The notes under the pieces: model-generated
Seen by the model: the letters and a program-made list of their open reading frames with translations, nothing else
Databases searched by the model: none
What the model was told of the DNA's origin: nothing
Translations under genes and position numbers: made by a program
Part shown: piece after piece, positions 1 to 64,000 of the stretch
Numbering within the stretch: the stretch's first letter is position 1
How the letters are laid out: every line of letters starts with the position of its first letter
DNA from: Pseudomonas xionganensis
Lineage (GTDB): Bacteria > Pseudomonadota > Gammaproteobacteria > Pseudomonadales > Pseudomonadaceae
Assembly (NCBI RefSeq): GCF_009763245.1
Contig: NZ_WKJZ01000001.1
Coordinates: forward strand, 434,001 to 498,000
Direction of reading: 5' to 3'
Length of the DNA: 64,000 bases

Positions 1-243
1 GTTGTCGCACGGGGTCTGACCGTCCGTCAGACCGAAGCCCTGGTGCGCCAGTGGTTGAACAGCAAGGACAAGCCCGCCGTGGTGGCCAAGGCCGACCCCG
101 ATATTACCCGTCTCGAACAACGTCTGGCTGAGCGTCTGGGCTCACCGGTGCAGATCAAGCATGGGCAAAAGGGCAAGGGCCAGTTGGTGATCAGTTACAG
201 CTCCCTGGATGAACTGCAGGGTGTGCTGGCCCACATTCGTTGA
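1..243 (+). CDS. parB: Chromosome-partitioning protein ParB, C-terminal end (partial)
   Basis: The reading frame is open from the first base and stops at 241-243, so only the last 80 residues are in the window. The segment VVARGLTVRQTEALVRQW matches the end of the ParB helix-turn-helix/linker region, and the following residues (about 30-80) form the C-terminal dimerisation domain ending in a typical LVISYSSLDELQGVL strand-helix. ParB binds parS sites near the origin and works with ParA in chromosome segregation. Its position directly before atpI is the usual arrangement in pseudomonads, where parAB follow mnmG and rsmG. The start lies outside the window. Confidence 0.93.
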   Translation, partial: VVARGLTVRQTEALVRQWLNSKDKPAVVAKADPDITRLEQRLAERLGSPVQIKHGQKGKGQLVISYSSLDELQGVLAHIR

Positions 244-287
244 AACAATTCCATCTGTAGTAGGGGGGAACTCCGACTACAGGACGG

Positions 288-316
288 TTGATCCCTAACA
301 GGTAGGACCCTATACT
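288..316 (+). promoter_or_regulatory. Sigma-70 type promoter of the atp operon
   Basis: TTGATC (288-293) and TATACT (311-316) are separated by exactly 17 bases, giving near-consensus -35 and -10 boxes. A transcript would begin near 323, leaving a leader of about 57 bases before the atpI GTG. It lies in the only sizeable gap between parB and the ATP synthase genes. Predicted from sequence only. Confidence 0.7.
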
Positions 317-379
317 CCCCGCGCAATTTTGTGAGCTTCAGGCTCGTCATTCGCGGCTTGAATCAAGTGTAAGGTTGAC

Positions 380-769
380 GTGGCCATTCGCAATAAAGCC
401 CCGTTTCACCAGCAGCCCGGGTTTCCTGTTTTGTTTGTCCAGGCCCTGGTGGGTCTGTTGGTCGCTCTGCTGTTTTTTCTCGGCAAGGGCATGACCGCGA
501 GTTATTCGGCTTTACTGGGTGGTTTGATCGCCCTTCTCCCGAATGCGTTTTTTGCGTACAAAGCCTTTCGTTATTTTGGCGCGCGTTCGGCAAGAGAGAT
601 TGTCCAGGCCATCTGGTCCGGAGCAATGGGTAAATGGATTCTCACAGCAGTGCTGTTTGCACTGGTGTTTGTGGGCATTAGGCAGCTGGATATCGCGGCG
701 TTGTTCGTCGGGTACCTGCTGGCTGTGGCGGCAGCCGCCAGCGCTCCACTACTGATAAAAAACTTCTGA
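380..769 (+). CDS. atpI: ATP synthase subunit I (AtpI)
   Basis: A 129-residue membrane protein at the head of the ATP synthase operon. Four hydrophobic segments are visible (about residues 15-35, 40-58, 80-97 and 103-122). AtpI is an accessory protein, proposed to assist c-ring assembly or magnesium supply, and is not part of the finished enzyme. The GTG at 380 follows AAGG (371-374) and gives the usual family length. The next gene, atpB, starts 24 bases downstream. The family is poorly conserved, so the call rests on length, topology and position. Confidence 0.88.
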   Translation: MAIRNKAPFHQQPGFPVLFVQALVGLLVALLFFLGKGMTASYSALLGGLIALLPNAFFAYKAFRYFGARSAREIVQAIWSGAMGKWILTAVLFALVFVGIRQLDIAALFVGYLLAVAAAASAPLLIKNF

Positions 770-1612
<843 letters not shown>

Positions 1613-1624
1613 TCGGCAACATGA

Positions 1625-1906
<282 letters not shown>

Positions 1907-1922
1907 GAGTTCCTGAATTTCG

Positions 1923-1951
1923 GAGGCAGCCACCCACCCGGGGGCTGCCTC
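1923..1951 (+). promoter_or_regulatory. Intercistronic hairpin between atpE and atpF
   Basis: GAGGCAGCC (1923-1931) pairs perfectly with GGCTGCCTC (1943-1951) around an 11-base loop. It is not followed by a T-run, so it is more likely a stability or processing element, or a weak attenuator, than a terminator. The position just after the c-subunit gene suggests a role in unequal expression of c relative to b; this is inference. Confidence 0.5.
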
Positions 1952-1998
1952 TTCAGGTATTTCCTCCCGGAACACGAGAAAGTACGAGGTAGATCGCT

Positions 1999-2469
1999 GT
2001 GAACATTAATCTGACCCTGTTCGGTCAAACGATTGCCTTCGCTATTTTCGTCTGGTTCTGCATGAAGTACGTATGGCCGCCGCTCACCGGTGCCATGCAA
2101 GAACGCCAGAAGAAAATCGCCGAAGGTCTGGATGCTGCCGGACGTGCCGAGCACGATCTGCAACTCGCCCAGGAACGCGCCGCCCAACTGCTGCGCGAGA
2201 GCAAAGAGCAGGCTGCCGCCATCATCGATCGGGCGAATAAAACCGCCAACTCGATCGTTGAGGAAGCCAAGGCTCAGGCTCGCACCGAAGGTGAGAAGCT
2301 GATTGCCGGTGCCAAAGCCGAAATCGATCTGGAAGTGAATCGTGCCAAGGATCAACTGCGTGCACAGGTAGCGGCTCTGGCCGTTGCAGGCGCCGAGAAG
2401 ATTCTTGAGTCCTCCGTGGATGGCTCTGCGCACAATGATCTGGTCGCAAAACTGGCCTCCCAACTCTAA
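1999..2469 (+). CDS. atpF: F0 ATP synthase subunit b
   Basis: The 156-residue peripheral stalk subunit. One N-terminal membrane helix (about residues 5-25, containing WPPLTGAM just after it) is followed by a long charged alpha-helical domain rich in Glu, Lys, Arg and Ala that dimerises and reaches the delta subunit. The start is GTG at 1999, preceded by GAGGTAGATCGCT. The C-terminal end ([18 protein letters not shown]) is typical of Pseudomonas. The gene is 12 bases upstream of atpH. Confidence 0.97.
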
Positions 2470-2481
2470 GCGAGGCAAGCG

Positions 2482-3018
2482 ATGATCAATACCATTACGC
2501 TTGGTCGGCCCTACGCCAAAGCCGCTTTTGAGTTCGCCAGCAATGCCGGTAAGGCAGACGCCTGGTTGGCCATGCTGTCCTTTTCCGCTGCCGCCGTGCA
2601 GACCCCGGAAGTGGCACAGCAGCTGGGCAACCCCGCGTTGACCAGCGATCAGAAAGTGAAAATGCTGGCACAGGTCTGCAGTGGTCAGGTTGACGAAACC
2701 TTCGTCAACTTCCTCGGCACCCTGGGCAGCAATGACCGTCTGTCGCTGCTCCCCGTCGTACTTGAGCAATTCACCGCGTTGAAGGCCGTTGCCGAAAGCA
2801 CCCTCGAAGTCGAGGTGCAGACTGCATTCGAGCTCTCTGCGGAGCAACTCCAAACCCTGGCTGCCGCCCTTTCCAAGCGGCTTGATCGAACTGTCCAGCC
2901 CAAGCCGGTTATCAATACTGCCCTGATTGGTGGTCTGTTGATCCGTGCGGGTGACCTGGTCATCGACAGTTCGGTCCGCGGCAAATTGAACAAGCTGGCC
3001 GAAGCGTTGAAATCCTGA
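2482..3018 (+). CDS. atpH: F1 ATP synthase subunit delta
   Basis: The 178-residue delta subunit (OSCP-like), which links the b-subunit stalk to the top of F1. An N-terminal six-helix domain beginning TLGRPYAKAAFEFA, the family signature, precedes a C-terminal segment with GGLLIRAGDLVIDSSVRGKL, also characteristic. Length is normal. The start ATG 2482 follows GAGGCAAGCG. It is 15 bases from atpA and clearly co-transcribed. Confidence 0.97.
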   Translation: MINTITLGRPYAKAAFEFASNAGKADAWLAMLSFSAAAVQTPEVAQQLGNPALTSDQKVKMLAQVCSGQVDETFVNFLGTLGSNDRLSLLPVVLEQFTALKAVAESTLEVEVQTAFELSAEQLQTLAAALSKRLDRTVQPKPVINTALIGGLLIRAGDLVIDSSVRGKLNKLAEALKS

Positions 3019-3033
3019 TTTGAGGGAACTGGC

Positions 3034-4578
<1,545 letters not shown>

Positions 4579-4583
4579 CCGCA

Positions 4584-4603
4584 GCGGGGGCCTCGGCCCC
4601 CGC
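4584..4603 (+). promoter_or_regulatory. GC-rich intercistronic hairpin between atpA and atpG
   Basis: GCGGGGGCC and GGCCCCCGC form a perfect 9-bp stem with only a 2-base spacer, immediately after the atpA stop. No T-run follows, and atpG starts 23 bases later, so read-through is expected. It may limit or stabilise parts of the message, consistent with the 3:1 requirement for alpha over gamma, but that is inference. Confidence 0.5.
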
Positions 4604-4626
4604 CTGCTTGAACCAAAAGGTGTGAA

Positions 4627-5490
4627 ATGGCAGGCGCAAAAGAGATTCGCAGTAAGATCGCGAGCATCAAAAGCACGCAGAAGATCACCAGCGCCATGGA
4701 AAAAGTGGCGGTCAGCAAGATGCGCAAGGCTCAACAGCGCATGGCTTCTGGTCGTCCCTACGCCGAGCGTATCCGTCAGGTGATTGGCCATCTGGCCAAG
4801 GCCAACCCGGAATACCGCCACCCGTTTATGGTGGAACGCGAAGTCAAGCGTGTCGGCTACATCCTGGTATCGACCGATCGTGGTCTGTGCGGTGGCTTGA
4901 ACATCAACCTGTTCAAGTCGTTGCTGAAGAACATGAACGAATGGCGTGAAGCCAAGGTCGAGGCTGATTTCTGCGTTATCGGCAGCAAGGGTGCGAGCTT
5001 CTTCCGTAGTTTCGGTGGCAACGTGGTTGCAGCCGTGAGCAAGCTGGGTGAAGAGCCTTCGCTCAACGACCTGATTGGTAGCGTCAAGGTAATGCTCGAC
5101 GCCTATACCGAAGGCCGTATCGACCGTCTGTATCTGGTGTCGAACAAGTTCGTCAACACCATGACGCAGAAGCCGGAAGTGCAGCAGCTGCTGCCCCTGG
5201 CCGCGGTCGAGGAAGAAGGCGTGCAGAAGGGCCTGTGGGATTACCTCTACGAGCCGGATGCACAGTACCTGCTGGATAACCTGATGGTTCGTTTCGTTGA
5301 ATCCCAGGTGTACCAGGCCGTGATGGAAAACAGTGCGTGCGAACAAGCCGCACGGATGATCGCGATGAAGAACGCCACCGACAACGCCGGTGAACTGATC
5401 AGCGGTTTGCAGCTGATCTACAACAAGGCGCGTCAGGCAGCGATCACCCAAGAGATTTCGGAAATCGTCGGCGGCGCTGCCGCGGTTTAA
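4627..5490 (+). CDS. atpG: F1 ATP synthase subunit gamma
   Basis: The 287-residue central rotor shaft. The N-terminal helix [20 protein letters not shown] and the C-terminal helix with [12 protein letters not shown] form the antiparallel coiled coil that turns inside the alpha/beta hexamer. The middle Rossmann-like part contains [11 protein letters not shown]. All are family signatures and the length is normal. ATG 4627 follows AAAAGGTGTGAA. Confidence 0.98.
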
Positions 5491-6897
<1,407 letters not shown>

Positions 6898-6936
6898 TCG
6901 GTGCGCCCGGCAACGGGCGCTCACGTGAGGTTAGAT

Positions 6937-7362
6937 ATGGCCATGACAGTCCATTGCGATATCGTCAGTGCGGAGGGAGAAATCTTCTCCGGCCTGGTGG
7001 AAATGGTGATCGCACACGGCAACCTGGGCGACCTGGGTATTGCACCCGGCCACGCGCCTCTGTTGACCGATCTCAAGCCAGGCCCGATTCGCTTGATCAA
7101 GCAGGGTGGCCAGGCCGAGGTCTACTACATCTCCGGTGGCTTCCTGGAAGTTCAGCCGAATGTGGTGAAAGTGCTCGCCGATACCGTGCAGCGTGCTGCT
7201 GATATCGATGAAGCGGCCGCTCAGGAAGCCCTCAAGGCTGCCGAGCGTGCACTGCACGAGAAGGGCGCGGAGTTCGACTACGGTTCCGCAGCCGCTCACC
7301 TGGCCGAGGTTGCAGCCCAGCTGCGTACCGTCCAGCAGTTGCGCAAGAAGTTCGGCGGCTAA
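6937..7362 (+). CDS. atpC: F1 ATP synthase subunit epsilon
   Basis: The 141-residue epsilon subunit, made of an N-terminal beta-sandwich (about 1-85; includes [19 protein letters not shown]) and a C-terminal helical hairpin that can inhibit ATP hydrolysis. The frame is open back to a GTG at 6901, but ATG 6937 is preferred: it is preceded by GTGAGG and yields the usual [17 protein letters not shown] beginning. It is the last gene of the operon and is followed by a terminator. Confidence 0.97.
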
Positions 7363-7388
7363 GCCACCGGCTTCAATGCTGACAGGAT

Positions 7389-7416
7389 AAAGGGTAGCCT
7401 TGGCTACCCTTTTTCT
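7389..7416 (+). terminator. Rho-independent terminator of the atp operon
   Basis: AGGGTAGCC (7391-7399) and GGCTACCCT (7402-7410) form a perfect 9-bp stem with a 2-base spacer, flanked by AA and followed by TTTTCTTT. It lies 27 bases after the atpC stop. Confidence 0.9.
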
Positions 7417-7443
7417 TTGCCTGCAGTTTTTACCCGGCATGCT

Positions 7444-7501
7444 GTAGGGTGCGCCGTGCGCACCGGCCCAGCTGTTTGATGGTACGCACGGCGCACCCTA
7501 C
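7444..7501. repeat. Inverted repeat of the GTAGGGTG...CACCCTAC family (copy A)
   Basis: The left arm GTAGGGTGCGCCGTGCGCACC is repeated in reverse complement at 7481-7501 with one mismatch, around a 16-base loop. A near relative lies at 55207-55270, and a broader family sharing the GTAGGGTG/CACCCTAC ends recurs in other gaps. It is noncoding and could form a long cruciform or RNA hairpin between the atp operon and glmU. Confidence 0.85.
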
Positions 7502-7568
7502 GGGGATGCAGCATATTCGCAATCGTTTAACCCCGGGCCACTGCCCGGGCTGTTCAGGACCCGCACTT

Positions 7569-8927
7569 ATGTCCCTCGATATCGTTATTCTCGCCGCCGG
7601 CCAAGGCACCCGCATGCGCTCGGCCCTGCCCAAGGTGCTGCACCCGGTGGCCGGCAAGGCCATGCTTGGCCATGTGATCGACACCGCCCGCCAGCTCAAG
7701 CCCCAGGGTATCCATGTGGTGATCGGCCATGGCGCGGAGCGGGTACGCGAGGGTCTGGCGGCGGATGACCTGAACTTCGTCTTGCAGAGCGAACAGCTGG
7801 GCACCGGCCATGCCGTGGCCCAGGCGCTGCCGGCATTGAGCGCCGAGCGCGTGCTGATTCTCTATGGCGACGTGCCGCTGATCGAGGTGGACACCCTGCA
7901 GCGCCTGCTGCAACAGGTCAGCGAGCAGCAGTTGGGCCTGCTGACGGTGAATCTGAACGATCCCACCGGCTATGGCCGTATCGTGCGTGACCCGGCCGGC
8001 GTTGTTAAAGCCATTGTCGAGCACAAGGACGCCAGTGCCGAGCAGCGCCTGATCCGTGAGGGCAATACCGGCATCCTCGCCGTACCGGGGAAAAAACTCG
8101 GCGACTGGCTCGGTCGTCTGTCCAACAGCAACGCCCAGGGCGAGTACTACCTGACCGACGTGATTGCCATGGCGGTGGCCGATGGTCTGGTGGTCGCCAC
8201 CGAACAGGCTATTGATGAGATGGAAGTGCTGGGCGCCAACGACCGCATCCAGCTGGCGCAACTGGAGCGCCATTACCAGTACCGCGCCGCCCGCCGCCTG
8301 ATGGTGCAGGGCGTGACCCTGATCGACCCGGCGCGCTTCGACCTGCGTGGCAAAGTGACGGTAGGCCGTGATGTCAGCATCGACGTCAACGTGATACTCG
8401 AAGGCCAGGTGGTGATCGAAGACGGTGTGCAGATCGGCCCCAATTGCGTGATCAAGAACAGCACCTTGCGCCGTGGCGCTATCGTCAAGGCCAACAGCCA
8501 TCTGGAAGGGGCTGAAGTGGGCGAGGGTGCCGACTGCGGTCCGTTTGCCCGTCTGCGTCCCGGTGCAGTGCTGGGCGCCAAGGCCCATGTGGGTAACTTC
8601 GTGGAGCTGAAGAATGCGGTGCTGGGTGAAGGCGCCAAAGCCGGTCACCTGAGCTACCTGGGCGATGCCGAGATCGGCGCGCGGACCAATATCGGCGCCG
8701 GCACCATCACCTGCAACTACGATGGCGCCAACAAGTTCAAGACGGTGCTGGGCGAGGACGTGTTTATCGGCTCCAACAGCGCCCTGGTCGCGCCCGTGAC
8801 CCTGGGCGACCGCGCCACCACCGGCGCCGGCTCGGTGGTGACTAGTGATGTACCCGCCAATACCCTGGCCGTGGGCCGCGCCAAGCAGCGCAATATCGAA
8901 GGCTGGAAGCGGCCAACCAAGAAGTAA
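7569..8927 (+). CDS. glmU: Bifunctional UDP-GlcNAc pyrophosphorylase / glucosamine-1-phosphate acetyltransferase
   Basis: A 452-residue cytoplasmic enzyme that makes UDP-N-acetylglucosamine for peptidoglycan and LPS. The N-terminal uridyltransferase domain begins with [19 protein letters not shown] (nucleotide-binding loop) and contains YGDVPLI. The C-terminal left-handed beta-helix has hexapeptide repeats and the acetyltransferase motifs [17 protein letters not shown] and [13 protein letters not shown]. The frame is open upstream to 7449, but ATG 7569 gives the family start and normal length; the upstream part is repeat sequence. With glmS downstream, it brackets the hexosamine pathway. Confidence 0.98.
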
Positions 8928-8940
8928 CTCAGGGTATGAA

Positions 8941-9014
8941 GTAGGGTGGAAACCGCGCAGCGTTTCCACCAGTGTTGCTTGGTGGGTGGATGAGCAAAGC
9001 GTCATCCACCCTAC
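8941..9014. repeat. GTAGGGTGG/CCACCCTAC inverted repeat cluster (copy B)
   Basis: Two hairpin units lie side by side: GTAGGGTGGAAACCGC...GTTTCCACC (8941-8970) and GGTGGATGAGCAAAGCGTCATCCACCCTAC (8985-9014). The outer ends also pair. Noncoding, between glmU and the DeoR-type regulator gene. Confidence 0.85.
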
Positions 9015-9099
9015 GACTTGCCACTGGCATTCATGCTTGCCCTACGTCGATTCGCGCTTGACTCGAAAGCTTCGTTAGGTTTTGATTCGCGCCATTATC

Positions 9100-9112
9100 T
9101 TTCGAATCGAAA
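9100..9112. promoter_or_regulatory. Candidate operator of the DeoR-type regulator
   Basis: TTTCGAATCGAAA is a palindrome with one central base, located 8 bases before the ATG of the DeoR-family gene. Related TTCG/CGAA half-sites (CGAAAGCTTCG at 9064-9074, GATTCGC at 9084-9090) lie just upstream. DeoR-family proteins commonly bind repeated TTTCG-like sites, so autoregulation and control of glmS are plausible. No experimental basis. Confidence 0.45.
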
Positions 9113-9119
9113 CTTAAGC

Positions 9120-9893
9120 ATGTCGAAGCGCAATACGCCGCAACGTCGTCATACCATTCTCGCTCTGCTCGCCGAGCAGGGCGAGGTGAGTGTGGATGAG
9201 TTGTCGAAAGCCTTCGCCACCAGTGAAGTGACCATTCGCAAGGACCTCGCCGCCCTGGAAAAGAACGGCCTGCTGCTGCGCCGCTATGGCGGTGCGGTGC
9301 CCATGCCCCAGGAGCTGATCGGTGAGGCGGCGCAGGCGCTCTCGCCCTACAAGCTGGCCATTGCCCGTGCCGGCGTGGCGCGTATTCGCGAGCATGCGCG
9401 GATCATTATCGACAGCGGCACCACCACCGCGGCGATGATTCCCCAGCTCGGCCACAAGCCCGGCCTGGTGGTGATGACCAACTCGCTGAACGTGGCCAAT
9501 GCCCTGCGCGAACTGGAACACGAGCCGGTGCTATTGATGACCGGCGGCACCTGGGATCCCCATTCAGAATCCTTCCAGGGCCAGGTGGCCGAGCAGGTGC
9601 TGCGCTCCTACGACTTCGACCAGCTGTTTATCGGCGCCGCCGGTATCGACCTGGCCCGGGGCACCACCACCTTCAATGAACTGCTCGGCCTGTCCCGGGT
9701 CATGGCCGAGGTGGCCCGCGAGGTGGTGGTGATGGTCGAGAGCGACAAGATCGGCCGGCGCATTCCCAACCTGGAACTGCCCTGGAGCAGCGTGCATACC
9801 CTGATTACCGATGAGCGCCTGGATGACCAGGCGGCCGAACAACTATGCGCGCGCGATATCCAGCTAATTATCGCGCCGCTGACCGCCTCTTAA
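9120..9893 (+). CDS. glmR: DeoR-family transcriptional regulator, GlmR-like
   Basis: A 257-residue repressor-type protein. The N-terminal winged helix-turn-helix (about 8-60) has the DeoR signature [22 protein letters not shown]. The C-terminal sugar-phosphate sensor domain has [12 protein letters not shown] and, later, [19 protein letters not shown], typical of DeoR effector domains that resemble phosphosugar isomerases. ATG 9120 was chosen over the open frame back to 9018 because it starts just before the helix-turn-helix. It lies 10 bases upstream of glmS, so it probably senses an amino-sugar phosphate and controls glmS. The name rests on position. Confidence 0.85.
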
Positions 9894-9903
9894 GGAGAAG
9901 ACC

Positions 9904-11754
<1,851 letters not shown>

Positions 11755-11765
11755 CGGGAGCGGAC

Positions 11766-11996
11766 ATGAAGCGTGCAGATATCCGTGCCCGGCATGCCGC
11801 CGGGGTGCAGTTCGACACCCATCTGATCCCCAACCCGGGCAATACCCGGGAGTGGATCGTGCTGTTGAAGAAGGGCGTGGGCACCAGCTATTTCCTGATC
11901 GATGAGCAGGATGAGGTGGAGTCCTTCGCCGACCTCAACGCCCTGATCGACGAGTTGCGCCAGCTGGGTATCAAGAACGCGGAAATCCACTGCTAG
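11766..11996 (+). CDS. Small conserved-looking protein of unknown function
   Basis: A 76-residue soluble protein that I do not recognise. It has a basic N-terminus, a central stretch predicted to be beta (REWIVLLKKGVGTSYFLID), then an acidic stretch and a helix (FADLNALIDELRQLGI), ending in Cys. It begins 11 bases after glmS with AACGGGAGCGGAC before the ATG, and ends 10 bases before the next gene, so it is likely co-transcribed with both. Codon use matches its neighbours, which supports a real gene. Confidence 0.7.
   Translation: MKRADIRARHAAGVQFDTHLIPNPGNTREWIVLLKKGVGTSYFLIDEQDEVESFADLNALIDELRQLGIKNAEIHC
11777..11779 (+). other. Predicted attTn7 insertion point (empty)
   Basis: By analogy with known attTn7 sites, Tn7-like elements would insert about 25 bases after the glmS stop. 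Here that point falls about a dozen bases inside the following 76-residue gene. No Tn7 ends or tns genes are present, so the site is unoccupied. The exact base is an estimate. Confidence 0.45.
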
Positions 11997-12006
11997 GGCG
12001 GGCGCC

Positions 12007-12774
12007 ATGCCAATCCGCTATGCCAGGCGTCTGACCGGGCGCAAACGCAGCGTGCTGGCCAACCGGCACCTGGGCTATGCCCTGGCCTTTGTCGCCGGGG
12101 CGATCAATGCCGGCGGGTTTCTCGCCGTGCAGCAGTACACCTCGCATATGACCGGGATCGTCTCGGCCATGGCCGACCATATCGCCCTGGGCGCCTATGG
12201 TCTGGTGCTCGGCGGCCTGGGCGGGGTGCTGTCCTTCATCCTCGGGGCCATCGCCTCGACCCTGCTGGTCAACTATTCGCGGCGTCGTCGCCTGCACAGC
12301 GAGAACGCCCTGCCGCTGCTCTGCGAGGCCGCGTTGCTGTTGTGCTTCGGTTTGCTCGGCGCCACCCTGGCGAGCATCGAGGGGCTGTTCGTGCCGCTGA
12401 CGGTGATGCTGCTGTGCTTCATCATGGGCCTGCAGAACGCCCTGATCACCAAGCTGTCGCGGGCGGAAATCCGCACCACCCATATCACCGGCATCGTCAC
12501 CGATATCGGCATCGAGCTGGGCAAGCTGCTGTACTGGAACCGCCATGAACACAAGCCCGGCCGGGTTCAGGTCGATCGTCAGCGCCTGCAGGTGCTGAGC
12601 CTGCTGGCCCTGTATTTCTTTATGGGCGGGATTGCCGGGGCCTTTGGCTTTAATCGCCTGGGCTATGTCTCTACCCTGCCGCTGGCCTTGCTGCTGATCA
12701 GCCTGGCTCTGGTGCCGATGCTGGATGACCTGCGCTCGGGCTGGCGGCGCTTTAGGCGCGCCAGACCGGGTTAG
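12007..12774 (+). CDS. YoaK/DUF1275 family membrane protein
   Basis: A 255-residue integral membrane protein with about six hydrophobic segments. The N-terminal part GYALAFVAGAINAGGFLAV and the following YTSHMTGIVSAMAD are the characteristic DUF1275 (YoaK) motifs. A second conserved stretch, MGLQNALITKLSRAEIRTTH followed by ITGIVTDIG, lies near residues 140-165. The family has no established function; small-molecule transport has been proposed. It follows the small gene by 10 bases. Confidence 0.88.
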   Translation: MPIRYARRLTGRKRSVLANRHLGYALAFVAGAINAGGFLAVQQYTSHMTGIVSAMADHIALGAYGLVLGGLGGVLSFILGAIASTLLVNYSRRRRLHSENALPLLCEAALLLCFGLLGATLASIEGLFVPLTVMLLCFIMGLQNALITKLSRAEIRTTHITGIVTDIGIELGKLLYWNRHEHKPGRVQVDRQRLQVLSLLALYFFMGGIAGAFGFNRLGYVSTLPLALLLISLALVPMLDDLRSGWRRFRRARPG

Positions 12775-12789
12775 CAGGGGATCAAAGTC

Positions 12790-12870
12790 GGTGGACAAGC
12801 TGCGCGTTGTCCACCCTACGTCGTCACGTCACGCGAGGGTAGGGTGGAAAACCGCGAAGGGTTTTCCACC
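12790..12870. repeat. GTAGGGTGG/CCACCCTAC inverted repeat cluster (copy C)
   Basis: Unit one is GGTGGACAAGC...GTTGTCCACCCTAC (12790-12819). Unit two is GTAGGGTGGAAAACC...GGTTTTCCACC (12839-12870). It fills the gap between two convergent genes and may serve as a bidirectional terminator; the T-runs are short. Confidence 0.85.
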
Positions 12871-12876
12871 AGCACC

Positions 12877-15800
12877 TCAGGCCTCTGCCGTGGCCTGCGC
12901 CTTGATCCCGTAGAACACGCAATAAAGCACCGGTAGCACCACCAGGGTGAGCAGGGTGGCGAAGCCCAGGCCGAACATGATCACCACCGCCATGCTCTGG
13001 AAGAAGGCGTCGGTCAGCAGCGGGCTCATGCCCAGGATGGTGGTCAGGGCGGCCATGGAAACCGGGCGCACGCGGCTGATGGAGGCTTCTTCCACGGCCT
13101 GCAGGGCATCCTTGCCGCTGGCCAGCTGCAGCTGGATTTCATCTACCAGGACGATGCCGTTCTTCACCAGCATGCCGCTCAGGCTGAGCAGGCCAAGCAG
13201 GGCCATAAAGCCGAAGGGAATGCCGGTGAGCAAAAAGCCCAGGGTTACGCCGATCATCGCCAGGGGCACGGTCAGCCAGATCACGGTGGCGCGCTTGAAC
13301 GAGTCGAACAGCAGGATGGTGATCATAAACATCACCAGATAACCCAGGGGCAGGCTGCCGAATACCGCGCCCTGGGCATTGCGCGAGCTTTCGTATTCAC
13401 CGCCCCACTCCAGGCTGTAGCCCTCGGGCAGGGGGATGGCTTCGACCTCGGGCTTGATGCGCTGGAACAGCTGGGCCGCAGTTTCGCCGCTAAGCAGGGC
13501 CGGATCGGCCTGCACGGTGAGGGTGCGCTTGCGGTCCAGGCGCATGATCAGCGGATCTTCCCATTCGGTGGCAAAGCCCTGCAGCACCTGCTCGATGGGC
13601 AGGTAGATGCCGCGCACACTGCTCCAGATCTGCAGGTCACCCAGGCTGTCGGCATTCAGCCGCTCACTGTCGGGGGGGCGCGCGACAATCGGCAGCAAAC
13701 GGGTGCCGTCACGGTACAGGCCGACCGTGGTGCCGGAGAAACTCATGCGCAGCAGTTCGTCCAGCTCATGCTTGTCCACCCCCAGCTCGCGGGCACGGGC
13801 CTCGGCGAACTGCGGGCGGATCAGCTTGGTGCGCTCGTGCCAGTCGTGCATCACCGCATTGGCCACCGGGTCCTGGCGCATCCGCCGAATGGCTTCACTG
13901 CCCAGTTGGCGCAGCACATCGGGGTCGGCACCGATAAAGCGCGCTTCGATCTTGCTGTCGTTGCCAGGGCCAAGCATCAGCTGCTTGAACTTGGGTTTGA
14001 CCTGCGGGTACTGCTCGGCAACATGCAGTTCCAGCTGGTTGATCAGCGGCTCGATGCGCTCCAGGTTGTCGGTGCGCACCAGCAGCTGGGCATAGTTGGG
14101 GTACTGCTTCTGCGGCGAGTAGGTGAGGATAAAGCGCAGGGCGCCCTGGCCGATGCTGCTGCTGACCGTGGTCACCCCTTCCTGCTGCAGTACATGCTGA
14201 TCCAGCTCGGCCACCAGTTGCTCGGTGTAGCGGATATCGGTGCCCTGGGGCAGCCACAGGTCGATAAAGAACATCGGCGTGTTGGATGGCGGGAAGAAGC
14301 TCTGGCGCACCTTGCCGAAACCGCCGATGGCCACCACCAGCAGCACCGCCAGCAGCCCGAGGGTCAGGCCACGGCGCTTGAGGGCGAAGTCCAGCAGGGC
14401 ACGGTAGGCGGTGAAGATCACCCCGCCATAGGGATCGCCCTGATCCTGGCTGGTCAGGGTCTGGTTATCGCGAAAGAACAGGCTGGCGAAGAAGGACGTC
14501 AGGGTGATGGCGGTGACCCAGCTGAGCAGCAGGGAGATCAGCAGCACCTGGAACAGTGACAGGCAGAACTCGCCGGTGGAGTCGTCAGACAGGCCGATGG
14601 GGGCAAAGGCGATGATGGCGATCAGGGTGGCACCGAGCAGCGGCAGGTTGGTCTGCTTGACGATGGCCCGTGCTGCTTCCAGGGTACTCTGGCCGCGCTG
14701 ACGGCCAACCAGGATGCCCTCGACAATGACAATGGCGTTGTCCACCAGCATGCCCAGGGCGATGACCAGGGCGCCGAGGGAGATACGCTGCAGCTCGATG
14801 CCCAGCATGCGCATGAAGATAAAGCTGCCGAGCACCGTCAGGGCCAGGATCAGGCCGATCAGCAGGCCGCTGCGCAGGCCCATGAAGATCAGCAGTACGA
14901 CGATGACGATGACCACCGAGGCGACGAAGTTGATCACGAAGTCGCGCACCGAGCTTTCCACTTCGGCGGCCTGGTCGTAGAACACCTGCAGCTGCATGCC
15001 GGCCGGGCGCTGGTTGTCCAGCTCGGCCAGACGCGCATTGATTGCCGCGCCCACGTCCACCACGTTGACCTTGGGCGCGAAGGACACGCCGAGGGTCAGG
15101 GCCGGCTGGCCGTTCATGCGGTAGAGGTTGCTCGGGGTTTCGCTGAATCCGCGGCTGACCTGAGCGATATCGCCGAGGGTGATCTGCTGCGGGCTGCCCG
15201 GGTCGCTGATCACCAGGCGCTCAAGCTCGCGTACATCCTGCAGCTCGCCGGTGGGGTGCAGGCGGATCGATTCGCTGCCGGCGAGGATGCGCCCGGCGTT
15301 GGACACCACGTTCTGCTGGCTGAGCACCTCGGCCAGACGCTGCGGCGCGATGCCCAGGCTGCTCATCTTGCTGCGCGAGATTTCCACCTGCACCTGCTCC
15401 TGGCGCACGCCGGCCAGGCTGACCTTGCCCACACCCGGCAGCAGCACCAGCTCGCGGCGCAGGTAGTCGGCGAAGTCGCGCAGTTCCTGGGCGCTGTAGC
15501 CTTCGCCGGTAAGCAGCAGGAAAAAGCCGAACACATCGCTGAAGTCGTCGCGCACCTGGGGCGGATTGACCCCTGGTGGCAGGTTGGGTTGCAGGTCGTT
15601 GATCTTGCGCCGCAGCTCGTCCCAGATCTGCGGGATCTGCTCGGCCTTGTACTGGCTGTGCAGCTCCAGGCTGATTTGCGACAGCCCGGCGCTGGAGATG
15701 GAGGTAACCTTCTTGATCGAGGGCAGCTGCTGGATGGCGTTCTCCAGCGGGTAGCTGACCTCCTCTTCCACCTGCTGCGGCGAGGCGCCGGGGTAGCTGG

Positions 15801-15945
15801 TGATGACCATGGCGTTCTTCAGGGTGAAGGACGGGTCTTCCAGGCGGCCGATGCCGAGAAAGGCCAGTAGCCCGCCGATGCCCAGCACCAGGGTGACCAG
15901 CCAGCTGGTGACGCGACGCTGGATAAAATAACCGGCGATATCCAT
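12877..15945 (-). CDS. RND-family efflux transporter permease (AcrB/TriC type)
   Basis: A 1022-residue inner-membrane proton-driven exporter. It has the usual topology: one N-terminal helix, a large periplasmic porter loop (about 35-330), six helices, a second loop and six final helices. Helix 4 reads LGMLVDNAIVIVEG, so the second Asp of the AcrB proton-relay pair is Asn, as in the TriC-like branch. Helix 10 keeps the lysine (SGMLVKNGIVLVDEIQ). It starts the base after the stop of the adaptor gene, so they are one operon. No outer-membrane channel gene is adjacent, so it presumably uses a shared TolC-like protein. Substrate unknown. Confidence 0.93.
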   Translation of the reverse strand: MDIAGYFIQRRVTSWLVTLVLGIGGLLAFLGIGRLEDPSFTLKNAMVITSYPGASPQQVEEEVSYPLENAIQQLPSIKKVTSISSAGLSQISLELHSQYKAEQIPQIWDELRRKINDLQPNLPPGVNPPQVRDDFSDVFGFFLLLTGEGYSAQELRDFADYLRRELVLLPGVGKVSLAGVRQEQVQVEISRSKMSSLGIAPQRLAEVLSQQNVVSNAGRILAGSESIRLHPTGELQDVRELERLVISDPGSPQQITLGDIAQVSRGFSETPSNLYRMNGQPALTLGVSFAPKVNVVDVGAAINARLAELDNQRPAGMQLQVFYDQAAEVESSVRDFVINFVASVVIVIVVLLIFMGLRSGLLIGLILALTVLGSFIFMRMLGIELQRISLGALVIALGMLVDNAIVIVEGILVGRQRGQSTLEAARAIVKQTNLPLLGATLIAIIAFAPIGLSDDSTGEFCLSLFQVLLISLLLSWVTAITLTSFFASLFFRDNQTLTSQDQGDPYGGVIFTAYRALLDFALKRRGLTLGLLAVLLVVAIGGFGKVRQSFFPPSNTPMFFIDLWLPQGTDIRYTEQLVAELDQHVLQQEGVTTVSSSIGQGALRFILTYSPQKQYPNYAQLLVRTDNLERIEPLINQLELHVAEQYPQVKPKFKQLMLGPGNDSKIEARFIGADPDVLRQLGSEAIRRMRQDPVANAVMHDWHERTKLIRPQFAEARARELGVDKHELDELLRMSFSGTTVGLYRDGTRLLPIVARPPDSERLNADSLGDLQIWSSVRGIYLPIEQVLQGFATEWEDPLIMRLDRKRTLTVQADPALLSGETAAQLFQRIKPEVEAIPLPEGYSLEWGGEYESSRNAQGAVFGSLPLGYLVMFMITILLFDSFKRATVIWLTVPLAMIGVTLGFLLTGIPFGFMALLGLLSLSGMLVKNGIVLVDEIQLQLASGKDALQAVEEASISRVRPVSMAALTTILGMSPLLTDAFFQSMAVVIMFGLGFATLLTLVVLPVLYCVFYGIKAQATAEA

Positions 15946-17040
15946 TTACAGCCCCCGCTCGCGAACCCAGGGCCGAATCGCCTGACCTTCCTCCAGCTCG
16001 GCGCCACCCACGGCAACGATCTGCTCGCCGGGCTCGATGCCGCTGAGGACCTCGATGCTGTTGCGGCTCAGCTGGCCCACCTCGACCTGGCGCGCCGTCA
16101 GGCGTAGCATGCCATCCTGCTCGCGGGCCACCCACACCTGCTTGACCTCGGGGCTGCTGTCGTCCGGGCTGAACACCGCCTCCACGGGCACCAGCAGGCG
16201 GCTGCCCAGGTTATGGCTGATCTGGGCGAAGTCGACCTTGACCGTGGCGCTCATCCCCGGCAGCAGGTTGAGGCCTTCGGGACGCGGCATGGACAGGGTC
16301 ACCTGATAGGTCAGGGTCTTGGGGTCGGGCTGGGTGCTGTGTTCCTTGTACACCGCCTCGAATTCGCGCTCGGGCAGGCTGTCGAGTACCACGCTGGGGT
16401 GATAGTCGCGGGTTTCCTCGCGGCGGCTGAGGTTGGCCAGCAGGTTTTCCGGCATCTGGAACAGCACATCCAGCTGGTCGCCACTTTGCAGGGTGACCAC
16501 GGGCTGCTTGGCCTGCACCACCTGGAAGTTGTCCACATGGGTGCTGGCCACCACGGCATCGAAGGGTGCCAGCAAGCGGGTGTATTCCAGCTCCTGACGG
16601 GCCAGGCTGAGCGCCGCACTGGCCGAGTCCAGGGTGGCCTTGCGCTGGTCGTACTCGGCGCGGGAGATCATCTGCCGCTCCAGCAGCTTGGCCATGCGCT
16701 GGAACTGGGCGTTGGCCAGGTCATAGCTGGCCTGGCGATCACGCACCCGCAGGCGCTGGTCGGTGTCTTCGATACTGGCGATCAGCTGGCCCAGCTTGAC
16801 CCGCTGGCCCTGCAGCACTTCCAGGGTCTTCAGCTGGCCGCCGATGCGAAAGGACAGCTCGGCTTCCTCGGTGGCCTTCAGGCGTGCGGGGAACTCGCGC
16901 AGGCGTGCACCGGCCGGGTCTTCCACGGTAAAGAGTTTGACCAGGCGTGGCGCCTGTTCCCGGGGGGCGGGGGCCTGATCGCAGGCACTCAGCAACAGGC
17001 CGGCCGGCAGACACAGAAGGAGCAGGGGGCGAAGGTTCAA
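15946..17040 (-). CDS. RND efflux periplasmic adaptor lipoprotein
   Basis: A membrane-fusion protein of about 364 residues. The N-terminus is a lipoprotein signal with lipobox LLSAC, followed by barrel-sandwich, coiled-coil (about 95-165) and beta-barrel domains, typical of the HlyD/AcrA family (AELSFRIGGQLKTLEVLQGQ; LLAPFDAVVAST). I chose the TTG at 17040, which has AGGGA eight bases upstream and gives a compact signal peptide (MNLRPLLLLCLPAG). An ATG at 17082 gives 378 residues but a poor signal sequence and ribosome binding site. It connects the RND pump to an outer-membrane channel. Confidence 0.9.
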   Translation of the reverse strand: MNLRPLLLLCLPAGLLLSACDQAPAPREQAPRLVKLFTVEDPAGARLREFPARLKATEEAELSFRIGGQLKTLEVLQGQRVKLGQLIASIEDTDQRLRVRDRQASYDLANAQFQRMAKLLERQMISRAEYDQRKATLDSASAALSLARQELEYTRLLAPFDAVVASTHVDNFQVVQAKQPVVTLQSGDQLDVLFQMPENLLANLSRREETRDYHPSVVLDSLPEREFEAVYKEHSTQPDPKTLTYQVTLSMPRPEGLNLLPGMSATVKVDFAQISHNLGSRLLVPVEAVFSPDDSSPEVKQVWVAREQDGMLRLTARQVEVGQLSRNSIEVLSGIEPGEQIVAVGGAELEEGQAIRPWVRERGL

Positions 17041-17218
17041 GATGGCTATCCCTAATCTGGCGAGATCAATGAAAAAGGGCATCCTTGGGATGCAATGGAC
17101 GAGAGTTTAGGTGTTAATCGCGGCTATCTCCATGTGGCCGGCTGACACGGCGCTGGCATCCGCGACCTGTCGGGCAGGCATGGCTTAATATGGCGCATCT
17201 TTTTCTGGATGCTTGCCC

Positions 17219-18973
17219 ATGCCTCAACGCCAGGGCCATTACCGGGTTGTGTTGCGCCTGCTGCTGATCGCCGGTGGTCTGCTGGCCAGTGTCTGGCTGG
17301 CTGGCCACTATGCCGAGCGCCGCGCCTGGGAGTCGCGCAGCGTTGAGGCGCGCGAGCAGCTGCAGTTGTATGGGCAGTCGCTGCACACCCTGGTCGAGCG
17401 TTTTCGCTCGGTGCCCGAGGTACTGGCCCTGGACAGCGATATCCGCGCCCTGCTGCGGGCGCCGGACGAGCGCCTGCTGCGTCGGGCGATCAACCAGCGC
17501 CTGCAACGCCTGAATCAGGCGGCCGGCTCCACCGTGCTCTACCTGCTGGATGCCCAGGGCACCACCCTGGCGTCGAGCAACTGGCGTGAGTGGAGCAGCT
17601 TTGTCGGCAACAACTACGCCTTTCGCCCCTATTTTCAGGATGCCGTGGCCCAGGGCGCCGGGCGCTATTTTGCCGTGGGGGTGACCACCGGGATTCCCGG
17701 CTACTTTCTCTCCCGTGCGGTTTACGCTGAGGATCAGCGCCTGCTCGGGGTCTTGGTGGTCAAGCTTGAGCTGGAGGATCTGCAACGCGAATGGGCCAGC
17801 CAGAGCGGCGTGCTGCTGGTGGCCGACCGCCATGGCGTGGTGATCCTGAGCAGCCGTCCGGCCTGGCGCTTTCGCGCCCTGCAACCGCTGAGCAACGCCA
17901 CCCAGGAGAGCCTGGCCGAGGTGCGCCAGTATGCCGAGCAGGCCTTGCAGCCGCTGCCCAGCGAGCTGCGCCGGGAGCTCGATGCGAGCAGCCAGTGGCG
18001 CCGGGTGGATGGCCCGGAGGGGCTGCGCGACTACCTCTGGCAGCGCCTGAGCCTGGCCGAGGAGGGCTGGACCCTGCACCTGCTGAGCGAGCCGAACAAC
18101 CTCGGCGAGAGCCTGCGCAGTTATCGCCTGGCCGCCGCCGGGGTGTGGATGACCCTGGCCTTTCTGCTCCTGTACCTGGCCCAGCGGCGCAAGACCCAGC
18201 GTCTGCAGGCCGGCATTCGCGAGCGCCTGGAGCGCGAGGTGGCGCTGCGCACCGCCGAGCTGCGCGAGGCCCAGGACGGCCTGGTGCATGCGGCGAAGAT
18301 GGCCGCCCTGGGGCAGATGTCGGCGGCCATGGCCCATGAGATCAACCAGCCGCTGACCGCCATGCAGATGCAGTTGGGCAGCCTGCGCCTGCTGCTCGAT
18401 AGCGGTCGGCAGGACGAGGTGCGTGAGGGCTTGCAGCGGATCGACGCCCTGCTGCAGCGTATGGCCGCGCTCACCGGGCACCTCAAGACCTTCGCCCGCA
18501 AGCGCCCGGCCGGCCTCAGCGAGCGCCTGGGCCTGGGCGATGTGCTGGAACAGGCCCTGCAGTTGCTGGCGCCGCGCCTGCGCAGCGAGCAGGTGCAGAT
18601 CCACAGCGAGATCGACGAGGGCGCCCAGGTGCTGGGCGATGCCATTCGCCTGGAGCAGGTGCTGCTCAACCTGCTCAACAACGCCCTGGATGCCATGGCG
18701 AACAGTCCCCAGCGGCAGTTGCAGATCGCTATCCGCCGTGAGGCCGACAGCTGCGTGCTGAGCATCGCCGACAGCGGTGGTGGTATTGCCGAGCAGGACC
18801 TGGCGCATATCTTCGAGCCCTTCTACACCACCAAGCCGGTGGGCGCCGGCCTGGGCCTGGGGTTGGCGGTGTCCTACGGCATCGTCCGCGAACTGGGCGG
18901 CAGCCTGCAGGCGCGCAATGGCGAGCGCGGTGCGGTATTCGAGTTGCGCCTGCCGGCGGCGGCAAATCGATAG
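17219..18973 (+). CDS. DctB-like sensor histidine kinase
   Basis: A 584-residue membrane sensor. TM1 (about 11-29) and TM2 (about 304-321) flank a periplasmic double-PAS region with the DctB signature SFVGNNYAFRPYFQDA (about 127-142) and YFAVGVTTGIPGYFLS. After a short coiled coil come the phosphoacceptor His373 in AMAHEINQPLTAM and an ATPase domain with the N box (LLNNALDAM), DSGGGI and GAGLGLGLAVS. The family senses C4-dicarboxylates or related organic acids and acts with a sigma-54 activator, the next gene. ATG 17219 is preferred over the TTG two codons earlier. The likely target is the downstream TAXI-TRAP transporter. Confidence 0.92.
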   Translation: MPQRQGHYRVVLRLLLIAGGLLASVWLAGHYAERRAWESRSVEAREQLQLYGQSLHTLVERFRSVPEVLALDSDIRALLRAPDERLLRRAINQRLQRLNQAAGSTVLYLLDAQGTTLASSNWREWSSFVGNNYAFRPYFQDAVAQGAGRYFAVGVTTGIPGYFLSRAVYAEDQRLLGVLVVKLELEDLQREWASQSGVLLVADRHGVVILSSRPAWRFRALQPLSNATQESLAEVRQYAEQALQPLPSELRRELDASSQWRRVDGPEGLRDYLWQRLSLAEEGWTLHLLSEPNNLGESLRSYRLAAAGVWMTLAFLLLYLAQRRKTQRLQAGIRERLEREVALRTAELREAQDGLVHAAKMAALGQMSAAMAHEINQPLTAMQMQLGSLRLLLDSGRQDEVREGLQRIDALLQRMAALTGHLKTFARKRPAGLSERLGLGDVLEQALQLLAPRLRSEQVQIHSEIDEGAQVLGDAIRLEQVLLNLLNNALDAMANSPQRQLQIAIRREADSCVLSIADSGGGIAEQDLAHIFEPFYTTKPVGAGLGLGLAVSYGIVRELGGSLQARNGERGAVFELRLPAAANR

Positions 18974-19101
18974 GGCGGATGGCGCTGTATCCACCCGCCT
19001 GGATTGCCCCGTTGGTGGATGTGAAAAGTGACATCCACCCTACAAACTGGATACCTCGGATGCATGGCGGCGTAGGGTGGATAACGCTGTTTTTATCCAC
19101 C
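18971..19101. repeat. GTAGGGTGG/CCACCCTAC inverted repeat cluster (copy D, three units)
   Basis: Three related hairpins lie in tandem: TAGGGCGGATGGCG...TATCCACCC (18971-18995), GGTGGATGTGAAAAGTGACATCCACCCTAC (19014-19043) and GTAGGGTGGATAACGC...TATCCACC (19072-19101). They separate the kinase from its response regulator, which is unusual since such pairs are normally adjacent. Confidence 0.85.
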
Positions 19102-19178
19102 ATGGGGCGGCGCGGTGACGCTGAATCCCTCGATAAAAAACTAGGCGTTACACTGCGCCGCTGGAACCAGGAGGTGCT

Positions 19179-20522
<1,344 letters not shown>

Positions 20523-20541
20523 GGCGGACCTGCCAAGGTAC

Positions 20542-20616
20542 GTAGGGTGGATGACGCCTTTTTCATCCACCGATACAACCACCGCCGGTGGATAGGTGAA
20601 GCGCTATCCACCCTAC
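20542..20616. repeat. GTAGGGTGG/CCACCCTAC inverted repeat cluster (copy E)
   Basis: Two hairpin units: GTAGGGTGGATGACGCC...TCATCCACC (20542-20571) and GGTGGATAGGTGAAGCGCTATCCACCCTAC (20587-20616). It occupies the first part of the 324-base gap after the response regulator gene; the rest of that gap holds the activator sites and promoter. Confidence 0.85.
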
Positions 20617-20650
20617 ACGGCTGTTGGGGGCGCATGAGCGTCCTGCTTCG

Positions 20651-20694
20651 GCAATTTTCCGCTTAGCCGCCTTTCGCGATAGGCGATTTTCCGC
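20651..20694 (+). promoter_or_regulatory. Paired upstream activator sites for the DctD-like regulator
   Basis: Two near-identical 12-base sites, GCAATTTTCCGC (20651-20662) and GCGATTTTCCGC (20683-20694), are spaced 32 bases start to start, about three helical turns. Their reverse complement GCGGAAAATCGC resembles DctD-type binding sites. The second is embedded in a perfect inverted repeat, GCGATAGGCG (20676-20685) / CGCCTATCGC (20692-20701). They end about 55 bases before the -24 box, a normal enhancer distance. Confidence 0.7.
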
Positions 20695-20748
20695 CTATCG
20701 CGCTCCGTCTAATCGAGCAAAACCGCTCTAGATCGGGCTTTCTGCGCC

Positions 20749-20764
20749 TGGCATGGCATCTGCA
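20749..20764 (+). promoter_or_regulatory. Sigma-54 (-24/-12) promoter of the TAXI-TRAP operon
   Basis: TGGCATGGCATCTGCA matches the sigma-54 consensus (TGGCAC, then TTGC) with GG and GC exactly 12 bases apart; the only departures are T for C in the -24 box and C for the first T of the -12 box. It lies 82 bases before the binding-protein ATG. Its presence behind a NtrC-type regulator gene supports direct control. Confidence 0.78.
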
Positions 20765-20846
20765 ATAGCTTTCGCAGTCTGGCGCTGGTCAACAGCGTCT
20801 AGAGTTAAAGCTCTGCATAAAGCCATAACAACGACGGAGAACCTCC

Positions 20847-21800
20847 ATGCGACTGACCAAACGTCTCAGCCTGCTCGCTGCAGCCGCAGCCTTTACTGCC
20901 AGCACCGCCGCCCTCGCCGCGCCGACCTTTATCAATATCCTCACCGGGGGCACCAGTGGCGTGTACTACCCCATCGGCGTGGGCCTGTCGCAGCTGTACA
21001 GCAATGGCATCGAAGGCTCGAAGACCTCGGTGCAGGCGACCAAGGCTTCGGTGGAAAACCTCAACCTGCTGCAGAGCGGGCGTGGCGAGCTGGCCCTGGC
21101 CCTGGGCGACTCGGTGAGTGACGCCTGGAATGGTGTGGAAGAGGCCGGCTTCAAGGCGCCGCTGAAAAAACTGCGGGCCATTGCCGGCACCTACCCCAAC
21201 TACATTCAGATCGTCGCCAACAAGGAGTCCGGCATCACCAGCCTGGAAGACCTCAAGGGCAAGCGCATCTCGGTCGGCGCGCCGAAGTCCGGCACCGAGC
21301 TCAATGCCCGCGCCATCTTCGCCGCCGCCGGCCTGAGCTACGAGGACATGGGCAAGGTGGAGTTCCTGCCCTACGCCGAGTCGGTTGAGCTGATCAAGAA
21401 CCGCCAGCTGGACGCCACCCTGCAGTCCTCGGGCCTGGGCATGGCGGCGATCCGCGACCTGGCCGCGACCCTGCCGATCACCTTCGTGGCGATTCCCGCC
21501 GAGGTCACTGCCAAGATCGATAACGCCGCCTATCAGGCTGCCGCGATCCCGGCGGGTACCTACGACGGTCAGGACAGCGATGTGCCCACCGTGGCCATCC
21601 AGAACATCCTGGTCAGCCACGAGGACGTCTCCGAGGAAGTGGCCTACCAGATGACCAAGCTGATGTTCGACAACCTGGAGCGCCTGGGCAATGCCCACTC
21701 CGCCGCCCAGGACATCAAGCTGGAAGGCGCCGCCAAGAACCTGCCGATCCCGCTGCACCCGGGTGCCGAGCGCTTCTACAAGGAAGCCGGCGCGCTGTAA
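20847..21800 (+). CDS. TAXI-family TRAP transporter solute-binding protein
   Basis: A 317-residue periplasmic protein. A signal peptide (1-24, ending ALAA) is followed by FINILTGGTSGVYYPIGVGL, the TAXI family signature, and SVGAPKSGTELNARAI at about residue 140. TAXI proteins deliver organic acids or amino acids such as 2-oxoglutarate or glutamate to a fused TRAP permease. The start follows ACGGAGAACCTCC. The DctB/DctD-like regulators upstream suggest a di- or tricarboxylate-like ligand; the exact substrate cannot be read from sequence. Confidence 0.94.
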   Translation: MRLTKRLSLLAAAAAFTASTAALAAPTFINILTGGTSGVYYPIGVGLSQLYSNGIEGSKTSVQATKASVENLNLLQSGRGELALALGDSVSDAWNGVEEAGFKAPLKKLRAIAGTYPNYIQIVANKESGITSLEDLKGKRISVGAPKSGTELNARAIFAAAGLSYEDMGKVEFLPYAESVELIKNRQLDATLQSSGLGMAAIRDLAATLPITFVAIPAEVTAKIDNAAYQAAAIPAGTYDGQDSDVPTVAIQNILVSHEDVSEEVAYQMTKLMFDNLERLGNAHSAAQDIKLEGAAKNLPIPLHPGAERFYKEAGAL

Positions 21801-21821
21801 GGCTGTTGAAGGGTTGGCCGG

Positions 21822-21928
21822 GTAGGATGGGTTGAGCATCGCGATACCCATGCTGCACGGTCTGAGCCTGGTGACAGCCTTCACCATCGCTCGATGGGTT
21901 ACGCCGCTGTGCGGCTAACCCATCCTAC
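21822..21928. repeat. Long inverted repeat inside the TRAP operon (copy F)
   Basis: GTAGGATGGGTT (21822-21833) pairs with AACCCATCCTAC (21917-21928). Inside, further arms (GATACCCAT; ATGGGTTACGCCGCTGTGCGGCTAACCCAT) can form alternative hairpins. The sequence is a variant of the GTAGGGTGG family. It lies between the binding-protein gene and the permease gene and could lower expression of the permease relative to the binding protein. Confidence 0.8.
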
Positions 21929-22034
21929 CCAGGCATCACTGTCCTAGAGCTGCGAATAAAACCGGCGTGCGTTGCACGGCAGGTTTTGTTGGCGACTCTG
22001 AACTTATCCATGCGCCAACGAGGGCATTAGCTCC

Positions 22035-24058
<2,024 letters not shown>

Positions 24059-24062
<4 letters not shown>

Positions 24063-24475
24063 TCGGCCTGTGTCTGGGCCTGGCTGGGGCGGTCTGGGCC
24101 GAAGTGCCCGTGCCGGCCTTTACCCTGGCCTGGACACACAGCATCGAGAAGGTGCGTTGGGAAGAGGATTACCGCATCACGCCCGAGGGCCTGCTCCTCG
24201 GCGAGGCGCGGATCAAGGGTTCCGGGGCCGGCATGGAGATTCCAGACGGCGCCGAACTGCGCGAGGGCAGTTGGCATTACCAGCGTCAGCTACCCCCCTT
24301 GCAACCGCTGCGCTTGGGGCGAACCCCCGAGGCAGGGGATTATCAACTGTGTTTCAACCAGCGTTGCCACTCGATGAGTGCATGGCTCGGCCCGCCACAA
24401 GCGAGTCAGCCGGCGTTGGAACTCTGGAGCTGTGAGCAAGGCTCCCCCGCTGCGGCGGGCCAGGACGGCGGTTAA
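24059..24475 (+). CDS. DUF1850 domain-containing protein, TAXI-TRAP accessory
   Basis: A 138-residue protein that overlaps the permease by four bases. It has a short hydrophobic N-terminus resembling a signal peptide (MIGLCLGLAGAVWAE), then FTLAWTHSIEKVRWEEDY, the DUF1850 signature, and GAGMEIPDGA. DUF1850 genes are frequently found next to TAXI-TRAP permeases, and the tight coupling here suggests a part in transporter assembly or function. Function unproven. Confidence 0.82.
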
Positions 24476-24520
24476 TCCCCGTCTGCTCCCAAGGCCACAA
24501 GCCCTGGTGCTGTAGAGGAG

Positions 24521-24554
24521 AACCCCCATGTGGCGCAGGCCTGTGGGGGTTTTG
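24521..24554 (+). terminator. Rho-independent terminator after the TRAP operon
   Basis: AACCCCCA (24521-24528) pairs with TGGGGGTT (24544-24551) and is followed by TTGTTCTTTT. It lies 46 bases after the DUF1850 gene, ending the operon that starts at the sigma-54 promoter. Confidence 0.8.
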
Positions 24555-24620
24555 TTCTTTTGGCCTGGGGGGCTTGCTGGTCTAGGCTTGCAGGGTCAGC
24601 CATTAGCGGAGAGCCCTGCC

Positions 24621-25136
24621 ATGCGCCATCTACGTCTTACCCCCCTGATCCTTGGTCTTTGCCTGGCGCCAGGCCTGGCCAGTGCGGTCGATCTGCAGCC
24701 GGGGCTGTGGGAGATCAGCTCGCAGCAGATGCAGGTCGATGGCCAGAGCATGCCGGGCATGCAGCAGATGATGGAGCAGTTGAAGAACCTGCCCCCCGAG
24801 CAGCGTCAGATGATGGAACAGATGATGGCCCAGCAGGGTGTGCAGCTGGGCGATCAGGGCGTGCGTATCTGCCTCAGTGCCGAGCAGATCGCCCGGGAAG
24901 AGTTCGCCATGCCGGATCTGCAGGACGGCTGTCGCCATGAGATCGTCGAGCGCAGTGCCCAGGCCTGGAAATTCCGTTTCAGCTGCCCGGATGGCGACGG
25001 TGAAGGGGAAACCCGCTTTATCGACGGCAAGGCCTTCCACAGCCAGTTCCGTGGCATGCACGGCGGCAAGAGCACCCGCATGGAGAGCCATGGGCGCTGG
25101 GTCGGTGCGGACTGTGGTGGCTTGCAGCCTCAGTGA
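24621..25136 (+). CDS. DUF3617 family periplasmic protein
   Basis: A 171-residue exported protein. A signal peptide (about 1-20, LGLCLAPGLASAV) precedes LQPGLWEISSQQMQVDG, the DUF3617 signature, then a Met/Gln-rich central segment with repeats of MMEQ, and a C-terminal region with paired Cys residues (VRICLS and DGCRHEIV). ATG 24621 was preferred over the open frame back to 24528 because it gives a proper signal peptide and follows GGAGAG. The tail overlaps the convergent gene by 7 bases. Function unknown. Confidence 0.82.
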   Translation: MRHLRLTPLILGLCLAPGLASAVDLQPGLWEISSQQMQVDGQSMPGMQQMMEQLKNLPPEQRQMMEQMMAQQGVQLGDQGVRICLSAEQIAREEFAMPDLQDGCRHEIVERSAQAWKFRFSCPDGDGEGETRFIDGKAFHSQFRGMHGGKSTRMESHGRWVGADCGGLQPQ

Positions 25137-25885
25137 GCGTGGCTTGGCGAGCCCTGGTCGGTAATGCCGTGACGCAACTTGAGTGCCTCGATCCATTCGG
25201 CCTGGTCGCGCAAGAAGGCGTTGAACTGCTCAATTACTTCGGGGTGCTGGATGCTGGAGAGAAAGTAGTGATCGTCCAGGTAGTCCAGGCTGGGGTCGAA
25301 TACCAGGGCGCCGCTCTTGCCCATCAGGCCCAGTTGATGGGCCACCACCTGGGGGTTGAGATAGACCGCATCGACCCGATCATTGAGGGCCATGGCCAGC
25401 AGTGAGTCGATCTGGTTGGCCTGGATCAGCAGGAGATGCCCGGCCTCGATATCTTCCAGATAGGGCCAGGGGGTAAAGCCGCGCTGGGTGCCGAGGCGGC
25501 GGATACGCTGCTCTCCCAGGCCGAGGTATTGTGGCTTGACCATCACCCCGTCGATGGCCGGCGCCGCGGTCTGACTGTAGTGAATGGCGTGGCCGGTCTT
25601 GATATCGGCATTCCAGCGCGGGTTGTCGGGGTACTTGAAGTCCACCCGGCCGTGCAGAAAGTCGCTGAGCAGGCGCCGCACCGGCAAAGGCTGGTAGACG
25701 AATTCATGGCCGGCCTGGGCGGCGAAGGCGTCCAGCAGCTCGCGGCCGTAGCCCAAGTAACGGCCCTCCTCGACGCTGGAGTAGGGCATATAGGGCTGTA
25801 GTTCGACCCCGATCGTGAAGGTCTGAGCCTGCAGCGAGGTACTGAGTACTAAAGCCATGCTGGCCAGCAGTGTGGCAACTCTCAT
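25130..25885 (-). CDS. Periplasmic substrate-binding protein, amino-acid ABC type (SBP_bac_3)
   Basis: A 251-residue protein with a signal peptide (about 1-20, LASMALVLSTSLQAQ) followed by FTIGVELQPYMPYSSVEEGRYLGYGRELLDAFAA, shown here only to describe the fold: the opening two strands of family 3 binding proteins. Later segments (RVDFKYPDNPRW, LLAMALNDRVDAVYLN) fit the same fold. No permease or ATPase gene is nearby, so it may be an orphan binding protein or a sensor-like relative. It is convergent with the DUF3617 gene. Confidence 0.78.
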   Translation of the reverse strand: MRVATLLASMALVLSTSLQAQTFTIGVELQPYMPYSSVEEGRYLGYGRELLDAFAAQAGHEFVYQPLPVRRLLSDFLHGRVDFKYPDNPRWNADIKTGHAIHYSQTAAPAIDGVMVKPQYLGLGEQRIRRLGTQRGFTPWPYLEDIEAGHLLLIQANQIDSLLAMALNDRVDAVYLNPQVVAHQLGLMGKSGALVFDPSLDYLDDHYFLSSIQHPEVIEQFNAFLRDQAEWIEALKLRHGITDQGSPSHAH

Positions 25886-26164
25886 CGGGCAGACTCTTAT
25901 TGGAATAGGGCATCCGGTCTATAGCAACCATAGCCAATCGGCCGTGACTCGGGGAAGTATCCGCAGCAGTTAAATTGACTCATTTACCAGAAAATCGTCG
26001 CGCCGTTGCCCGCCAAGCCGCGCCGAATCTGGCCTTTTGCCTGCAGGCATGGCCCATGGCTGTTACCCTGTAGGGCTAGGTCGCCGATTCTGGCGACCGA
26101 ACGAGTAGGGCAATCCCGTCCTCGTGCGCGTAAAGCGTGCCACACGTCAAAGGAGCAACCCCCC

Positions 26165-27832
26165 ATGGGCCAACACCCTTCGTCTGACACGACCCCGCTA
26201 CCAGATGCGGAAAATCTGGACGGCATCCCGGCCCCCAGTGGCGATGCCAATCTGATCGACACCGACTATGTGATCGGTCAGGACAACATTCAGGGGCAGT
26301 TTTCCTTCTCCCTGGATATCCACGGCAAGGTGTTCAGCATCTCCGCCATCACCGCCGTGATCTTCGTGATCCTCGCCCTGGCCCTGCAGAATCAGGTTGA
26401 ACCCCTGTTCGGTGCCCTGCGCAGCGCGATCACCAATAACCTGTCCTGGTTCTTTATTGGCTCGGCCAATATCTTCGTGCTGCTCTGCCTGGGCCTGATC
26501 GTCTCGCCCCTGGGCAAGGTGCGCATCGGCGGTATGGAGGCCACACCGGACTACTCCTATCTCAGCTGGTTCTCCATGCTGTTCGCCGCCGGCATGGGCA
26601 TCGGTCTGATGTTCTACGGCGTGTCCGAGCCCATGTCGCACTACAGTTCGGCCATGGCCGGGATCAGTGTCGGCGAAGACGGTTTGCGCAGCGACTGGGC
26701 GCCACTGGGCGCCGCCGCGGGCAATAGCGAAGAGGCGGTACGTCTGGGGATGGCCGCCACCATCTTCCACTGGGGCCTGCACCCCTGGGCGATCTACGCC
26801 ATCGTGGCCCTGGCCCTGGCGCTGTTTTCCTTCAACAAGGGTCTGCCGCTGTCGATTCGCTCGATCTTCTACCCGGTGCTGGGTGAGCGGGTATGGGGCT
26901 GGCCGGGCCATGTGATTGATATTCTGGCGGTGTTTGCCACCCTGTTCGGTCTGGTCACTTCCCTCGGTCTGGGCGCGGAACAGGCCGCCGCTGGCGTCGA
27001 ATACCTGTTCGGCATCGAAGCCTCGGATACCAGCAAGGTGCTGCTGATCATCGCCATCACCGCCATCGCCCTGGCCTCGGTGGTCGCCGGCTTGGACAAG
27101 GGGGTCAAGCGCCTGTCGCAGATCAATATGGGCCTGGCCCTGGCCCTGCTGCTGTTTATCATCATCGCCGGGCCGACCCTCGCCATCCTCACCGGCTTCT
27201 TCGACAACCTCGGCGCCTACCTGCAATACCTGCCGGCGCTGTCCAACCCCATTGGCCGTGAAGACGCCAACTTCAGCCAGGGCTGGACCGCCTTCTACTG
27301 GGCCTGGTGGATCAGCTGGTCGCCGTTCGTGGGCATGTTTATCGCCCGGGTCAGCCGTGGCCGCACGGTGCGCGAGTTCCTGGTCTCGGTGCTGCTGGTG
27401 CCGTCCCTGGTGTCGGTGCTGTGGATGACCGCCTTCGGTGGCACCGCGATCAACCAGCTGCTGGTGGATGGCTTTACCGGCGCGCAACAGGCCGGGCTGG
27501 AACTCAAGCTGTTCAGCATGCTCGGCGAGCTGCCGCTGACCGCCATCACCTCCTTTATCGGCATCGTGCTGGTGATCGTATTCTTTATCACCTCCTCGGA
27601 CTCCGGCTCCCTGGTGATCGACACCATCACCGCCGGCGGCAAGGTCAATGCACCGGTGCCGCAGCGGGTGTTCTGGTGCACCATCGAGGGAGTGATCGCC
27701 ATCGCCCTGCTGCTCGGTGGCGGCCTGGTGGCCTTGCAGGCCATGGCGGTGTCGACGGGCCTGCCGTTCACCATCGTGCTGCTGGTGGGCTGCGTGTCCA
27801 TCGTCAAGGGATTGATGAGCGAGCCGCGTTAA
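26165..27832 (+). CDS. BCCT-family betaine/carnitine/choline transporter
   Basis: A 555-residue membrane protein with twelve predicted helices. The family's aromatic signature appears as FYWAWWISWSPFVGMFIARV followed by SRGRTVREF (about 375-405). SMLFAAGMGIGLMFYGVSEP near residue 140 is the other conserved motif. A hydrophilic N-terminal tail of about 50 residues precedes the first helix. ATG 26165 is preceded by AAAGGAGCAACCCCCC; the open frame back to 26006 lacks family sequence. BCCT carriers import quaternary amines, often for osmoprotection. The substrate is not determinable here. Confidence 0.93.
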   Translation: MGQHPSSDTTPLPDAENLDGIPAPSGDANLIDTDYVIGQDNIQGQFSFSLDIHGKVFSISAITAVIFVILALALQNQVEPLFGALRSAITNNLSWFFIGSANIFVLLCLGLIVSPLGKVRIGGMEATPDYSYLSWFSMLFAAGMGIGLMFYGVSEPMSHYSSAMAGISVGEDGLRSDWAPLGAAAGNSEEAVRLGMAATIFHWGLHPWAIYAIVALALALFSFNKGLPLSIRSIFYPVLGERVWGWPGHVIDILAVFATLFGLVTSLGLGAEQAAAGVEYLFGIEASDTSKVLLIIAITAIALASVVAGLDKGVKRLSQINMGLALALLLFIIIAGPTLAILTGFFDNLGAYLQYLPALSNPIGREDANFSQGWTAFYWAWWISWSPFVGMFIARVSRGRTVREFLVSVLLVPSLVSVLWMTAFGGTAINQLLVDGFTGAQQAGLELKLFSMLGELPLTAITSFIGIVLVIVFFITSSDSGSLVIDTITAGGKVNAPVPQRVFWCTIEGVIAIALLLGGGLVALQAMAVSTGLPFTIVLLVGCVSIVKGLMSEPR

Positions 27833-27855
27833 GCGTTGTTGCTGAGTGGTTCATG

Positions 27856-27881
27856 AGCGCGCCTTCGGGCGCGCTTTTTAT
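27856..27881 (+). terminator. Rho-independent terminator of the BCCT gene
   Basis: AGCGCGCC, TTCG loop, GGCGCGCT, then TTTT: an 8-bp GC stem with a stable UUCG tetraloop, 23 bases after the stop. It stands between convergent genes. Confidence 0.92.
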
Positions 27882-27891
27882 TGTGCGGATG

Positions 27892-28863
27892 TTATGGCTG
27901 GGTTGCCGGGAAGCTCACAACTGGGTCGAGGTTTTCAGCCCAGGTATGGTGAGTGCCTTCGCCCATGGCGTCCAACGCAGCCGTCATAAATTCAATAAAC
28001 ACCCGGACCTTCGCCGGTAGGTACTCGCGTTTGGGGAAGATGGCGAATACACCGCTGTCCGGTTGCGGTGGCCGGTAGTAAGGGTAGAGGGAGACCAGGG
28101 CGCCACTGTGCAAACCCTGTTTGGCCAGAAAGTGCGGCAGCTGAGCAAAGCCCAGGCCATCCGCGCACATATGCGCCATGGCTTCACCGTCATCGGTGAT
28201 ATGACGCCGCGCCAATTCATAGGGCTGGTATTGGCCATGAGGGTCGGGCAAGAAGATCGGCTGCAGCTGTTGGCTTTCCTTGATGCGAAAACCAATCCAG
28301 CTGTGCTGATGAAAGTCCTCGGCATTGCGCGGTATACCATGGGTGTCCAGGTAGTGTGGCGAGGCACAGACCAGAAAGTCCATGGGGCTGAGCCGCCGGG
28401 CCACCAGGCGGCTGTCCTTTACATAACCCGTGCGCAGGGCGACATCGATTTCATGCTCGATGATGTCCAGGTGCAGATCATTGATCTCAAGTTCCAGCCT
28501 GATCGCCGGATAACGCTGGCAGAAGGCCTGTAACAACGGGCGAAGGTAGAGGTGGCCGTAGCAGGCGGCCGAATTGATACGCAGGGCCCCGCTGGGCGAG
28601 TCATTCAGCTGCTTCAACTCGTCTTCGCAGGCACCGAGGTCTTGCATCAACTTACGCACCGTGGCGGCATAGCGCCGGCCGGCCGTGGTAATGCGCAACT
28701 GGCGGGTGGAGCGCTGGAACAGGGTCAGCTGCAGCTGAGCTTCCAGGCGGCCTATTGCCTTGCTGACGGTGGACGGATCGGTGTCACAGGTCTTGGCTGC
28801 CGCCGCGAAGCTCCCACCGTCGCAGGTGGCCAGAAAGAGTTCCAATAAGCGCAGTTTATCCAT
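27892..28863 (-). CDS. LysR-family transcriptional regulator
   Basis: A 323-residue regulator. The N-terminal helix-turn-helix (about 1-60) reads MDKLRLLELFLATCDGGSF, with DPSTVSKAIGRLEAQLQLTL as the recognition part. The rest is a periplasmic-binding-like effector domain of the LysR type (RLELEINDLHLDIIEHEIDV; LVARRLSPMDFLVCASPHYL). It is divergent from the MFS gene at 29022, with a 19-bp palindrome between them, so it probably controls that operon and itself. Effector unknown. Confidence 0.93.
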   Translation of the reverse strand: MDKLRLLELFLATCDGGSFAAAAKTCDTDPSTVSKAIGRLEAQLQLTLFQRSTRQLRITTAGRRYAATVRKLMQDLGACEDELKQLNDSPSGALRINSAACYGHLYLRPLLQAFCQRYPAIRLELEINDLHLDIIEHEIDVALRTGYVKDSRLVARRLSPMDFLVCASPHYLDTHGIPRNAEDFHQHSWIGFRIKESQQLQPIFLPDPHGQYQPYELARRHITDDGEAMAHMCADGLGFAQLPHFLAKQGLHSGALVSLYPYYRPPQPDSGVFAIFPKREYLPAKVRVFIEFMTAALDAMGEGTHHTWAENLDPVVSFPATQP

Positions 28864-28913
28864 GACTGACTCAATACATGCAGTGTGCTATCGGCCGAGA
28901 GTAGCATGGATAT

Positions 28914-28932
28914 TCGTGAATACTATTCACGA
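28914..28932. promoter_or_regulatory. Candidate LysR operator in the divergent promoter
   Basis: TCGTGAATA, C, TATTCACGA is a perfect 9-bp inverted repeat around one base. It lies 51 bases upstream of the lysR-type start and 89 bases upstream of the MFS start, in the 158-base divergent gap. It contains T-N11-A spacings typical of LysR sites. Confidence 0.65.
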
Positions 28933-29021
28933 GTCAAAGGGCGGGTGTTCTGTTTTTCTGCTTTTCCGGATGGATCATATTCAGCGTCCAGTAATAAGCC
29001 GTATTGCTTAAGTGAGGCGCT

Positions 29022-30200
29022 ATGTTGAACACACTATCCGTCAAGACGCTATGGACCTACTTTGCCCTGGCTTTTATCTGCATGGCGGGGCTGGCCTATA
29101 TCAATTTCCTGCCTGGTGTCGTGAGTGCATTAGCCGGCGGTATAGGCTTCAGTGAGGTAGAAGCCGGGCAGATTGTTGCGGTGAATGGCTATGGTGGCCT
29201 GGTCGGCAGTGTGGTCGCTATTTTTCTAGTGCGCCGAGTCAACTGGAAAACAGCCGTGGTGACCTGTTTAACCCTGCTGACATTAATGGATAGCGCGACT
29301 GCCTGGATCGAGGGCTATAGCATCATGCTGGGCTGGCGCTTCTTAGCGGGGATATTAGGCGGGTTAAGCCTTGGTGTGGTGTTTTCCGTATTGGCACGGC
29401 TGGACAATCCCGATCGCTCCTTCGGTACTTTGTTGTTTGTCCAGTTCAGTATTGGCTCGTTGGTTGTTTATCTGTTGCCTGGGCTTGAGGCACTGATAAA
29501 TGCCTATGCCGTCTTTTATATGATGGCCAGCATCGCGCTGTTAAGTATTGTGTTTATAGCGCTTCTCCCTCGACTTAATTTAAGCAAGGAATTGAGTAAG
29601 CGGCCGCAACCGTTGTTTGGGGAATATCGGAACGCGTTCTTACTTTTGGCGGCCATTATGCTGTATCAGGTTGCCGCCAGCGCGATCTGGGCCTATGTGG
29701 GGCTGATTGGCCTGGCAGCGGGCATCGCCGCAGAACGTGCGAGTTCATATATCGCCATCACCGGCTTGCTTGGCCTGCTAGGCGCCATGTTGCCCGTCGT
29801 GACGGGCAGTCGTCTGGGCCGCTTGAGCTGGGTTGTCACGGGTGTGGCACTGTCGCTTATGGCGGCGCTGTTACTGGATTTCGCCCAGCACGCGACGCTG
29901 TACGTCAGCGCAATGGCCTTGCTGTTTTTTGCCTGGCCAGCCGTTCAGGCCTACTTGCTGGCGGTAACGGCAGAGATAGATGGCAGTGGTCGGCTTGCCA
30001 CCATGGCGGCAGTCGTTTCCTTTGTTGGCTTGGCCACAGGCCCACTGCTCGCCTCCAGTCTGTTGGATAAGGGCAATTATTCACTGATGCTCTACAGCTG
30101 TGCGCTGCTGTTTGTATTGAGCTATTTGCTCTTGTTAAAGCCGGTACAGGCATATGAACGTTCGGCCTTGGCTGTGCTGCCAACTAATTATCCCGCATAA
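29022..30200 (+). CDS. Major facilitator superfamily transporter
   Basis: A 392-residue membrane protein with about twelve hydrophobic segments in two halves. The opening YFALAFICMAGLAYINFLPG and the helix-3/4 region GWRFLAGILGGLSLGVVFSV fit MFS carriers of the YbfB/aromatic-acid-like type; substrate not assignable. Its codon use and base composition are clearly AT-richer than the flanks (frequent TTA, ATA, GTA), as are those of the next gene, which suggests recent acquisition. It is divergent from the LysR gene and probably heads a four-gene operon. Confidence 0.87.
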   Translation: MLNTLSVKTLWTYFALAFICMAGLAYINFLPGVVSALAGGIGFSEVEAGQIVAVNGYGGLVGSVVAIFLVRRVNWKTAVVTCLTLLTLMDSATAWIEGYSIMLGWRFLAGILGGLSLGVVFSVLARLDNPDRSFGTLLFVQFSIGSLVVYLLPGLEALINAYAVFYMMASIALLSIVFIALLPRLNLSKELSKRPQPLFGEYRNAFLLLAAIMLYQVAASAIWAYVGLIGLAAGIAAERASSYIAITGLLGLLGAMLPVVTGSRLGRLSWVVTGVALSLMAALLLDFAQHATLYVSAMALLFFAWPAVQAYLLAVTAEIDGSGRLATMAAVVSFVGLATGPLLASSLLDKGNYSLMLYSCALLFVLSYLLLLKPVQAYERSALAVLPTNYPA

Positions 30201-30277
30201 GACAGATAGACACGGGCGCTAGTTATCTCTGTGCCCGTACTTAAAAATATTTATCCCTAAATAAAGCGGTGAGCTTA

Positions 30278-30850
30278 ATGATTCGCTACGCCTTTAATAA
30301 AATGCTGCTGACGATGAAGAAGCGCTATAACTATGACGTTCGTTATCAGCAGGATATCTTGCAAGCCGACTTAGGCGCCTATCTAAAGTTCATGGGCTTT
30401 CAGACCATGGCCGCGCACTCGGCCGGTTTGCCTGCAGAACCCCTGTATGCCGCGCGGATTCGCGCGATTATCTGGGATGACTGCGGGCCCTGTACCCAAC
30501 TGGTGGTGGATATGGCGCTGGAGGCCAAGATAGACGCCCGTATTGTGCGGGCCATTATCGATAAAGACCTGCACAAGCTGCCTGAAGAGATTGCCTGGGT
30601 GGTGCAGTTTACTGACTGTGTATTGGCCCATAGCCCTGAAGCGGATGACTTGCGAGAAAAGATAGTCGCTTTATGGGGCACTCAGGGGCTTATCTCCATT
30701 GGCTATGCCATCAGCGCCTATCGGGTCTATCCGGCACTGAAATACGCCCTGGGATATGGCAAGGCCTGCAGCCGGATTCAGGTCAACGAATCCTCGCTCG
30801 TACCCACGCGCAATGCCGTGTCGGCGGAGGATACTGCCCGTGTTGGCTAG
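30278..30850 (+). CDS. AhpD-like / carboxymuconolactone decarboxylase-family protein
   Basis: A 190-residue protein. The segment IIWDDCGPCTQLVVDMAL (about residues 65-82) has the CxxC of the AhpD-like fold, and the helical surroundings (IVRAIIDKDL, VVQFTDCVLA) fit that family. The His that normally follows CxxC by a few residues in AhpD is not seen. I chose ATG 30278, which has GCGGTGAG just upstream; GTG 30269 adds three residues. Possible roles are thiol-dependent peroxide reduction or an unrelated CMD-like activity. Composition is as in the preceding MFS gene. Confidence 0.72.
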   Translation: MIRYAFNKMLLTMKKRYNYDVRYQQDILQADLGAYLKFMGFQTMAAHSAGLPAEPLYAARIRAIIWDDCGPCTQLVVDMALEAKIDARIVRAIIDKDLHKLPEEIAWVVQFTDCVLAHSPEADDLREKIVALWGTQGLISIGYAISAYRVYPALKYALGYGKACSRIQVNESSLVPTRNAVSAEDTARVG

Positions 30851-31241
30851 ATGTTCCACCGGCCTGGCGTTGGTGCTGGGGTTGGCCGCGCTGGTCAACG
30901 GCGCCTTTATGACCCTCGCCCCCGAGACCTGGTACTGGCTGGTGCCGGGTGTGCCGGAGCGAGGGCCGTTCAATCAGCATTTTTTACGGGATATCGGCAT
31001 CAACTACATGCTGATCGGTGCGGCTTTTGTCTGCGGGGCGCTTTACCCAGCACAGCGGCTGATCCTCTGGGCGGTGCCCACCGCCTGGCTGGTGGGTCAT
31101 GCACTGTTCCACATATGGGAGGTACTGGTCGGTATCTGTGGGCCTGCATCGCTGCTTGAGGATTTTGCCGGTGTGACACTGCCAGCGTTGCTTGCCCTGG
31201 GGTTGCTGTATCACAGCGCCAAGGCGCAGCAAGGTGAGTAA
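30840..31241 (+). CDS. Small four-helix membrane protein of unknown function
   Basis: 133 residues with hydrophobic segments near 8-25, 50-70, 75-95 and 110-128. GPFNQHFLRDIGINYMLIGA is the most conserved-looking part, and several His residues (HALFHIWE) lie in or near helix 3. The GTG at 30840 has GGAGG nine bases upstream and overlaps the previous gene by 11 bases; the frame open to 30756 lies wholly inside that gene. Its end overlaps the SCO-like gene, implying translational coupling. I do not recognise a named function. Confidence 0.72.
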   Translation: MLARCSTGLALVLGLAALVNGAFMTLAPETWYWLVPGVPERGPFNQHFLRDIGINYMLIGAAFVCGALYPAQRLILWAVPTAWLVGHALFHIWEVLVGICGPASLLEDFAGVTLPALLALGLLYHSAKAQQGE

Positions 31242-31878
31242 GCCGGTTATTGCGGCTGCACTGTTGAGTCTGGCGCTTGCGCTGGGCGCCGTACTGGCGT
31301 TCGTTGCCCCCAGGCCGATTGCGTCGCAAGCCATCGAGTGGCTGGAAGCACCACGCAGCGTGCCGGGTTTCCGGCTTGAATCCGAACAGGGCGCCTTTGC
31401 CAACAGCGCACTGAGCGGGCGCTGGAGCCTTGTGCTGTTTGGCTTTATGCACTGTGCCGATATCTGTCCGGCGGGGTTGGGGCAAATGGCCAGGCTGGCG
31501 GGAGGCTTGCCTGATCGGATCGGTGAAGCGGAGATTGCCTACGTCTTTGTGTCTGTTGATCCAGGGCGAGATACGCCGGCTGATTTGGGGCGGTTTGTCA
31601 GGCACTTTGACCCGGCTTTTCTCGGTGTCACGGGAGATGAAGCGCAACTGACGACCTTGGCCAGAGCCTTGGGCGCTCGCTTCAAGGTTTCAGCAGACCC
31701 GGATGACTATCGGGTGGCCCATTCCACGGGTTTTTCGATCATTGATCCTGATGGACAGTTTCGTGGGCGCTTCCGTGCGGATGCCGATATGTGCAGCGTG
31801 GCCCGAGCACTGACAGCCAGGTTCGAGGCCGAGGCGTTTCAGCTCCACAGCTCGCCCACGGTTGTAGCCGCTGAGTAG
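31234..31878 (+). CDS. SCO1/SenC-family thioredoxin-fold protein
   Basis: A 214-residue membrane-anchored protein (N-terminal helix about 4-24). The SCO copper site is complete: Cys74 and Cys78 in HCADICP and the distant His163 in RVAHSTGF. VFVSVDPGRDTPADL is the other hallmark. SCO proteins deliver copper to cytochrome oxidase CuA or related enzymes, or act as thiol reductases. The GTG start 31234 overlaps the upstream gene by 8 bases. Its last 40 bases overlap the end of the convergent exonuclease gene. Its membrane partner upstream might be a metal-related accessory, which is inference. Confidence 0.88.
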   Translation: MSKPVIAAALLSLALALGAVLAFVAPRPIASQAIEWLEAPRSVPGFRLESEQGAFANSALSGRWSLVLFGFMHCADICPAGLGQMARLAGGLPDRIGEAEIAYVFVSVDPGRDTPADLGRFVRHFDPAFLGVTGDEAQLTTLARALGARFKVSADPDDYRVAHSTGFSIIDPDGQFRGRFRADADMCSVARALTARFEAEAFQLHSSPTVVAAE

Positions 31879-32546
31879 TGGGTCGCCACCTGGGCCTGCA
31901 GCAGTTCGGCGGTGGCCAGGGCGTCGCTCAGGGCATGGTGGGCGGTGTAGGGCGGCAGGTTGTAGCGCAGGCGGCTGTCGGCCAGGCGGATGGAGGTGGG
32001 CTGGCGGCCCAGCAGCTTGCCCAGCCAGCCGGGCTGGCGCTTGGGGTGCAGGCGCGCCTCCAGTTCCATGGTGTCGATCAGCGGAAAGCTCAGGCCCTCG
32101 CCCAGGTGTTGGCGCAGGGCCTGGTCGAGAAAGCCACGCTCGATATTGCGGTAATGCACCACCATAAGCCGGCCGGCCATGGCCGTCAGCAGCTCGTCGA
32201 GGATCTGCCCCAGCGCGGGTGCGTGGCGGATATCGCTGTGGGTGATGTGGTGGTAGGTGACCGACTCGCTGCTCAGTTCGCTGCTGGGCTTGACCACCCA
32301 GTAGCGCGCCTCGGCGCAGCGGATGCGACGCAGGTCGAAGGGCACCAGGCCAAGGCTGACGATGGCGTGCTGCTGCGGGTCGAGGCCGGTGGTTTCCACA
32401 TCCAGGGCCAGCAGCGGCAGCTCGTTCAGGGGCGTGTCGGCGGCCGGGGCGCCGGCGCGGTAATAGGCCTGCAGGCGCGGGTCGCGGGCGCTGTCCGCCA
32501 GCCTGGCGAAGTGTGCCGCCCAGTCGAGGGGCGGGGTTGCGCTCAT
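31839..32546 (-). CDS. DnaQ-like 3'-5' exonuclease (DEDDh)
   Basis: A 235-residue protein with the exonuclease motifs in order: LLALDVETTGLDPQ (Exo I, about 44-57), VVHYRNIERGFLD (Exo II, about 130) and HHALSDALATAELL (Exo III). It starts at ATG 32546, overlapping the upstream CBS-domain gene by ATGA, so the two are coupled. In pseudomonads this pairing with a DUF294 protein is common; the role may be RNA or DNA trimming or nucleotide signalling. Not the replicative epsilon subunit, judging by divergence and context. Confidence 0.88.
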   Translation of the reverse strand: MSATPPLDWAAHFARLADSARDPRLQAYYRAGAPAADTPLNELPLLALDVETTGLDPQQHAIVSLGLVPFDLRRIRCAEARYWVVKPSSELSSESVTYHHITHSDIRHAPALGQILDELLTAMAGRLMVVHYRNIERGFLDQALRQHLGEGLSFPLIDTMELEARLHPKRQPGWLGKLLGRQPTSIRLADSRLRYNLPPYTAHHALSDALATAELLQAQVATHYSAATTVGELWS

Positions 32547-34414
32547 CCGGGCTGCCCCGGGTAGCGAAAGCGCAGGAATTTCTGCGCATTGCTCAGCACG
32601 CCAAAGGCTTCCTTGAGGTTGTGCCGTTCGCTGGCGGAGACCTTGTCCGGCTCGATGTAGTTGTTCGGCTCCAGGCCGTCCTCGATGGCGCGGGCCTGGT
32701 GGCGGATGCGCACCATGCTGAGGAACTCCAGGGCATAGCGCAGCTGGGCCAGGGCCTCGGGCTGCAGCAGCTTGGTCTTGCCGATATCGTCCAGGCGCTC
32801 CAGGGAGTTCTGCGCCCTGGAGCCACAGGCCAGGGCGTGCACGCGGATCAGGTCGGTCAGCGGCGCGGTACCACGGCCCTTGAGGTTGATGATATGGCGG
32901 TGCTGGCCGTCGGTTTCCATGACAAAGGTGCGGAAGAAGCCCAGCGGTGGCGTGCGGTTCAGTGCATTGCGCGCCAGGGCGGCGAGGAAGGCCGGGCTGG
33001 CGCTGGCCTTGTCCGCCAGCAGCTCCTTGAGGTTGTCCACCAGTTCGATTTCGCCGTAGACGCCGTCCAGGTCGAAGAAGATGCAGCTGTTGAGCAGGGC
33101 CTGGGGCTTGGGCTGCTCGATCCACTGGCTGAAATACTCGCGCCAGACCCGCAGCGGCTGGCGCCACTGGCGGTTGCTGGCCATGATCCCGCCCTTGCAG
33201 TAGCTGTAGCCGCAGGCGGCCAGGCCATCGCTGACGAACTGGGCCAGGGCGGCGAAATAGGCGTCGTGCTGGGCCGGGTCGAAGCGGTCATCGAGCACCA
33301 GGGCGTTGTCCTGGTCGGTGACCAGCAGCTGTTCGTCCCGGGCCATGGAGCCGGCCACCATAAAGCAGTAGGGCACCGGCGCCGGGCCCAGCTGCTGTTC
33401 GCCCAGCTCCAGCAGGCGCTGGATAAAGGCGCGGCCGATGCCGGCCATGGCGCTGCCGATCATATGGGCGGTGGCCTGGTCGTTGACCATGCGCACATAG
33501 GTGCCGCGCAGGTCCGGCAGCAGGCTCTGCAGGCCGGCCACGTCGCTCTGGTTGAAGATGGAATTGACCAGCGACAGGCTGCTCTGCGACTCGTAGCGGA
33601 TGATGTCGGTCAGGTTGATCAGGCCAATCGGGCGGCGCCGCTGCACCACCGGCAGGTGATGGATATTGTGCCGCAGCATGCACAGCATGGCCTCGAACAC
33701 GCTGTCGTCGGCCTGGATGGTGACGGGGTTGGGCGACATCACCTGGCTGACCGGGGTGCTGCCAGGCAGGCCCTCGGCCAGCACCCGGGTACGCAGATCG
33801 CGGTCGGTGAGGATACCGACCATCGCGGCGGCCTGCCCGGCGGGGGGTGTGTCGATGATCACCAGGGAGGACACGCCCTGTTCGGTCATCAGTTGCGCGG
33901 CCTGCTGCACCGGGGTGTCCTGGCTGGCGCAGACTGGCGCGCGGCCGAGCAGCTTGCGCACCTTGAGCTGGATCAGACCGCTGGCCTTGCCCTGGCTCTC
34001 CACCGCCGACTTGAGCCGCGACTGGCCCTCGGCCTCGACGAACTCGGCGAAACTGTCGAACTGCTCGCAGAGCTGGCCGAACAGGGCGCCGGGGATAAAG
34101 TAGATCAGGCTATCCTCGATGGCCCGGGCCGGAAACCGCACCTTGTTGCTGCGCAGCAGGCCGGCCTGGCCGAAGATATCGCCCTCGCTCAGGCGGTTGT
34201 ACAGCTCGCCGCTGCGCCGGTAGATCTCCACCGCGCCGCTGCGCACATAGTGCAGCTCATGGATGGGCGCGCCGTACAGGAGGATGTCGGTGCCGGCCTT
34301 GAAGTAGGCCACCTCGACCTGGCGGGCGATGGCATCCAGGCTGTCTTCGGGCAGGTTGTCGAAGGGCGGGAAACGGTTGAGGTGGTCGCGGATCTCCAGT
34401 AACTCGATCTGCAT
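32543..34414 (-). CDS. DUF294 putative nucleotidyltransferase with cNMP-binding and CBS domains
   Basis: A 623-residue cytoplasmic protein. Domains in order: a cyclic-nucleotide-binding-like beta-roll (about 15-115; LYGAPIHELHYVRSGAVEIY), two CBS domains (about 155-275; GVSSLVIIDTPPAGQAAAMV, GILTDRDLRTRVLAEGLPG), a nucleotidyltransferase-like DUF294 domain with GSMARDEQLLVTDQDNALV (about 355-375), and a C-terminal substrate-binding domain. ATG 34414 has GAGAG upstream and begins before the first domain; the open frame to 34498 is not conserved-looking. It resembles GlnD-like transferases and probably modifies or senses nucleotides. The downstream exonuclease overlaps it. Confidence 0.88.
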   Translation of the reverse strand: MQIELLEIRDHLNRFPPFDNLPEDSLDAIARQVEVAYFKAGTDILLYGAPIHELHYVRSGAVEIYRRSGELYNRLSEGDIFGQAGLLRSNKVRFPARAIEDSLIYFIPGALFGQLCEQFDSFAEFVEAEGQSRLKSAVESQGKASGLIQLKVRKLLGRAPVCASQDTPVQQAAQLMTEQGVSSLVIIDTPPAGQAAAMVGILTDRDLRTRVLAEGLPGSTPVSQVMSPNPVTIQADDSVFEAMLCMLRHNIHHLPVVQRRRPIGLINLTDIIRYESQSSLSLVNSIFNQSDVAGLQSLLPDLRGTYVRMVNDQATAHMIGSAMAGIGRAFIQRLLELGEQQLGPAPVPYCFMVAGSMARDEQLLVTDQDNALVLDDRFDPAQHDAYFAALAQFVSDGLAACGYSYCKGGIMASNRQWRQPLRVWREYFSQWIEQPKPQALLNSCIFFDLDGVYGEIELVDNLKELLADKASASPAFLAALARNALNRTPPLGFFRTFVMETDGQHRHIINLKGRGTAPLTDLIRVHALACGSRAQNSLERLDDIGKTKLLQPEALAQLRYALEFLSMVRIRHQARAIEDGLEPNNYIEPDKVSASERHNLKEAFGVLSNAQKFLRFRYPGQPG

Positions 34415-34518
34415 CGGCTCTCTCGTCAGTGCGGGTTCAGGGCAGACCATAGCGTGAATGGCGCCATGTTGCTCGCGGCCTGCTAGGGTTTTAGTCAATT
34501 TCAGCGCAAGGAAAGGCG

Positions 34519-35088
34519 ATGCAAGGGTTGGGATTCTGGCTGTTGGGCGTGCTGGTGCTGCTGGCCGCCGGGCTGATCTTTTACTACAACCGACTGGTAG
34601 CCGATCGTGCCCGGGTGGCCGAGGCCGCCAGCGGCATCGATGTGCAGCTCAAGCGCCGCGCTAGTCTGATTCCGGCGCTGGTGCAGTGTGTGCGCCACTA
34701 CATGCAGCATGAGCAGGCGACCCTGCAGGCGCTGGTGGAGGAGCGGGCGCGGGCGGTGCAACTGGCCGATTCGCCCCTGGGCCAGCGGGCGCCGGTGGAA
34801 GCGCACCTGGGCAGCCAGTTGCGCCAGCTGTTCGCCCTGGTCGAGCAGTACCCGACGCTCAAGGCCGATGGCCAGTTTCTCGACCTGCAGCGCAACATCA
34901 GTGAGGTCGAGCAGCATATCCAGATGGCCCGGCGTTATTACAACGGCGCGGTGCGTGAACTCAATGTGCGCGTGCACTCGGTGCCGAGCAACCTGGTGGC
35001 GCGGTTGTTCGGCTTTGCCGAGGCCGAGTATTTCGCCCTGGACGACAGCGCCGAGGGGCGCCCGCCGCAAATGGAGTGGAAAGGATGA
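34519..35088 (+). CDS. LemA family protein
   Basis: A 189-residue protein with one N-terminal membrane helix (5-22) and a mostly helical cytoplasmic domain containing YYNRLVADRARVAEA and QLKRRASLIPALVQCV, matching the LemA pattern. FLDLQRNISEVEQHIQMARR is the second conserved block, followed by YYNGAVRELN. LemA proteins often pair with DUF2207 or TPM-domain genes, as here, where the stop overlaps the next ATG (ATGA). Role in envelope quality control is suspected but not established. Confidence 0.92.
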   Translation: MQGLGFWLLGVLVLLAAGLIFYYNRLVADRARVAEAASGIDVQLKRRASLIPALVQCVRHYMQHEQATLQALVEERARAVQLADSPLGQRAPVEAHLGSQLRQLFALVEQYPTLKADGQFLDLQRNISEVEQHIQMARRYYNGAVRELNVRVHSVPSNLVARLFGFAEAEYFALDDSAEGRPPQMEWKG

Positions 35089-36995
35089 AGGGATGGCGAG
35101 CTTGTGTGCTGCTGGTGCTGTGCCTGTTGGCACCTGCGGCCCTGGCTGAAGAGCTGATCGAGGATTTCAGCGTACGGATCGAGGTGCAGCGCGACGGCAG
35201 CCTGCTGGTGACTGAGCGCATCAGCGTGCAGGCCCGGGGCCAGGAAATCCGCCGCGGCATCTACCGCGACCTGCCGGTGCGCTACCAGCTGGATTCCGGC
35301 CTTGAGGCGCATGCCCCCATCGAGCTGCTGGAGGTCCTACGCGATGGTCGGCCCGAGCCTTTCCATGAAGAGAACCTGGGCGCCTATCGGCGCTATTACC
35401 TGGGCTCGGCGAACCATCTGCTCAATGATGGGCGCTATGAGTACCAGCTGCGCTACCGCACCGAGCGCCAGCTGCTGCATCACCCGGAACGCGACGAGCT
35501 GTACTGGAACGTCACCGGCAATGGCTGGAGCTTTCCCATCCGGGCGGCCTCGGTAGAGGTGCAGTTACCCGCCGGGGCGCGGATTCAGAACTGGGCCGCC
35601 TATACCGGGGCGGCCGGCGAGCAGGGCCAAGCCCATGAGTTGCTGGTGCTGGAGGAGGCGCGATTCGGCCTGCGCACCACCGCGCCGCTGGCGCCTTACC
35701 AGGGGTTGACCATCGCCCTGGACTGGCCGGCGGGTCTGGTGGCACGACCCAGTGCCGAAGAACAGGCCCTGCAGGGCCTGCGCGATAACCTGGGGCTGGC
35801 CCTGGGGGGCGGGCTGCTGCTGGGGCTGCTGCTGTTCTACCTGCGCAGCTGGTGGAAGCTGGGACGTGATCCGCGCAAGGGCCTGATCATTCCGCTGTTC
35901 GCTCCGCCCGAGGGCATGGGGCCGGCCTGCGCCGGTTATCTCTGGCATAAAGGTTTCAGCAAGGGCTTCGATTCGGCCAGGGCATTGGCCATCAGCATCA
36001 CCGAACTGGCCATCGGTGGGCGTCTGCAGCTGGAGGATGATGCCCGCAAGGGGCGTTACTCGCTCAGCCGTAGTGGCGAAGGGCAGCCCTGGCGTGAGGA
36101 GCAGGCCTGGCTCAATACGGTATTCGCCAACGCCGAAGCGCCGCCGCTGCAGTTGGGGGGCAGCTATCAGTCACGCCTGGGTGAAGGGCTGAGCGAGCTG
36201 ACCAGCCTGCTGCTGGACACCGGCAAGCAGTGGTTCAGTCGCAACTACGGACGCTGGACCCTGGGCCTGTTGTGGGCGCTGCTGGGCTGCGGGCTGATGC
36301 TGTTTTTCAGCCTGCACAGTGGCGATGAGATGGGCCAGGCCTTTGCCGGCCTGTTGTTCGCCCTGGCCTTTGGTGGTCCGGCCCTGGGCATGCTGGTGAT
36401 GGCCTGGCGGCAGCCGAGCTGGAAGAGCCGGCTATTTATGAGCCTGGCCGGCTTGATGTTTCTCTGGCCGGCCCCGGTGGGCCTGTGGTTGCTCACCGAG
36501 GTGGTCAATTCCTGGGTGCTGCTGTTGCTGGCGGCCTATGTGCTGCTGGTGCTGCTGTTCTTCTTTCTCCTGCCGGCGCCGACCCAGGAGGGCCGGCGCC
36601 TGCTCGACCAGCTGGAGGGCTACCGCAACTACCTGCAGCTGGCCGAGGGTGACAGCCTGGCCCGGGCCGGCGCGGCGCCCGCCATGAGCATCGCCCTTTA
36701 CGAGCAGCATCTGCCCTACGCCATGGCCCTGGGGGTGGAAGAACAGTGGACGGCGCGCTTCAGTGAGGCCCTGGCCAGCGGCCTGATCGACCCGGCGCAG
36801 CGCGACTATCAGCCACGCTGGTACCGCAGCCGCGAACCACTGTCGGCCAAGGCCCTGGGCAGCAGCCTGGCCGGCGGTCTCAGCCGCGCCACGGCCAGCA
36901 CCTCGCGGCCACCCTCCAGTTCGTCATCCGGCGGATCCTCGGGGGGCGGTTCGTCCGGTGGCGGGCGTGGCGGTGGTGGTGGCGGCGGCTGGTAG
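35085..36995 (+). CDS. DUF2207 domain-containing membrane protein with Gly/Ser-rich tail
   Basis: A 636-residue protein. A signal peptide (1-21) precedes an extracytoplasmic DUF2207 domain (about 25-220; SVRIEVQRDGSLLVTERISV, RRGIYRDLPVRY). A membrane helix lies near 240-260 and four more between about 385 and 510. The tail (about 600-636) is low-complexity Ser/Gly ending in repeated GGG and Trp, as in TPM/YgcG-type proteins. ATG 35085 overlaps the lemA stop; a start nine bases earlier is possible. Function unknown; the pair is co-translated. Confidence 0.88.
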   Translation: MKGWRACVLLVLCLLAPAALAEELIEDFSVRIEVQRDGSLLVTERISVQARGQEIRRGIYRDLPVRYQLDSGLEAHAPIELLEVLRDGRPEPFHEENLGAYRRYYLGSANHLLNDGRYEYQLRYRTERQLLHHPERDELYWNVTGNGWSFPIRAASVEVQLPAGARIQNWAAYTGAAGEQGQAHELLVLEEARFGLRTTAPLAPYQGLTIALDWPAGLVARPSAEEQALQGLRDNLGLALGGGLLLGLLLFYLRSWWKLGRDPRKGLIIPLFAPPEGMGPACAGYLWHKGFSKGFDSARALAISITELAIGGRLQLEDDARKGRYSLSRSGEGQPWREEQAWLNTVFANAEAPPLQLGGSYQSRLGEGLSELTSLLLDTGKQWFSRNYGRWTLGLLWALLGCGLMLFFSLHSGDEMGQAFAGLLFALAFGGPALGMLVMAWRQPSWKSRLFMSLAGLMFLWPAPVGLWLLTEVVNSWVLLLLAAYVLLVLLFFFLLPAPTQEGRRLLDQLEGYRNYLQLAEGDSLARAGAAPAMSIALYEQHLPYAMALGVEEQWTARFSEALASGLIDPAQRDYQPRWYRSREPLSAKALGSSLAGGLSRATASTSRPPSSSSSGGSSGGGSSGGGRGGGGGGGW

Positions 36996-36999
36996 TGGC

Positions 37000-37848
37000 T
37001 TAGGTTCGTATTACACGGCCTGACAAGACAATCTGCCGCACTTCTTTACGTGACATGCTGTGCTGTTTTGCATGGGCATAACTCGTCAGAAAGGTGTCAC
37101 GTGCCGCTGGGGCTGTGGGGCACTTGTCCATGACCAGTTGATCAAATTCCGCTTCGCTGATGAAGCGCTGCAGAGTAATGCGGTAGAGCAAGCCAAACTG
37201 AGTACCCAGTGCGGCAGCAGCATCTCCGCGCGTGCCGATCAGGCAGTTCTCGAAATCAATCACTTGCAAGGGGCAGCTGGTATCTGCAGGTACCATGAAA
37301 TTGGCTGCCCAGGTATCGAGGTGCATGACATCCGCACCGACCATTTGGGCAATCAGGGCGGTGGCTTGGCGGGCAAATTCTTGTGGGTCATGGCTGGGGC
37401 TGGCCAGCCATTTCTCCCCATTGATGTGGTCGGCCAGATTTTCGCTGACGATAAACAGCTCACTGACCCAGCCCATTACAGTGAGGTTGTAACCGAAGGC
37501 GATAATTCGAGGTGTGGGGATGCCACGCTGGTGAGCCTGTACAGCATTGATCAACTCTTCTACCGCGCGTTCGTAGCCACCGCCCTTGCGCTCACTGCGC
37601 CGTAAACCGAGGGTCAGACGCATGCGTGTACGCCAGCCGTTAATGACGGCGCTTTTTAGAAACAGATGGGCATATTGATCATCCATAGCCTCGGCTATTC
37701 GACGCTTGTCATGGGAGTGATGGCTAAGCTGTTTGTGCAGGCTTTGGAGTAACTGCTCGGCATCAGCCTCGCGACCGAACAAGTGCATTCTGTGCAACTG
37801 CGCCTGGACGGGAAATATCTTGGCCAGTTCCTTCAGGTAGGAAAGCAT
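37000..37848 (-). CDS. Lipopolysaccharide-kinase-like protein (WaaP/Kdo kinase fold)
   Basis: A 282-residue protein with kinase-fold motifs: GGGYERAVEEL (glycine loop/helix C region, about 89-99), catalytic Asp178 in HLDTWAANFM with Asn183, and Asp198 in VIDFEN as the metal-binding DFG equivalent. This order matches LPS core kinases and RIO-like kinases, which phosphorylate sugar residues in LPS core. The gene is AT-richer than its neighbours and uses rarer codons, which suggests transfer. It is convergent with the DUF2207 gene (4-base gap). Confidence 0.75.
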   Translation of the reverse strand: MLSYLKELAKIFPVQAQLHRMHLFGREADAEQLLQSLHKQLSHHSHDKRRIAEAMDDQYAHLFLKSAVINGWRTRMRLTLGLRRSERKGGGYERAVEELINAVQAHQRGIPTPRIIAFGYNLTVMGWVSELFIVSENLADHINGEKWLASPSHDPQEFARQATALIAQMVGADVMHLDTWAANFMVPADTSCPLQVIDFENCLIGTRGDAAAALGTQFGLLYRITLQRFISEAEFDQLVMDKCPTAPAARDTFLTSYAHAKQHSMSRKEVRQIVLSGRVIRT

Positions 37849-37942
37849 GTATGCAACCTTGCAGGGGTAGTGGTCTAGACGGGTATTCTCAGAGTTTCCC
37901 TTGGGATGAACAAGCCATACTGTTGGTTGAATGAGAATGCTC

Positions 37943-38347
37943 TCAGTACAGGCTCAGGGGCTCGCCGCTGTGGTCGAAGGCGATAAAGCTGCCAATGCTG
38001 CCGGCCTCGATGGCGCTGACCATCATGCGCAGCGGTTGCTCGGCTTCATCGCTGCTCGGCGCCTGGCCTGCGCGGCCGCTGAGGCCGGCGGCGAACAGCA
38101 GGTCCCAGGTCTGGCCGGTACGCTCGGCCTCGGCACACAGACTGGTGAAGTCCGCCAACTCGGTGGGCAGTTTATCCACGCACAGCACCGGCTTGAGCGC
38201 GCCGCCCTGGCCTTGGGCGAAGGCCTCACACTCAGCCTCGCTGGCATCCTCCGGCAGCTCGGCGCGGGCGAATACCAGCAGCAGACGCTGGGGTTCGGGC
38301 TGGGCTTGGGCGGCGCTGAGCAGGTCGGCGAAGTCGTGGATATGCAT
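37943..38347 (-). CDS. Conserved hypothetical protein
   Basis: A 134-residue acidic cytoplasmic protein. The start MHIHDFADLLSAAQ at 38347 was preferred over the frame open to 38392. Visible motifs are PQRLLLVFARAELPEDA, LKPVLCVDKLPTELADF and SGRAGQAPSSDEAEQPLRMM. I recall similar pseudomonad proteins carrying a ribonucleotide-reductase label, but nothing in the sequence supports that function. No operon partners are apparent; flanked by gaps on both sides. Confidence 0.72.
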   Translation of the reverse strand: MHIHDFADLLSAAQAQPEPQRLLLVFARAELPEDASEAECEAFAQGQGGALKPVLCVDKLPTELADFTSLCAEAERTGQTWDLLFAAGLSGRAGQAPSSDEAEQPLRMMVSAIEAGSIGSFIAFDHSGEPLSLY

Positions 38348-38528
38348 GACGGGTGGGTCCGGGGTGGCATGGGCTGAACACCACACTGCCATGCTGACCA
38401 GCTGTCGACCATATCCCCAAAGGTGTATGCCTTCGGGGCTTTGCCAGGTCGCAGCTGCCGTACGGACTCAAGCGGGCGATGCTGGCAGTGCCGCGCTCGC
38501 GGTTGATGTCGGGACGCCGTTCTACAGG

Positions 38529-39011
38529 CTAGCCGCTCAGTGCTTTGTGCATCAGCGCCCGCGGCAGGCTGACATCGCCGCGTTGCACCTCTTGCTGCTC
38601 CACCACAACAAAACCCTGGCGGGCAAAAAAGGGCTGGGCCAACAGGCTGGCTTCGGTGTGCAGCAGGCTGACGCCGGCGGCGCGCAGTTCGGCCTCGGCG
38701 GCCTGGTAGAGGCGTTGGGCCACGCCCTGGCGGGCATGCTCGGGGTGGCTGAACAGCAGGTCGATATGACCGTCCAGGTCGAAGCCGATAAAGCCGGCCA
38801 TCTGGCCTTGGCATTCGCCCAGCAGCACCTGCTGGGCGGCCAGACGCCTGGCCCAGGCCTGCCTGTCCACTGACTCGGGCGCCCAGGCTCGGCGTTGTGT
38901 CTGGTCATAGTGGCTGGCGGCAAGTTGCTGCACCGAGGCATTGAACAAGACGAGCAGGGCGTCGAGGTCGTCAGGCTGGTAGGGGCGCAACAGGGGGGTG
39001 ACAGTGCTCAT
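38529..39011 (-). CDS. GNAT-family N-acetyltransferase
   Basis: 160 residues with the GNAT fold: LRPYQPDDLDALLVLFNASV at the N-terminus, a beta strand MAGFIGFDLDGHIDLLFSHP, then the acetyl-CoA loop ARQGVAQRLY (about 91-100) and LLHTEASLLAQPFFARQGF, the typical last helix-strand pair. The substrate is unknown. The N-terminal LRPYQPDD and the ASLLAQPFFARQGF motif resemble the YafP-like branch. The upstream gap to the queD2 gene is 39 bases, but they are probably separate units. Confidence 0.85.
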   Translation of the reverse strand: MSTVTPLLRPYQPDDLDALLVLFNASVQQLAASHYDQTQRRAWAPESVDRQAWARRLAAQQVLLGECQGQMAGFIGFDLDGHIDLLFSHPEHARQGVAQRLYQAAEAELRAAGVSLLHTEASLLAQPFFARQGFVVVEQQEVQRGDVSLPRALMHKALSG

Positions 39012-39050
39012 GGTGGTTGACCCGTTATAGTCGCCTGTCAGTTTAGCCCT

Positions 39051-39632
39051 TTAGACCTGTTGTGGGTTGCGTCTGGCGTGCCCATCCAGCAAACGCTGGA
39101 ACAGTTGTGGGTCGCCCCATTCCTGGCGGATGCGCTCGGCGAAGACAATCTGCCCCAGCTCGAACGCGACCATACGCGGGTTGTAGGCATCCTCGCGAAA
39201 GCACTGGGCGTAGCCGGTGTCGGTTTCGTGGGCGATCACCGAGTGCAGGCGCACGTCCTGTTCGCCGTTGACCATCTCGGTGAGCTGCAGCAGGCCGTCC
39301 ACCAGGCAGAAGATCACCCGCGAGAACTGCTCGGCGCTGGGTGATACCGGCAGGCTGATCCAGCGCTCGGAAAAGCGCTGGCAGCTGGCGATATAGTCGG
39401 CGTCGTCGCCATCCCAGAAGGTCACGGCGTGGTCGAAGGCGTCGATCAGGTCGCGCACATCGCCCTTGAGCAGGCCGAAGTCATAGACCATCTGGCCGTT
39501 ATCCAGGGCATGGGCCTCCAGCAATACTTCTATCTTGTAGGAATGGCCATGCAGCGAGCGCGAACAGAGCCGGCTGCTGCAGCCGCGCACGATATGCGCG
39601 CTCTCGAACTTGAACAGCTTGCGGATCAGCAT
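39051..39632 (-). CDS. queD2: 6-carboxy/6-pyruvoyl-tetrahydropterin synthase paralogue QueD2
   Basis: A 193-residue T-fold enzyme. The zinc-binding His residues lie in FESAHIV and SLHGHSY, with the catalytic Cys in LCSRSLHGH and the later DTGYAQC region. The [20 protein letters not shown] motif is conserved in the family. It is longer than the roughly 120-residue housekeeping QueD, like the QueD2 group that follows Zur control. It would feed queuosine or pterin synthesis. It is the last gene of the leftward zinc operon and overlaps thrS2 by 7 bases. Confidence 0.85.
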
Positions 39633-41551
39633 GGCGGCTCCTGACCGGGCATGCGCGCCTCAGTGCTCAGCCGCTCGACCAGATCATTGAGCGTCAGGCT
39701 GCCGAGGTTGTCGCCGGCGCGGCTGCGCAGGGTGACGCAGCCTTCGGCCTTTTCCTGCTCGCCGATCACCAGTAGGTAGGGCACTTTCTGCAGGGTGGCT
39801 TCGCGAATCTTGTAGCCGATCTTCTCGTTGCGCAGGTCCGCCGCCGCACGCAAACCGGCGCGCTTTAGGCGGGCCAGCACCTGGCGGGCATAGTCGTTCT
39901 GCCCTTCGCTGATGGTCAGCACGGCGGCCTGCTGCGGCGCCAGCCACAGCGGGAACAGGCCGCTGTAGTGCTCGATAAGTATGCCGGTGAAGCGCTCCAG
40001 TGAGCCGAACAGGGCGCGGTGCAGCATCACCGGGCGTTCGCGTTCGCCCTGCTCGTTGACGTAGCTGATATCGAAGCGCTCGGGCAGGTTGAGGTCCACC
40101 TGCAGGGTGCCGCACTGCCAGTCGCGGCCGATGGCGTCGCGCAGGACGAATTCCAGCTTGGGCCCGTAGAAGGCGCCTTCGCCGGGGTTGAGCTGGTAGT
40201 CGATGTTCATCCGTTGCAGTGCGCCGGACAGCGCGCCTTCCAGTTGATCCCAGGTGGCGTCGCTGCCGATGCGGTTGGCCGGGCGGGTGGAGAGCTTGAC
40301 CGCCACCTCGTTGAAGCCGAAGTCGCGGTAGATGGCGAACACCAGGGCGATGGTGTCGGCGCACTCCTGCTCCATCTGCGCGGCGGTGCAGAAGATGTGC
40401 GCGTCGTCCTGGGTGAAGTGGCGCACGCGCAACAGGCCGTGCAGTGCGCCGGAGGGCTCGTAGCGGTGCACCTTGCCGAACTCGGCCATACGCAGCGGCA
40501 GGTCGCGGTAGCTCTTCAGGCCACGGGCGAACAGCGCCACGGCGCCGGGGCAGTTCATCGGCTTGAGGGCGAACACGCGCTCGTCCTCGGTGCTGGTGGT
40601 GAACATGGCCTCGCGGTAGTTGAACCAGTGCCCGGAGGTTTCCCACAGGCTGCGGTCCATCACGTCCGGGGTGTTGACCTCGACATAGCCGGCGGCGTCC
40701 TGCTGCTGGCGCATGTAGCCGATCAACTGCTGGAACAGGGTCCAGCCCTTGGGGTGCCAGAACACCGAGCCCGGGGCGCAGTCGTCGAAATGGAACAGGT
40801 CGAGCTGCGGGCCGAGCTTGCGGTGGTCGCGCTTGCCGGCTTCTTCCAGGTGGGTCAGATAAGCCTTGAGTTCCTTCGGCGTGGCCCAGCAGGTGCCGTA
40901 GATGCGCTGCAGCGCAGCGTTCTTCGCATCGCCGCGCCAGTAGGCACCGGCCACCTTGGTCAGCTTGAACGCCTGCAGATGGCCGGTGCGCGGAATATGC
41001 GGGCCGCGGCAGAGGTCTTCGAACTCGCCCTGGCGGTACAGCGACAGCACTTCGCCGGCCGGAATGTCGCGGATCAGCTCGGCCTTGTAGTGCTCGCCCT
41101 GGGCTTCGAAGTGGGCGATGGCGGCGTCGCGTGGCAGCTCGCGGCGGCTGACCGGCAGGTCGGCGGCGGCCAGCTCGGTCATGCGCGCCTCGATCAGCGC
41201 CAGGTCATCCGGGGTGAAGGGGCGTTCGAAGGCGAAGTCGTAGTAGAAGCCGTCCTCGATCACCGGGCCGATGGTCACCTGGGCGCTGGGGTACAGCTGC
41301 TTGACCGCCATGGCCAGCAGGTGCGCGCAGGAGTGGCGCAGCAGCTCCACGCCCTCGGGGTCGCGCGCGGTGATCAGGCTGAGCTGGGCGTCGTTTTCGA
41401 TCAGTGCGCTGGTGTCCACCAGGCGGCCATCCAGGCGGCCGGCCAATGCGGCCTTGGCCAGGCCGGGGCCGATATCGGCGGCCACCTCGGCGACGCTCAG
41501 GGGCTGGGGATACTGACGCTGGCTGCCGTCGGGCAGGGTAATGCTGGGCAT
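39626..41551 (-). CDS. thrS2: Threonyl-tRNA synthetase paralogue (ThrRS2)
   Basis: A 641-residue class II synthetase. Domains: TGS (1-60), second additional/editing domain with the [10 protein letters not shown] motif (about 72-81), catalytic core (about 240-535) and anticodon-binding domain (about 540-635). The catalytic zinc ligands appear intact: Cys in LKPMNCPGA, His in DDAHIF and His in [11 protein letters not shown]. ThrRS paralogues under Zur are known in other bacteria, presumably to raise the pool when zinc is low. The housekeeping thrS would be elsewhere (with infC). It lies 35 bases after pyrC2. Confidence 0.92.
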
Positions 41552-41586
41552 AGGGGGTCTCTAATCAGGTTCGGTTAACGGGGCGC

Positions 41587-42927
41587 TCAGCCGCGCTGGT
41601 AGCGCAGCGGCAGCCCCTGGCAATCGTTGTGCAGCTGGCCTTCGTGCCAGGCCAGCTGGCCGGAGACGACGGTGCTGCGCACGGCATGGCGGAAGGCGCG
41701 GTCCTGGAAGGGTGTCCAGCCGCAGTGGGCGAGGATCGGGTCGGCGGCAACCGGGCGTGGCTCGGCCAGGCGTTCGATCAGGCACAGGTCGGCCCAGTAG
41801 CCTTCGCGCAGGTAGCCGCGCTGCTCGATGGCAAAGCGCTGTGCCACGGCGTGGCTGGTTTTCTCCACCAGGGTGGTGAGGGGCAGCTGGCCGTCGGCCA
41901 CCAGCTCCAGCAGGGATGGCAGGGCGTGCTGTACCAGCGGCAGGCCGGAGGGCGCCTGCAGGTAGGGCCGCTGCTTCTCCTCCAGGGTATGTGGCGCGTG
42001 GTCGGTGCCAATGATATCCAGCCGGCCGCAGAGCAGGGCCTGGCGCAGCGCGTCGCGGTCGGCCTGGGTCTTGATCGCCGGGTTGCACTTGATCAGGTGG
42101 CCCAGCGCCGCGTAGTCGCGGTCATCGAAATACAGGTGATGGGCGCAGACCTCGGCGGTGATCTGCTTGCCGGCCAGCGGGCCCGGCTGGAACAGGCTCA
42201 GCTCGCGGGCGGTGGTGATGTGCAGCACGTGCAACTGGGTATCGAAGCGCCGCGCCAGGCTCACGGCCAGGCTGGAGGACTGGTAGCAGGCCTCGGCATC
42301 GCGGATCAGCGGGTGCTGGTCGGCCGGGATCTGCTCGCCGTACTGCGCCTGCCACTGCTGTTCACGTTCGCGGATGCGTGGGGTGTATTCGCAATGGGTC
42401 AGCAGAATGGTGGGGCAGTCGCGGAACAACCGCTCCAGCGAGGGCAGGTCGTCGACCAGCATATTGCCGGTGCTGGCGCCCATGAACACCTTCACCGCCG
42501 CCACCCGGTTGGGGGCCAGTGCGGCGACGATGTCGAGGTTTTCCTGGCTGACGCCGAAGTGAAAACCATAGTTGGCCATGGAGCAGTTGGCCGCGCGCCG
42601 CTCCTTGGCTTCTAGTGCTTCCAGGGTCAGGGTCGGCGGGTTGGTGTTGGGCATGTCCATCACGCTGGTGATACCGCCGGCCACCGCCGCGCGGGATTCC
42701 GTGGCGAAGCTGCCTTTGTGCGGTGCGCCGGGGTCACGGAAGTGCACCTGATCGTCGATCATGCCCGGCAGCAGGTACTGCCCGGCGGCGTCGATCTCAA
42801 CCTTGGCATTTATGCCGCTCAGGCTGCTGGCGATGGTTTCGATGCGGCCGTGGCGCACCAGCAGGTCGGCGTCGAATTCGCGGCCTTCGTTGACCAGGCG
42901 GGCGTTGCGAATCAGCAGATCAGTCAT
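41587..42927 (-). CDS. pyrC2: Dihydroorotase paralogue PyrC2
   Basis: A 446-residue amidohydrolase of the pyrimidine pathway. The first metal motif, normally HxH, reads [11 protein letters not shown], so one His is Gln. The other ligands are present: Lys in VAAVKVFMG (carboxylated lysine), His in LLTHCEYTP, His in LHVLHITTA and Asp in GTDHAPH. The Q-for-H form is shared by a known dihydroorotase branch and may need fewer metals. PyrC2 replaces the zinc-dependent enzyme under zinc starvation in pseudomonads (established knowledge). It overlaps yidD2 by 8 bases. Confidence 0.92.
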
Positions 42928-43165
42928 GGGGATGTTCCTGATTGCAGCGATGGATGGGCGGCACCGGGTCGTAGCCGCCCGGATGCCAGGGGTGGCAGCG
43001 CAACAAGCGGCGCACGGCCAGCCAGCTGCCGCGCCATGCGCCGTGGGTTTGCAGCGCTTCGATGGCGTAGTGCGAACAGCTGGGGTGGAAGCGGCAGCGT
43101 GGCCCGAGCAATGGGCTGATCAGGTACTGGTAGAGCCGCACCAGGCTCAGTAGCAGGCTTTTCAT
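42920..43165 (-). CDS. yidD2: YidD-family membrane-insertion factor paralogue
   Basis: An 81-residue protein with an amphipathic N-terminal helix ([19 protein letters not shown]) followed by the YidD core: [19 protein letters not shown], then [17 protein letters not shown]. Cys24, Cys30 and Cys57 with nearby His27, His32 and His58 could form a metal site. YidD normally sits between rnpA and yidC near the origin and helps YidC insert membrane proteins. This copy is instead embedded in the zinc-response operon, overlapping hisI2 (ATGA) and pyrC2 (8 bases), so it is probably an extra copy used in zinc shortage. That role is inference. Confidence 0.9.
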
Positions 43166-43569
43166 TGCGGCACGCTGATCACGCACACCCGCGCGTCGCG
43201 GATGGCGTTGTAGAAGCAGCTGGGTCGACCGGTGTGGCAGGCCGGGCCCTGCTGCTCGACCAGCAGCAGAATGGCGTCGCCGTCGCAGTCCAGGCGCGCC
43301 TCCACCAGGCGCTGGCGGTGGCCGCTGGTTTCGCCCTTGCGCCATAGCTGCTGGCGTGAGCGCGACCAGTAGCAGACCTGGCCTGTGCTCAGGGTTTCTT
43401 CCAGGGCGGCGCGGTTGACCCAGGCCAGCATCAGCACCTCGCCGCTGTCGTGCTGCTGGGCGATGGCGGCGATCAGGCCGTCGGCATTCCAGGGCATGGC
43501 GTCCAGCACCTCTGCCAGGGGGCGGCTGTCGCCCAGCCCGGCCTGTTCCAGTTGCAGCCACAGGTTCAT
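43162..43569 (-). CDS. hisI2: Phosphoribosyl-AMP cyclohydrolase paralogue HisI2
   Basis: A 135-residue histidine-pathway enzyme that opens the adenine ring of PR-AMP. The metal motifs are present: [20 protein letters not shown] with the DxDxD-like triad, followed by [11 protein letters not shown], so the zinc-binding Cys residues appear intact. It does not sit in a his operon but between the zinc-binding protein gene and yidD2, overlapping both. HisI paralogues under Zur are known. The N-terminal about 20 residues ([20 protein letters not shown]) are longer than the standard form. Confidence 0.9.
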
Positions 43570-44438
43570 GGCTTGAGCGCGGCCAGCAGGGTGTCGAGGT
43601 TGTACTTGAACATGCCCAGGTAGGTACTGGCCGGCCCCTCGCTGGCCAGGGCGTCGGAGTACAGGGTACCGCCGACCTGGGCCCCGGCTTCGCTGGCGAT
43701 CTGCTGGATCAGGCGCGGGTCGCGGATGTTCTCGACGAAAACGGCTTTTACCCCGTCGGCGCGAATCTGCCGGATCAGCGCAGCCACCTCGGCGGCAGAG
43801 GGCTCATCGGCCGTGCTCAAACCCTGCGGCGCAACAAATTTCAGGCCGTAGGCCTGGCCCAGGTAGGCGAAGGCGTCATGGCTGGCGATGATGCTGCGCT
43901 GCGCCGGCGGCAGTTGGCCCAGGCTGGCACGGGCCTCACTCAGCAAGGCGCGAATCTGGCTGATATAGGCCTCGCTGCGGTAGGCGTAATGCTGTGCATT
44001 GGCCGGATCGAGCTGGCTCAGCGCCTTGGCGATGTTGCGTACATAGATTTCGGCATTGGCCAGGTTCTGCCAGGCATGGGGATCGGGAACCTTTTCACCG
44101 TCTTCATCGAGCATCAGCGGCAGCACCCCGCTGCTGGCATCGATGCGCGTGCCGGGCGCTTCGCTGCTGGCGATCAGGCGCGCCAGCCAGGGCTCGAAGC
44201 CCAGGCCGTTGGCGATGATCAGGTCGGCGGCGAACAGCGCTTTGGCATCCTCTGCGCTGGGCTGGTAGACGTGGGCGTCGGCATCGGCACCGACCAGATT
44301 GCGCAGCACTATGCGATCGCCGGCGATATTCTGGGTAATGTCGGCCAAAATGCTGAAGCTGGTGACGACCTTGAGCTTGTCCTGGGCGTGTGTGAACAGG
44401 GCAAAACTCAAGGTCAGCAAGGCAATCAGGATGCGCAT
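43566..44438 (-). CDS. Zinc/manganese ABC transporter substrate-binding protein (ZnuA-like)
   Basis: A 290-residue cluster A-I binding protein. After a signal peptide (about 1-18) it reads [20 protein letters not shown], with the four metal ligands expected: His in ADAHVYQPS, His in VPDPHAWQN, His in [11 protein letters not shown] and Asp in YSDALAS. The long His-rich loop of classical ZnuA is missing, as in AztC/SitA-like proteins, so metal choice (zinc or manganese) is not fixed by sequence; zinc is favoured by context. ATG 44438 follows AAGGAACCCACC. It overlaps hisI2 by four bases. Confidence 0.9.
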
Positions 44439-44448
44439 GGTGGGTTCC

Positions 44449-45315
44449 TTATGGTGCTGGAGATAAACGGGGTGGGCGGCGCAGCAGCCCATTTTGTGGG
44501 CCGAACACGACGGAGCTGATGTAGGCCAGGCCGGCGAGCAGCACGATGCACGGGCCGCTCGGCAGGTTGGCGTAGTAGGACAGCAGCAGACCGAGCCAGA
44601 CGCAGCTCGCGCCGATGCCGGCGGCGAGCAGTAACAAGCGCGGCAGGTGACGGCTCCAGAAGCGGGCGGCGGCGGCTGGCAGCATCATCAGGCCGACCAC
44701 CATCAGCGCGCCGATGGCCTGAAAACCGACCACCAGGTTGAGCACCACCAGGGCGAGAAACAGCCCGTAGGCCAGCGGCCCGAAGCGGCTGACCCCGGCG
44801 AGAAACAGCGGGTCGAGGCTGTCCAGCAGCAACCAGCGGTAGATCAGGGCGAGCAGCAGCAGGCTGCCGATGGACACCAGCAGCATGCCGTTCAGGGTTG
44901 GCGGGTCCACGGCCAGCACCGAGCCGAACAGCAGGTGCAGCAGATCCAGCTTGTTGCCGGCCAGGCCCAGCAGCAATACACCGCTGGCCAGGGAGATCGG
45001 GTAAATGGCAGCCAGGCTGGCGTCTTCGCGCAGGCCGGTGCGCCGCGTCACCCAGGCGGCCAGCCCGGCCATGCCCAGGCCGGCGACCAGGCCACCCAGG
45101 GTCAGCGCCGGCAGGCTCAGGCCATACAGCCAGAAGCCCAGCGCCGCGCCAGGCAGGATGCCGTGGGCGATGGCGTCACCCATCAGGCTTAAACGCCGCA
45201 ACTGCAGAAACACACCCAGTGGTGCCGCACTGATCGCCAGGGCCGCGCCGCCCAGCAGGGCGCGGCGCATAAAGGCGAAATCGACAAAGGGGCTCCACAG
45301 CAGCTCCAGGCTCAC
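44449..45315 (-). CDS. Metal ABC transporter permease (ZnuB-like)
   Basis: A 288-residue membrane protein with about eight hydrophobic segments, of the ABC-3 family for zinc/manganese. The signature RRLSLMGDAIAHGILPGAAL (about 40-59) is present, as is the segment IGALMVVGLMMLPAAAARFW. It overlaps the ATPase gene by four bases (ATGA) and precedes the binding-protein gene by 10 bases, so the transporter is complete. Confidence 0.93.
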   Translation of the reverse strand: MSLELLWSPFVDFAFMRRALLGGAALAISAAPLGVFLQLRRLSLMGDAIAHGILPGAALGFWLYGLSLPALTLGGLVAGLGMAGLAAWVTRRTGLREDASLAAIYPISLASGVLLLGLAGNKLDLLHLLFGSVLAVDPPTLNGMLLVSIGSLLLLALIYRWLLLDSLDPLFLAGVSRFGPLAYGLFLALVVLNLVVGFQAIGALMVVGLMMLPAAAARFWSRHLPRLLLLAAGIGASCVWLGLLLSYYANLPSGPCIVLLAGLAYISSVVFGPQNGLLRRPPRLSPAP

Positions 45316-45983
45316 GCCACCTGCTCCAGAGCCGAGTGCTGGCCGATCAGCTCGCGAATCGGCGCGAAGATGCAGCCGCTGCGCGACAGCAGCAGGGCGT
45401 TATCCAGGTGCTGGCTCATATGGCTGAGGGCATGGCTGACGATAATCTGCGTGCGGCCCTCAGCCTGCCAGCGGGCGATGTGCTGCCAGAGCAGGGCCAG
45501 GCCCGGTTCATCCAGCGCGGCTTCCGGCTCGTCGAGCAGCAGAATCTGCGCATCGGTCAGGCTCAGGCGGGCGAGCAGGGCGCGCTGCAATTCGCCGCCG
45601 GACAAGGCCTGCAGACTGTGCTGTGCCAGCGCGCTCAGGCCCCAGTCGGCCAATGCCTGCTCCAGCCGCGCCTGACGTTGCGGCCGACTCAGGCGGCTGC
45701 GCCATAACCCGGCGCTGACCAGATCCTGCAGGGTGATCGGGAACTGCCGATCCAGCGCCTGCTGTTGCACCAGGTAGGCGACCCCGCCCAGCGGCGCGAC
45801 GCTCAGCTCGATATGGCCGCGCAAGGGCCGGGCGATGCCGGCAATCACCTTGAGCAGGCTGCTTTTGCCACAACCGTTGCCGCCGATCACCCCGGTCAGG
45901 CTGGCGCGGGCCAGGTACAGATTCAGCGGCGGGGTCAGCGGCTGGCCGGCAGGGCCCCATTGCAGGTTGTGGCAGTGGATCAT
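45312..45983 (-). CDS. Metal ABC transporter ATP-binding protein (ZnuC-like)
   Basis: A 223-residue ABC ATPase. Walker A is GGNGCGKSSLL (about 35-45), the signature is LSGGELQRALLARL (about 126-139), Walker B is ILLLDEPEAALDE and the H-loop is IIVSHALSHM. It drives the adjacent ZnuB-like permease. Start ATG 45983 overlaps the end of folE2 by four bases. Confidence 0.93.
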   Translation of the reverse strand: MIHCHNLQWGPAGQPLTPPLNLYLARASLTGVIGGNGCGKSSLLKVIAGIARPLRGHIELSVAPLGGVAYLVQQQALDRQFPITLQDLVSAGLWRSRLSRPQRQARLEQALADWGLSALAQHSLQALSGGELQRALLARLSLTDAQILLLDEPEAALDEPGLALLWQHIARWQAEGRTQIIVSHALSHMSQHLDNALLLSRSGCIFAPIRELIGQHSALEQVA

Positions 45984-46876
45984 GCCGGGCTCCAGTTCCA
46001 GCGGCTTTCGGCAATGGCGTCGTGGGCATGCAGGCTTTCCGCATGCACCACCCGCAGGGCGAAGGCGCTCAGGCCCGGCTGCGCCAGCAGGGCGCTATGC
46101 AGGCGGCGGGCGGCGTCTTCGCAGAACATCAGGTTCTGCCCGTTGGCCAGGGCAAAGGCCTGCTCGTCGGCGCGCTTGACCGCGGTTTGCACGGCCGTGC
46201 CCAGGGCCTGTTCGGCGCTGTCGATCAGCTCGACCAGCGGCAGCTCGGCACAGTCGCCGTGCAGGCGTACCTGCAGGGTGGCGGTGCTGCGCTGGCTGTG
46301 TGGGGTGGCGACTATGCCCTGGGCCGAGCCGAGCCAGGCCAGCACCTGTTCATGGCTGAGCGGCTGGCCGGCGAAGTCCTGGGCGAACTGCTGCTGGATC
46401 AGCTGGCGGGCCAGGGCCGCCGAGCAGGGGCAGGTGGAGGAATAGGCCACCTGCACCTGTAGTTCCACGTGAAACCCCCATGCATCCTGGCGTGCACGCA
46501 CTTCGAAGGGGTAAGCCTTCCATCCCGACAAGGGGCTGACCAGGGCCGGGCGGCTCAACAAGGCTTCACCGCTGAGGGTCACGCTGGCCCGTTGCGACAG
46601 CCCGGCGTGGCTGTGCAGAAACTCGCTGAGCAGCTGTTGCAGCAAGGCCAGGGTCAGGTTGTGCGATTCCAGACTGTGCAGCGCCAGATACAGCCGTGAC
46701 ATATGGATACCGCGGGCAGCGCTGTCGTCCAGGCTGACCCCGGCGCTGGCACGGGCGTTGATGCGCTGGCCGGCCAGCAGCACGGGCAGGGCGATTTCGC
46801 CCATGCCAACCCAGTCCAGGCGCTGTTCGTGGTGGCTCGCCTGGCTGGCGATATCCGGCAGGGTAAGGGCGTTCAT
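45980..46876 (-). CDS. folE2: GTP cyclohydrolase FolE2 (zinc-independent type)
   Basis: A 298-residue enzyme for the first step of folate and queuosine/pterin synthesis. Family features are DWVGMGEIALPVLLAG, RGIHMSRLYLAL, YSSTCPCSAALARQL with the conserved Cys, and ANGQNLMFCEDAARRL. FolE2 can use metals other than zinc and is the standard Zur-regulated substitute for FolE. ATG 46876 was chosen (AGGA upstream) over the frame open to 46906. It is the first gene of the leftward operon, 31 bases from the Zur-like box. Confidence 0.95.
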   Translation of the reverse strand: MNALTLPDIASQASHHEQRLDWVGMGEIALPVLLAGQRINARASAGVSLDDSAARGIHMSRLYLALHSLESHNLTLALLQQLLSEFLHSHAGLSQRASVTLSGEALLSRPALVSPLSGWKAYPFEVRARQDAWGFHVELQVQVAYSSTCPCSAALARQLIQQQFAQDFAGQPLSHEQVLAWLGSAQGIVATPHSQRSTATLQVRLHGDCAELPLVELIDSAEQALGTAVQTAVKRADEQAFALANGQNLMFCEDAARRLHSALLAQPGLSAFALRVVHAESLHAHDAIAESRWNWSPA

Positions 46877-46907
46877 CAGAAATCCTGAGCATGAAAGTGG
46901 CGACAAA

Positions 46908-46922
46908 TGTTATGTTATAACA
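46908..46922. promoter_or_regulatory. Zur-like operator shared by the divergent zinc operons
   Basis: TGTTATGTTATAACA is a perfect 6-bp inverted repeat with a 3-base centre, flanked by AA and AT (AATGTTATGTTATAACAATT). It matches the proteobacterial Zur consensus GTTATANTATAAC closely. It is nearly centred in the 76-base gap, 31 bases before folE2 and 30 before dksA2, so one repressor dimer could close both promoters. Confidence 0.85.
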
Positions 46923-46952
46923 ATTGCAATCGCATACCAGTGAATTCACCCG

Positions 46953-47375
46953 ATGAGCACGAGCCCGATTACCCAGGACGATCTGCTGGCCCAGCCAGCC
47001 GATCACTATATGAACGACGCCCAGCAGCAGTTCTTCCGCGCCTTGCTGCTCAGCCAGCGCGCCGAGTTGCAGGCGCGCATTGCCGATGAGTTCGAAGGCC
47101 TGCGCGAGCGTGATACCAGCAGCGACCCGGCCGATATCGGCAGTGCCGAGGAACAGCGGCAGTGGCAGCTGCGCCTGCTGGAGCGGGAGAAGAAGCTGCT
47201 GGACAAGATCGACGAGGCCCTCGACCGCCTGGCCCGCGGCGAGTACGGCTGGTGCCGGGAAACCGGCGAGCCGATAGGCCTCAAACGCCTGCTGCTGCGC
47301 CCCACCGCCAGCCTGTGCATCGAGGCCAAGGAGCGCCAGGAACAGCGCGAAAAACACCAGCGTGACCGTGACTGA
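46953..47375 (+). CDS. dksA2: DksA2, zinc-finger-deficient DksA paralogue
   Basis: A 140-residue RNA-polymerase-binding stringent-response regulator. The coiled coil carries the tip acids (DTSSDPADIGSAEE). The four-Cys zinc finger of DksA is degenerate: Cys101 and Cys122 remain while Thr104 and Thr118 replace the other two (GWCRETGEPIG; RPTASLCIEA). This CxxT/TxxxC pattern is the mark of DksA2, which replaces DksA when zinc is scarce (established in P. aeruginosa). First gene of the rightward operon. Confidence 0.95.
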   Translation: MSTSPITQDDLLAQPADHYMNDAQQQFFRALLLSQRAELQARIADEFEGLRERDTSSDPADIGSAEEQRQWQLRLLEREKKLLDKIDEALDRLARGEYGWCRETGEPIGLKRLLLRPTASLCIEAKERQEQREKHQRDRD

Positions 47376-47389
47376 ACGAGGACCCGAAC

Positions 47390-48597
<1,208 letters not shown>

Positions 48598-48598
<1 letters not shown>

Positions 48599-49242
48599 TG
48601 CTCGCGCAGGTGTTGCGCCAACCGCTGCAGCAGATCGCCAGCGAGCAGATCGATGTATTCGGCGAGGTGCTGCGCGATCACGTCAACCTGGCGCTGTGGC
48701 AACGTCAGCTACCCGCGCAGATCAGCGACTTTGCCAATGCCCTGTTGGCCCAGGGCGAGCCGCTGGGGCAATCCATGGTGCTGGAGCTGGCCAGCCCGGA
48801 GAGCGAACCGAGCCTGAGTGGCCTGGTTGATGGCTACAGCGATCTGCCGGGCCAGGCGGCCTTCTTGCAGGACGTCAGCTGGCTGGTCAGCGCCTTTGCC
48901 TGCCTGTTCGACGCCAAACGCATCGGTCTGCGCCTGCGCATCCTGGACAAAGCCATGTGCCCGCGCTTTCACGTCGACCATGTGCCGGTACGGCTGATTA
49001 CCAGCTATGCCGGGGTCGGCAGCGAGTGGCTGGCAGAGGGCCTGATGGCGCGTCGGCGGCTGGGTGAGCCTGCCGCCGAACCCAGCGATCCGAGCCTGAT
49101 CCAGCGTGCCGAGGCCGGCCATGTGCTGCTGGCCAAGGGCGAGAAATGGATTGGTAATGAGGGTGGCGGGTTGATTCATCGCTCGCCGCAACCGCCGGCC
49201 GGTGAGCGGCGGTTGTTGATGACGCTGGATTGGCTGGCCTGA
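48598..49242 (+). CDS. DUF1826 protein with dioxygenase-like metal motif
   Basis: A 214-residue protein translationally coupled to the COG0523 GTPase (one-base overlap, TGATG). DUF1826 proteins often occur with Zur-regulated COG0523 genes. The sequence shows CPRFHVDHVPVRLITSY (about 121-137) with His125 and Asp127, and NEGGGLIHRSPQPPAGERRL (about 187-206) with His194 and Arg204/205. This HxD...H...R order resembles the double-stranded beta-helix of Fe(II)/2-oxoglutarate oxygenases. Function unknown; the similarity is inference from motif order. Confidence 0.85.
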
Positions 49243-49417
49243 CGGGGATTGGGCAGGGGAGCCAGTCTGTCCTAAGCTCCCTTTGACAGGTCGATCAGCA
49301 TCGGAAGAAAAGGCGTTTACCGGTTAGCGACATATCCCGATTGACGTGCATCCGCTGTTCTCTCTTACTCTTGTCTCCCAGTTGTACGGTACGAGTCTCT
49401 CGGTGGAGGTTGGCGGG

Positions 49418-51055
49418 ATGCAGCTTTGGGTGCGTGCGGGACATTCGCAAGAGTCATTCGAGCAGCTAAGCCAGCGTGTATTCGGCAATATCGTGCTGAT
49501 TATGGCGTTGATGTCTTTACCGGCCTTGCTGGTGTCGCTCTGGCGTGCCAGCTTTATGGGCTGGCAGCCGTTTATGGTGCTGCAGTTGCTGGCCTGCCTG
49601 CTGGTCTGGGCCATTGTTCTGTTGCGTGAACGCCTTTCAATTGCACGGCGCCTGGTGATTCTGGGGCTGGTGTTCTTTTTGTTCGTCACTCCCTCGACCC
49701 TGCAGCTGGGCCCTGTTGCCGAGTCCCGCGGTTTTCTGATGTTCCTGGCTTTTCTGGTCGGGTTATTCGCCACGCCTCGTGCGGTGTTGCTGCTCAGCGG
49801 CTTGATTCTGCTCTGGGTGTTTGCCTTCGCCCTGCTGGCTACCCAGCAGGGTTTGCCCCTGCAGATCCATGATTACCAGGCCTACAGTCAACAGCCTGCT
49901 GTCTGGGTGGTCATGGCCCTGGTCATAGGCTTGTTCAGTGCCTGCATCGGCTATGTGGGTTCGGCCCTGGTGCAGCACCTCAAGCAGCAGGCTCAGGCCC
50001 TGCAGATCAATGAAGCCCGTTTGCGGGGATTGTTCGAGCTGTCGCCGATCGGCATCGCCCTGAGTGATGTCAAAACAGGCCGCTTTCTGGAGGTCAATGA
50101 GCAGTTACTGTGGGACAGCGGCTACAGCCAGGAGGAGTTTCTCCAGCTCGATTACTGGCAACTGACACCTCGCGAATACGAGGCTCAGGAACTGCAGCAG
50201 TTGAGCCTGTTACTGGATCAGGGGCGCTTCGGTCCTTACGAGAAGGAGTTGTGCCGTAAGGACGGCAGCCGCTTTCCGGTAAGGGTGAAAGGATTGCTGT
50301 TGAAGAATGCCCAGGGCCATCGGCAGATCTGGTCCATGGTCGAAGATATTTCCGAGGAACAGCGCCTGGCCAGGATGCAACGCGAGTTTGTCTCCACAGT
50401 CAGCCATGAGTTGCGTACGCCGCTGACATCCATAAATGGAGCGTTGGGGCTGATCGGCGGCGGTGTGCTGGGCGAGTTGCCGGACAAGGCTCGACAGATG
50501 CTGGAGATCGCCCGGCAGAACAGCGAGCAACTGGCTTTACTGATCAATGATCTGTTGGATATGGAGAAGCTGCTGGCGGGCAAGATGGATTTCAATTTAC
50601 AGCCCATGGCGCTGCGGCCGCTGGTCGAAATGGCCGTGCGTAACAACCAGGGCTATGCCGCGCAACATAAGGTGCAGCTCAAGCTGATCAGCCAGGCGGA
50701 TGCCCAGGTAAGGGTCGACGAGTTGCGCCTGGAGCAGGTGCTGAACAACCTGCTCTCCAATGCGGCCAAGTTTTCTCCCAGTGGCGCCCAGGTGGAGGTG
50801 GATATTCAGGTGCATGAGGGGTGGGTCAGAGTCAGCGTTCAGGATCACGGCTGTGGCATAGCGCCGGAGTTTCAGGCCCGGGTGTTCGAGAAGTTTACCC
50901 AGGCCGATGGCTCCAGCACGCGAAGCAAGGGTGGCACAGGTCTGGGGCTGGCCATTACGCGCCAGTTACTGGAGCGCATGGATGGCCGGATCGCTTTTGA
51001 CAGCCGGGTGGGCGAGGGAACGACCTTCTACTTTGAGTTGCCGCTGTGCGAATAA
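49418..51055 (+). CDS. PAS-containing sensor histidine kinase (orphan)
   Basis: A 545-residue kinase. The first about 185 residues hold five or six membrane helices, then a PAS domain (about 200-310; LFELSPIGIALSD), a HisKA domain with His330 in FVSTVSHELRTPLTSINGA and an ATPase domain with N box VLNNLLSNAAKFS, DHGCGI and GGTGLGLAIT. ATG 49418 has GGAGG nine bases upstream; a GTG at 49346 would add 24 residues. No response regulator gene is adjacent. Being directly downstream of the zinc island it could be zinc-related, but nothing shows this. Confidence 0.88.
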   Translation: MQLWVRAGHSQESFEQLSQRVFGNIVLIMALMSLPALLVSLWRASFMGWQPFMVLQLLACLLVWAIVLLRERLSIARRLVILGLVFFLFVTPSTLQLGPVAESRGFLMFLAFLVGLFATPRAVLLLSGLILLWVFAFALLATQQGLPLQIHDYQAYSQQPAVWVVMALVIGLFSACIGYVGSALVQHLKQQAQALQINEARLRGLFELSPIGIALSDVKTGRFLEVNEQLLWDSGYSQEEFLQLDYWQLTPREYEAQELQQLSLLLDQGRFGPYEKELCRKDGSRFPVRVKGLLLKNAQGHRQIWSMVEDISEEQRLARMQREFVSTVSHELRTPLTSINGALGLIGGGVLGELPDKARQMLEIARQNSEQLALLINDLLDMEKLLAGKMDFNLQPMALRPLVEMAVRNNQGYAAQHKVQLKLISQADAQVRVDELRLEQVLNNLLSNAAKFSPSGAQVEVDIQVHEGWVRVSVQDHGCGIAPEFQARVFEKFTQADGSSTRSKGGTGLGLAITRQLLERMDGRIAFDSRVGEGTTFYFELPLCE

Positions 51056-51056
51056 G

Positions 51057-51407
51057 TCAGTAGCTCATCCACACGCCCTTGCTCTGCTGCTCGCAGTAGG
51101 GCTTGAGGTAGGTGGCGTCGCTGGCAACACCGTAATAGTGGATATCCTGCCGGTACAGACCGCTTACCGTGGCATTGCGGCAGACGCCGAAGGCGCCGAT
51201 GGGACACTGTTCGAGGAACTCCACCTCGACCTTCTGCCCCTGCAGCTGCGGCTGGCAGAAACCGCTGCGAAACAGGTTGGGCGGAATGCTGCGGTTCTGC
51301 TGGCATACCTTGATCTCCAGGCGCTGGCCCTGGCTATGCACCACGCAGGCTTCACCCCAGGCCAGGGTGGATAACAGGGATAAGCCCAGGAGCAGAACGG
51401 CACGCAT
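51057..51407 (-). CDS. Secreted cysteine-rich protein of unknown function
   Basis: A 116-residue protein with a signal peptide (1-19, LLLGLSLLSTLAWGEA) and six Cys in the mature part (positions 21, 35, 51, 68, 76, 105), which suggests three disulfides. GAGGAGG upstream of ATG 51407 is a strong ribosome binding site. It is convergent with the histidine kinase gene, with one base between them. Similar pseudomonad proteins exist in my memory without a reliable function. Confidence 0.78.
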   Translation of the reverse strand: MRAVLLLGLSLLSTLAWGEACVVHSQGQRLEIKVCQQNRSIPPNLFRSGFCQPQLQGQKVEVEFLEQCPIGAFGVCRNATVSGLYRQDIHYYGVASDATYLKPYCEQQSKGVWMSY

Positions 51408-51484
51408 CGGCGGCCTCCTCAATACATAAAGCGGCTGGAGGGGTAGAAGCGGCGACTCTAGCACGCTGTTTTTATCCAGTCTGC

Positions 51485-51512
51485 GCCCGCCGGGGGTTCT
51501 CGGCCGGCGGGC
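51485..51512 (+). promoter_or_regulatory. Hairpin in the leader of the second COG0523 gene
   Basis: GCCCGCCGG (51485-51493) pairs with CCGGCGGGC (51504-51512) around a 10-base loop, 19 bases before ATG 51532. With no T-run it is not a typical terminator; it may reduce translation or be part of the leader fold. Confidence 0.4.
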
Positions 51513-51531
51513 AAAGCCGCACCATAGGCCC

Positions 51532-52497
51532 ATGTTGAAAAATATCCCGACCCACCTGATCGCCGGCCCCCTGGGTGCCGGCAAGACCAGCCTGATCCAC
51601 CACCTGCTGGCGCAGCGGCCGGCCCATGAGCGCTGGGCGGTGTTGATCAACGAATTTGGCCAGATCGGCCTGGACGCGGCCCTGCTGACCACGGACGACG
51701 AGGGTTTCGCCCTGGGCGAGGTGGCCGGCGGCTGTCTGTGCTGCATCAACGGTGTGCCCTTTCAGGTTGGCCTCGGCCGGTTGCTGCGCCAGGCCAAACC
51801 GGATCGCCTGCTGATTGAGCCGTCCGGGTTGGGTCACCCTCAGCAACTCCTGAGGCAGCTGCGTCAGCCGCCCTGGGCCGGGGTGCTGGCGGTGCAGCCG
51901 CTGGTGCTGGTGCTGGATGCCCAGACCCTGGCTGCCGGCCAGGCCCTGCCGGACAGCCAGCAGGCCTGTCTGGGCGAAGCCGGGCTCTTGCTGCTGAACA
52001 AGGCCGAAGGGCTGAGTGAGGCGGACAAGGCGCGTATCCAGCGCCAGCTGCCGCCTGTGCCGCAGCGCTGGACCAGCCAGGGCCAGTTGCCGCTTGCAGA
52101 GCTGCCGGGCCTGGAGGCCCAGGTCGAGCCGGGTGCCGATCCTGACACGCTTCCCGAAGCGTCTGCGCCTTTGCCGCAGCTGTGGCATCGCGTTGACCAG
52201 CCGATCTGCCAGGTGCAGGCCCAGGCCGAGGGCTGGAGCATTGGCTGGCGCTGGCACCCCGATCAGCGCTTCGATATGGCGCGGGTGCAGCAGTGGCTGG
52301 CCAGTCTGCCCTGGCGCCGGGCCAAGCTGGTGCTGCACACGGAGCAGGGCTGGCAGTTGGCCAATGCCCTCGCCGATCAGCCGCTTGCCTGGCAGCCCAG
52401 CCTCTGGCGCAAGGACTCGCGGTTGGAGCTGATCTTCGCCGAGGCCCAGGATCAGGCGGCGTTGCAGGCGGGCATGCTGCGCTGTCTACTGGCCTGA
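51532..52497 (+). CDS. Second COG0523 / CobW-like GTPase
   Basis: A 321-residue G3E GTPase, shorter and divergent from the one at 47390. Walker A is GPLGAGKTSLI, the metal motif is GGCLCCING, followed by LLIEPSGLGHP, and base recognition NKAE. The C-terminal domain is abbreviated but present. No Zur-like box is seen upstream, so its metal and control may differ; the YjiA or CobW branches are alternatives. It starts a short rightward unit with the hydrolase 46 bases downstream. Confidence 0.88.
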   Translation: MLKNIPTHLIAGPLGAGKTSLIHHLLAQRPAHERWAVLINEFGQIGLDAALLTTDDEGFALGEVAGGCLCCINGVPFQVGLGRLLRQAKPDRLLIEPSGLGHPQQLLRQLRQPPWAGVLAVQPLVLVLDAQTLAAGQALPDSQQACLGEAGLLLLNKAEGLSEADKARIQRQLPPVPQRWTSQGQLPLAELPGLEAQVEPGADPDTLPEASAPLPQLWHRVDQPICQVQAQAEGWSIGWRWHPDQRFDMARVQQWLASLPWRRAKLVLHTEQGWQLANALADQPLAWQPSLWRKDSRLELIFAEAQDQAALQAGMLRCLLA

Positions 52498-52543
52498 GGC
52501 CCACTCTTGCTAGACTGGCCGCCTCTTTTCTGTGGATAGCCCC

Positions 52544-53422
52544 ATGACCCTGCTGCCCTGGTCTTATCTCTGCAGTGCCGGCTTTACCCTGCGCGGCTGG
52601 CACACTCCGCCCTCGGGCAAACCGCTGCTGCATTTTCTGCATGGCAATGGCTACTGTGGGCGGGTCTATACGCCCATGCTGCAGCTGTTGGCCGAGGATT
52701 TCGACCTGTGGCTGTGTGATGTGCAGGGCCATGGTGACAGCGATCACGGCGGCCGCTTCCACGGTTGGAACCGCAGCGCCGAGCTGGCCCTGGAGGCCTT
52801 TGCTGCCGGCAACGCGATCTTCGGCGCGGTGCCGCGTTTTGCCCTGGGCCACAGTTTTGGCGGGGTGCTGACCAGCCTGATGCTGGCCCAGCAGCCGCAG
52901 CAGTTTGGCCGTGCGGTGCTGCTCGACCCGGTGCTGTTCAGCCCGGCCATGATCGGGGTGATGGCGTTGTCCGATGTGGTCGGCCTGAGTCGGCGCAATA
53001 CCCTGGCCAGCAAGGCGTTGCAGCGCCGCAGCAGCTGGCCGGATCGCGCCGCCGCGCATGCCGCCCTGCATGGCCGCGGGATGTTCCGCGGCTGGACCGA
53101 GGAAGCCTTCGCCGCCTATATCCAGCACGCGCTGAAGGACAGCGACCAGGGCGTGGAGCTGAAATGCCGCCCCAGTCGCGAGGCGGATATCTTCAGCTCC
53201 TTTCCCAAGCGCCTGTGGCCCTCCCTGGCCAAGGTCAGCACGCCGACCCAGGTGCTTTACGGCCAGCGCAGTTACCCCTTCGTGGCCAAGTCGGTGGCGC
53301 GCTGGTGCGCCGGCAATGCCCATGTCAGTGCCCATGTGCTGCCCGGGGGGCACTGCTTTATGCAGGAGCAGCCGGCGCCAGCAGCCGAGCGCATCAGCGC
53401 CTTTTTGCTGCCCCGTGGCTGA
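52544..53422 (+). CDS. Alpha/beta-fold hydrolase
   Basis: A 292-residue enzyme with the oxyanion segment LLHFLHGNGYCGRVY near residue 30, nucleophile Ser104 in ALGHSFGGVL, and a C-terminal catalytic His in LPGGHCFMQEQPA. An acidic residue for the triad is not obvious to the eye. Substrate unknown. ATG 52544 is preferred to the GTG at 52532, giving a cleaner N-terminus. Probably transcribed with the upstream GTPase gene. Confidence 0.88.
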   Translation: MTLLPWSYLCSAGFTLRGWHTPPSGKPLLHFLHGNGYCGRVYTPMLQLLAEDFDLWLCDVQGHGDSDHGGRFHGWNRSAELALEAFAAGNAIFGAVPRFALGHSFGGVLTSLMLAQQPQQFGRAVLLDPVLFSPAMIGVMALSDVVGLSRRNTLASKALQRRSSWPDRAAAHAALHGRGMFRGWTEEAFAAYIQHALKDSDQGVELKCRPSREADIFSSFPKRLWPSLAKVSTPTQVLYGQRSYPFVAKSVARWCAGNAHVSAHVLPGGHCFMQEQPAPAAERISAFLLPRG

Positions 53423-53441
53423 GGGCTGTTGAAACGACCCG

Positions 53442-53837
53442 TTAATTGGTCTTGTTGCGCCAGTGCTCCAGCTGGACCACCTGGCTCTGACCCTGGGTCG
53501 CCACTGGCGCAGGCTGCGGGGTGAGCACCGGATGGGGCTGCAGTTCGATACTGCTCAGGCGTTGACCGAACATGCTGATCTGACCGCGCAGACGCTGTTC
53601 ACCGGTCACGGTGAACTCGAAGTCGTACAGGCGCGCCAGGCGTCGATGGCCGCGGGCATCACGTTGCCAGGCCAGCCGGCGCAGGGCCACGGCGCCATCG
53701 AGCAGCTCGATATCCAGCTTGGCGCAATGCTGCTTGGCCAGCAGCAGGGCGCGCTCGCGGATGCCATGGCCGCGCCAGAGCCAGGCGCAGGCGGCGGCAA
53801 AGAGCATCAGCAGGAAGACATCAAACAGCTCGATCAT
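53442..53837 (-). CDS. DUF3301 family membrane-anchored protein
   Basis: A 131-residue protein with one N-terminal hydrophobic helix (about 4-21, FDVFLLMLFAAACAWLWR) followed by a soluble part with LLLAKQHCAKLDIELLDGAV and LARLYDFEFTVTGEQRLRGQ, the DUF3301 pattern. Small conserved gammaproteobacterial protein of unknown role. It is convergent with the hydrolase gene. Confidence 0.8.
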   Translation of the reverse strand: MIELFDVFLLMLFAAACAWLWRGHGIRERALLLAKQHCAKLDIELLDGAVALRRLAWQRDARGHRRLARLYDFEFTVTGEQRLRGQISMFGQRLSSIELQPHPVLTPQPAPVATQGQSQVVQLEHWRNKTN

Positions 53838-53866
53838 GGGGCTATCCGCAGTACGGGAGGGCGATA

Positions 53867-54355
53867 TTAGTCCATCGCCGGGGTATTGAGGGACTGGTAG
53901 CGCTGCTGCAGTTCCTGGCGGATCTGCCGGCGTTGCTCGGCCTGATACTGGCGTCGGTGGCCATCGCGGGTCTGGGGTTGCAGGGGGGGCACCGCCACCG
54001 GCTTGCCGCGCTCATCCACCGCCACCATGGTGAAGAAGCAGCTGTTGGTGTGGCGCACCGAGCGCTCGCGGATATTCTCGGTGATCACCTTGATGCCGAT
54101 CTCCATGGAGGTGCGCCCGCAGTAGTTGACCGAGGCCAGGAAGGTCACCAGCTCGCCGACATGGATGGGTTCGCGGAAGATCACCTGGTCCACCGACAGG
54201 GTCACCACATAGCTGCCGGCATAGCGGCTTGCGCAGGCGTAGGCCACCTCGTCCAGGTACTTGAGCAGGGTGCCGCCGTGCACATTGCCGGAGAAGTTGG
54301 CCATGTCCGGGGTCATCAGGACGGTCATGGTCAGTTGGGCGTTGATCGGTTCCAT
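53867..54355 (-). CDS. Acyl-CoA thioesterase, hotdog fold (YciA type)
   Basis: A 162-residue cytoplasmic enzyme. MTPDMANFSGNVHGGTLLKY followed by LDEVAYACASRY is the HotDog ACOT signature with the catalytic Asn/His/Asp-type residues, and FREPIHVGELVTFLASV is the second block. The C-terminal about 35 residues are Gln/Arg-rich, as in many Pseudomonas members. It releases CoA from acyl-CoAs. It is probably co-oriented with the DUF3301 gene, 29 bases away. Confidence 0.92.
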   Translation of the reverse strand: MEPINAQLTMTVLMTPDMANFSGNVHGGTLLKYLDEVAYACASRYAGSYVVTLSVDQVIFREPIHVGELVTFLASVNYCGRTSMEIGIKVITENIRERSVRHTNSCFFTMVAVDERGKPVAVPPLQPQTRDGHRRQYQAEQRRQIRQELQQRYQSLNTPAMD

Positions 54356-54411
54356 GCAGGCTCCAGGCTGGGGGGTTACGCACTGACGTATGCCACAGCC
54401 TAACAGACACC

Positions 54412-55170
54412 TCAGATGCCCGCCGACAGCCCCATGTCGATGGCCAGGTCGGCGCCGGTGATGGCCGCCGCGCCAGGCTGGCAGAGGAAGTACACCAGTT
54501 CGGCCACTTCCGCCGGCTGGATAAAGCGCGCCTGCTCACCCTGGGGATATTTGTCCAGCAGGCTGCGGTAATAGCCGAGGGGGTCGCCGTTGCCGTAACG
54601 CTCGGCCTGGAAGGCCAGCATCGGCGTGTCGATATCACCGGGCGAGACGGTGTTGCAGCGCACACCGAAGGGCGCCAGATCCAGCGCCAGGGTCTTGCCG
54701 AGCAGGGTCAGGCCGCCCTTGCTGGCGCAGTAGGCGGCGGCGTTCTGGTTGCCCTGGCGCCCGGCGTCGCTGGAGATATTGACGATGGCGCCGCGGCTCT
54801 CCTTGAGATGGGCAATGGCCGCCGCACACATAAAGAAGGGCGCCTTGAGGTTGACCGCCATCAGCAGGTCGTAGTCGGCCTCGCTGAAGCTTTCCACCGG
54901 GCCTTCGCGCCAGATGCCGGCGGCGTTGACCAGGGCATCCAGGCGGCCGCAGCCGGCGACAACCCGCTCCACCACATCCCGACAAGCCGTGGCGTTGCCC
55001 AGGTCGGCGCTGATGGAGGCGGCCAGGGGCAGCTCATGGCCGAGCAGGGTCAGCCCGGCGGCATTGCAATCGGTTACCGCCACCCGCCAGTTGCCCTGGT
55101 GGAAGCGTTGCGCCAGGGCGCGGCCGAGGCCACCCGCGGCTCCGGTGATCAGTACGACGGGTTGCGGCAT
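54412..55170 (-). CDS. Short-chain dehydrogenase/reductase
   Basis: 252 residues with the Rossmann motif VLITGAAGGLGRALAQ (cofactor binding), VNAAGIW, the catalytic Ser in IVNISSDAG and the YCASK active site (Tyr/Lys). The acid after strand 2 (TDCNAAG) suggests NAD preference. The substrate is unknown; the neighbouring glutamine-synthetase-like and aminotransferase genes suggest an amine or amino-acid route. A repeat element lies directly upstream. Confidence 0.92.
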   Translation of the reverse strand: MPQPVVLITGAAGGLGRALAQRFHQGNWRVAVTDCNAAGLTLLGHELPLAASISADLGNATACRDVVERVVAGCGRLDALVNAAGIWREGPVESFSEADYDLLMAVNLKAPFFMCAAAIAHLKESRGAIVNISSDAGRQGNQNAAAYCASKGGLTLLGKTLALDLAPFGVRCNTVSPGDIDTPMLAFQAERYGNGDPLGYYRSLLDKYPQGEQARFIQPAEVAELVYFLCQPGAAAITGADLAIDMGLSAGI

Positions 55171-55206
55171 GGCGAGGCTCCGTATGCAAAAAGAATCGTG
55201 TCTTGC

Positions 55207-55270
55207 GTAGGGGGCGCCGCGCGCACCGCAAGCCCCGCGCAGGCAGCCCGGTGCGCACGGCGCACCCTAC
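55207..55270. repeat. GTAGGG.GCGCC...GGCGCACCCTAC inverted repeat (copy G)
   Basis: GTAGGGGGCGCCGCGCGCACC (55207-55227) and GGTGCGCACGGCGCACCCTAC (55250-55270) form imperfect arms, closely related to the element at 7444-7501. It sits between the SDR gene and the glutamine-synthetase-like gene. Confidence 0.82.
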
Positions 55271-55273
55271 GGG

Positions 55274-56641
55274 TTAGGCATGAGTGAGGTACCAGCGCCA
55301 GTCCTGCTCGCCGACTTCACCCATAAACTGGCGGAATTCGGCCCATTTGATCGCCAGGTAGACCTTGAGGAAGCCCTCGCCCAGGGCATCCTTGGCCCAG
55401 CTGGAGCTTTCCAGCGCGCGCAGGGCGGTCAGCCAGTCGGTGGGCAGGGTTTCGCGGGCCTGCTCGTAGCCGTTGCCGATGATTTCCTCGCCGGGGTCGA
55501 TCTGGTTTTTGATGCCGTGATGGATGCCGGCGAGGATCGCCGCCGCTGCCAGATAGGGGTTGGCATCGGCGCCGCAGATGCGGTGCTCGACATGCCGGCT
55601 CTTGGCCGGGCCGCCAGGGACGCGGAAGGATACGGTGCGGTTGTTCACCCCCCAGCTCTTGGCCAGCGGCGCGTAGCTGTTGGCCTGGAAGCGGCGGTAG
55701 GAGTTGGCATTGGGGCAGAAGATCGCCAGTGCGTCGTTGAGCGTGGCCATCATGCCGCCGATGGCGTGCTTGAGCAGCGGGGTGCCATGTGGGTCTTCGC
55801 TGGCCATCAGGTTATTGCCGTGCTCATCGGCCAAACTCACATGCATATGCAGGCCGCTGCCGGCCAGGTCGCCGAACGGCTTGGCCATAAAGCAGGCCTG
55901 CAGCCCGTGCTTGTTGGCCACGCCCTTGACCAGACGCTTGTAGCGCACCCCTTCGTCCACTGCCTGCAGTGCGTCGAAGCGGTGCTCCAGGGTCAGTTCG
56001 ACCTGGCCCGGGGCGTATTCGGAAATCGCCGTGCGCACCGGCAGGCCCTGCACTTCGCAGGCGACGTAGAGGTCGTCGAGGAAGGGCTGCAACTGCTCCA
56101 GCTCGTACACGCCGTAGACCTGCGGCGCCTGCGGGCGCACGCCATTCATCTGCAGCGCCGGCTGCGGGCGACCATTGGCGTCGCGCTGTTTGTCCAGCAG
56201 GTAGAACTCCAGCTCCACCGCCATCACCGGGTGGTAGCCGTCGGCCTTGAGCCGGTCGATGGCGCGCACCAGTACGTGGCGGGGGTCGGCCGGGGCGGCC
56301 GGCAGGCCCTGGGTCGGGTGCATGCTCACCTGCAGCTGGCCGGTGGGCACGGTGCGCCAGGGTTGCAGGGTTAGGCTGCCGGGCAGCGGGTAGGTCCAGC
56401 AGTCGGCGTCGGCGACTTCCCAGACCAGGCCGCTTTCTTCCACGTCCTCGCCCTGGAGGGTCAGCGCCAGGATCGAGCTGGGCAGCGGCCGGCCGTTCTC
56501 GTAGATGGCCAGCAGTTCGTCACGGTGCAGCAGCTTGCCGCGGGGGATGCCGTTGGCGTCGATCAGCATCAGCTCGATGCTGCGCACTTCCGGGTGGGCG
56601 GCGAGGAAGTCATGGGCTTCCTGGGGATTGGCGAATTGCAT
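55274..56641 (-). CDS. Glutamine synthetase family protein, gamma-glutamylpolyamine synthetase-like
   Basis: A 455-residue enzyme of the GlnA/PuuA family. The N-terminal beta-grasp part contains LMLIDANGIPRGKLLHR, and the catalytic part MAVELEFYLLD, GSGLHMHVSL and NRTVSFRVPG, with VEHRICGADANPYLA near residue 365. It lacks the adenylylation-site region of true GlnA. Pseudomonads have several such PauA-type enzymes that glutamylate putrescine or other amines for catabolism. It lies next to an aminotransferase and SDRs, which fits amine degradation. Confidence 0.88.
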   Translation of the reverse strand: MQFANPQEAHDFLAAHPEVRSIELMLIDANGIPRGKLLHRDELLAIYENGRPLPSSILALTLQGEDVEESGLVWEVADADCWTYPLPGSLTLQPWRTVPTGQLQVSMHPTQGLPAAPADPRHVLVRAIDRLKADGYHPVMAVELEFYLLDKQRDANGRPQPALQMNGVRPQAPQVYGVYELEQLQPFLDDLYVACEVQGLPVRTAISEYAPGQVELTLEHRFDALQAVDEGVRYKRLVKGVANKHGLQACFMAKPFGDLAGSGLHMHVSLADEHGNNLMASEDPHGTPLLKHAIGGMMATLNDALAIFCPNANSYRRFQANSYAPLAKSWGVNNRTVSFRVPGGPAKSRHVEHRICGADANPYLAAAAILAGIHHGIKNQIDPGEEIIGNGYEQARETLPTDWLTALRALESSSWAKDALGEGFLKVYLAIKWAEFRQFMGEVGEQDWRWYLTHA

Positions 56642-56680
56642 GGTGGTCTCTCACCTGGGGTGCACGCTGTGCACCGTGGC

Positions 56681-56769
56681 GTAGGGTGGATCGGGGCGCG
56701 TAGTTGGCGCTTTATCCATCCACCGGGGTTGTGTGGGTTGGTGGATGAAAAGAGCGTCATCCACCCTAC
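56681..56769. repeat. GTAGGGTGG/CCACCCTAC inverted repeat cluster (copy H)
   Basis: Arms GTAGGGTGGATCGGGGCG...TTTATCCATCCACC (56681-56724) and GGTGGATGAAAAGAGCGTCATCCACCCTAC (56740-56769), with outer ends pairing. It lies between the aminotransferase gene and the glutamine-synthetase-like gene, which point the same way. Confidence 0.83.
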
Positions 56770-56782
56770 GAAATAGCAGGCC

Positions 56783-58174
56783 TTACTCTCGGGCGCCGGG
56801 AATGGCCAGCAGTTCGGTCAGGGCCTGGTCGAGCATGGCGATCAGCTTGTCCACATCCTCCGCCGTGGTGCTCGGGCAGCACAGGGTCATATTGTGGAAC
56901 GGCGTGATCAGGATGCCGCGGTTGATCAGGTACAGGTGCAGGGCCATCTGCAGTTCGTCGTGGAACGCGGCTTCGGCCTCGGCGCCGGTCTTCGGTGATA
57001 CCGGGCAGAACTGGAACTCACTGCGCGCACCCAGCTCGGTCACCGACCACTTGAGGTCGTGCTTGCCGATCAGCGAACGGAAGCCATCGGCCAGGCGCTT
57101 GGCCAGCGGCAGCATGTGCGCGTAGGCGGCCGGGGTCATCACCTGTTCCAGATTGGCGCGCATGCAGTGCATGGCCAGGGCGTTGGCTGACAGCGTGGTA
57201 CCCATGCCGCTGTGGCCATGACCATGGCTGCCCTCGCTGGCGCGTTGGCGCGCGGCGGTCATGGCTTCGGCCATCGCCGCGCTGCAGCCGAAGATACCGC
57301 ACGGCACGCCGCCGGCAATCGGCTTGCCGACCACGAAGAAGTCCGGGTCGAGGTTCCACAGTTTGGTGCAGCCGCCGATATCGGTGGAGATGGTGTGGGT
57401 CTCGTCGATGATCAAAAGCGCGCCGTATTTACGCGTGAGTTCGCGGCACTGCTGCATAAAGCCCGGCTCGGGCAGGACCATGCCGATATTGGTCATCGCC
57501 GGCTCACAGAGCAGGGCGCAGACGTCGCCCTGGGCCAGCGCCGCTTCCAGCGCGGCCACGTCGTTGAACGGGATCGAGCGGCTGTACTGGGTCAGGTCGT
57601 AGGCCTGGCCGACCAGGCCGCTGCGCGGCACGGTTTCGCCGTCGATGCAGCGTACCATCACGTCATCCACGGTGCCGTGGTAGCAGCCGTCGAACACCAG
57701 CAGGGTCTTGCGCTGGGTAATCGCGCGGGCCCAGCGCAGCACATAGCGGTTCGAGTCGGTGGCCGTGGCGGTGACCTGCCAGAACGGCAGGCCGAAGCGC
57801 GCCGCCAGCAGCTCGCCGCAGACCACCGCGTCCTCGCCCGGCAGCATGGTGGTCAGGCCATTGTTGCCCTGTTCGGCGATGGCCTTGGCGATCGGGTCTG
57901 GCGAGTGGCCGAACATGGTGCCGGTGTCGCCCAGGCAGAAGTCGATGTACTCGTGGCCGTCGACGTCATAGAAGCGCGCACCCTTGGCGCGCTCGACGAA
58001 CAGCGGCACCGGGGTCGACCAGTCGGCCATCCAGTGCATCGGCACGCCACCGTACAGCGAGTGGCGCGCACGTTCGGCCAGGGCCACGGACTTGGGATTG
58101 CGTTGCAAGAAACGCTCGCGTTCGGCGGCGAAGAAGCGTTCTACGGCGGCGGGGCTGATACCACTGGAAGTCAT
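56783..58174 (-). CDS. Class III PLP-dependent aminotransferase
   Basis: A 463-residue enzyme of the class III (acetylornithine/glutamate-semialdehyde) group. DVDGHEYIDFCLGDTGTMFG is near residue 70, the cofactor-binding FDGCYHGTVDDVMV near 161, Asp257 in LIIDETH, and the PLP lysine Lys284 in VVGKPIAGGVPCGIFG. It resembles glutamate-1-semialdehyde aminomutase relatives but has a different context. ATG 58174 has GAGGT eight bases upstream; the frame extends to 58210 without family sequence. Operator sites lie in its promoter. Confidence 0.92.
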   Translation of the reverse strand: MTSSGISPAAVERFFAAERERFLQRNPKSVALAERARHSLYGGVPMHWMADWSTPVPLFVERAKGARFYDVDGHEYIDFCLGDTGTMFGHSPDPIAKAIAEQGNNGLTTMLPGEDAVVCGELLAARFGLPFWQVTATATDSNRYVLRWARAITQRKTLLVFDGCYHGTVDDVMVRCIDGETVPRSGLVGQAYDLTQYSRSIPFNDVAALEAALAQGDVCALLCEPAMTNIGMVLPEPGFMQQCRELTRKYGALLIIDETHTISTDIGGCTKLWNLDPDFFVVGKPIAGGVPCGIFGCSAAMAEAMTAARQRASEGSHGHGHSGMGTTLSANALAMHCMRANLEQVMTPAAYAHMLPLAKRLADGFRSLIGKHDLKWSVTELGARSEFQFCPVSPKTGAEAEAAFHDELQMALHLYLINRGILITPFHNMTLCCPSTTAEDVDKLIAMLDQALTELLAIPGARE

Positions 58175-58211
58175 GTTGCACACCTCGTTCGAATATCTGC
58201 ACATCGTCATT

Positions 58212-58221
58212 TGTGATCACA
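58212..58221. promoter_or_regulatory. Operator-like palindrome, proximal to the aminotransferase
   Basis: TGTGATCACA, a perfect 10-bp palindrome 37 bases upstream of the aminotransferase ATG. An identical copy lies at 58275-58284, 63 bases away (about six helical turns). A GntR-family gene sits at 59279, making it the obvious candidate binder. Confidence 0.6.
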
Positions 58222-58274
58222 TAATTGTCAATACTGTGTTTGGAAGGCATTTTGTGTAAAGTCTCAGCCTTATC

Positions 58275-58284
58275 TGTGATCACA
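58275..58284. promoter_or_regulatory. Operator-like palindrome, proximal to the SDR gene
   Basis: Second TGTGATCACA, 14 bases before the SDR ATG at 58299 and overlapping the likely ribosome-binding region (CACAAAGAGT). Together with the copy at 58212 it could allow repression of both divergent promoters. Confidence 0.6.
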
Positions 58285-58298
58285 AAGAGTCCTGAATC

Positions 58299-59072
58299 AT
58301 GCAGCAAGACAGCGCAATCGCCCTGGTCAGCGGGGCCGGCAGTGACAGCGGTATCGGCATGGCCATCGCCCGCCGCCTCGGCCAGCAGGGCATGCGCCTG
58401 CTGCTGAGCGCCAGCAGTGCGCGCATCGAACAGCGTGCCGCCGAACTGCGTGCAGAAGGTATTGAAGCACGGGCCATGGCCGCCGACCTGACCGATGAGC
58501 AGCAGGTGGCAGCCCTGGCGACCTGGGCCGAGGCGCAGTGGGGGCGGGTGGATGTGCTGGTGAACAACGCCGGCATGGCCATGCAGGGCAGCCCCGAGCC
58601 CTTTGCCGAGGTCAGCGAGATGGACCTGGCCACCTGGAACCTGTCCCTGGCGCGCAACCTGACCAGCGCCTTTCTGCTGACCCGCGCCGTGTTGCCGGGC
58701 ATGCGCGTCCGCGGTTACGGGCGCATCGTCAATATCAGCTCGACCACCGGCACCCGCGGCAGCAACCCTGGCGAGGCCGCCTACAGCGCGGCCAAGGCCG
58801 GTATGCTCGGCCTGTCCATGGGCCTGGCGCTGGAGGTGGCCAAGCAGGGCATCACGGTCAACAGCGTGGCACCGGGCTGGATCGCCACCGGCTCGTCCAC
58901 CGACGAGGAGCGTCACGCCGCCGAGTACACCCCGATCGGCCGCGCCGGGCGCCCCGAGGAAGTGGCGGCGGCGGTGGCCTTTCTGGCCTCGCGCGAGGCT
59001 AGCTATATCACTGGCGAGGTACTGGTCGTGGATGGCGGCAATTGCCTGATCGAGAACAAAGCCCCCTGCTGA
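58299..59072 (+). CDS. Short-chain dehydrogenase/reductase, FabG-like
   Basis: A 257-residue SDR with ALVSGAGSDSGIGMAIARRL as cofactor loop, VNNAGMAMQG, ISSTTGTRGSNPGEAAYSAA followed by KAGML as the catalytic region, and a typical C-terminal GEVLVVDGGNCL. Divergent from the aminotransferase, separated by the TGTGATCACA pair. It probably oxidises a product of the same pathway. The GntR gene lies downstream, with a structured repeat between. Confidence 0.92.
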   Translation: MQQDSAIALVSGAGSDSGIGMAIARRLGQQGMRLLLSASSARIEQRAAELRAEGIEARAMAADLTDEQQVAALATWAEAQWGRVDVLVNNAGMAMQGSPEPFAEVSEMDLATWNLSLARNLTSAFLLTRAVLPGMRVRGYGRIVNISSTTGTRGSNPGEAAYSAAKAGMLGLSMGLALEVAKQGITVNSVAPGWIATGSSTDEERHAAEYTPIGRAGRPEEVAAAVAFLASREASYITGEVLVVDGGNCLIENKAPC

Positions 59073-59075
59073 ACG

Positions 59076-59180
59076 GCTGTGCGTCGATCTGGCGGTGTTG
59101 AAAAGCGGCTCGGACTGCTCATTTACAGCTTGTAAACTCCGCGTCCTCGCCGCTTTTCGCCTTGCCAGCTTCTAGCTCGC
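59076..59180 (-). repeat. Structured intergenic element, copy 1
   Basis: Read on the minus strand, this carries blocks also found in the same order at 62351-62588: GCGAGCTAGA, GGCAAGG, an outer stem (AAAAGCGGC/GCCGCTTTT; plus strand 59101-59109 and 59149-59157), GCGGAGTTTAC, an inner hairpin TTTACA/TGTAAA (59122-59127 and 59131-59136), ATGAGCA, and CGACGCACAGC. Stem bases differ between copies but pairing is kept. Confidence 0.72.
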
Positions 59181-59278
59181 TCGTTCAGGTGCTTAGATCC
59201 TAAATCTGGAGAACTCCATGCGTAACTGCCTATTAACCCTTTCCCAACTGCCCGCCCCGCCGCAAGGACGCTAACACC

Positions 59279-59926
59279 ATGGCCGAGAACCTGCAGGAAC
59301 AACTCTATCAACGCCTGCGCGAGGGCCTGCTGGCCGGGCGCTTCCAGCCTGGCCAGCGGCTGAAGATCCGCGACCTGGCCGCCGAGTGGGGCACCAGCCC
59401 GATGCCGGTGCGTGGCGCGCTGCAGCGCCTGGTCGCCGAGGGTGCCCTGGAAGGTGAGCCGCAGCGCTCGGTGCGGGTGCCGGAGATGACCCGCGAACGC
59501 TTCCAGCAGCTGTTTCAGGTGCGCCTGGGTCTGGAGGGCCTGGCCGTTGAGCTGGCGGCCCCGCGCCTGAGCGCCGCTGAACTGGAGCTGCTTGGTCACT
59601 GCATTAGCCGCATGGAAGCGGCCCTGGAGCGCCGCGAGGTGCAGGCTTATCTGGACGACAACAGCCTGTTCCACCTGACCCTCTACCGCGCCTGCGCCAA
59701 CCCCATTCTGCTGCGTATGATCGAGTCCCTGTGGCTGCAGGTCGGGCCCTTCTTCAATCGCCTGTTTACCGAGGCCGACCTGTCACTGCGTCTCAACGAC
59801 TTCCACGAGCAGGCCTTCAAGGCGCTGCAGGCCGGCGACGGCAAGGCGGCGCGGGCCGCCATGGAGCAGGACCTGAGCTATTTCGGCCAGTTTCTGCTTA
59901 ACCTGCTGGAGCTGGAGCATTATTGA
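59279..59926 (+). CDS. GntR-family transcriptional regulator (FCD type)
   Basis: A 215-residue regulator: winged helix-turn-helix (about 8-70; KIRDLAAEWGTSPMPVRGAL is the recognition region) followed by a helical FCD effector domain (about 80-205; RLGLEGLAVELAAPRLSA, DDNSLFHLTLYRACANPIL with metal-binding-type Asp/His). It is the likely repressor of the SDR/aminotransferase operons through the TGTGATCACA sites. ATG 59279 follows AAGGACGCTAACACC. Confidence 0.92.
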   Translation: MAENLQEQLYQRLREGLLAGRFQPGQRLKIRDLAAEWGTSPMPVRGALQRLVAEGALEGEPQRSVRVPEMTRERFQQLFQVRLGLEGLAVELAAPRLSAAELELLGHCISRMEAALERREVQAYLDDNSLFHLTLYRACANPILLRMIESLWLQVGPFFNRLFTEADLSLRLNDFHEQAFKALQAGDGKAARAAMEQDLSYFGQFLLNLLELEHY

Positions 59927-60010
59927 ATACCTCGCTCAGCAACCTCTGGCGAGCCTCTGACGGGCAACTACACTCAGGCATATTTGCCGGTGTGCATAAG
60001 GATCTGTTCG

Positions 60011-61615
60011 ATGCAGGATTACAGCGACAAGCGCTTTCTGGTGGTCGACGACTTTTCCGATTTCCGCAGCTCGGTCAAGGCCATGCTCTGGGACATGGGC
60101 GGCAAGGATGTGGACATGGCCGACCGTGGCGAAGACACCCTGCAGATGTGCCGCAACAAGCGCTACGACATCATCCTCCACGACTACAACCTGGGCAGCG
60201 GCAAGAATGGCCAGCAGGTGCTGGAAGAATTGATGGTCGGCAAGCTGATCAGCCACCAGTGCATCTTTGTCATGGTCACCGCCGAGAGCAGCCAGGCCAT
60301 GGTCCTGAGCGCCCTGGAGCACGAACCGGACGCCTACCTGACCAAGCCCTTCAACCGCGCCAGCCTGGCTCAGCGCCTGGACAAGCTGGTGGAACGCAAG
60401 CAGGTGCTCAAGCCCATTCTCCAGGCCCTGGACAAGCAGGACGCCGCCGCGGTGCTGGCCGCCTGCGAGGATATTGCCCGTCAGGACAAACGCTATGCGC
60501 CGCTGTGTCTGCGGCACAAGGCCAATGCCCTGCGCGACCTGGGCCGCCATGAGGAACTGGAGCGCCTGCTTAGCGCTGTGCTGGCCGAGCGGCCGCTGCC
60601 CTGGGCCTACGTGCTGCTCGGTCAGCTGCTGCACAAGCGCGGTGATCTGAGCCGCGCCCAGGCCACCTTCGAGCAGGGCCTGCAGACCTTCCCGATGATG
60701 CCGGCGCTGTATGACGGCCTGGCCGCCGTGCTGCTGGCCCAGGGCGACAGCCAGCGCGCCCAGCAGGCCCTGGAAGATGCGCTGAAGCTCTCGCCCCTGG
60801 CCATTCGCCGGCAGATGCAGCTGGGCAAACTGGCCATGGACAACCAGGATTTCGACATTGCCAGCAAGGCCTATCGCCAGGCCGTGGACATGGGCCGCAC
60901 CTCGCGCTTCAAGAGCCCGGAAAACTACCTGGGTCTGGCTCAGGCCCTGACCCAGCAGGCAGGTGACGCAACCCTGGACAAGCGCGTGCAGGTCGAGATC
61001 AACCAGGCCCTGGGGGAAATGGACAAGAGCTATAGCGGCGACCCGGCCCTGCAGGTGCGCTCGCGCCTGACCCTGGCCGCCAGCCTGAAGAAGTCCGGCG
61101 ACCCGGCCCGCGCCGCCAAACTCACCGAGGAGGCGGTCAAGGCCATGGCCGAACTGCCCGAGCTGTTCGCCGCCGACACCGCCCTGCAGGTGGCCGGCCA
61201 GCTGCGTGACCTGGGCCAGGCTGCGGCCAGCGACCAGCTGCTGAAGACCTGTGTGGAGGTGTATGGCGACGACCCGGCGGTGATGCAGGGCGTGGCCAAG
61301 CAGACCAGCGACGCCGGCATTCTCAGTGGCGGCAAGGAGGCGGTGGAGCTCAATCGCCAGGGCGTGCGCTGCTACCAGCAGAAGCAGTTCGACGAGGCCC
61401 TCAAGCTGTTCCGTCAGGCCCTGGCCCTGCAGCCGAAGAACATCAGTATCGCCCTCAACACTGCCCAGTCGTTGCTGCGTCAGGGCGGTGAAAAGCCCCC
61501 TGCCGAGCTGCTGGAAGAATGCCGTGCCTGCCTGGAGGCGGTGCGCATGATGCCGGCCAGCGACCCCCGCCACGAGCGCTATCAGCAACTGCGGCGCAAG
61601 GCCTTCGGTCAATGA
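60011..61615 (+). CDS. Response regulator with C-terminal TPR-like repeats
   Basis: A 534-residue protein. The N-terminal receiver domain (1-125) has FLVVDDFSDFR and phosphoacceptor Asp58 in DIILHDYNLG, with the conserved Thr/Lys (MVTAES, LTKPFN). The remaining about 400 residues are helical repeats of TPR type (for example AQATFEQGLQTFPMMPALYD; RCYQQKQFDEALKLFRQALA). No DNA-binding domain exists, so output is by protein contact. ATG 60011 is preferred to the frame open to 59984. Its stop overlaps the kinase gene (ATGA). Confidence 0.9.
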   Translation: MQDYSDKRFLVVDDFSDFRSSVKAMLWDMGGKDVDMADRGEDTLQMCRNKRYDIILHDYNLGSGKNGQQVLEELMVGKLISHQCIFVMVTAESSQAMVLSALEHEPDAYLTKPFNRASLAQRLDKLVERKQVLKPILQALDKQDAAAVLAACEDIARQDKRYAPLCLRHKANALRDLGRHEELERLLSAVLAERPLPWAYVLLGQLLHKRGDLSRAQATFEQGLQTFPMMPALYDGLAAVLLAQGDSQRAQQALEDALKLSPLAIRRQMQLGKLAMDNQDFDIASKAYRQAVDMGRTSRFKSPENYLGLAQALTQQAGDATLDKRVQVEINQALGEMDKSYSGDPALQVRSRLTLAASLKKSGDPARAAKLTEEAVKAMAELPELFAADTALQVAGQLRDLGQAAASDQLLKTCVEVYGDDPAVMQGVAKQTSDAGILSGGKEAVELNRQGVRCYQQKQFDEALKLFRQALALQPKNISIALNTAQSLLRQGGEKPPAELLEECRACLEAVRMMPASDPRHERYQQLRRKAFGQ

Positions 61616-62304
61616 GCGAGCAGCCCGACGGCCTGGATATCGCCACGGTGATCGCCTCCACCGTGCACGATATGAAGAACTCCCTGGCCCTGCTCACCCA
61701 GAGCCATGCCCAGTGGCAGGCGCAGCTGCCGGCCGAGCTGCGCCAGGGGCGCGAGCAGGGCATCATCGACTACGAATTCGCCCGTCTCAACGGCATGCTG
61801 GTGCAGTTGCTCGGCCTGTACAAACTGGGGGCCAACCAGCTGCCGCTGCACCCGGCCTACCACGAGCTGGAAGACTTTATCGAAGCCCAGCTGGCGCGCC
61901 ATCAGGAGGTACTGCAAAGCCGCCAGATCGAAGCCCGCTGCGAGGTGGACAGCTTCGATTTGATGGGCTTTTTCGATCAGGAACTGCTCGGCTCGGTGGT
62001 GGCCAATATCATCAATAACTCCATCCGCTACGCCCGCAGCCAGTTGCTGGTGAGTGCCTGGCAGGAAGGCGAGTTTCTGGTGCTGAGCATCTGCGATGAT
62101 GGCCAGGGTTACCCGCCGAGCATGATCGAACAGCAGTCCAGCTACGTCCTTGGCCTCAACCAGAGCAGCGGCAGCACCGGCCTGGGCCTGTACTTCGCCG
62201 GCCGCATCGCCGCCTTGCACCAGCGCCAGGGCCTGCAGGGGCGCATCGAGCTGGCCAACGGCGGGCCCCTGGGTGGCGGGGTGTTTCGGATTTACCTGCC
62301 GTAG
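61612..62304 (+). CDS. Minimal sensor-type histidine kinase
   Basis: A 230-residue cytoplasmic kinase with no sensor or membrane segment. His19 in STVHDMKNSLALL is the phosphoacceptor of a short dimerisation domain, and the ATPase domain has ANIINNSIRYA (N box), CDDGQGYP and GSTGLGLYFAGRIA. It overlaps the TPR response regulator by four bases, so the pair is co-translated and presumably signals together. Input unknown. Confidence 0.88.
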   Translation: MSEQPDGLDIATVIASTVHDMKNSLALLTQSHAQWQAQLPAELRQGREQGIIDYEFARLNGMLVQLLGLYKLGANQLPLHPAYHELEDFIEAQLARHQEVLQSRQIEARCEVDSFDLMGFFDQELLGSVVANIINNSIRYARSQLLVSAWQEGEFLVLSICDDGQGYPPSMIEQQSSYVLGLNQSSGSTGLGLYFAGRIAALHQRQGLQGRIELANGGPLGGGVFRIYLP

Positions 62305-62350
62305 GGTTGTTGGGCTTCTGCGTTGTCGCTCATTATTTATTCGAGATCTC

Positions 62351-62588
62351 GCGAGCTAGAGTCCTGCAAGGGGCTAACAGCCTCCGGCTGGTCAAAACAG
62401 GCGAGAAACGCAGCGCAGCGTAGTAACAGCCAGCGGCTGGCCCGCAGGGTGAGCGCAGCGAATCAAGCGGAGTGTACTTTTGTACATGAGCATTACTCGT
62501 TTCACTCGCCCTTCGGGTCGCGCTGAGGCGCGTTAGCCGCAAGCGGCTTTCCGAGCCTGTTTTTAACGCCGCAGGGCCGACGCGCAGC
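62351..62588 (+). repeat. Structured intergenic element, copy 2
   Basis: Second copy of the element at 59076-59180, longer by an insertion of further hairpins. It has GCGAGCTAGA, GCAAGG, an outer stem AAAACAGGC (62394-62402) / GCCTGTTTT (62555-62563), GCGGAGTGTAC, inner hairpin TGTAC-TTTT-GTACA (62473-62486), ATGAGCA, hairpin AGCCGC-AA-GCGGCT (62535-62548) and CGACGCGCAGC. It fills most of the 299-base gap between the kinase gene and the SMI1-like gene. Confidence 0.75.
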
Positions 62589-62603
62589 AGATCGTATAGG
62601 TTC

Positions 62604-63014
62604 TCAGCTTTCCAGCCATATATCCCGGCACCAGTGCCAGACGCTTTCCCAGCTTTCGTCCTCGTTGATCTCGCCGGTTTCCGCTTCCCACAGCAGTACG
62701 GTGCCGTCTTCTTCCACCACGTAGTAGTTGCCATGGTCTTCGCACAGCGGCACTAGGTAGCGCGGTACGCCCAGGTCCCAGGCGGTGGCGGCGACTTCCG
62801 GCAGGTAGGTGTGCGATTGCGGGTCGCTGGCGGTGACCGGTTCCAGGCGACCGTAGACCACGTCACTGACGGTGAGCAGGTATTCGCGCAGGGCGAAGGG
62901 GAGGTGAATCAGGATCTGCTCCTGGACTTCCACCAGGGTTTCCTCCTCCGGCAGTTCCAGGGGCACCGGTACCGGTTCGTTGAGTTCGCGCAATTGTTCG
63001 ATGACTTCTTCCAT
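62604..63014 (-). CDS. SMI1/KNR4 (SUKH) family protein
   Basis: A 136-residue acidic protein. The core fits the SUKH fold: LPFALREYLLTVSDVVYGRL, ATAWDLGVPRYLVPLCEDHG, NYYVVEEDGTVLLWEAETGE. SUKH proteins are often immunity proteins to polymorphic toxins, but no toxin gene is nearby, and single housekeeping copies exist in pseudomonads. The start ATG 63014 follows GAGGCCGCCCA. Role unknown. Confidence 0.82.
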   Translation of the reverse strand: MEEVIEQLRELNEPVPVPLELPEEETLVEVQEQILIHLPFALREYLLTVSDVVYGRLEPVTASDPQSHTYLPEVAATAWDLGVPRYLVPLCEDHGNYYVVEEDGTVLLWEAETGEINEDESWESVWHWCRDIWLES

Positions 63015-63146
63015 TGGGCGGCCTCGCGTATGCAGTGGATGATGGGGGCGTCTTATACCCTAGCTGGCGGCGGGCAAAAAGCAGGCACAGTGCTATTGTG
63101 CTGGGTATAAGGCGCCATTTTTCACACGCCAGAAAACGGTTCGATT

Positions 63147-63704
63147 ATGTCCAGTACTGCTCCGAAGGACTCCGACAGCCCGCCCAGCGAGGACGAGCGC
63201 CTGCAGCTGCTGACAGCCGCAGGGCGGCGTAACCGCCTGTTTATCCTGGCCCTGGCCGGGGTACTGGGCAGCCTGATGCTGCTCTCGGTGGGCTTTAACT
63301 TCTACGCCCTGCTCAGTGCCGGTGACGAACCGCGTATCGCGGCGCTGGAGCAGCAGGTGGTGAAGCTGCGGGCGCAGCTGGCCACCCAGCAGGAGGCGCT
63401 CAAGCATCAGGAGGACCTGTTTGCCAGTCAGCAGGCCAATCAACTGACCGGCCTGTTCGCGCGCGCCGAAAACCCCGACAGCATCACCGAGGTCAGTCAG
63501 GTGCTGCAGGCCCAGGAAGAAGACTTTCAACGGGTGCTGCAGGGCCTGAAGAGCGGCATGGCCGATCTGGCCAATATGCTGCCGGGTTCGCGCAGCTGGC
63601 TGAATCTGTACAACGAGCCGCTGGACCGCGCCCTGCTCAACAGCCGCAAGCGCCGCGAGGCGATCCAGGCCTGGGGCGACAAGGCCGTCGGGGCACAGCC
63701 CTGA
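63147..63704 (+). CDS. Membrane-anchored coiled-coil protein of unknown function
   Basis: A 185-residue protein: acidic N-terminal tail, one membrane helix (about 31-54, LFILALAGVLGSLMLLSVGF), then a coiled coil (about 63-95; EPRIAALEQQVVKLRAQLAT) and a helical C-terminus. Not recognised. ATG 63147 lies in a short gap divergent from the SMI1-like gene. Confidence 0.78.
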   Translation: MSSTAPKDSDSPPSEDERLQLLTAAGRRNRLFILALAGVLGSLMLLSVGFNFYALLSAGDEPRIAALEQQVVKLRAQLATQQEALKHQEDLFASQQANQLTGLFARAENPDSITEVSQVLQAQEEDFQRVLQGLKSGMADLANMLPGSRSWLNLYNEPLDRALLNSRKRREAIQAWGDKAVGAQP

Positions 63705-64000
63705 TCAACCGGCGCGGGCCATCAGGCGCGCATCCAGCAGGGCGTGGTGAGGAATCTGCGCCTCGTCCAGATCGCTGAGCAGGTCCGCCTGTTCGCGGCA
63801 GCCCAGCACATTCGCCGGCAAACCCGCAGGGCCCAGCAGCTCCAGCAGCAGGGGCCCGTCCCAGGCCAGGGCATCGCTGACGATTTCCAAGTCACCCCTA
63901 TTGGCCAGAAAGGCCTGCAGCGCGCGCCTGGCCGCTTCCTGGCTCTGGCCATGGCATGACAGGTCCAGCTGCGGCAGCACCACCTCGACAACAAAGTCGC
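63705..64000 (-). CDS. 3'-5' exoribonuclease, Rv2179c-like, C-terminal part (partial)
   Basis: The frame is open to the right edge, so the start is outside the window. The visible 98 residues begin DFVVEVVLPQLD and include VSDALAWDGPLLLELL and the Exo III motif HHALLDARLMARAG near the end, matching DEDDh exoribonucleases of the Rv2179c type. Its stop is adjacent to the stop of the convergent membrane protein gene. Confidence 0.8.
   Translation of the reverse strand, partial: DFVVEVVLPQLDLSCHGQSQEAARRALQAFLANRGDLEIVSDALAWDGPLLLELLGPAGLPANVLGCREQADLLSDLDEAQIPHHALLDARLMARAG

What the first reader, a model, noticed from the sequence alone, without database searches (positions are those of the whole stretch)
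42920..43165. YidD paralogue embedded in a zinc-response operon
Seen: a complete 81-residue YidD-family gene overlaps hisI2 (ATGA) and pyrC2 (8 bases). It keeps Cys24, Cys30 and Cys57 with His27, His32 and His58. Known: YidD normally sits at rnpA-yidC near the origin and assists membrane insertion. Inference: either YidD function depends on a metal and this copy serves in zinc shortage, or membrane insertion of the zinc importer needs an extra factor. I do not recall YidD being described as part of a zinc response.
Basis: partly seen in the sequence, partly recalled or inferred. Interest (0 to 1): 0.72.

Follow-up and report, generated by a model that had tools for sequence, protein, structure and literature searches.

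The report
Zinc-starvation spare copy of YidD
A small protein thought to help insert proteins into the bacterial membrane has a second gene copy wired into the zinc-shortage response, in several different gene arrangements, which suggests that this poorly understood protein itself depends on a metal.

Summary
Window 42920-43165 (minus strand) encodes a complete 81-residue YidD (PF01809, 116 bits) inside a nine-gene run folE2-znuCBA-hisI2-yidD2-pyrC2-thrS2-queD2. A Zur-type operator (46908-46922) heads the run; it is one of two such sites (2 mismatches or fewer) in the genome, the other heading a zrgA gene. The canonical yidD lies at rnpA-yidC, 51 kb away. Neither refuting condition holds. I found zinc-cluster yidD in 20 genomes, in five arrangements (hisI2-yidD2-pyrC2, cysS2-yidD2, folE2-yidD2, hisI2-yidD2-zigA, fur/zur-pyrC-hisI-yidD). 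A mercury-resistance element carries a hisI-yidD pair. In one genome the rnpA-yidC copy has lost all three conserved cysteines, leaving the zinc-operon copy as the only intact YidD. These copies keep Cys24/Cys30/Cys57, invariant in all YidDs compared, and most add a Cys/His-rich tail missing from canonical Pseudomonadaceae copies. Best reading: a Zur-controlled backup of a metal- or thiol-dependent YidD. The rival, insertion of the zinc importer, is weaker: 11 of 20 runs hold no znu gene. Searches of the held literature found no YidD in a zinc response. Metal binding and zinc-dependent expression are untested here.

The parts
42920..43165 (-). yidD2, 81 aa, YidD family; Cys24, Cys30, Cys57, His58 kept; C-terminal tail [11 protein letters not shown] rich in Cys/His
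   Evidence: PF01809 116.2 bits; 74-90% identical to 8 zinc-cluster copies of Pseudomonas with the same tail type; pN/pS 0.31 over 45 pairs of 10 such copies
46908..46922 (.). Zur-type operator, TGTTATAACATAACA on the minus strand, between folE2 and dksA2
   Evidence: 1 mismatch to TGTTATANTATAACA; its inner 14 bases match the published Pseudomonas consensus GWWAYWNNNTWHCR exactly; 2 places in the whole genome
45980..46876 (-). folE2 (GTP cyclohydrolase IB), first gene of the run
   Evidence: PF02649
45312..45983 (-). znuC, ATPase of the zinc importer
   Evidence: PF00005; overlaps folE2 by 4 bases
44449..45315 (-). znuB, permease of the zinc importer
   Evidence: PF00950
43566..44438 (-). znuA, zinc-binding protein
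   Evidence: PF01297
43162..43569 (-). hisI2, second phosphoribosyl-AMP cyclohydrolase
   Evidence: PF01502; the genome has another hisI at C1:965171
41587..42927 (-). pyrC2, dihydroorotase-type amidohydrolase
   Evidence: PF01979; name by position and by Haas et al. 2009
39626..41551 (-). thrS2, threonyl-tRNA synthetase
   Evidence: PF00587, PF03129, PF07973, PF02824
39051..39632 (-). queD2, 6-pyruvoyl-tetrahydropterin synthase family, last gene of the run
   Evidence: PF01242
46953..47375 (+). dksA2, divergent from folE2 across the operator
   Evidence: PF21157, PF01258
47390..48598 (+). zigA, COG0523 metal-chaperone GTPase
   Evidence: PF02492, PF07683
48598..49242 (+). DUF1826 gene following zigA
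   Evidence: PF08856

Best explanation
yidD2 is a Zur-controlled spare copy of YidD. Shown: it is a real, selected YidD gene in a zinc-starvation run behind a Zur-type operator, and the placement recurs with different neighbours and an operator in front. Inferred: when zinc is scarce Zur lets go and yidD2 is made together with the other replacement proteins (FolE2, HisI2, PyrC2, ThrS2, QueD2, DksA2). Inferred: YidD needs a metal, or free reduced thiols that a metal normally guards, at its invariant Cys24/Cys30/Cys57(-His58) set, so that the standing YidD pool made from rnpA-yidD-yidC fails in zinc shortage; YidD2 restores YidD activity, with its Cys/His-rich tail helping it to get or hold metal, perhaps handed over by the co-regulated COG0523 protein ZigA. 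It is not a cysteine-less (C-minus) replacement.
For: Two yidD genes in the genome, the second at rnpA-yidD-yidC-mnmE. Genus survey with PF01809: 199 of 199 genomes have yidD; 15 have two or more matches; 10 have a copy in a zinc cluster. Of the 15 extra copies over the cut-off in those genomes, 10 lie in zinc clusters, 1 in a mercury locus, 4 elsewhere; with a zinc cluster taken as 0.3% of a genome (my assumption) the binomial chance is 2e-22, ignoring relatedness. 20 genomes in all, five arrangements: hisI2-yidD2-pyrC2; cysS2-yidD2 followed by queD2, thrS2, gamma-carbonic anhydrase or another gene; folE2-yidD2; hisI2-yidD2-zigA; FUR-family gene-pyrC-hisI-yidD. An operator with 2 mismatches or fewer stands in front of the run in 18 of 20; 0 such sites in 67 comparison loci, 1.05 Mb. 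Fifteen of the 20 genomes were checked and also have yidD at rnpA-yidC. Sole-copy cases: in G262 the rnpA-yidC gene has C24R, C30H, C57S and no Pfam match, and G262 has 1 YidD, in a folE2-znuCBA-hisI2-yidD2 run behind an operator. Invariant cysteines. Purifying selection. hisI-yidD beside merD in mercury loci, as expected if both products are targets of thiol metals. One ORF with YidD and COG0523 domains joined in frame.
Against: No metal-binding or expression data. Haas et al. note that several Zur-regulated paralogues keep their zinc sites, so copy number alone could be the point. The tail contrast is strong only against canonical Pseudomonadaceae copies (57 of 235 tail residues Cys/His against 9 of 360); against other canonical copies it is weak (35 of 254), and some copies outside zinc clusters have such tails (P. 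luteola group 2 of 3 with two or more; L222). AlphaFold2 gave mean pLDDT 54, so no metal site could be inspected. The trait is sporadic: 10 of 199 genomes of the genus. In G041 yidD2 is decaying (Cys30 to Gly) in an otherwise kept run.
Confidence: 0.58

Rival explanations
1. Extra YidD is needed to insert the zinc importer: derepression makes much ZnuB (or another Zur-controlled membrane protein) and YidD2 keeps membrane insertion efficient.
For: yidD2 is in one run with znuB in 9 of 20 genomes, the window's included. YidD is listed as a factor cross-linked to nascent membrane proteins (PMC8082313, passage). The mercury locus that carries hisI-yidD also encodes the membrane protein MerT.
Against: 11 of 20 runs that hold yidD2 contain no znu gene; in G334 znuCBA-hisI2 is a separate run with its own operator while yidD2 goes with folE2-cysS2. 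The usual partners are soluble enzymes. It does not explain the invariant cysteines or the tail. A znuB elsewhere in those genomes could still be served, so this is not excluded.
Confidence: 0.18
3. YidD2 has taken up a new job as a small zinc- or thiol-metal-binding peptide (buffer or hand-over partner of ZigA) and no longer assists insertion.
For: Cys/His-rich tail; YidD and ZigA joined in one 485-residue ORF in a Halothiobacillus MAG, behind an exact operator match.
Against: In G262 it is the only intact YidD, which argues that it still does YidD's work, unless G262 does without. The family core is conserved. The fusion is in one MAG (no second copy in the other 23 of 27 genomes of its group that had a match) and zigA keeps its own ribosome site there.
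Confidence: 0.08
4. Passenger: yidD2 came in by chance with an acquired zinc island and has no zinc role.
For: Patchy occurrence (10 of 199 genomes); the canonical Pseudomonadaceae YidDs form a clade (28 rows, support 99/96) that excludes every zinc-cluster copy, so this is not a recent duplicate of the resident gene; one decayed copy (G041).
Against: Five arrangements with different neighbours, purifying selection, and the sole-copy case.
Confidence: 0.03

Closest known systems
YidD (PF01809), putative membrane protein insertion efficiency factor, rnpA-yidD-yidC locus
   Same: Whole-length family match, same length (81 aa) as YidD1 of the same genome, invariant Cys24/Cys30/Cys57 and nearly invariant His58.
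   Different: In a zinc-starvation run instead of rnpA-yidC; outside the clade of canonical Pseudomonadaceae YidDs; His27 and His32; Cys/His-rich tail in place of the SRSSSMAE-type tail.
Zur-regulated paralogues of zinc proteins (HisI, PyrC, Cam, HemB, CysRS, ThrRS, AmiA, QueD, DksA; Haas et al. 2009, PMC2770081, passages)
   Same: Same clusters, same operator, second copy of a housekeeping gene; like HisI2, ThrS2 and QueD2 it keeps its candidate metal ligands.
   Different: YidD is not among the nine families listed there and is not known to me as a zinc protein or an enzyme.
C-minus paralogues (RpmE2, RpmJ2, DksA2; review PMC10393844, passages)
   Same: Backup copy in a zinc-starvation regulon.
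   Different: The cysteines are kept, so it is not a C-minus protein.

Membership tests
YidD family (PF01809) | Significant whole-domain match to the family model | tested here: met
   116.2 bits, profile 2-67 of 67
YidD family (PF01809) | Invariant cysteines 24, 30, 57 | tested here: met
   Present; 57 of 57 aligned YidDs have them
YidD family (PF01809) | Location rpmH-rnpA-yidD-yidC (canonical copy) | tested here: not met
   This copy is between hisI2 and pyrC2; the canonical place is filled by the other copy. So it is a paralogue, not the canonical gene
YidD family (PF01809) | Assists insertion of membrane proteins | not testable with these tools
   Needs experiment; the G262 sole-copy case is indirect support
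Zur regulon member | Zur operator in front of the transcription unit | tested here: met
   46908-46922; run of nine genes on one strand with overlaps or gaps of 35 bases or less; a single transcript is inferred
Zur regulon member | Zur present in the genome | tested here: met
   Two FUR-family matches; the one at C1:567194 lies just before an ORF that looks like znuC by eye
Zur regulon member | Expression rises in zinc shortage or in a zur mutant | not testable with these tools
   No expression data for this organism
C-minus paralogue | Loss of the metal-binding cysteines of the housekeeping copy | tested here: not met
   All three invariant cysteines kept
Zinc protein | Binds zinc through conserved residues | not testable with these tools
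   No solved YidD found by sequence; predicted model of mean pLDDT 54 is unusable

The most novel reading that the evidence does not exclude
YidD, in general and not only this copy, is a metal- or thiol-metal-dependent protein, so that a step of membrane-protein insertion is zinc-sensitive in bacteria; zinc-starved cells replace it with a Zur-driven form that carries a Cys/His tail and is loaded by the COG0523 chaperone ZigA, and mercury-resistance elements carry the same hisI-yidD pair because both products are mercury targets.
Probability: 0.35. Interest if true: 0.86.

Novelty: new variant of a known kind. Interest (0 to 1): 0.72.

Why it matters
What YidD does chemically is not known, although nearly all bacteria sampled here have it and its three cysteines do not vary. 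Its repeated placement in zinc-starvation operons gives the first concrete hint (that I could find) of a cofactor, and simple tests: measure metal in YidD and look for an insertion defect in zinc-starved cells that lack yidD2. It would also add membrane-protein insertion to the list of processes (translation, stringent control, folate, queuosine, pyrimidine and histidine synthesis) that bacteria provide for in zinc shortage.

Tried and rejected
Not counted as zinc-linked: Lysobacterales dksA | yidD-pyrC (L115, L134, L144, L201; no operator in L115, L134, L144, where the best sites have 5 to 6 mismatches); P. luteola group (L213-L215, no operator within 2 mismatches); L125 (divergent from a znu-like gene, no operator); L216, L220, L221 and L223 (no yidC or rnpA nearby and no operator; L223 is convergent with folE2). 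L225 (G609) is counted although no operator within 3 mismatches was found and the Fur-family gene at its head (PF01475) is not shown to be Zur; without it the counts are 19 genomes, 18 with an operator and 10 without znu.

Structure: AlphaFold2 mean pLDDT 54, so no fold search was run. Phylogeny: 81 columns for 93 rows; the number of origins of zinc-cluster YidD is unresolved (8 label changes on the tree, one origin not ruled out). In that survey only 30 loci plus the extra copies were opened; single-copy genomes were not each checked for rnpA-yidC. One search showed second YidD matches in G259, G320 and G321 that I did not place: opened one copy each for G320 and G321, and both were the rnpA-yidC copies.

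Full report
What is there. The frame at 43165-42920 on the minus strand is a complete YidD (81 aa, PF01809 116.2 bits). It overlaps hisI2 by 4 bases and pyrC2 by 8. Together they form a nine-gene run on one strand, folE2-znuC-znuB-znuA-hisI2-yidD2-pyrC2-thrS2-queD2 (46876 to 39051), with overlaps or gaps of at most 35 bases (families). dksA2, zigA (COG0523) and a DUF1826 gene run the other way. Between folE2 and dksA2 lies TGTTATGTTATAACA (46908-46922). It is the only site within 3 mismatches of TGTTATANTATAACA in the window (0.12 expected). Its inner 14 bases match the consensus GWWAYWNNNTWHCR quoted in a Pseudomonas review (PMC10393844, passage; checks). In the whole genome (3,958,707 bases) there are two places with 2 mismatches or fewer, none for the reversed pattern. 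The second stands in front of a His-rich gene that Pfam names ZrgA, a zinc uptake family (184 bits). The 15-base pattern itself is my rendering of the gammaproteobacterial Zur motif from memory.

The other yidD. The genome has two YidD genes. The second lies in rnpA-yidD-yidC-mnmE, 51 kb away. hisI also has a second copy in the genome.

Conservation of the association. In a survey of the genus with the family model, 199 of 199 genomes have yidD and 15 have two or more matches. Opening the extra copies put 10 of them in zinc clusters, 1 in a mercury locus (G063), 4 elsewhere (distant, about 40% identical: G020, G051, G140, G182) and 2 below the cut-off (G063, G191). They are G000 (the window), G187, G069, G154 (= Pseudomonas sp. 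HMWF032), G109, Pseudomonas sp. GOM6, Pseudomonas sp. HAR-UPW-AIA-41, G177 (= P. alcaliphila), G307 (= P. sediminis), G063, G078, Pseudomonas sp. PA15(2017), G157 (= Pseudomonas sp. S37), G041, G211, G262, G334, a Halothiobacillus MAG, a gammaproteobacterial MAG (Super_Day12_Bin.14) and G609.

The neighbours differ. hisI2-yidD2-pyrC2 stands in nine, with znuCBA (window, G187, G069, G154, G109, GOM6, HAR-UPW-AIA-41) or without (G177, G307). hisI2-yidD2 after znuA ends the recognised run in G262 and is followed by a carbonic-anhydrase-like gene in G041. folE2-yidD2 alone: G063, G078. cysS2-yidD2 then queD2, thrS2, a carbonic-anhydrase-like gene or an oxidoreductase: PA15, S37, the gamma MAG, G211, G334 (CysS in G211 by Pfam; the carbonic anhydrase is named by eye, Pfam gives only hexapeptide repeats). 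hisI2-yidD2-zigA: Halothiobacillus. A FUR-family gene, pyrC, hisI, yidD: G609. An operator with at most 2 mismatches stands in front of the run in 18 of 20. The two exceptions are S37, with 3 mismatches in front and 2 at its separate hisI2-pyrC2 run, and G609. In 67 comparison loci (1.05 Mb) there are none with at most 2 mismatches and 4 with 3. Eleven of the 20 runs have no znu gene in them (in G334 a separate znu run lies close by). Fifteen of the 20 genomes were checked and also hold yidD at rnpA-yidC; three were not checked (GOM6, HAR-UPW-AIA-41, PA15); two lack it (next paragraph).

Two genomes with one YidD. In G262 the only YidD is the one in folE2-znuCBA-hisI2-yidD2, behind an operator with 1 mismatch. 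Its rnpA-yidC gap still holds an 81-codon open frame, 29 of 81 residues identical to our YidD1, with all three cysteines replaced (C24R, C30H, C57S) and no Pfam match. There the zinc-operon copy is the only intact YidD, which suggests that it can do YidD's work. In G609 the only YidD is in the fur/zur-pyrC-hisI-yidD run and no yidD was found between rnpA and yidC. No operator was found there, so this case is weaker.

Mercury. Among 66 plasmid records with a YidD match, eight Pseudomonas plasmids share one at the same identity. The two opened (P. putida p12969-2 and a P. aeruginosa plasmid) carry merR-merTPA-merG-merB-merD-hisI-yidD, then a sufE gene the other way. An identical block is in G063. 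This is one element spread around, not several events. G702, a genome of the same order, has hisI-yidD and sufE at 76, 83 and 85% identity without mer genes in 16 kb. The pair hisI-yidD thus occurs both in zinc clusters and in a mercury locus. I read this as both proteins being sensitive to loss or displacement of a thiol-bound metal; that is inference.

The protein. Cys24, Cys30 and Cys57 do not vary in any of the YidDs compared. In the 19 intact zinc-cluster copies, 57 of 235 residues after the DPVP motif are Cys or His (14 of 19 have two or more), against 9 of 360 in 30 canonical Pseudomonadaceae copies (0 of 30) and 35 of 254 in 37 other canonical copies (9 of 37). The difference within the family is striking. 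The P. luteola group's extra yidD, which has no operator, also has such a tail. pN/pS is 0.31 for 10 zinc-cluster copies and 0.22 for 10 canonical ones. In the tree the canonical Pseudomonadaceae copies form a supported clade (28 rows, 99/96) without any zinc-cluster copy, so yidD2 is not a recent duplicate of yidD1. Whether zinc-cluster YidDs have one origin is unresolved. In the Halothiobacillus MAG the yidD frame runs without a stop into zigA, giving one ORF with both domains (485 aa), behind an exact operator match in front of hisI2. zigA keeps a good ribosome site and ATG. It was seen in this one MAG only, so it may be a real fusion or a lost stop. No solved YidD structure was found by sequence and the predicted model is too poor to use.

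What is known. Haas et al. 2009 (PMC2770081, passages) list nine families of zinc-protein paralogues in such clusters and note that several keep their zinc ligands; YidD is not among them (0 occurrences). The reviews PMC6103462 and PMC10393844 have 0 occurrences of yidD. Literature searches: YidD with Zur, Zur regulon with Pseudomonas, pyrC2 and hisI, membrane protein insertion efficiency with zinc, YidD (40 of 104 listed), merD with hisI, COG0759, YidD with mercury, Zur regulon with membrane protein insertion. By titles and starts of abstracts none deals with YidD in a zinc or mercury response. The library lacks most subscription papers; Lim et al. 2013 was not read, and Yu et al. 2011, the main YidD paper, is not held. 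YidD's role is taken from a table entry in PMC8082313 and from recall.

Judgement. That yidD2 is a member of a Zur-type zinc operon, kept by selection, is close to certain from sequence (about 0.93). That it replaces a YidD which is itself metal- or thiol-dependent is the best explanation (0.58), ahead of service to the zinc importer (0.18), plain dosage (0.13), a new metal-handling job (0.08) and a passenger (0.03).

Noticed in passing
L141:6441-7243; L145:5441-6243; L207:6319-7118: A mercury-resistance locus on Pseudomonas plasmids and in G063 carries a hisI-yidD pair after merD, followed by a sufE gene on the other strand.
   Followed up: partly
L228 (G262), minus strand 2809-2570: The gene between rnpA and yidC is a full-length open frame that has lost all three YidD cysteines; the only intact YidD of that genome is in its zinc operon.
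   Followed up: yes
L081:9001-10455: YidD and COG0523 (zigA) read as one 485-residue ORF in a Halothiobacillus MAG, downstream of hisI2 and an exact Zur-type operator match.
   Followed up: partly
L213:7527-7781, L214:7487-7741, L215: P. luteola group: a second, stand-alone yidD with a Cys/His-rich tail next to what look by eye like curli genes, no operator.
   Followed up: no
L143:4956-5870: Enterococcus faecium plasmid pVEF3 has yidD directly followed by trxA and a rhodanese gene, after fetB: another thiol-related neighbourhood.
   Followed up: no
L115, L134, L144, L201: Lysobacterales: yidD sits between dksA and a pyrC close to PyrC2 (54-56% in L115, L134 and L201), away from yidC, without a Zur-type operator in the three checked.
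   Followed up: partly
L209:9782-9976 (G041): A zinc-cluster yidD2 in decay (Cys30 to Gly and other core changes) between hisI2 and a carbonic-anhydrase-like gene.
   Followed up: no
L210, L211, L212, L054: Distant YidD-like genes (about 40% identical, still with three cysteines) in four Pseudomonas genomes, not in zinc clusters.
   Followed up: no
window 51532-52497: A second COG0523 gene (PF02492) downstream of the zinc cluster; homologues keep this place in many of the related loci.
   Followed up: no
L263:1542-2162 (G000:C3): The genome's only other Zur-type site stands in front of a ZrgA-family gene.
   Followed up: yes
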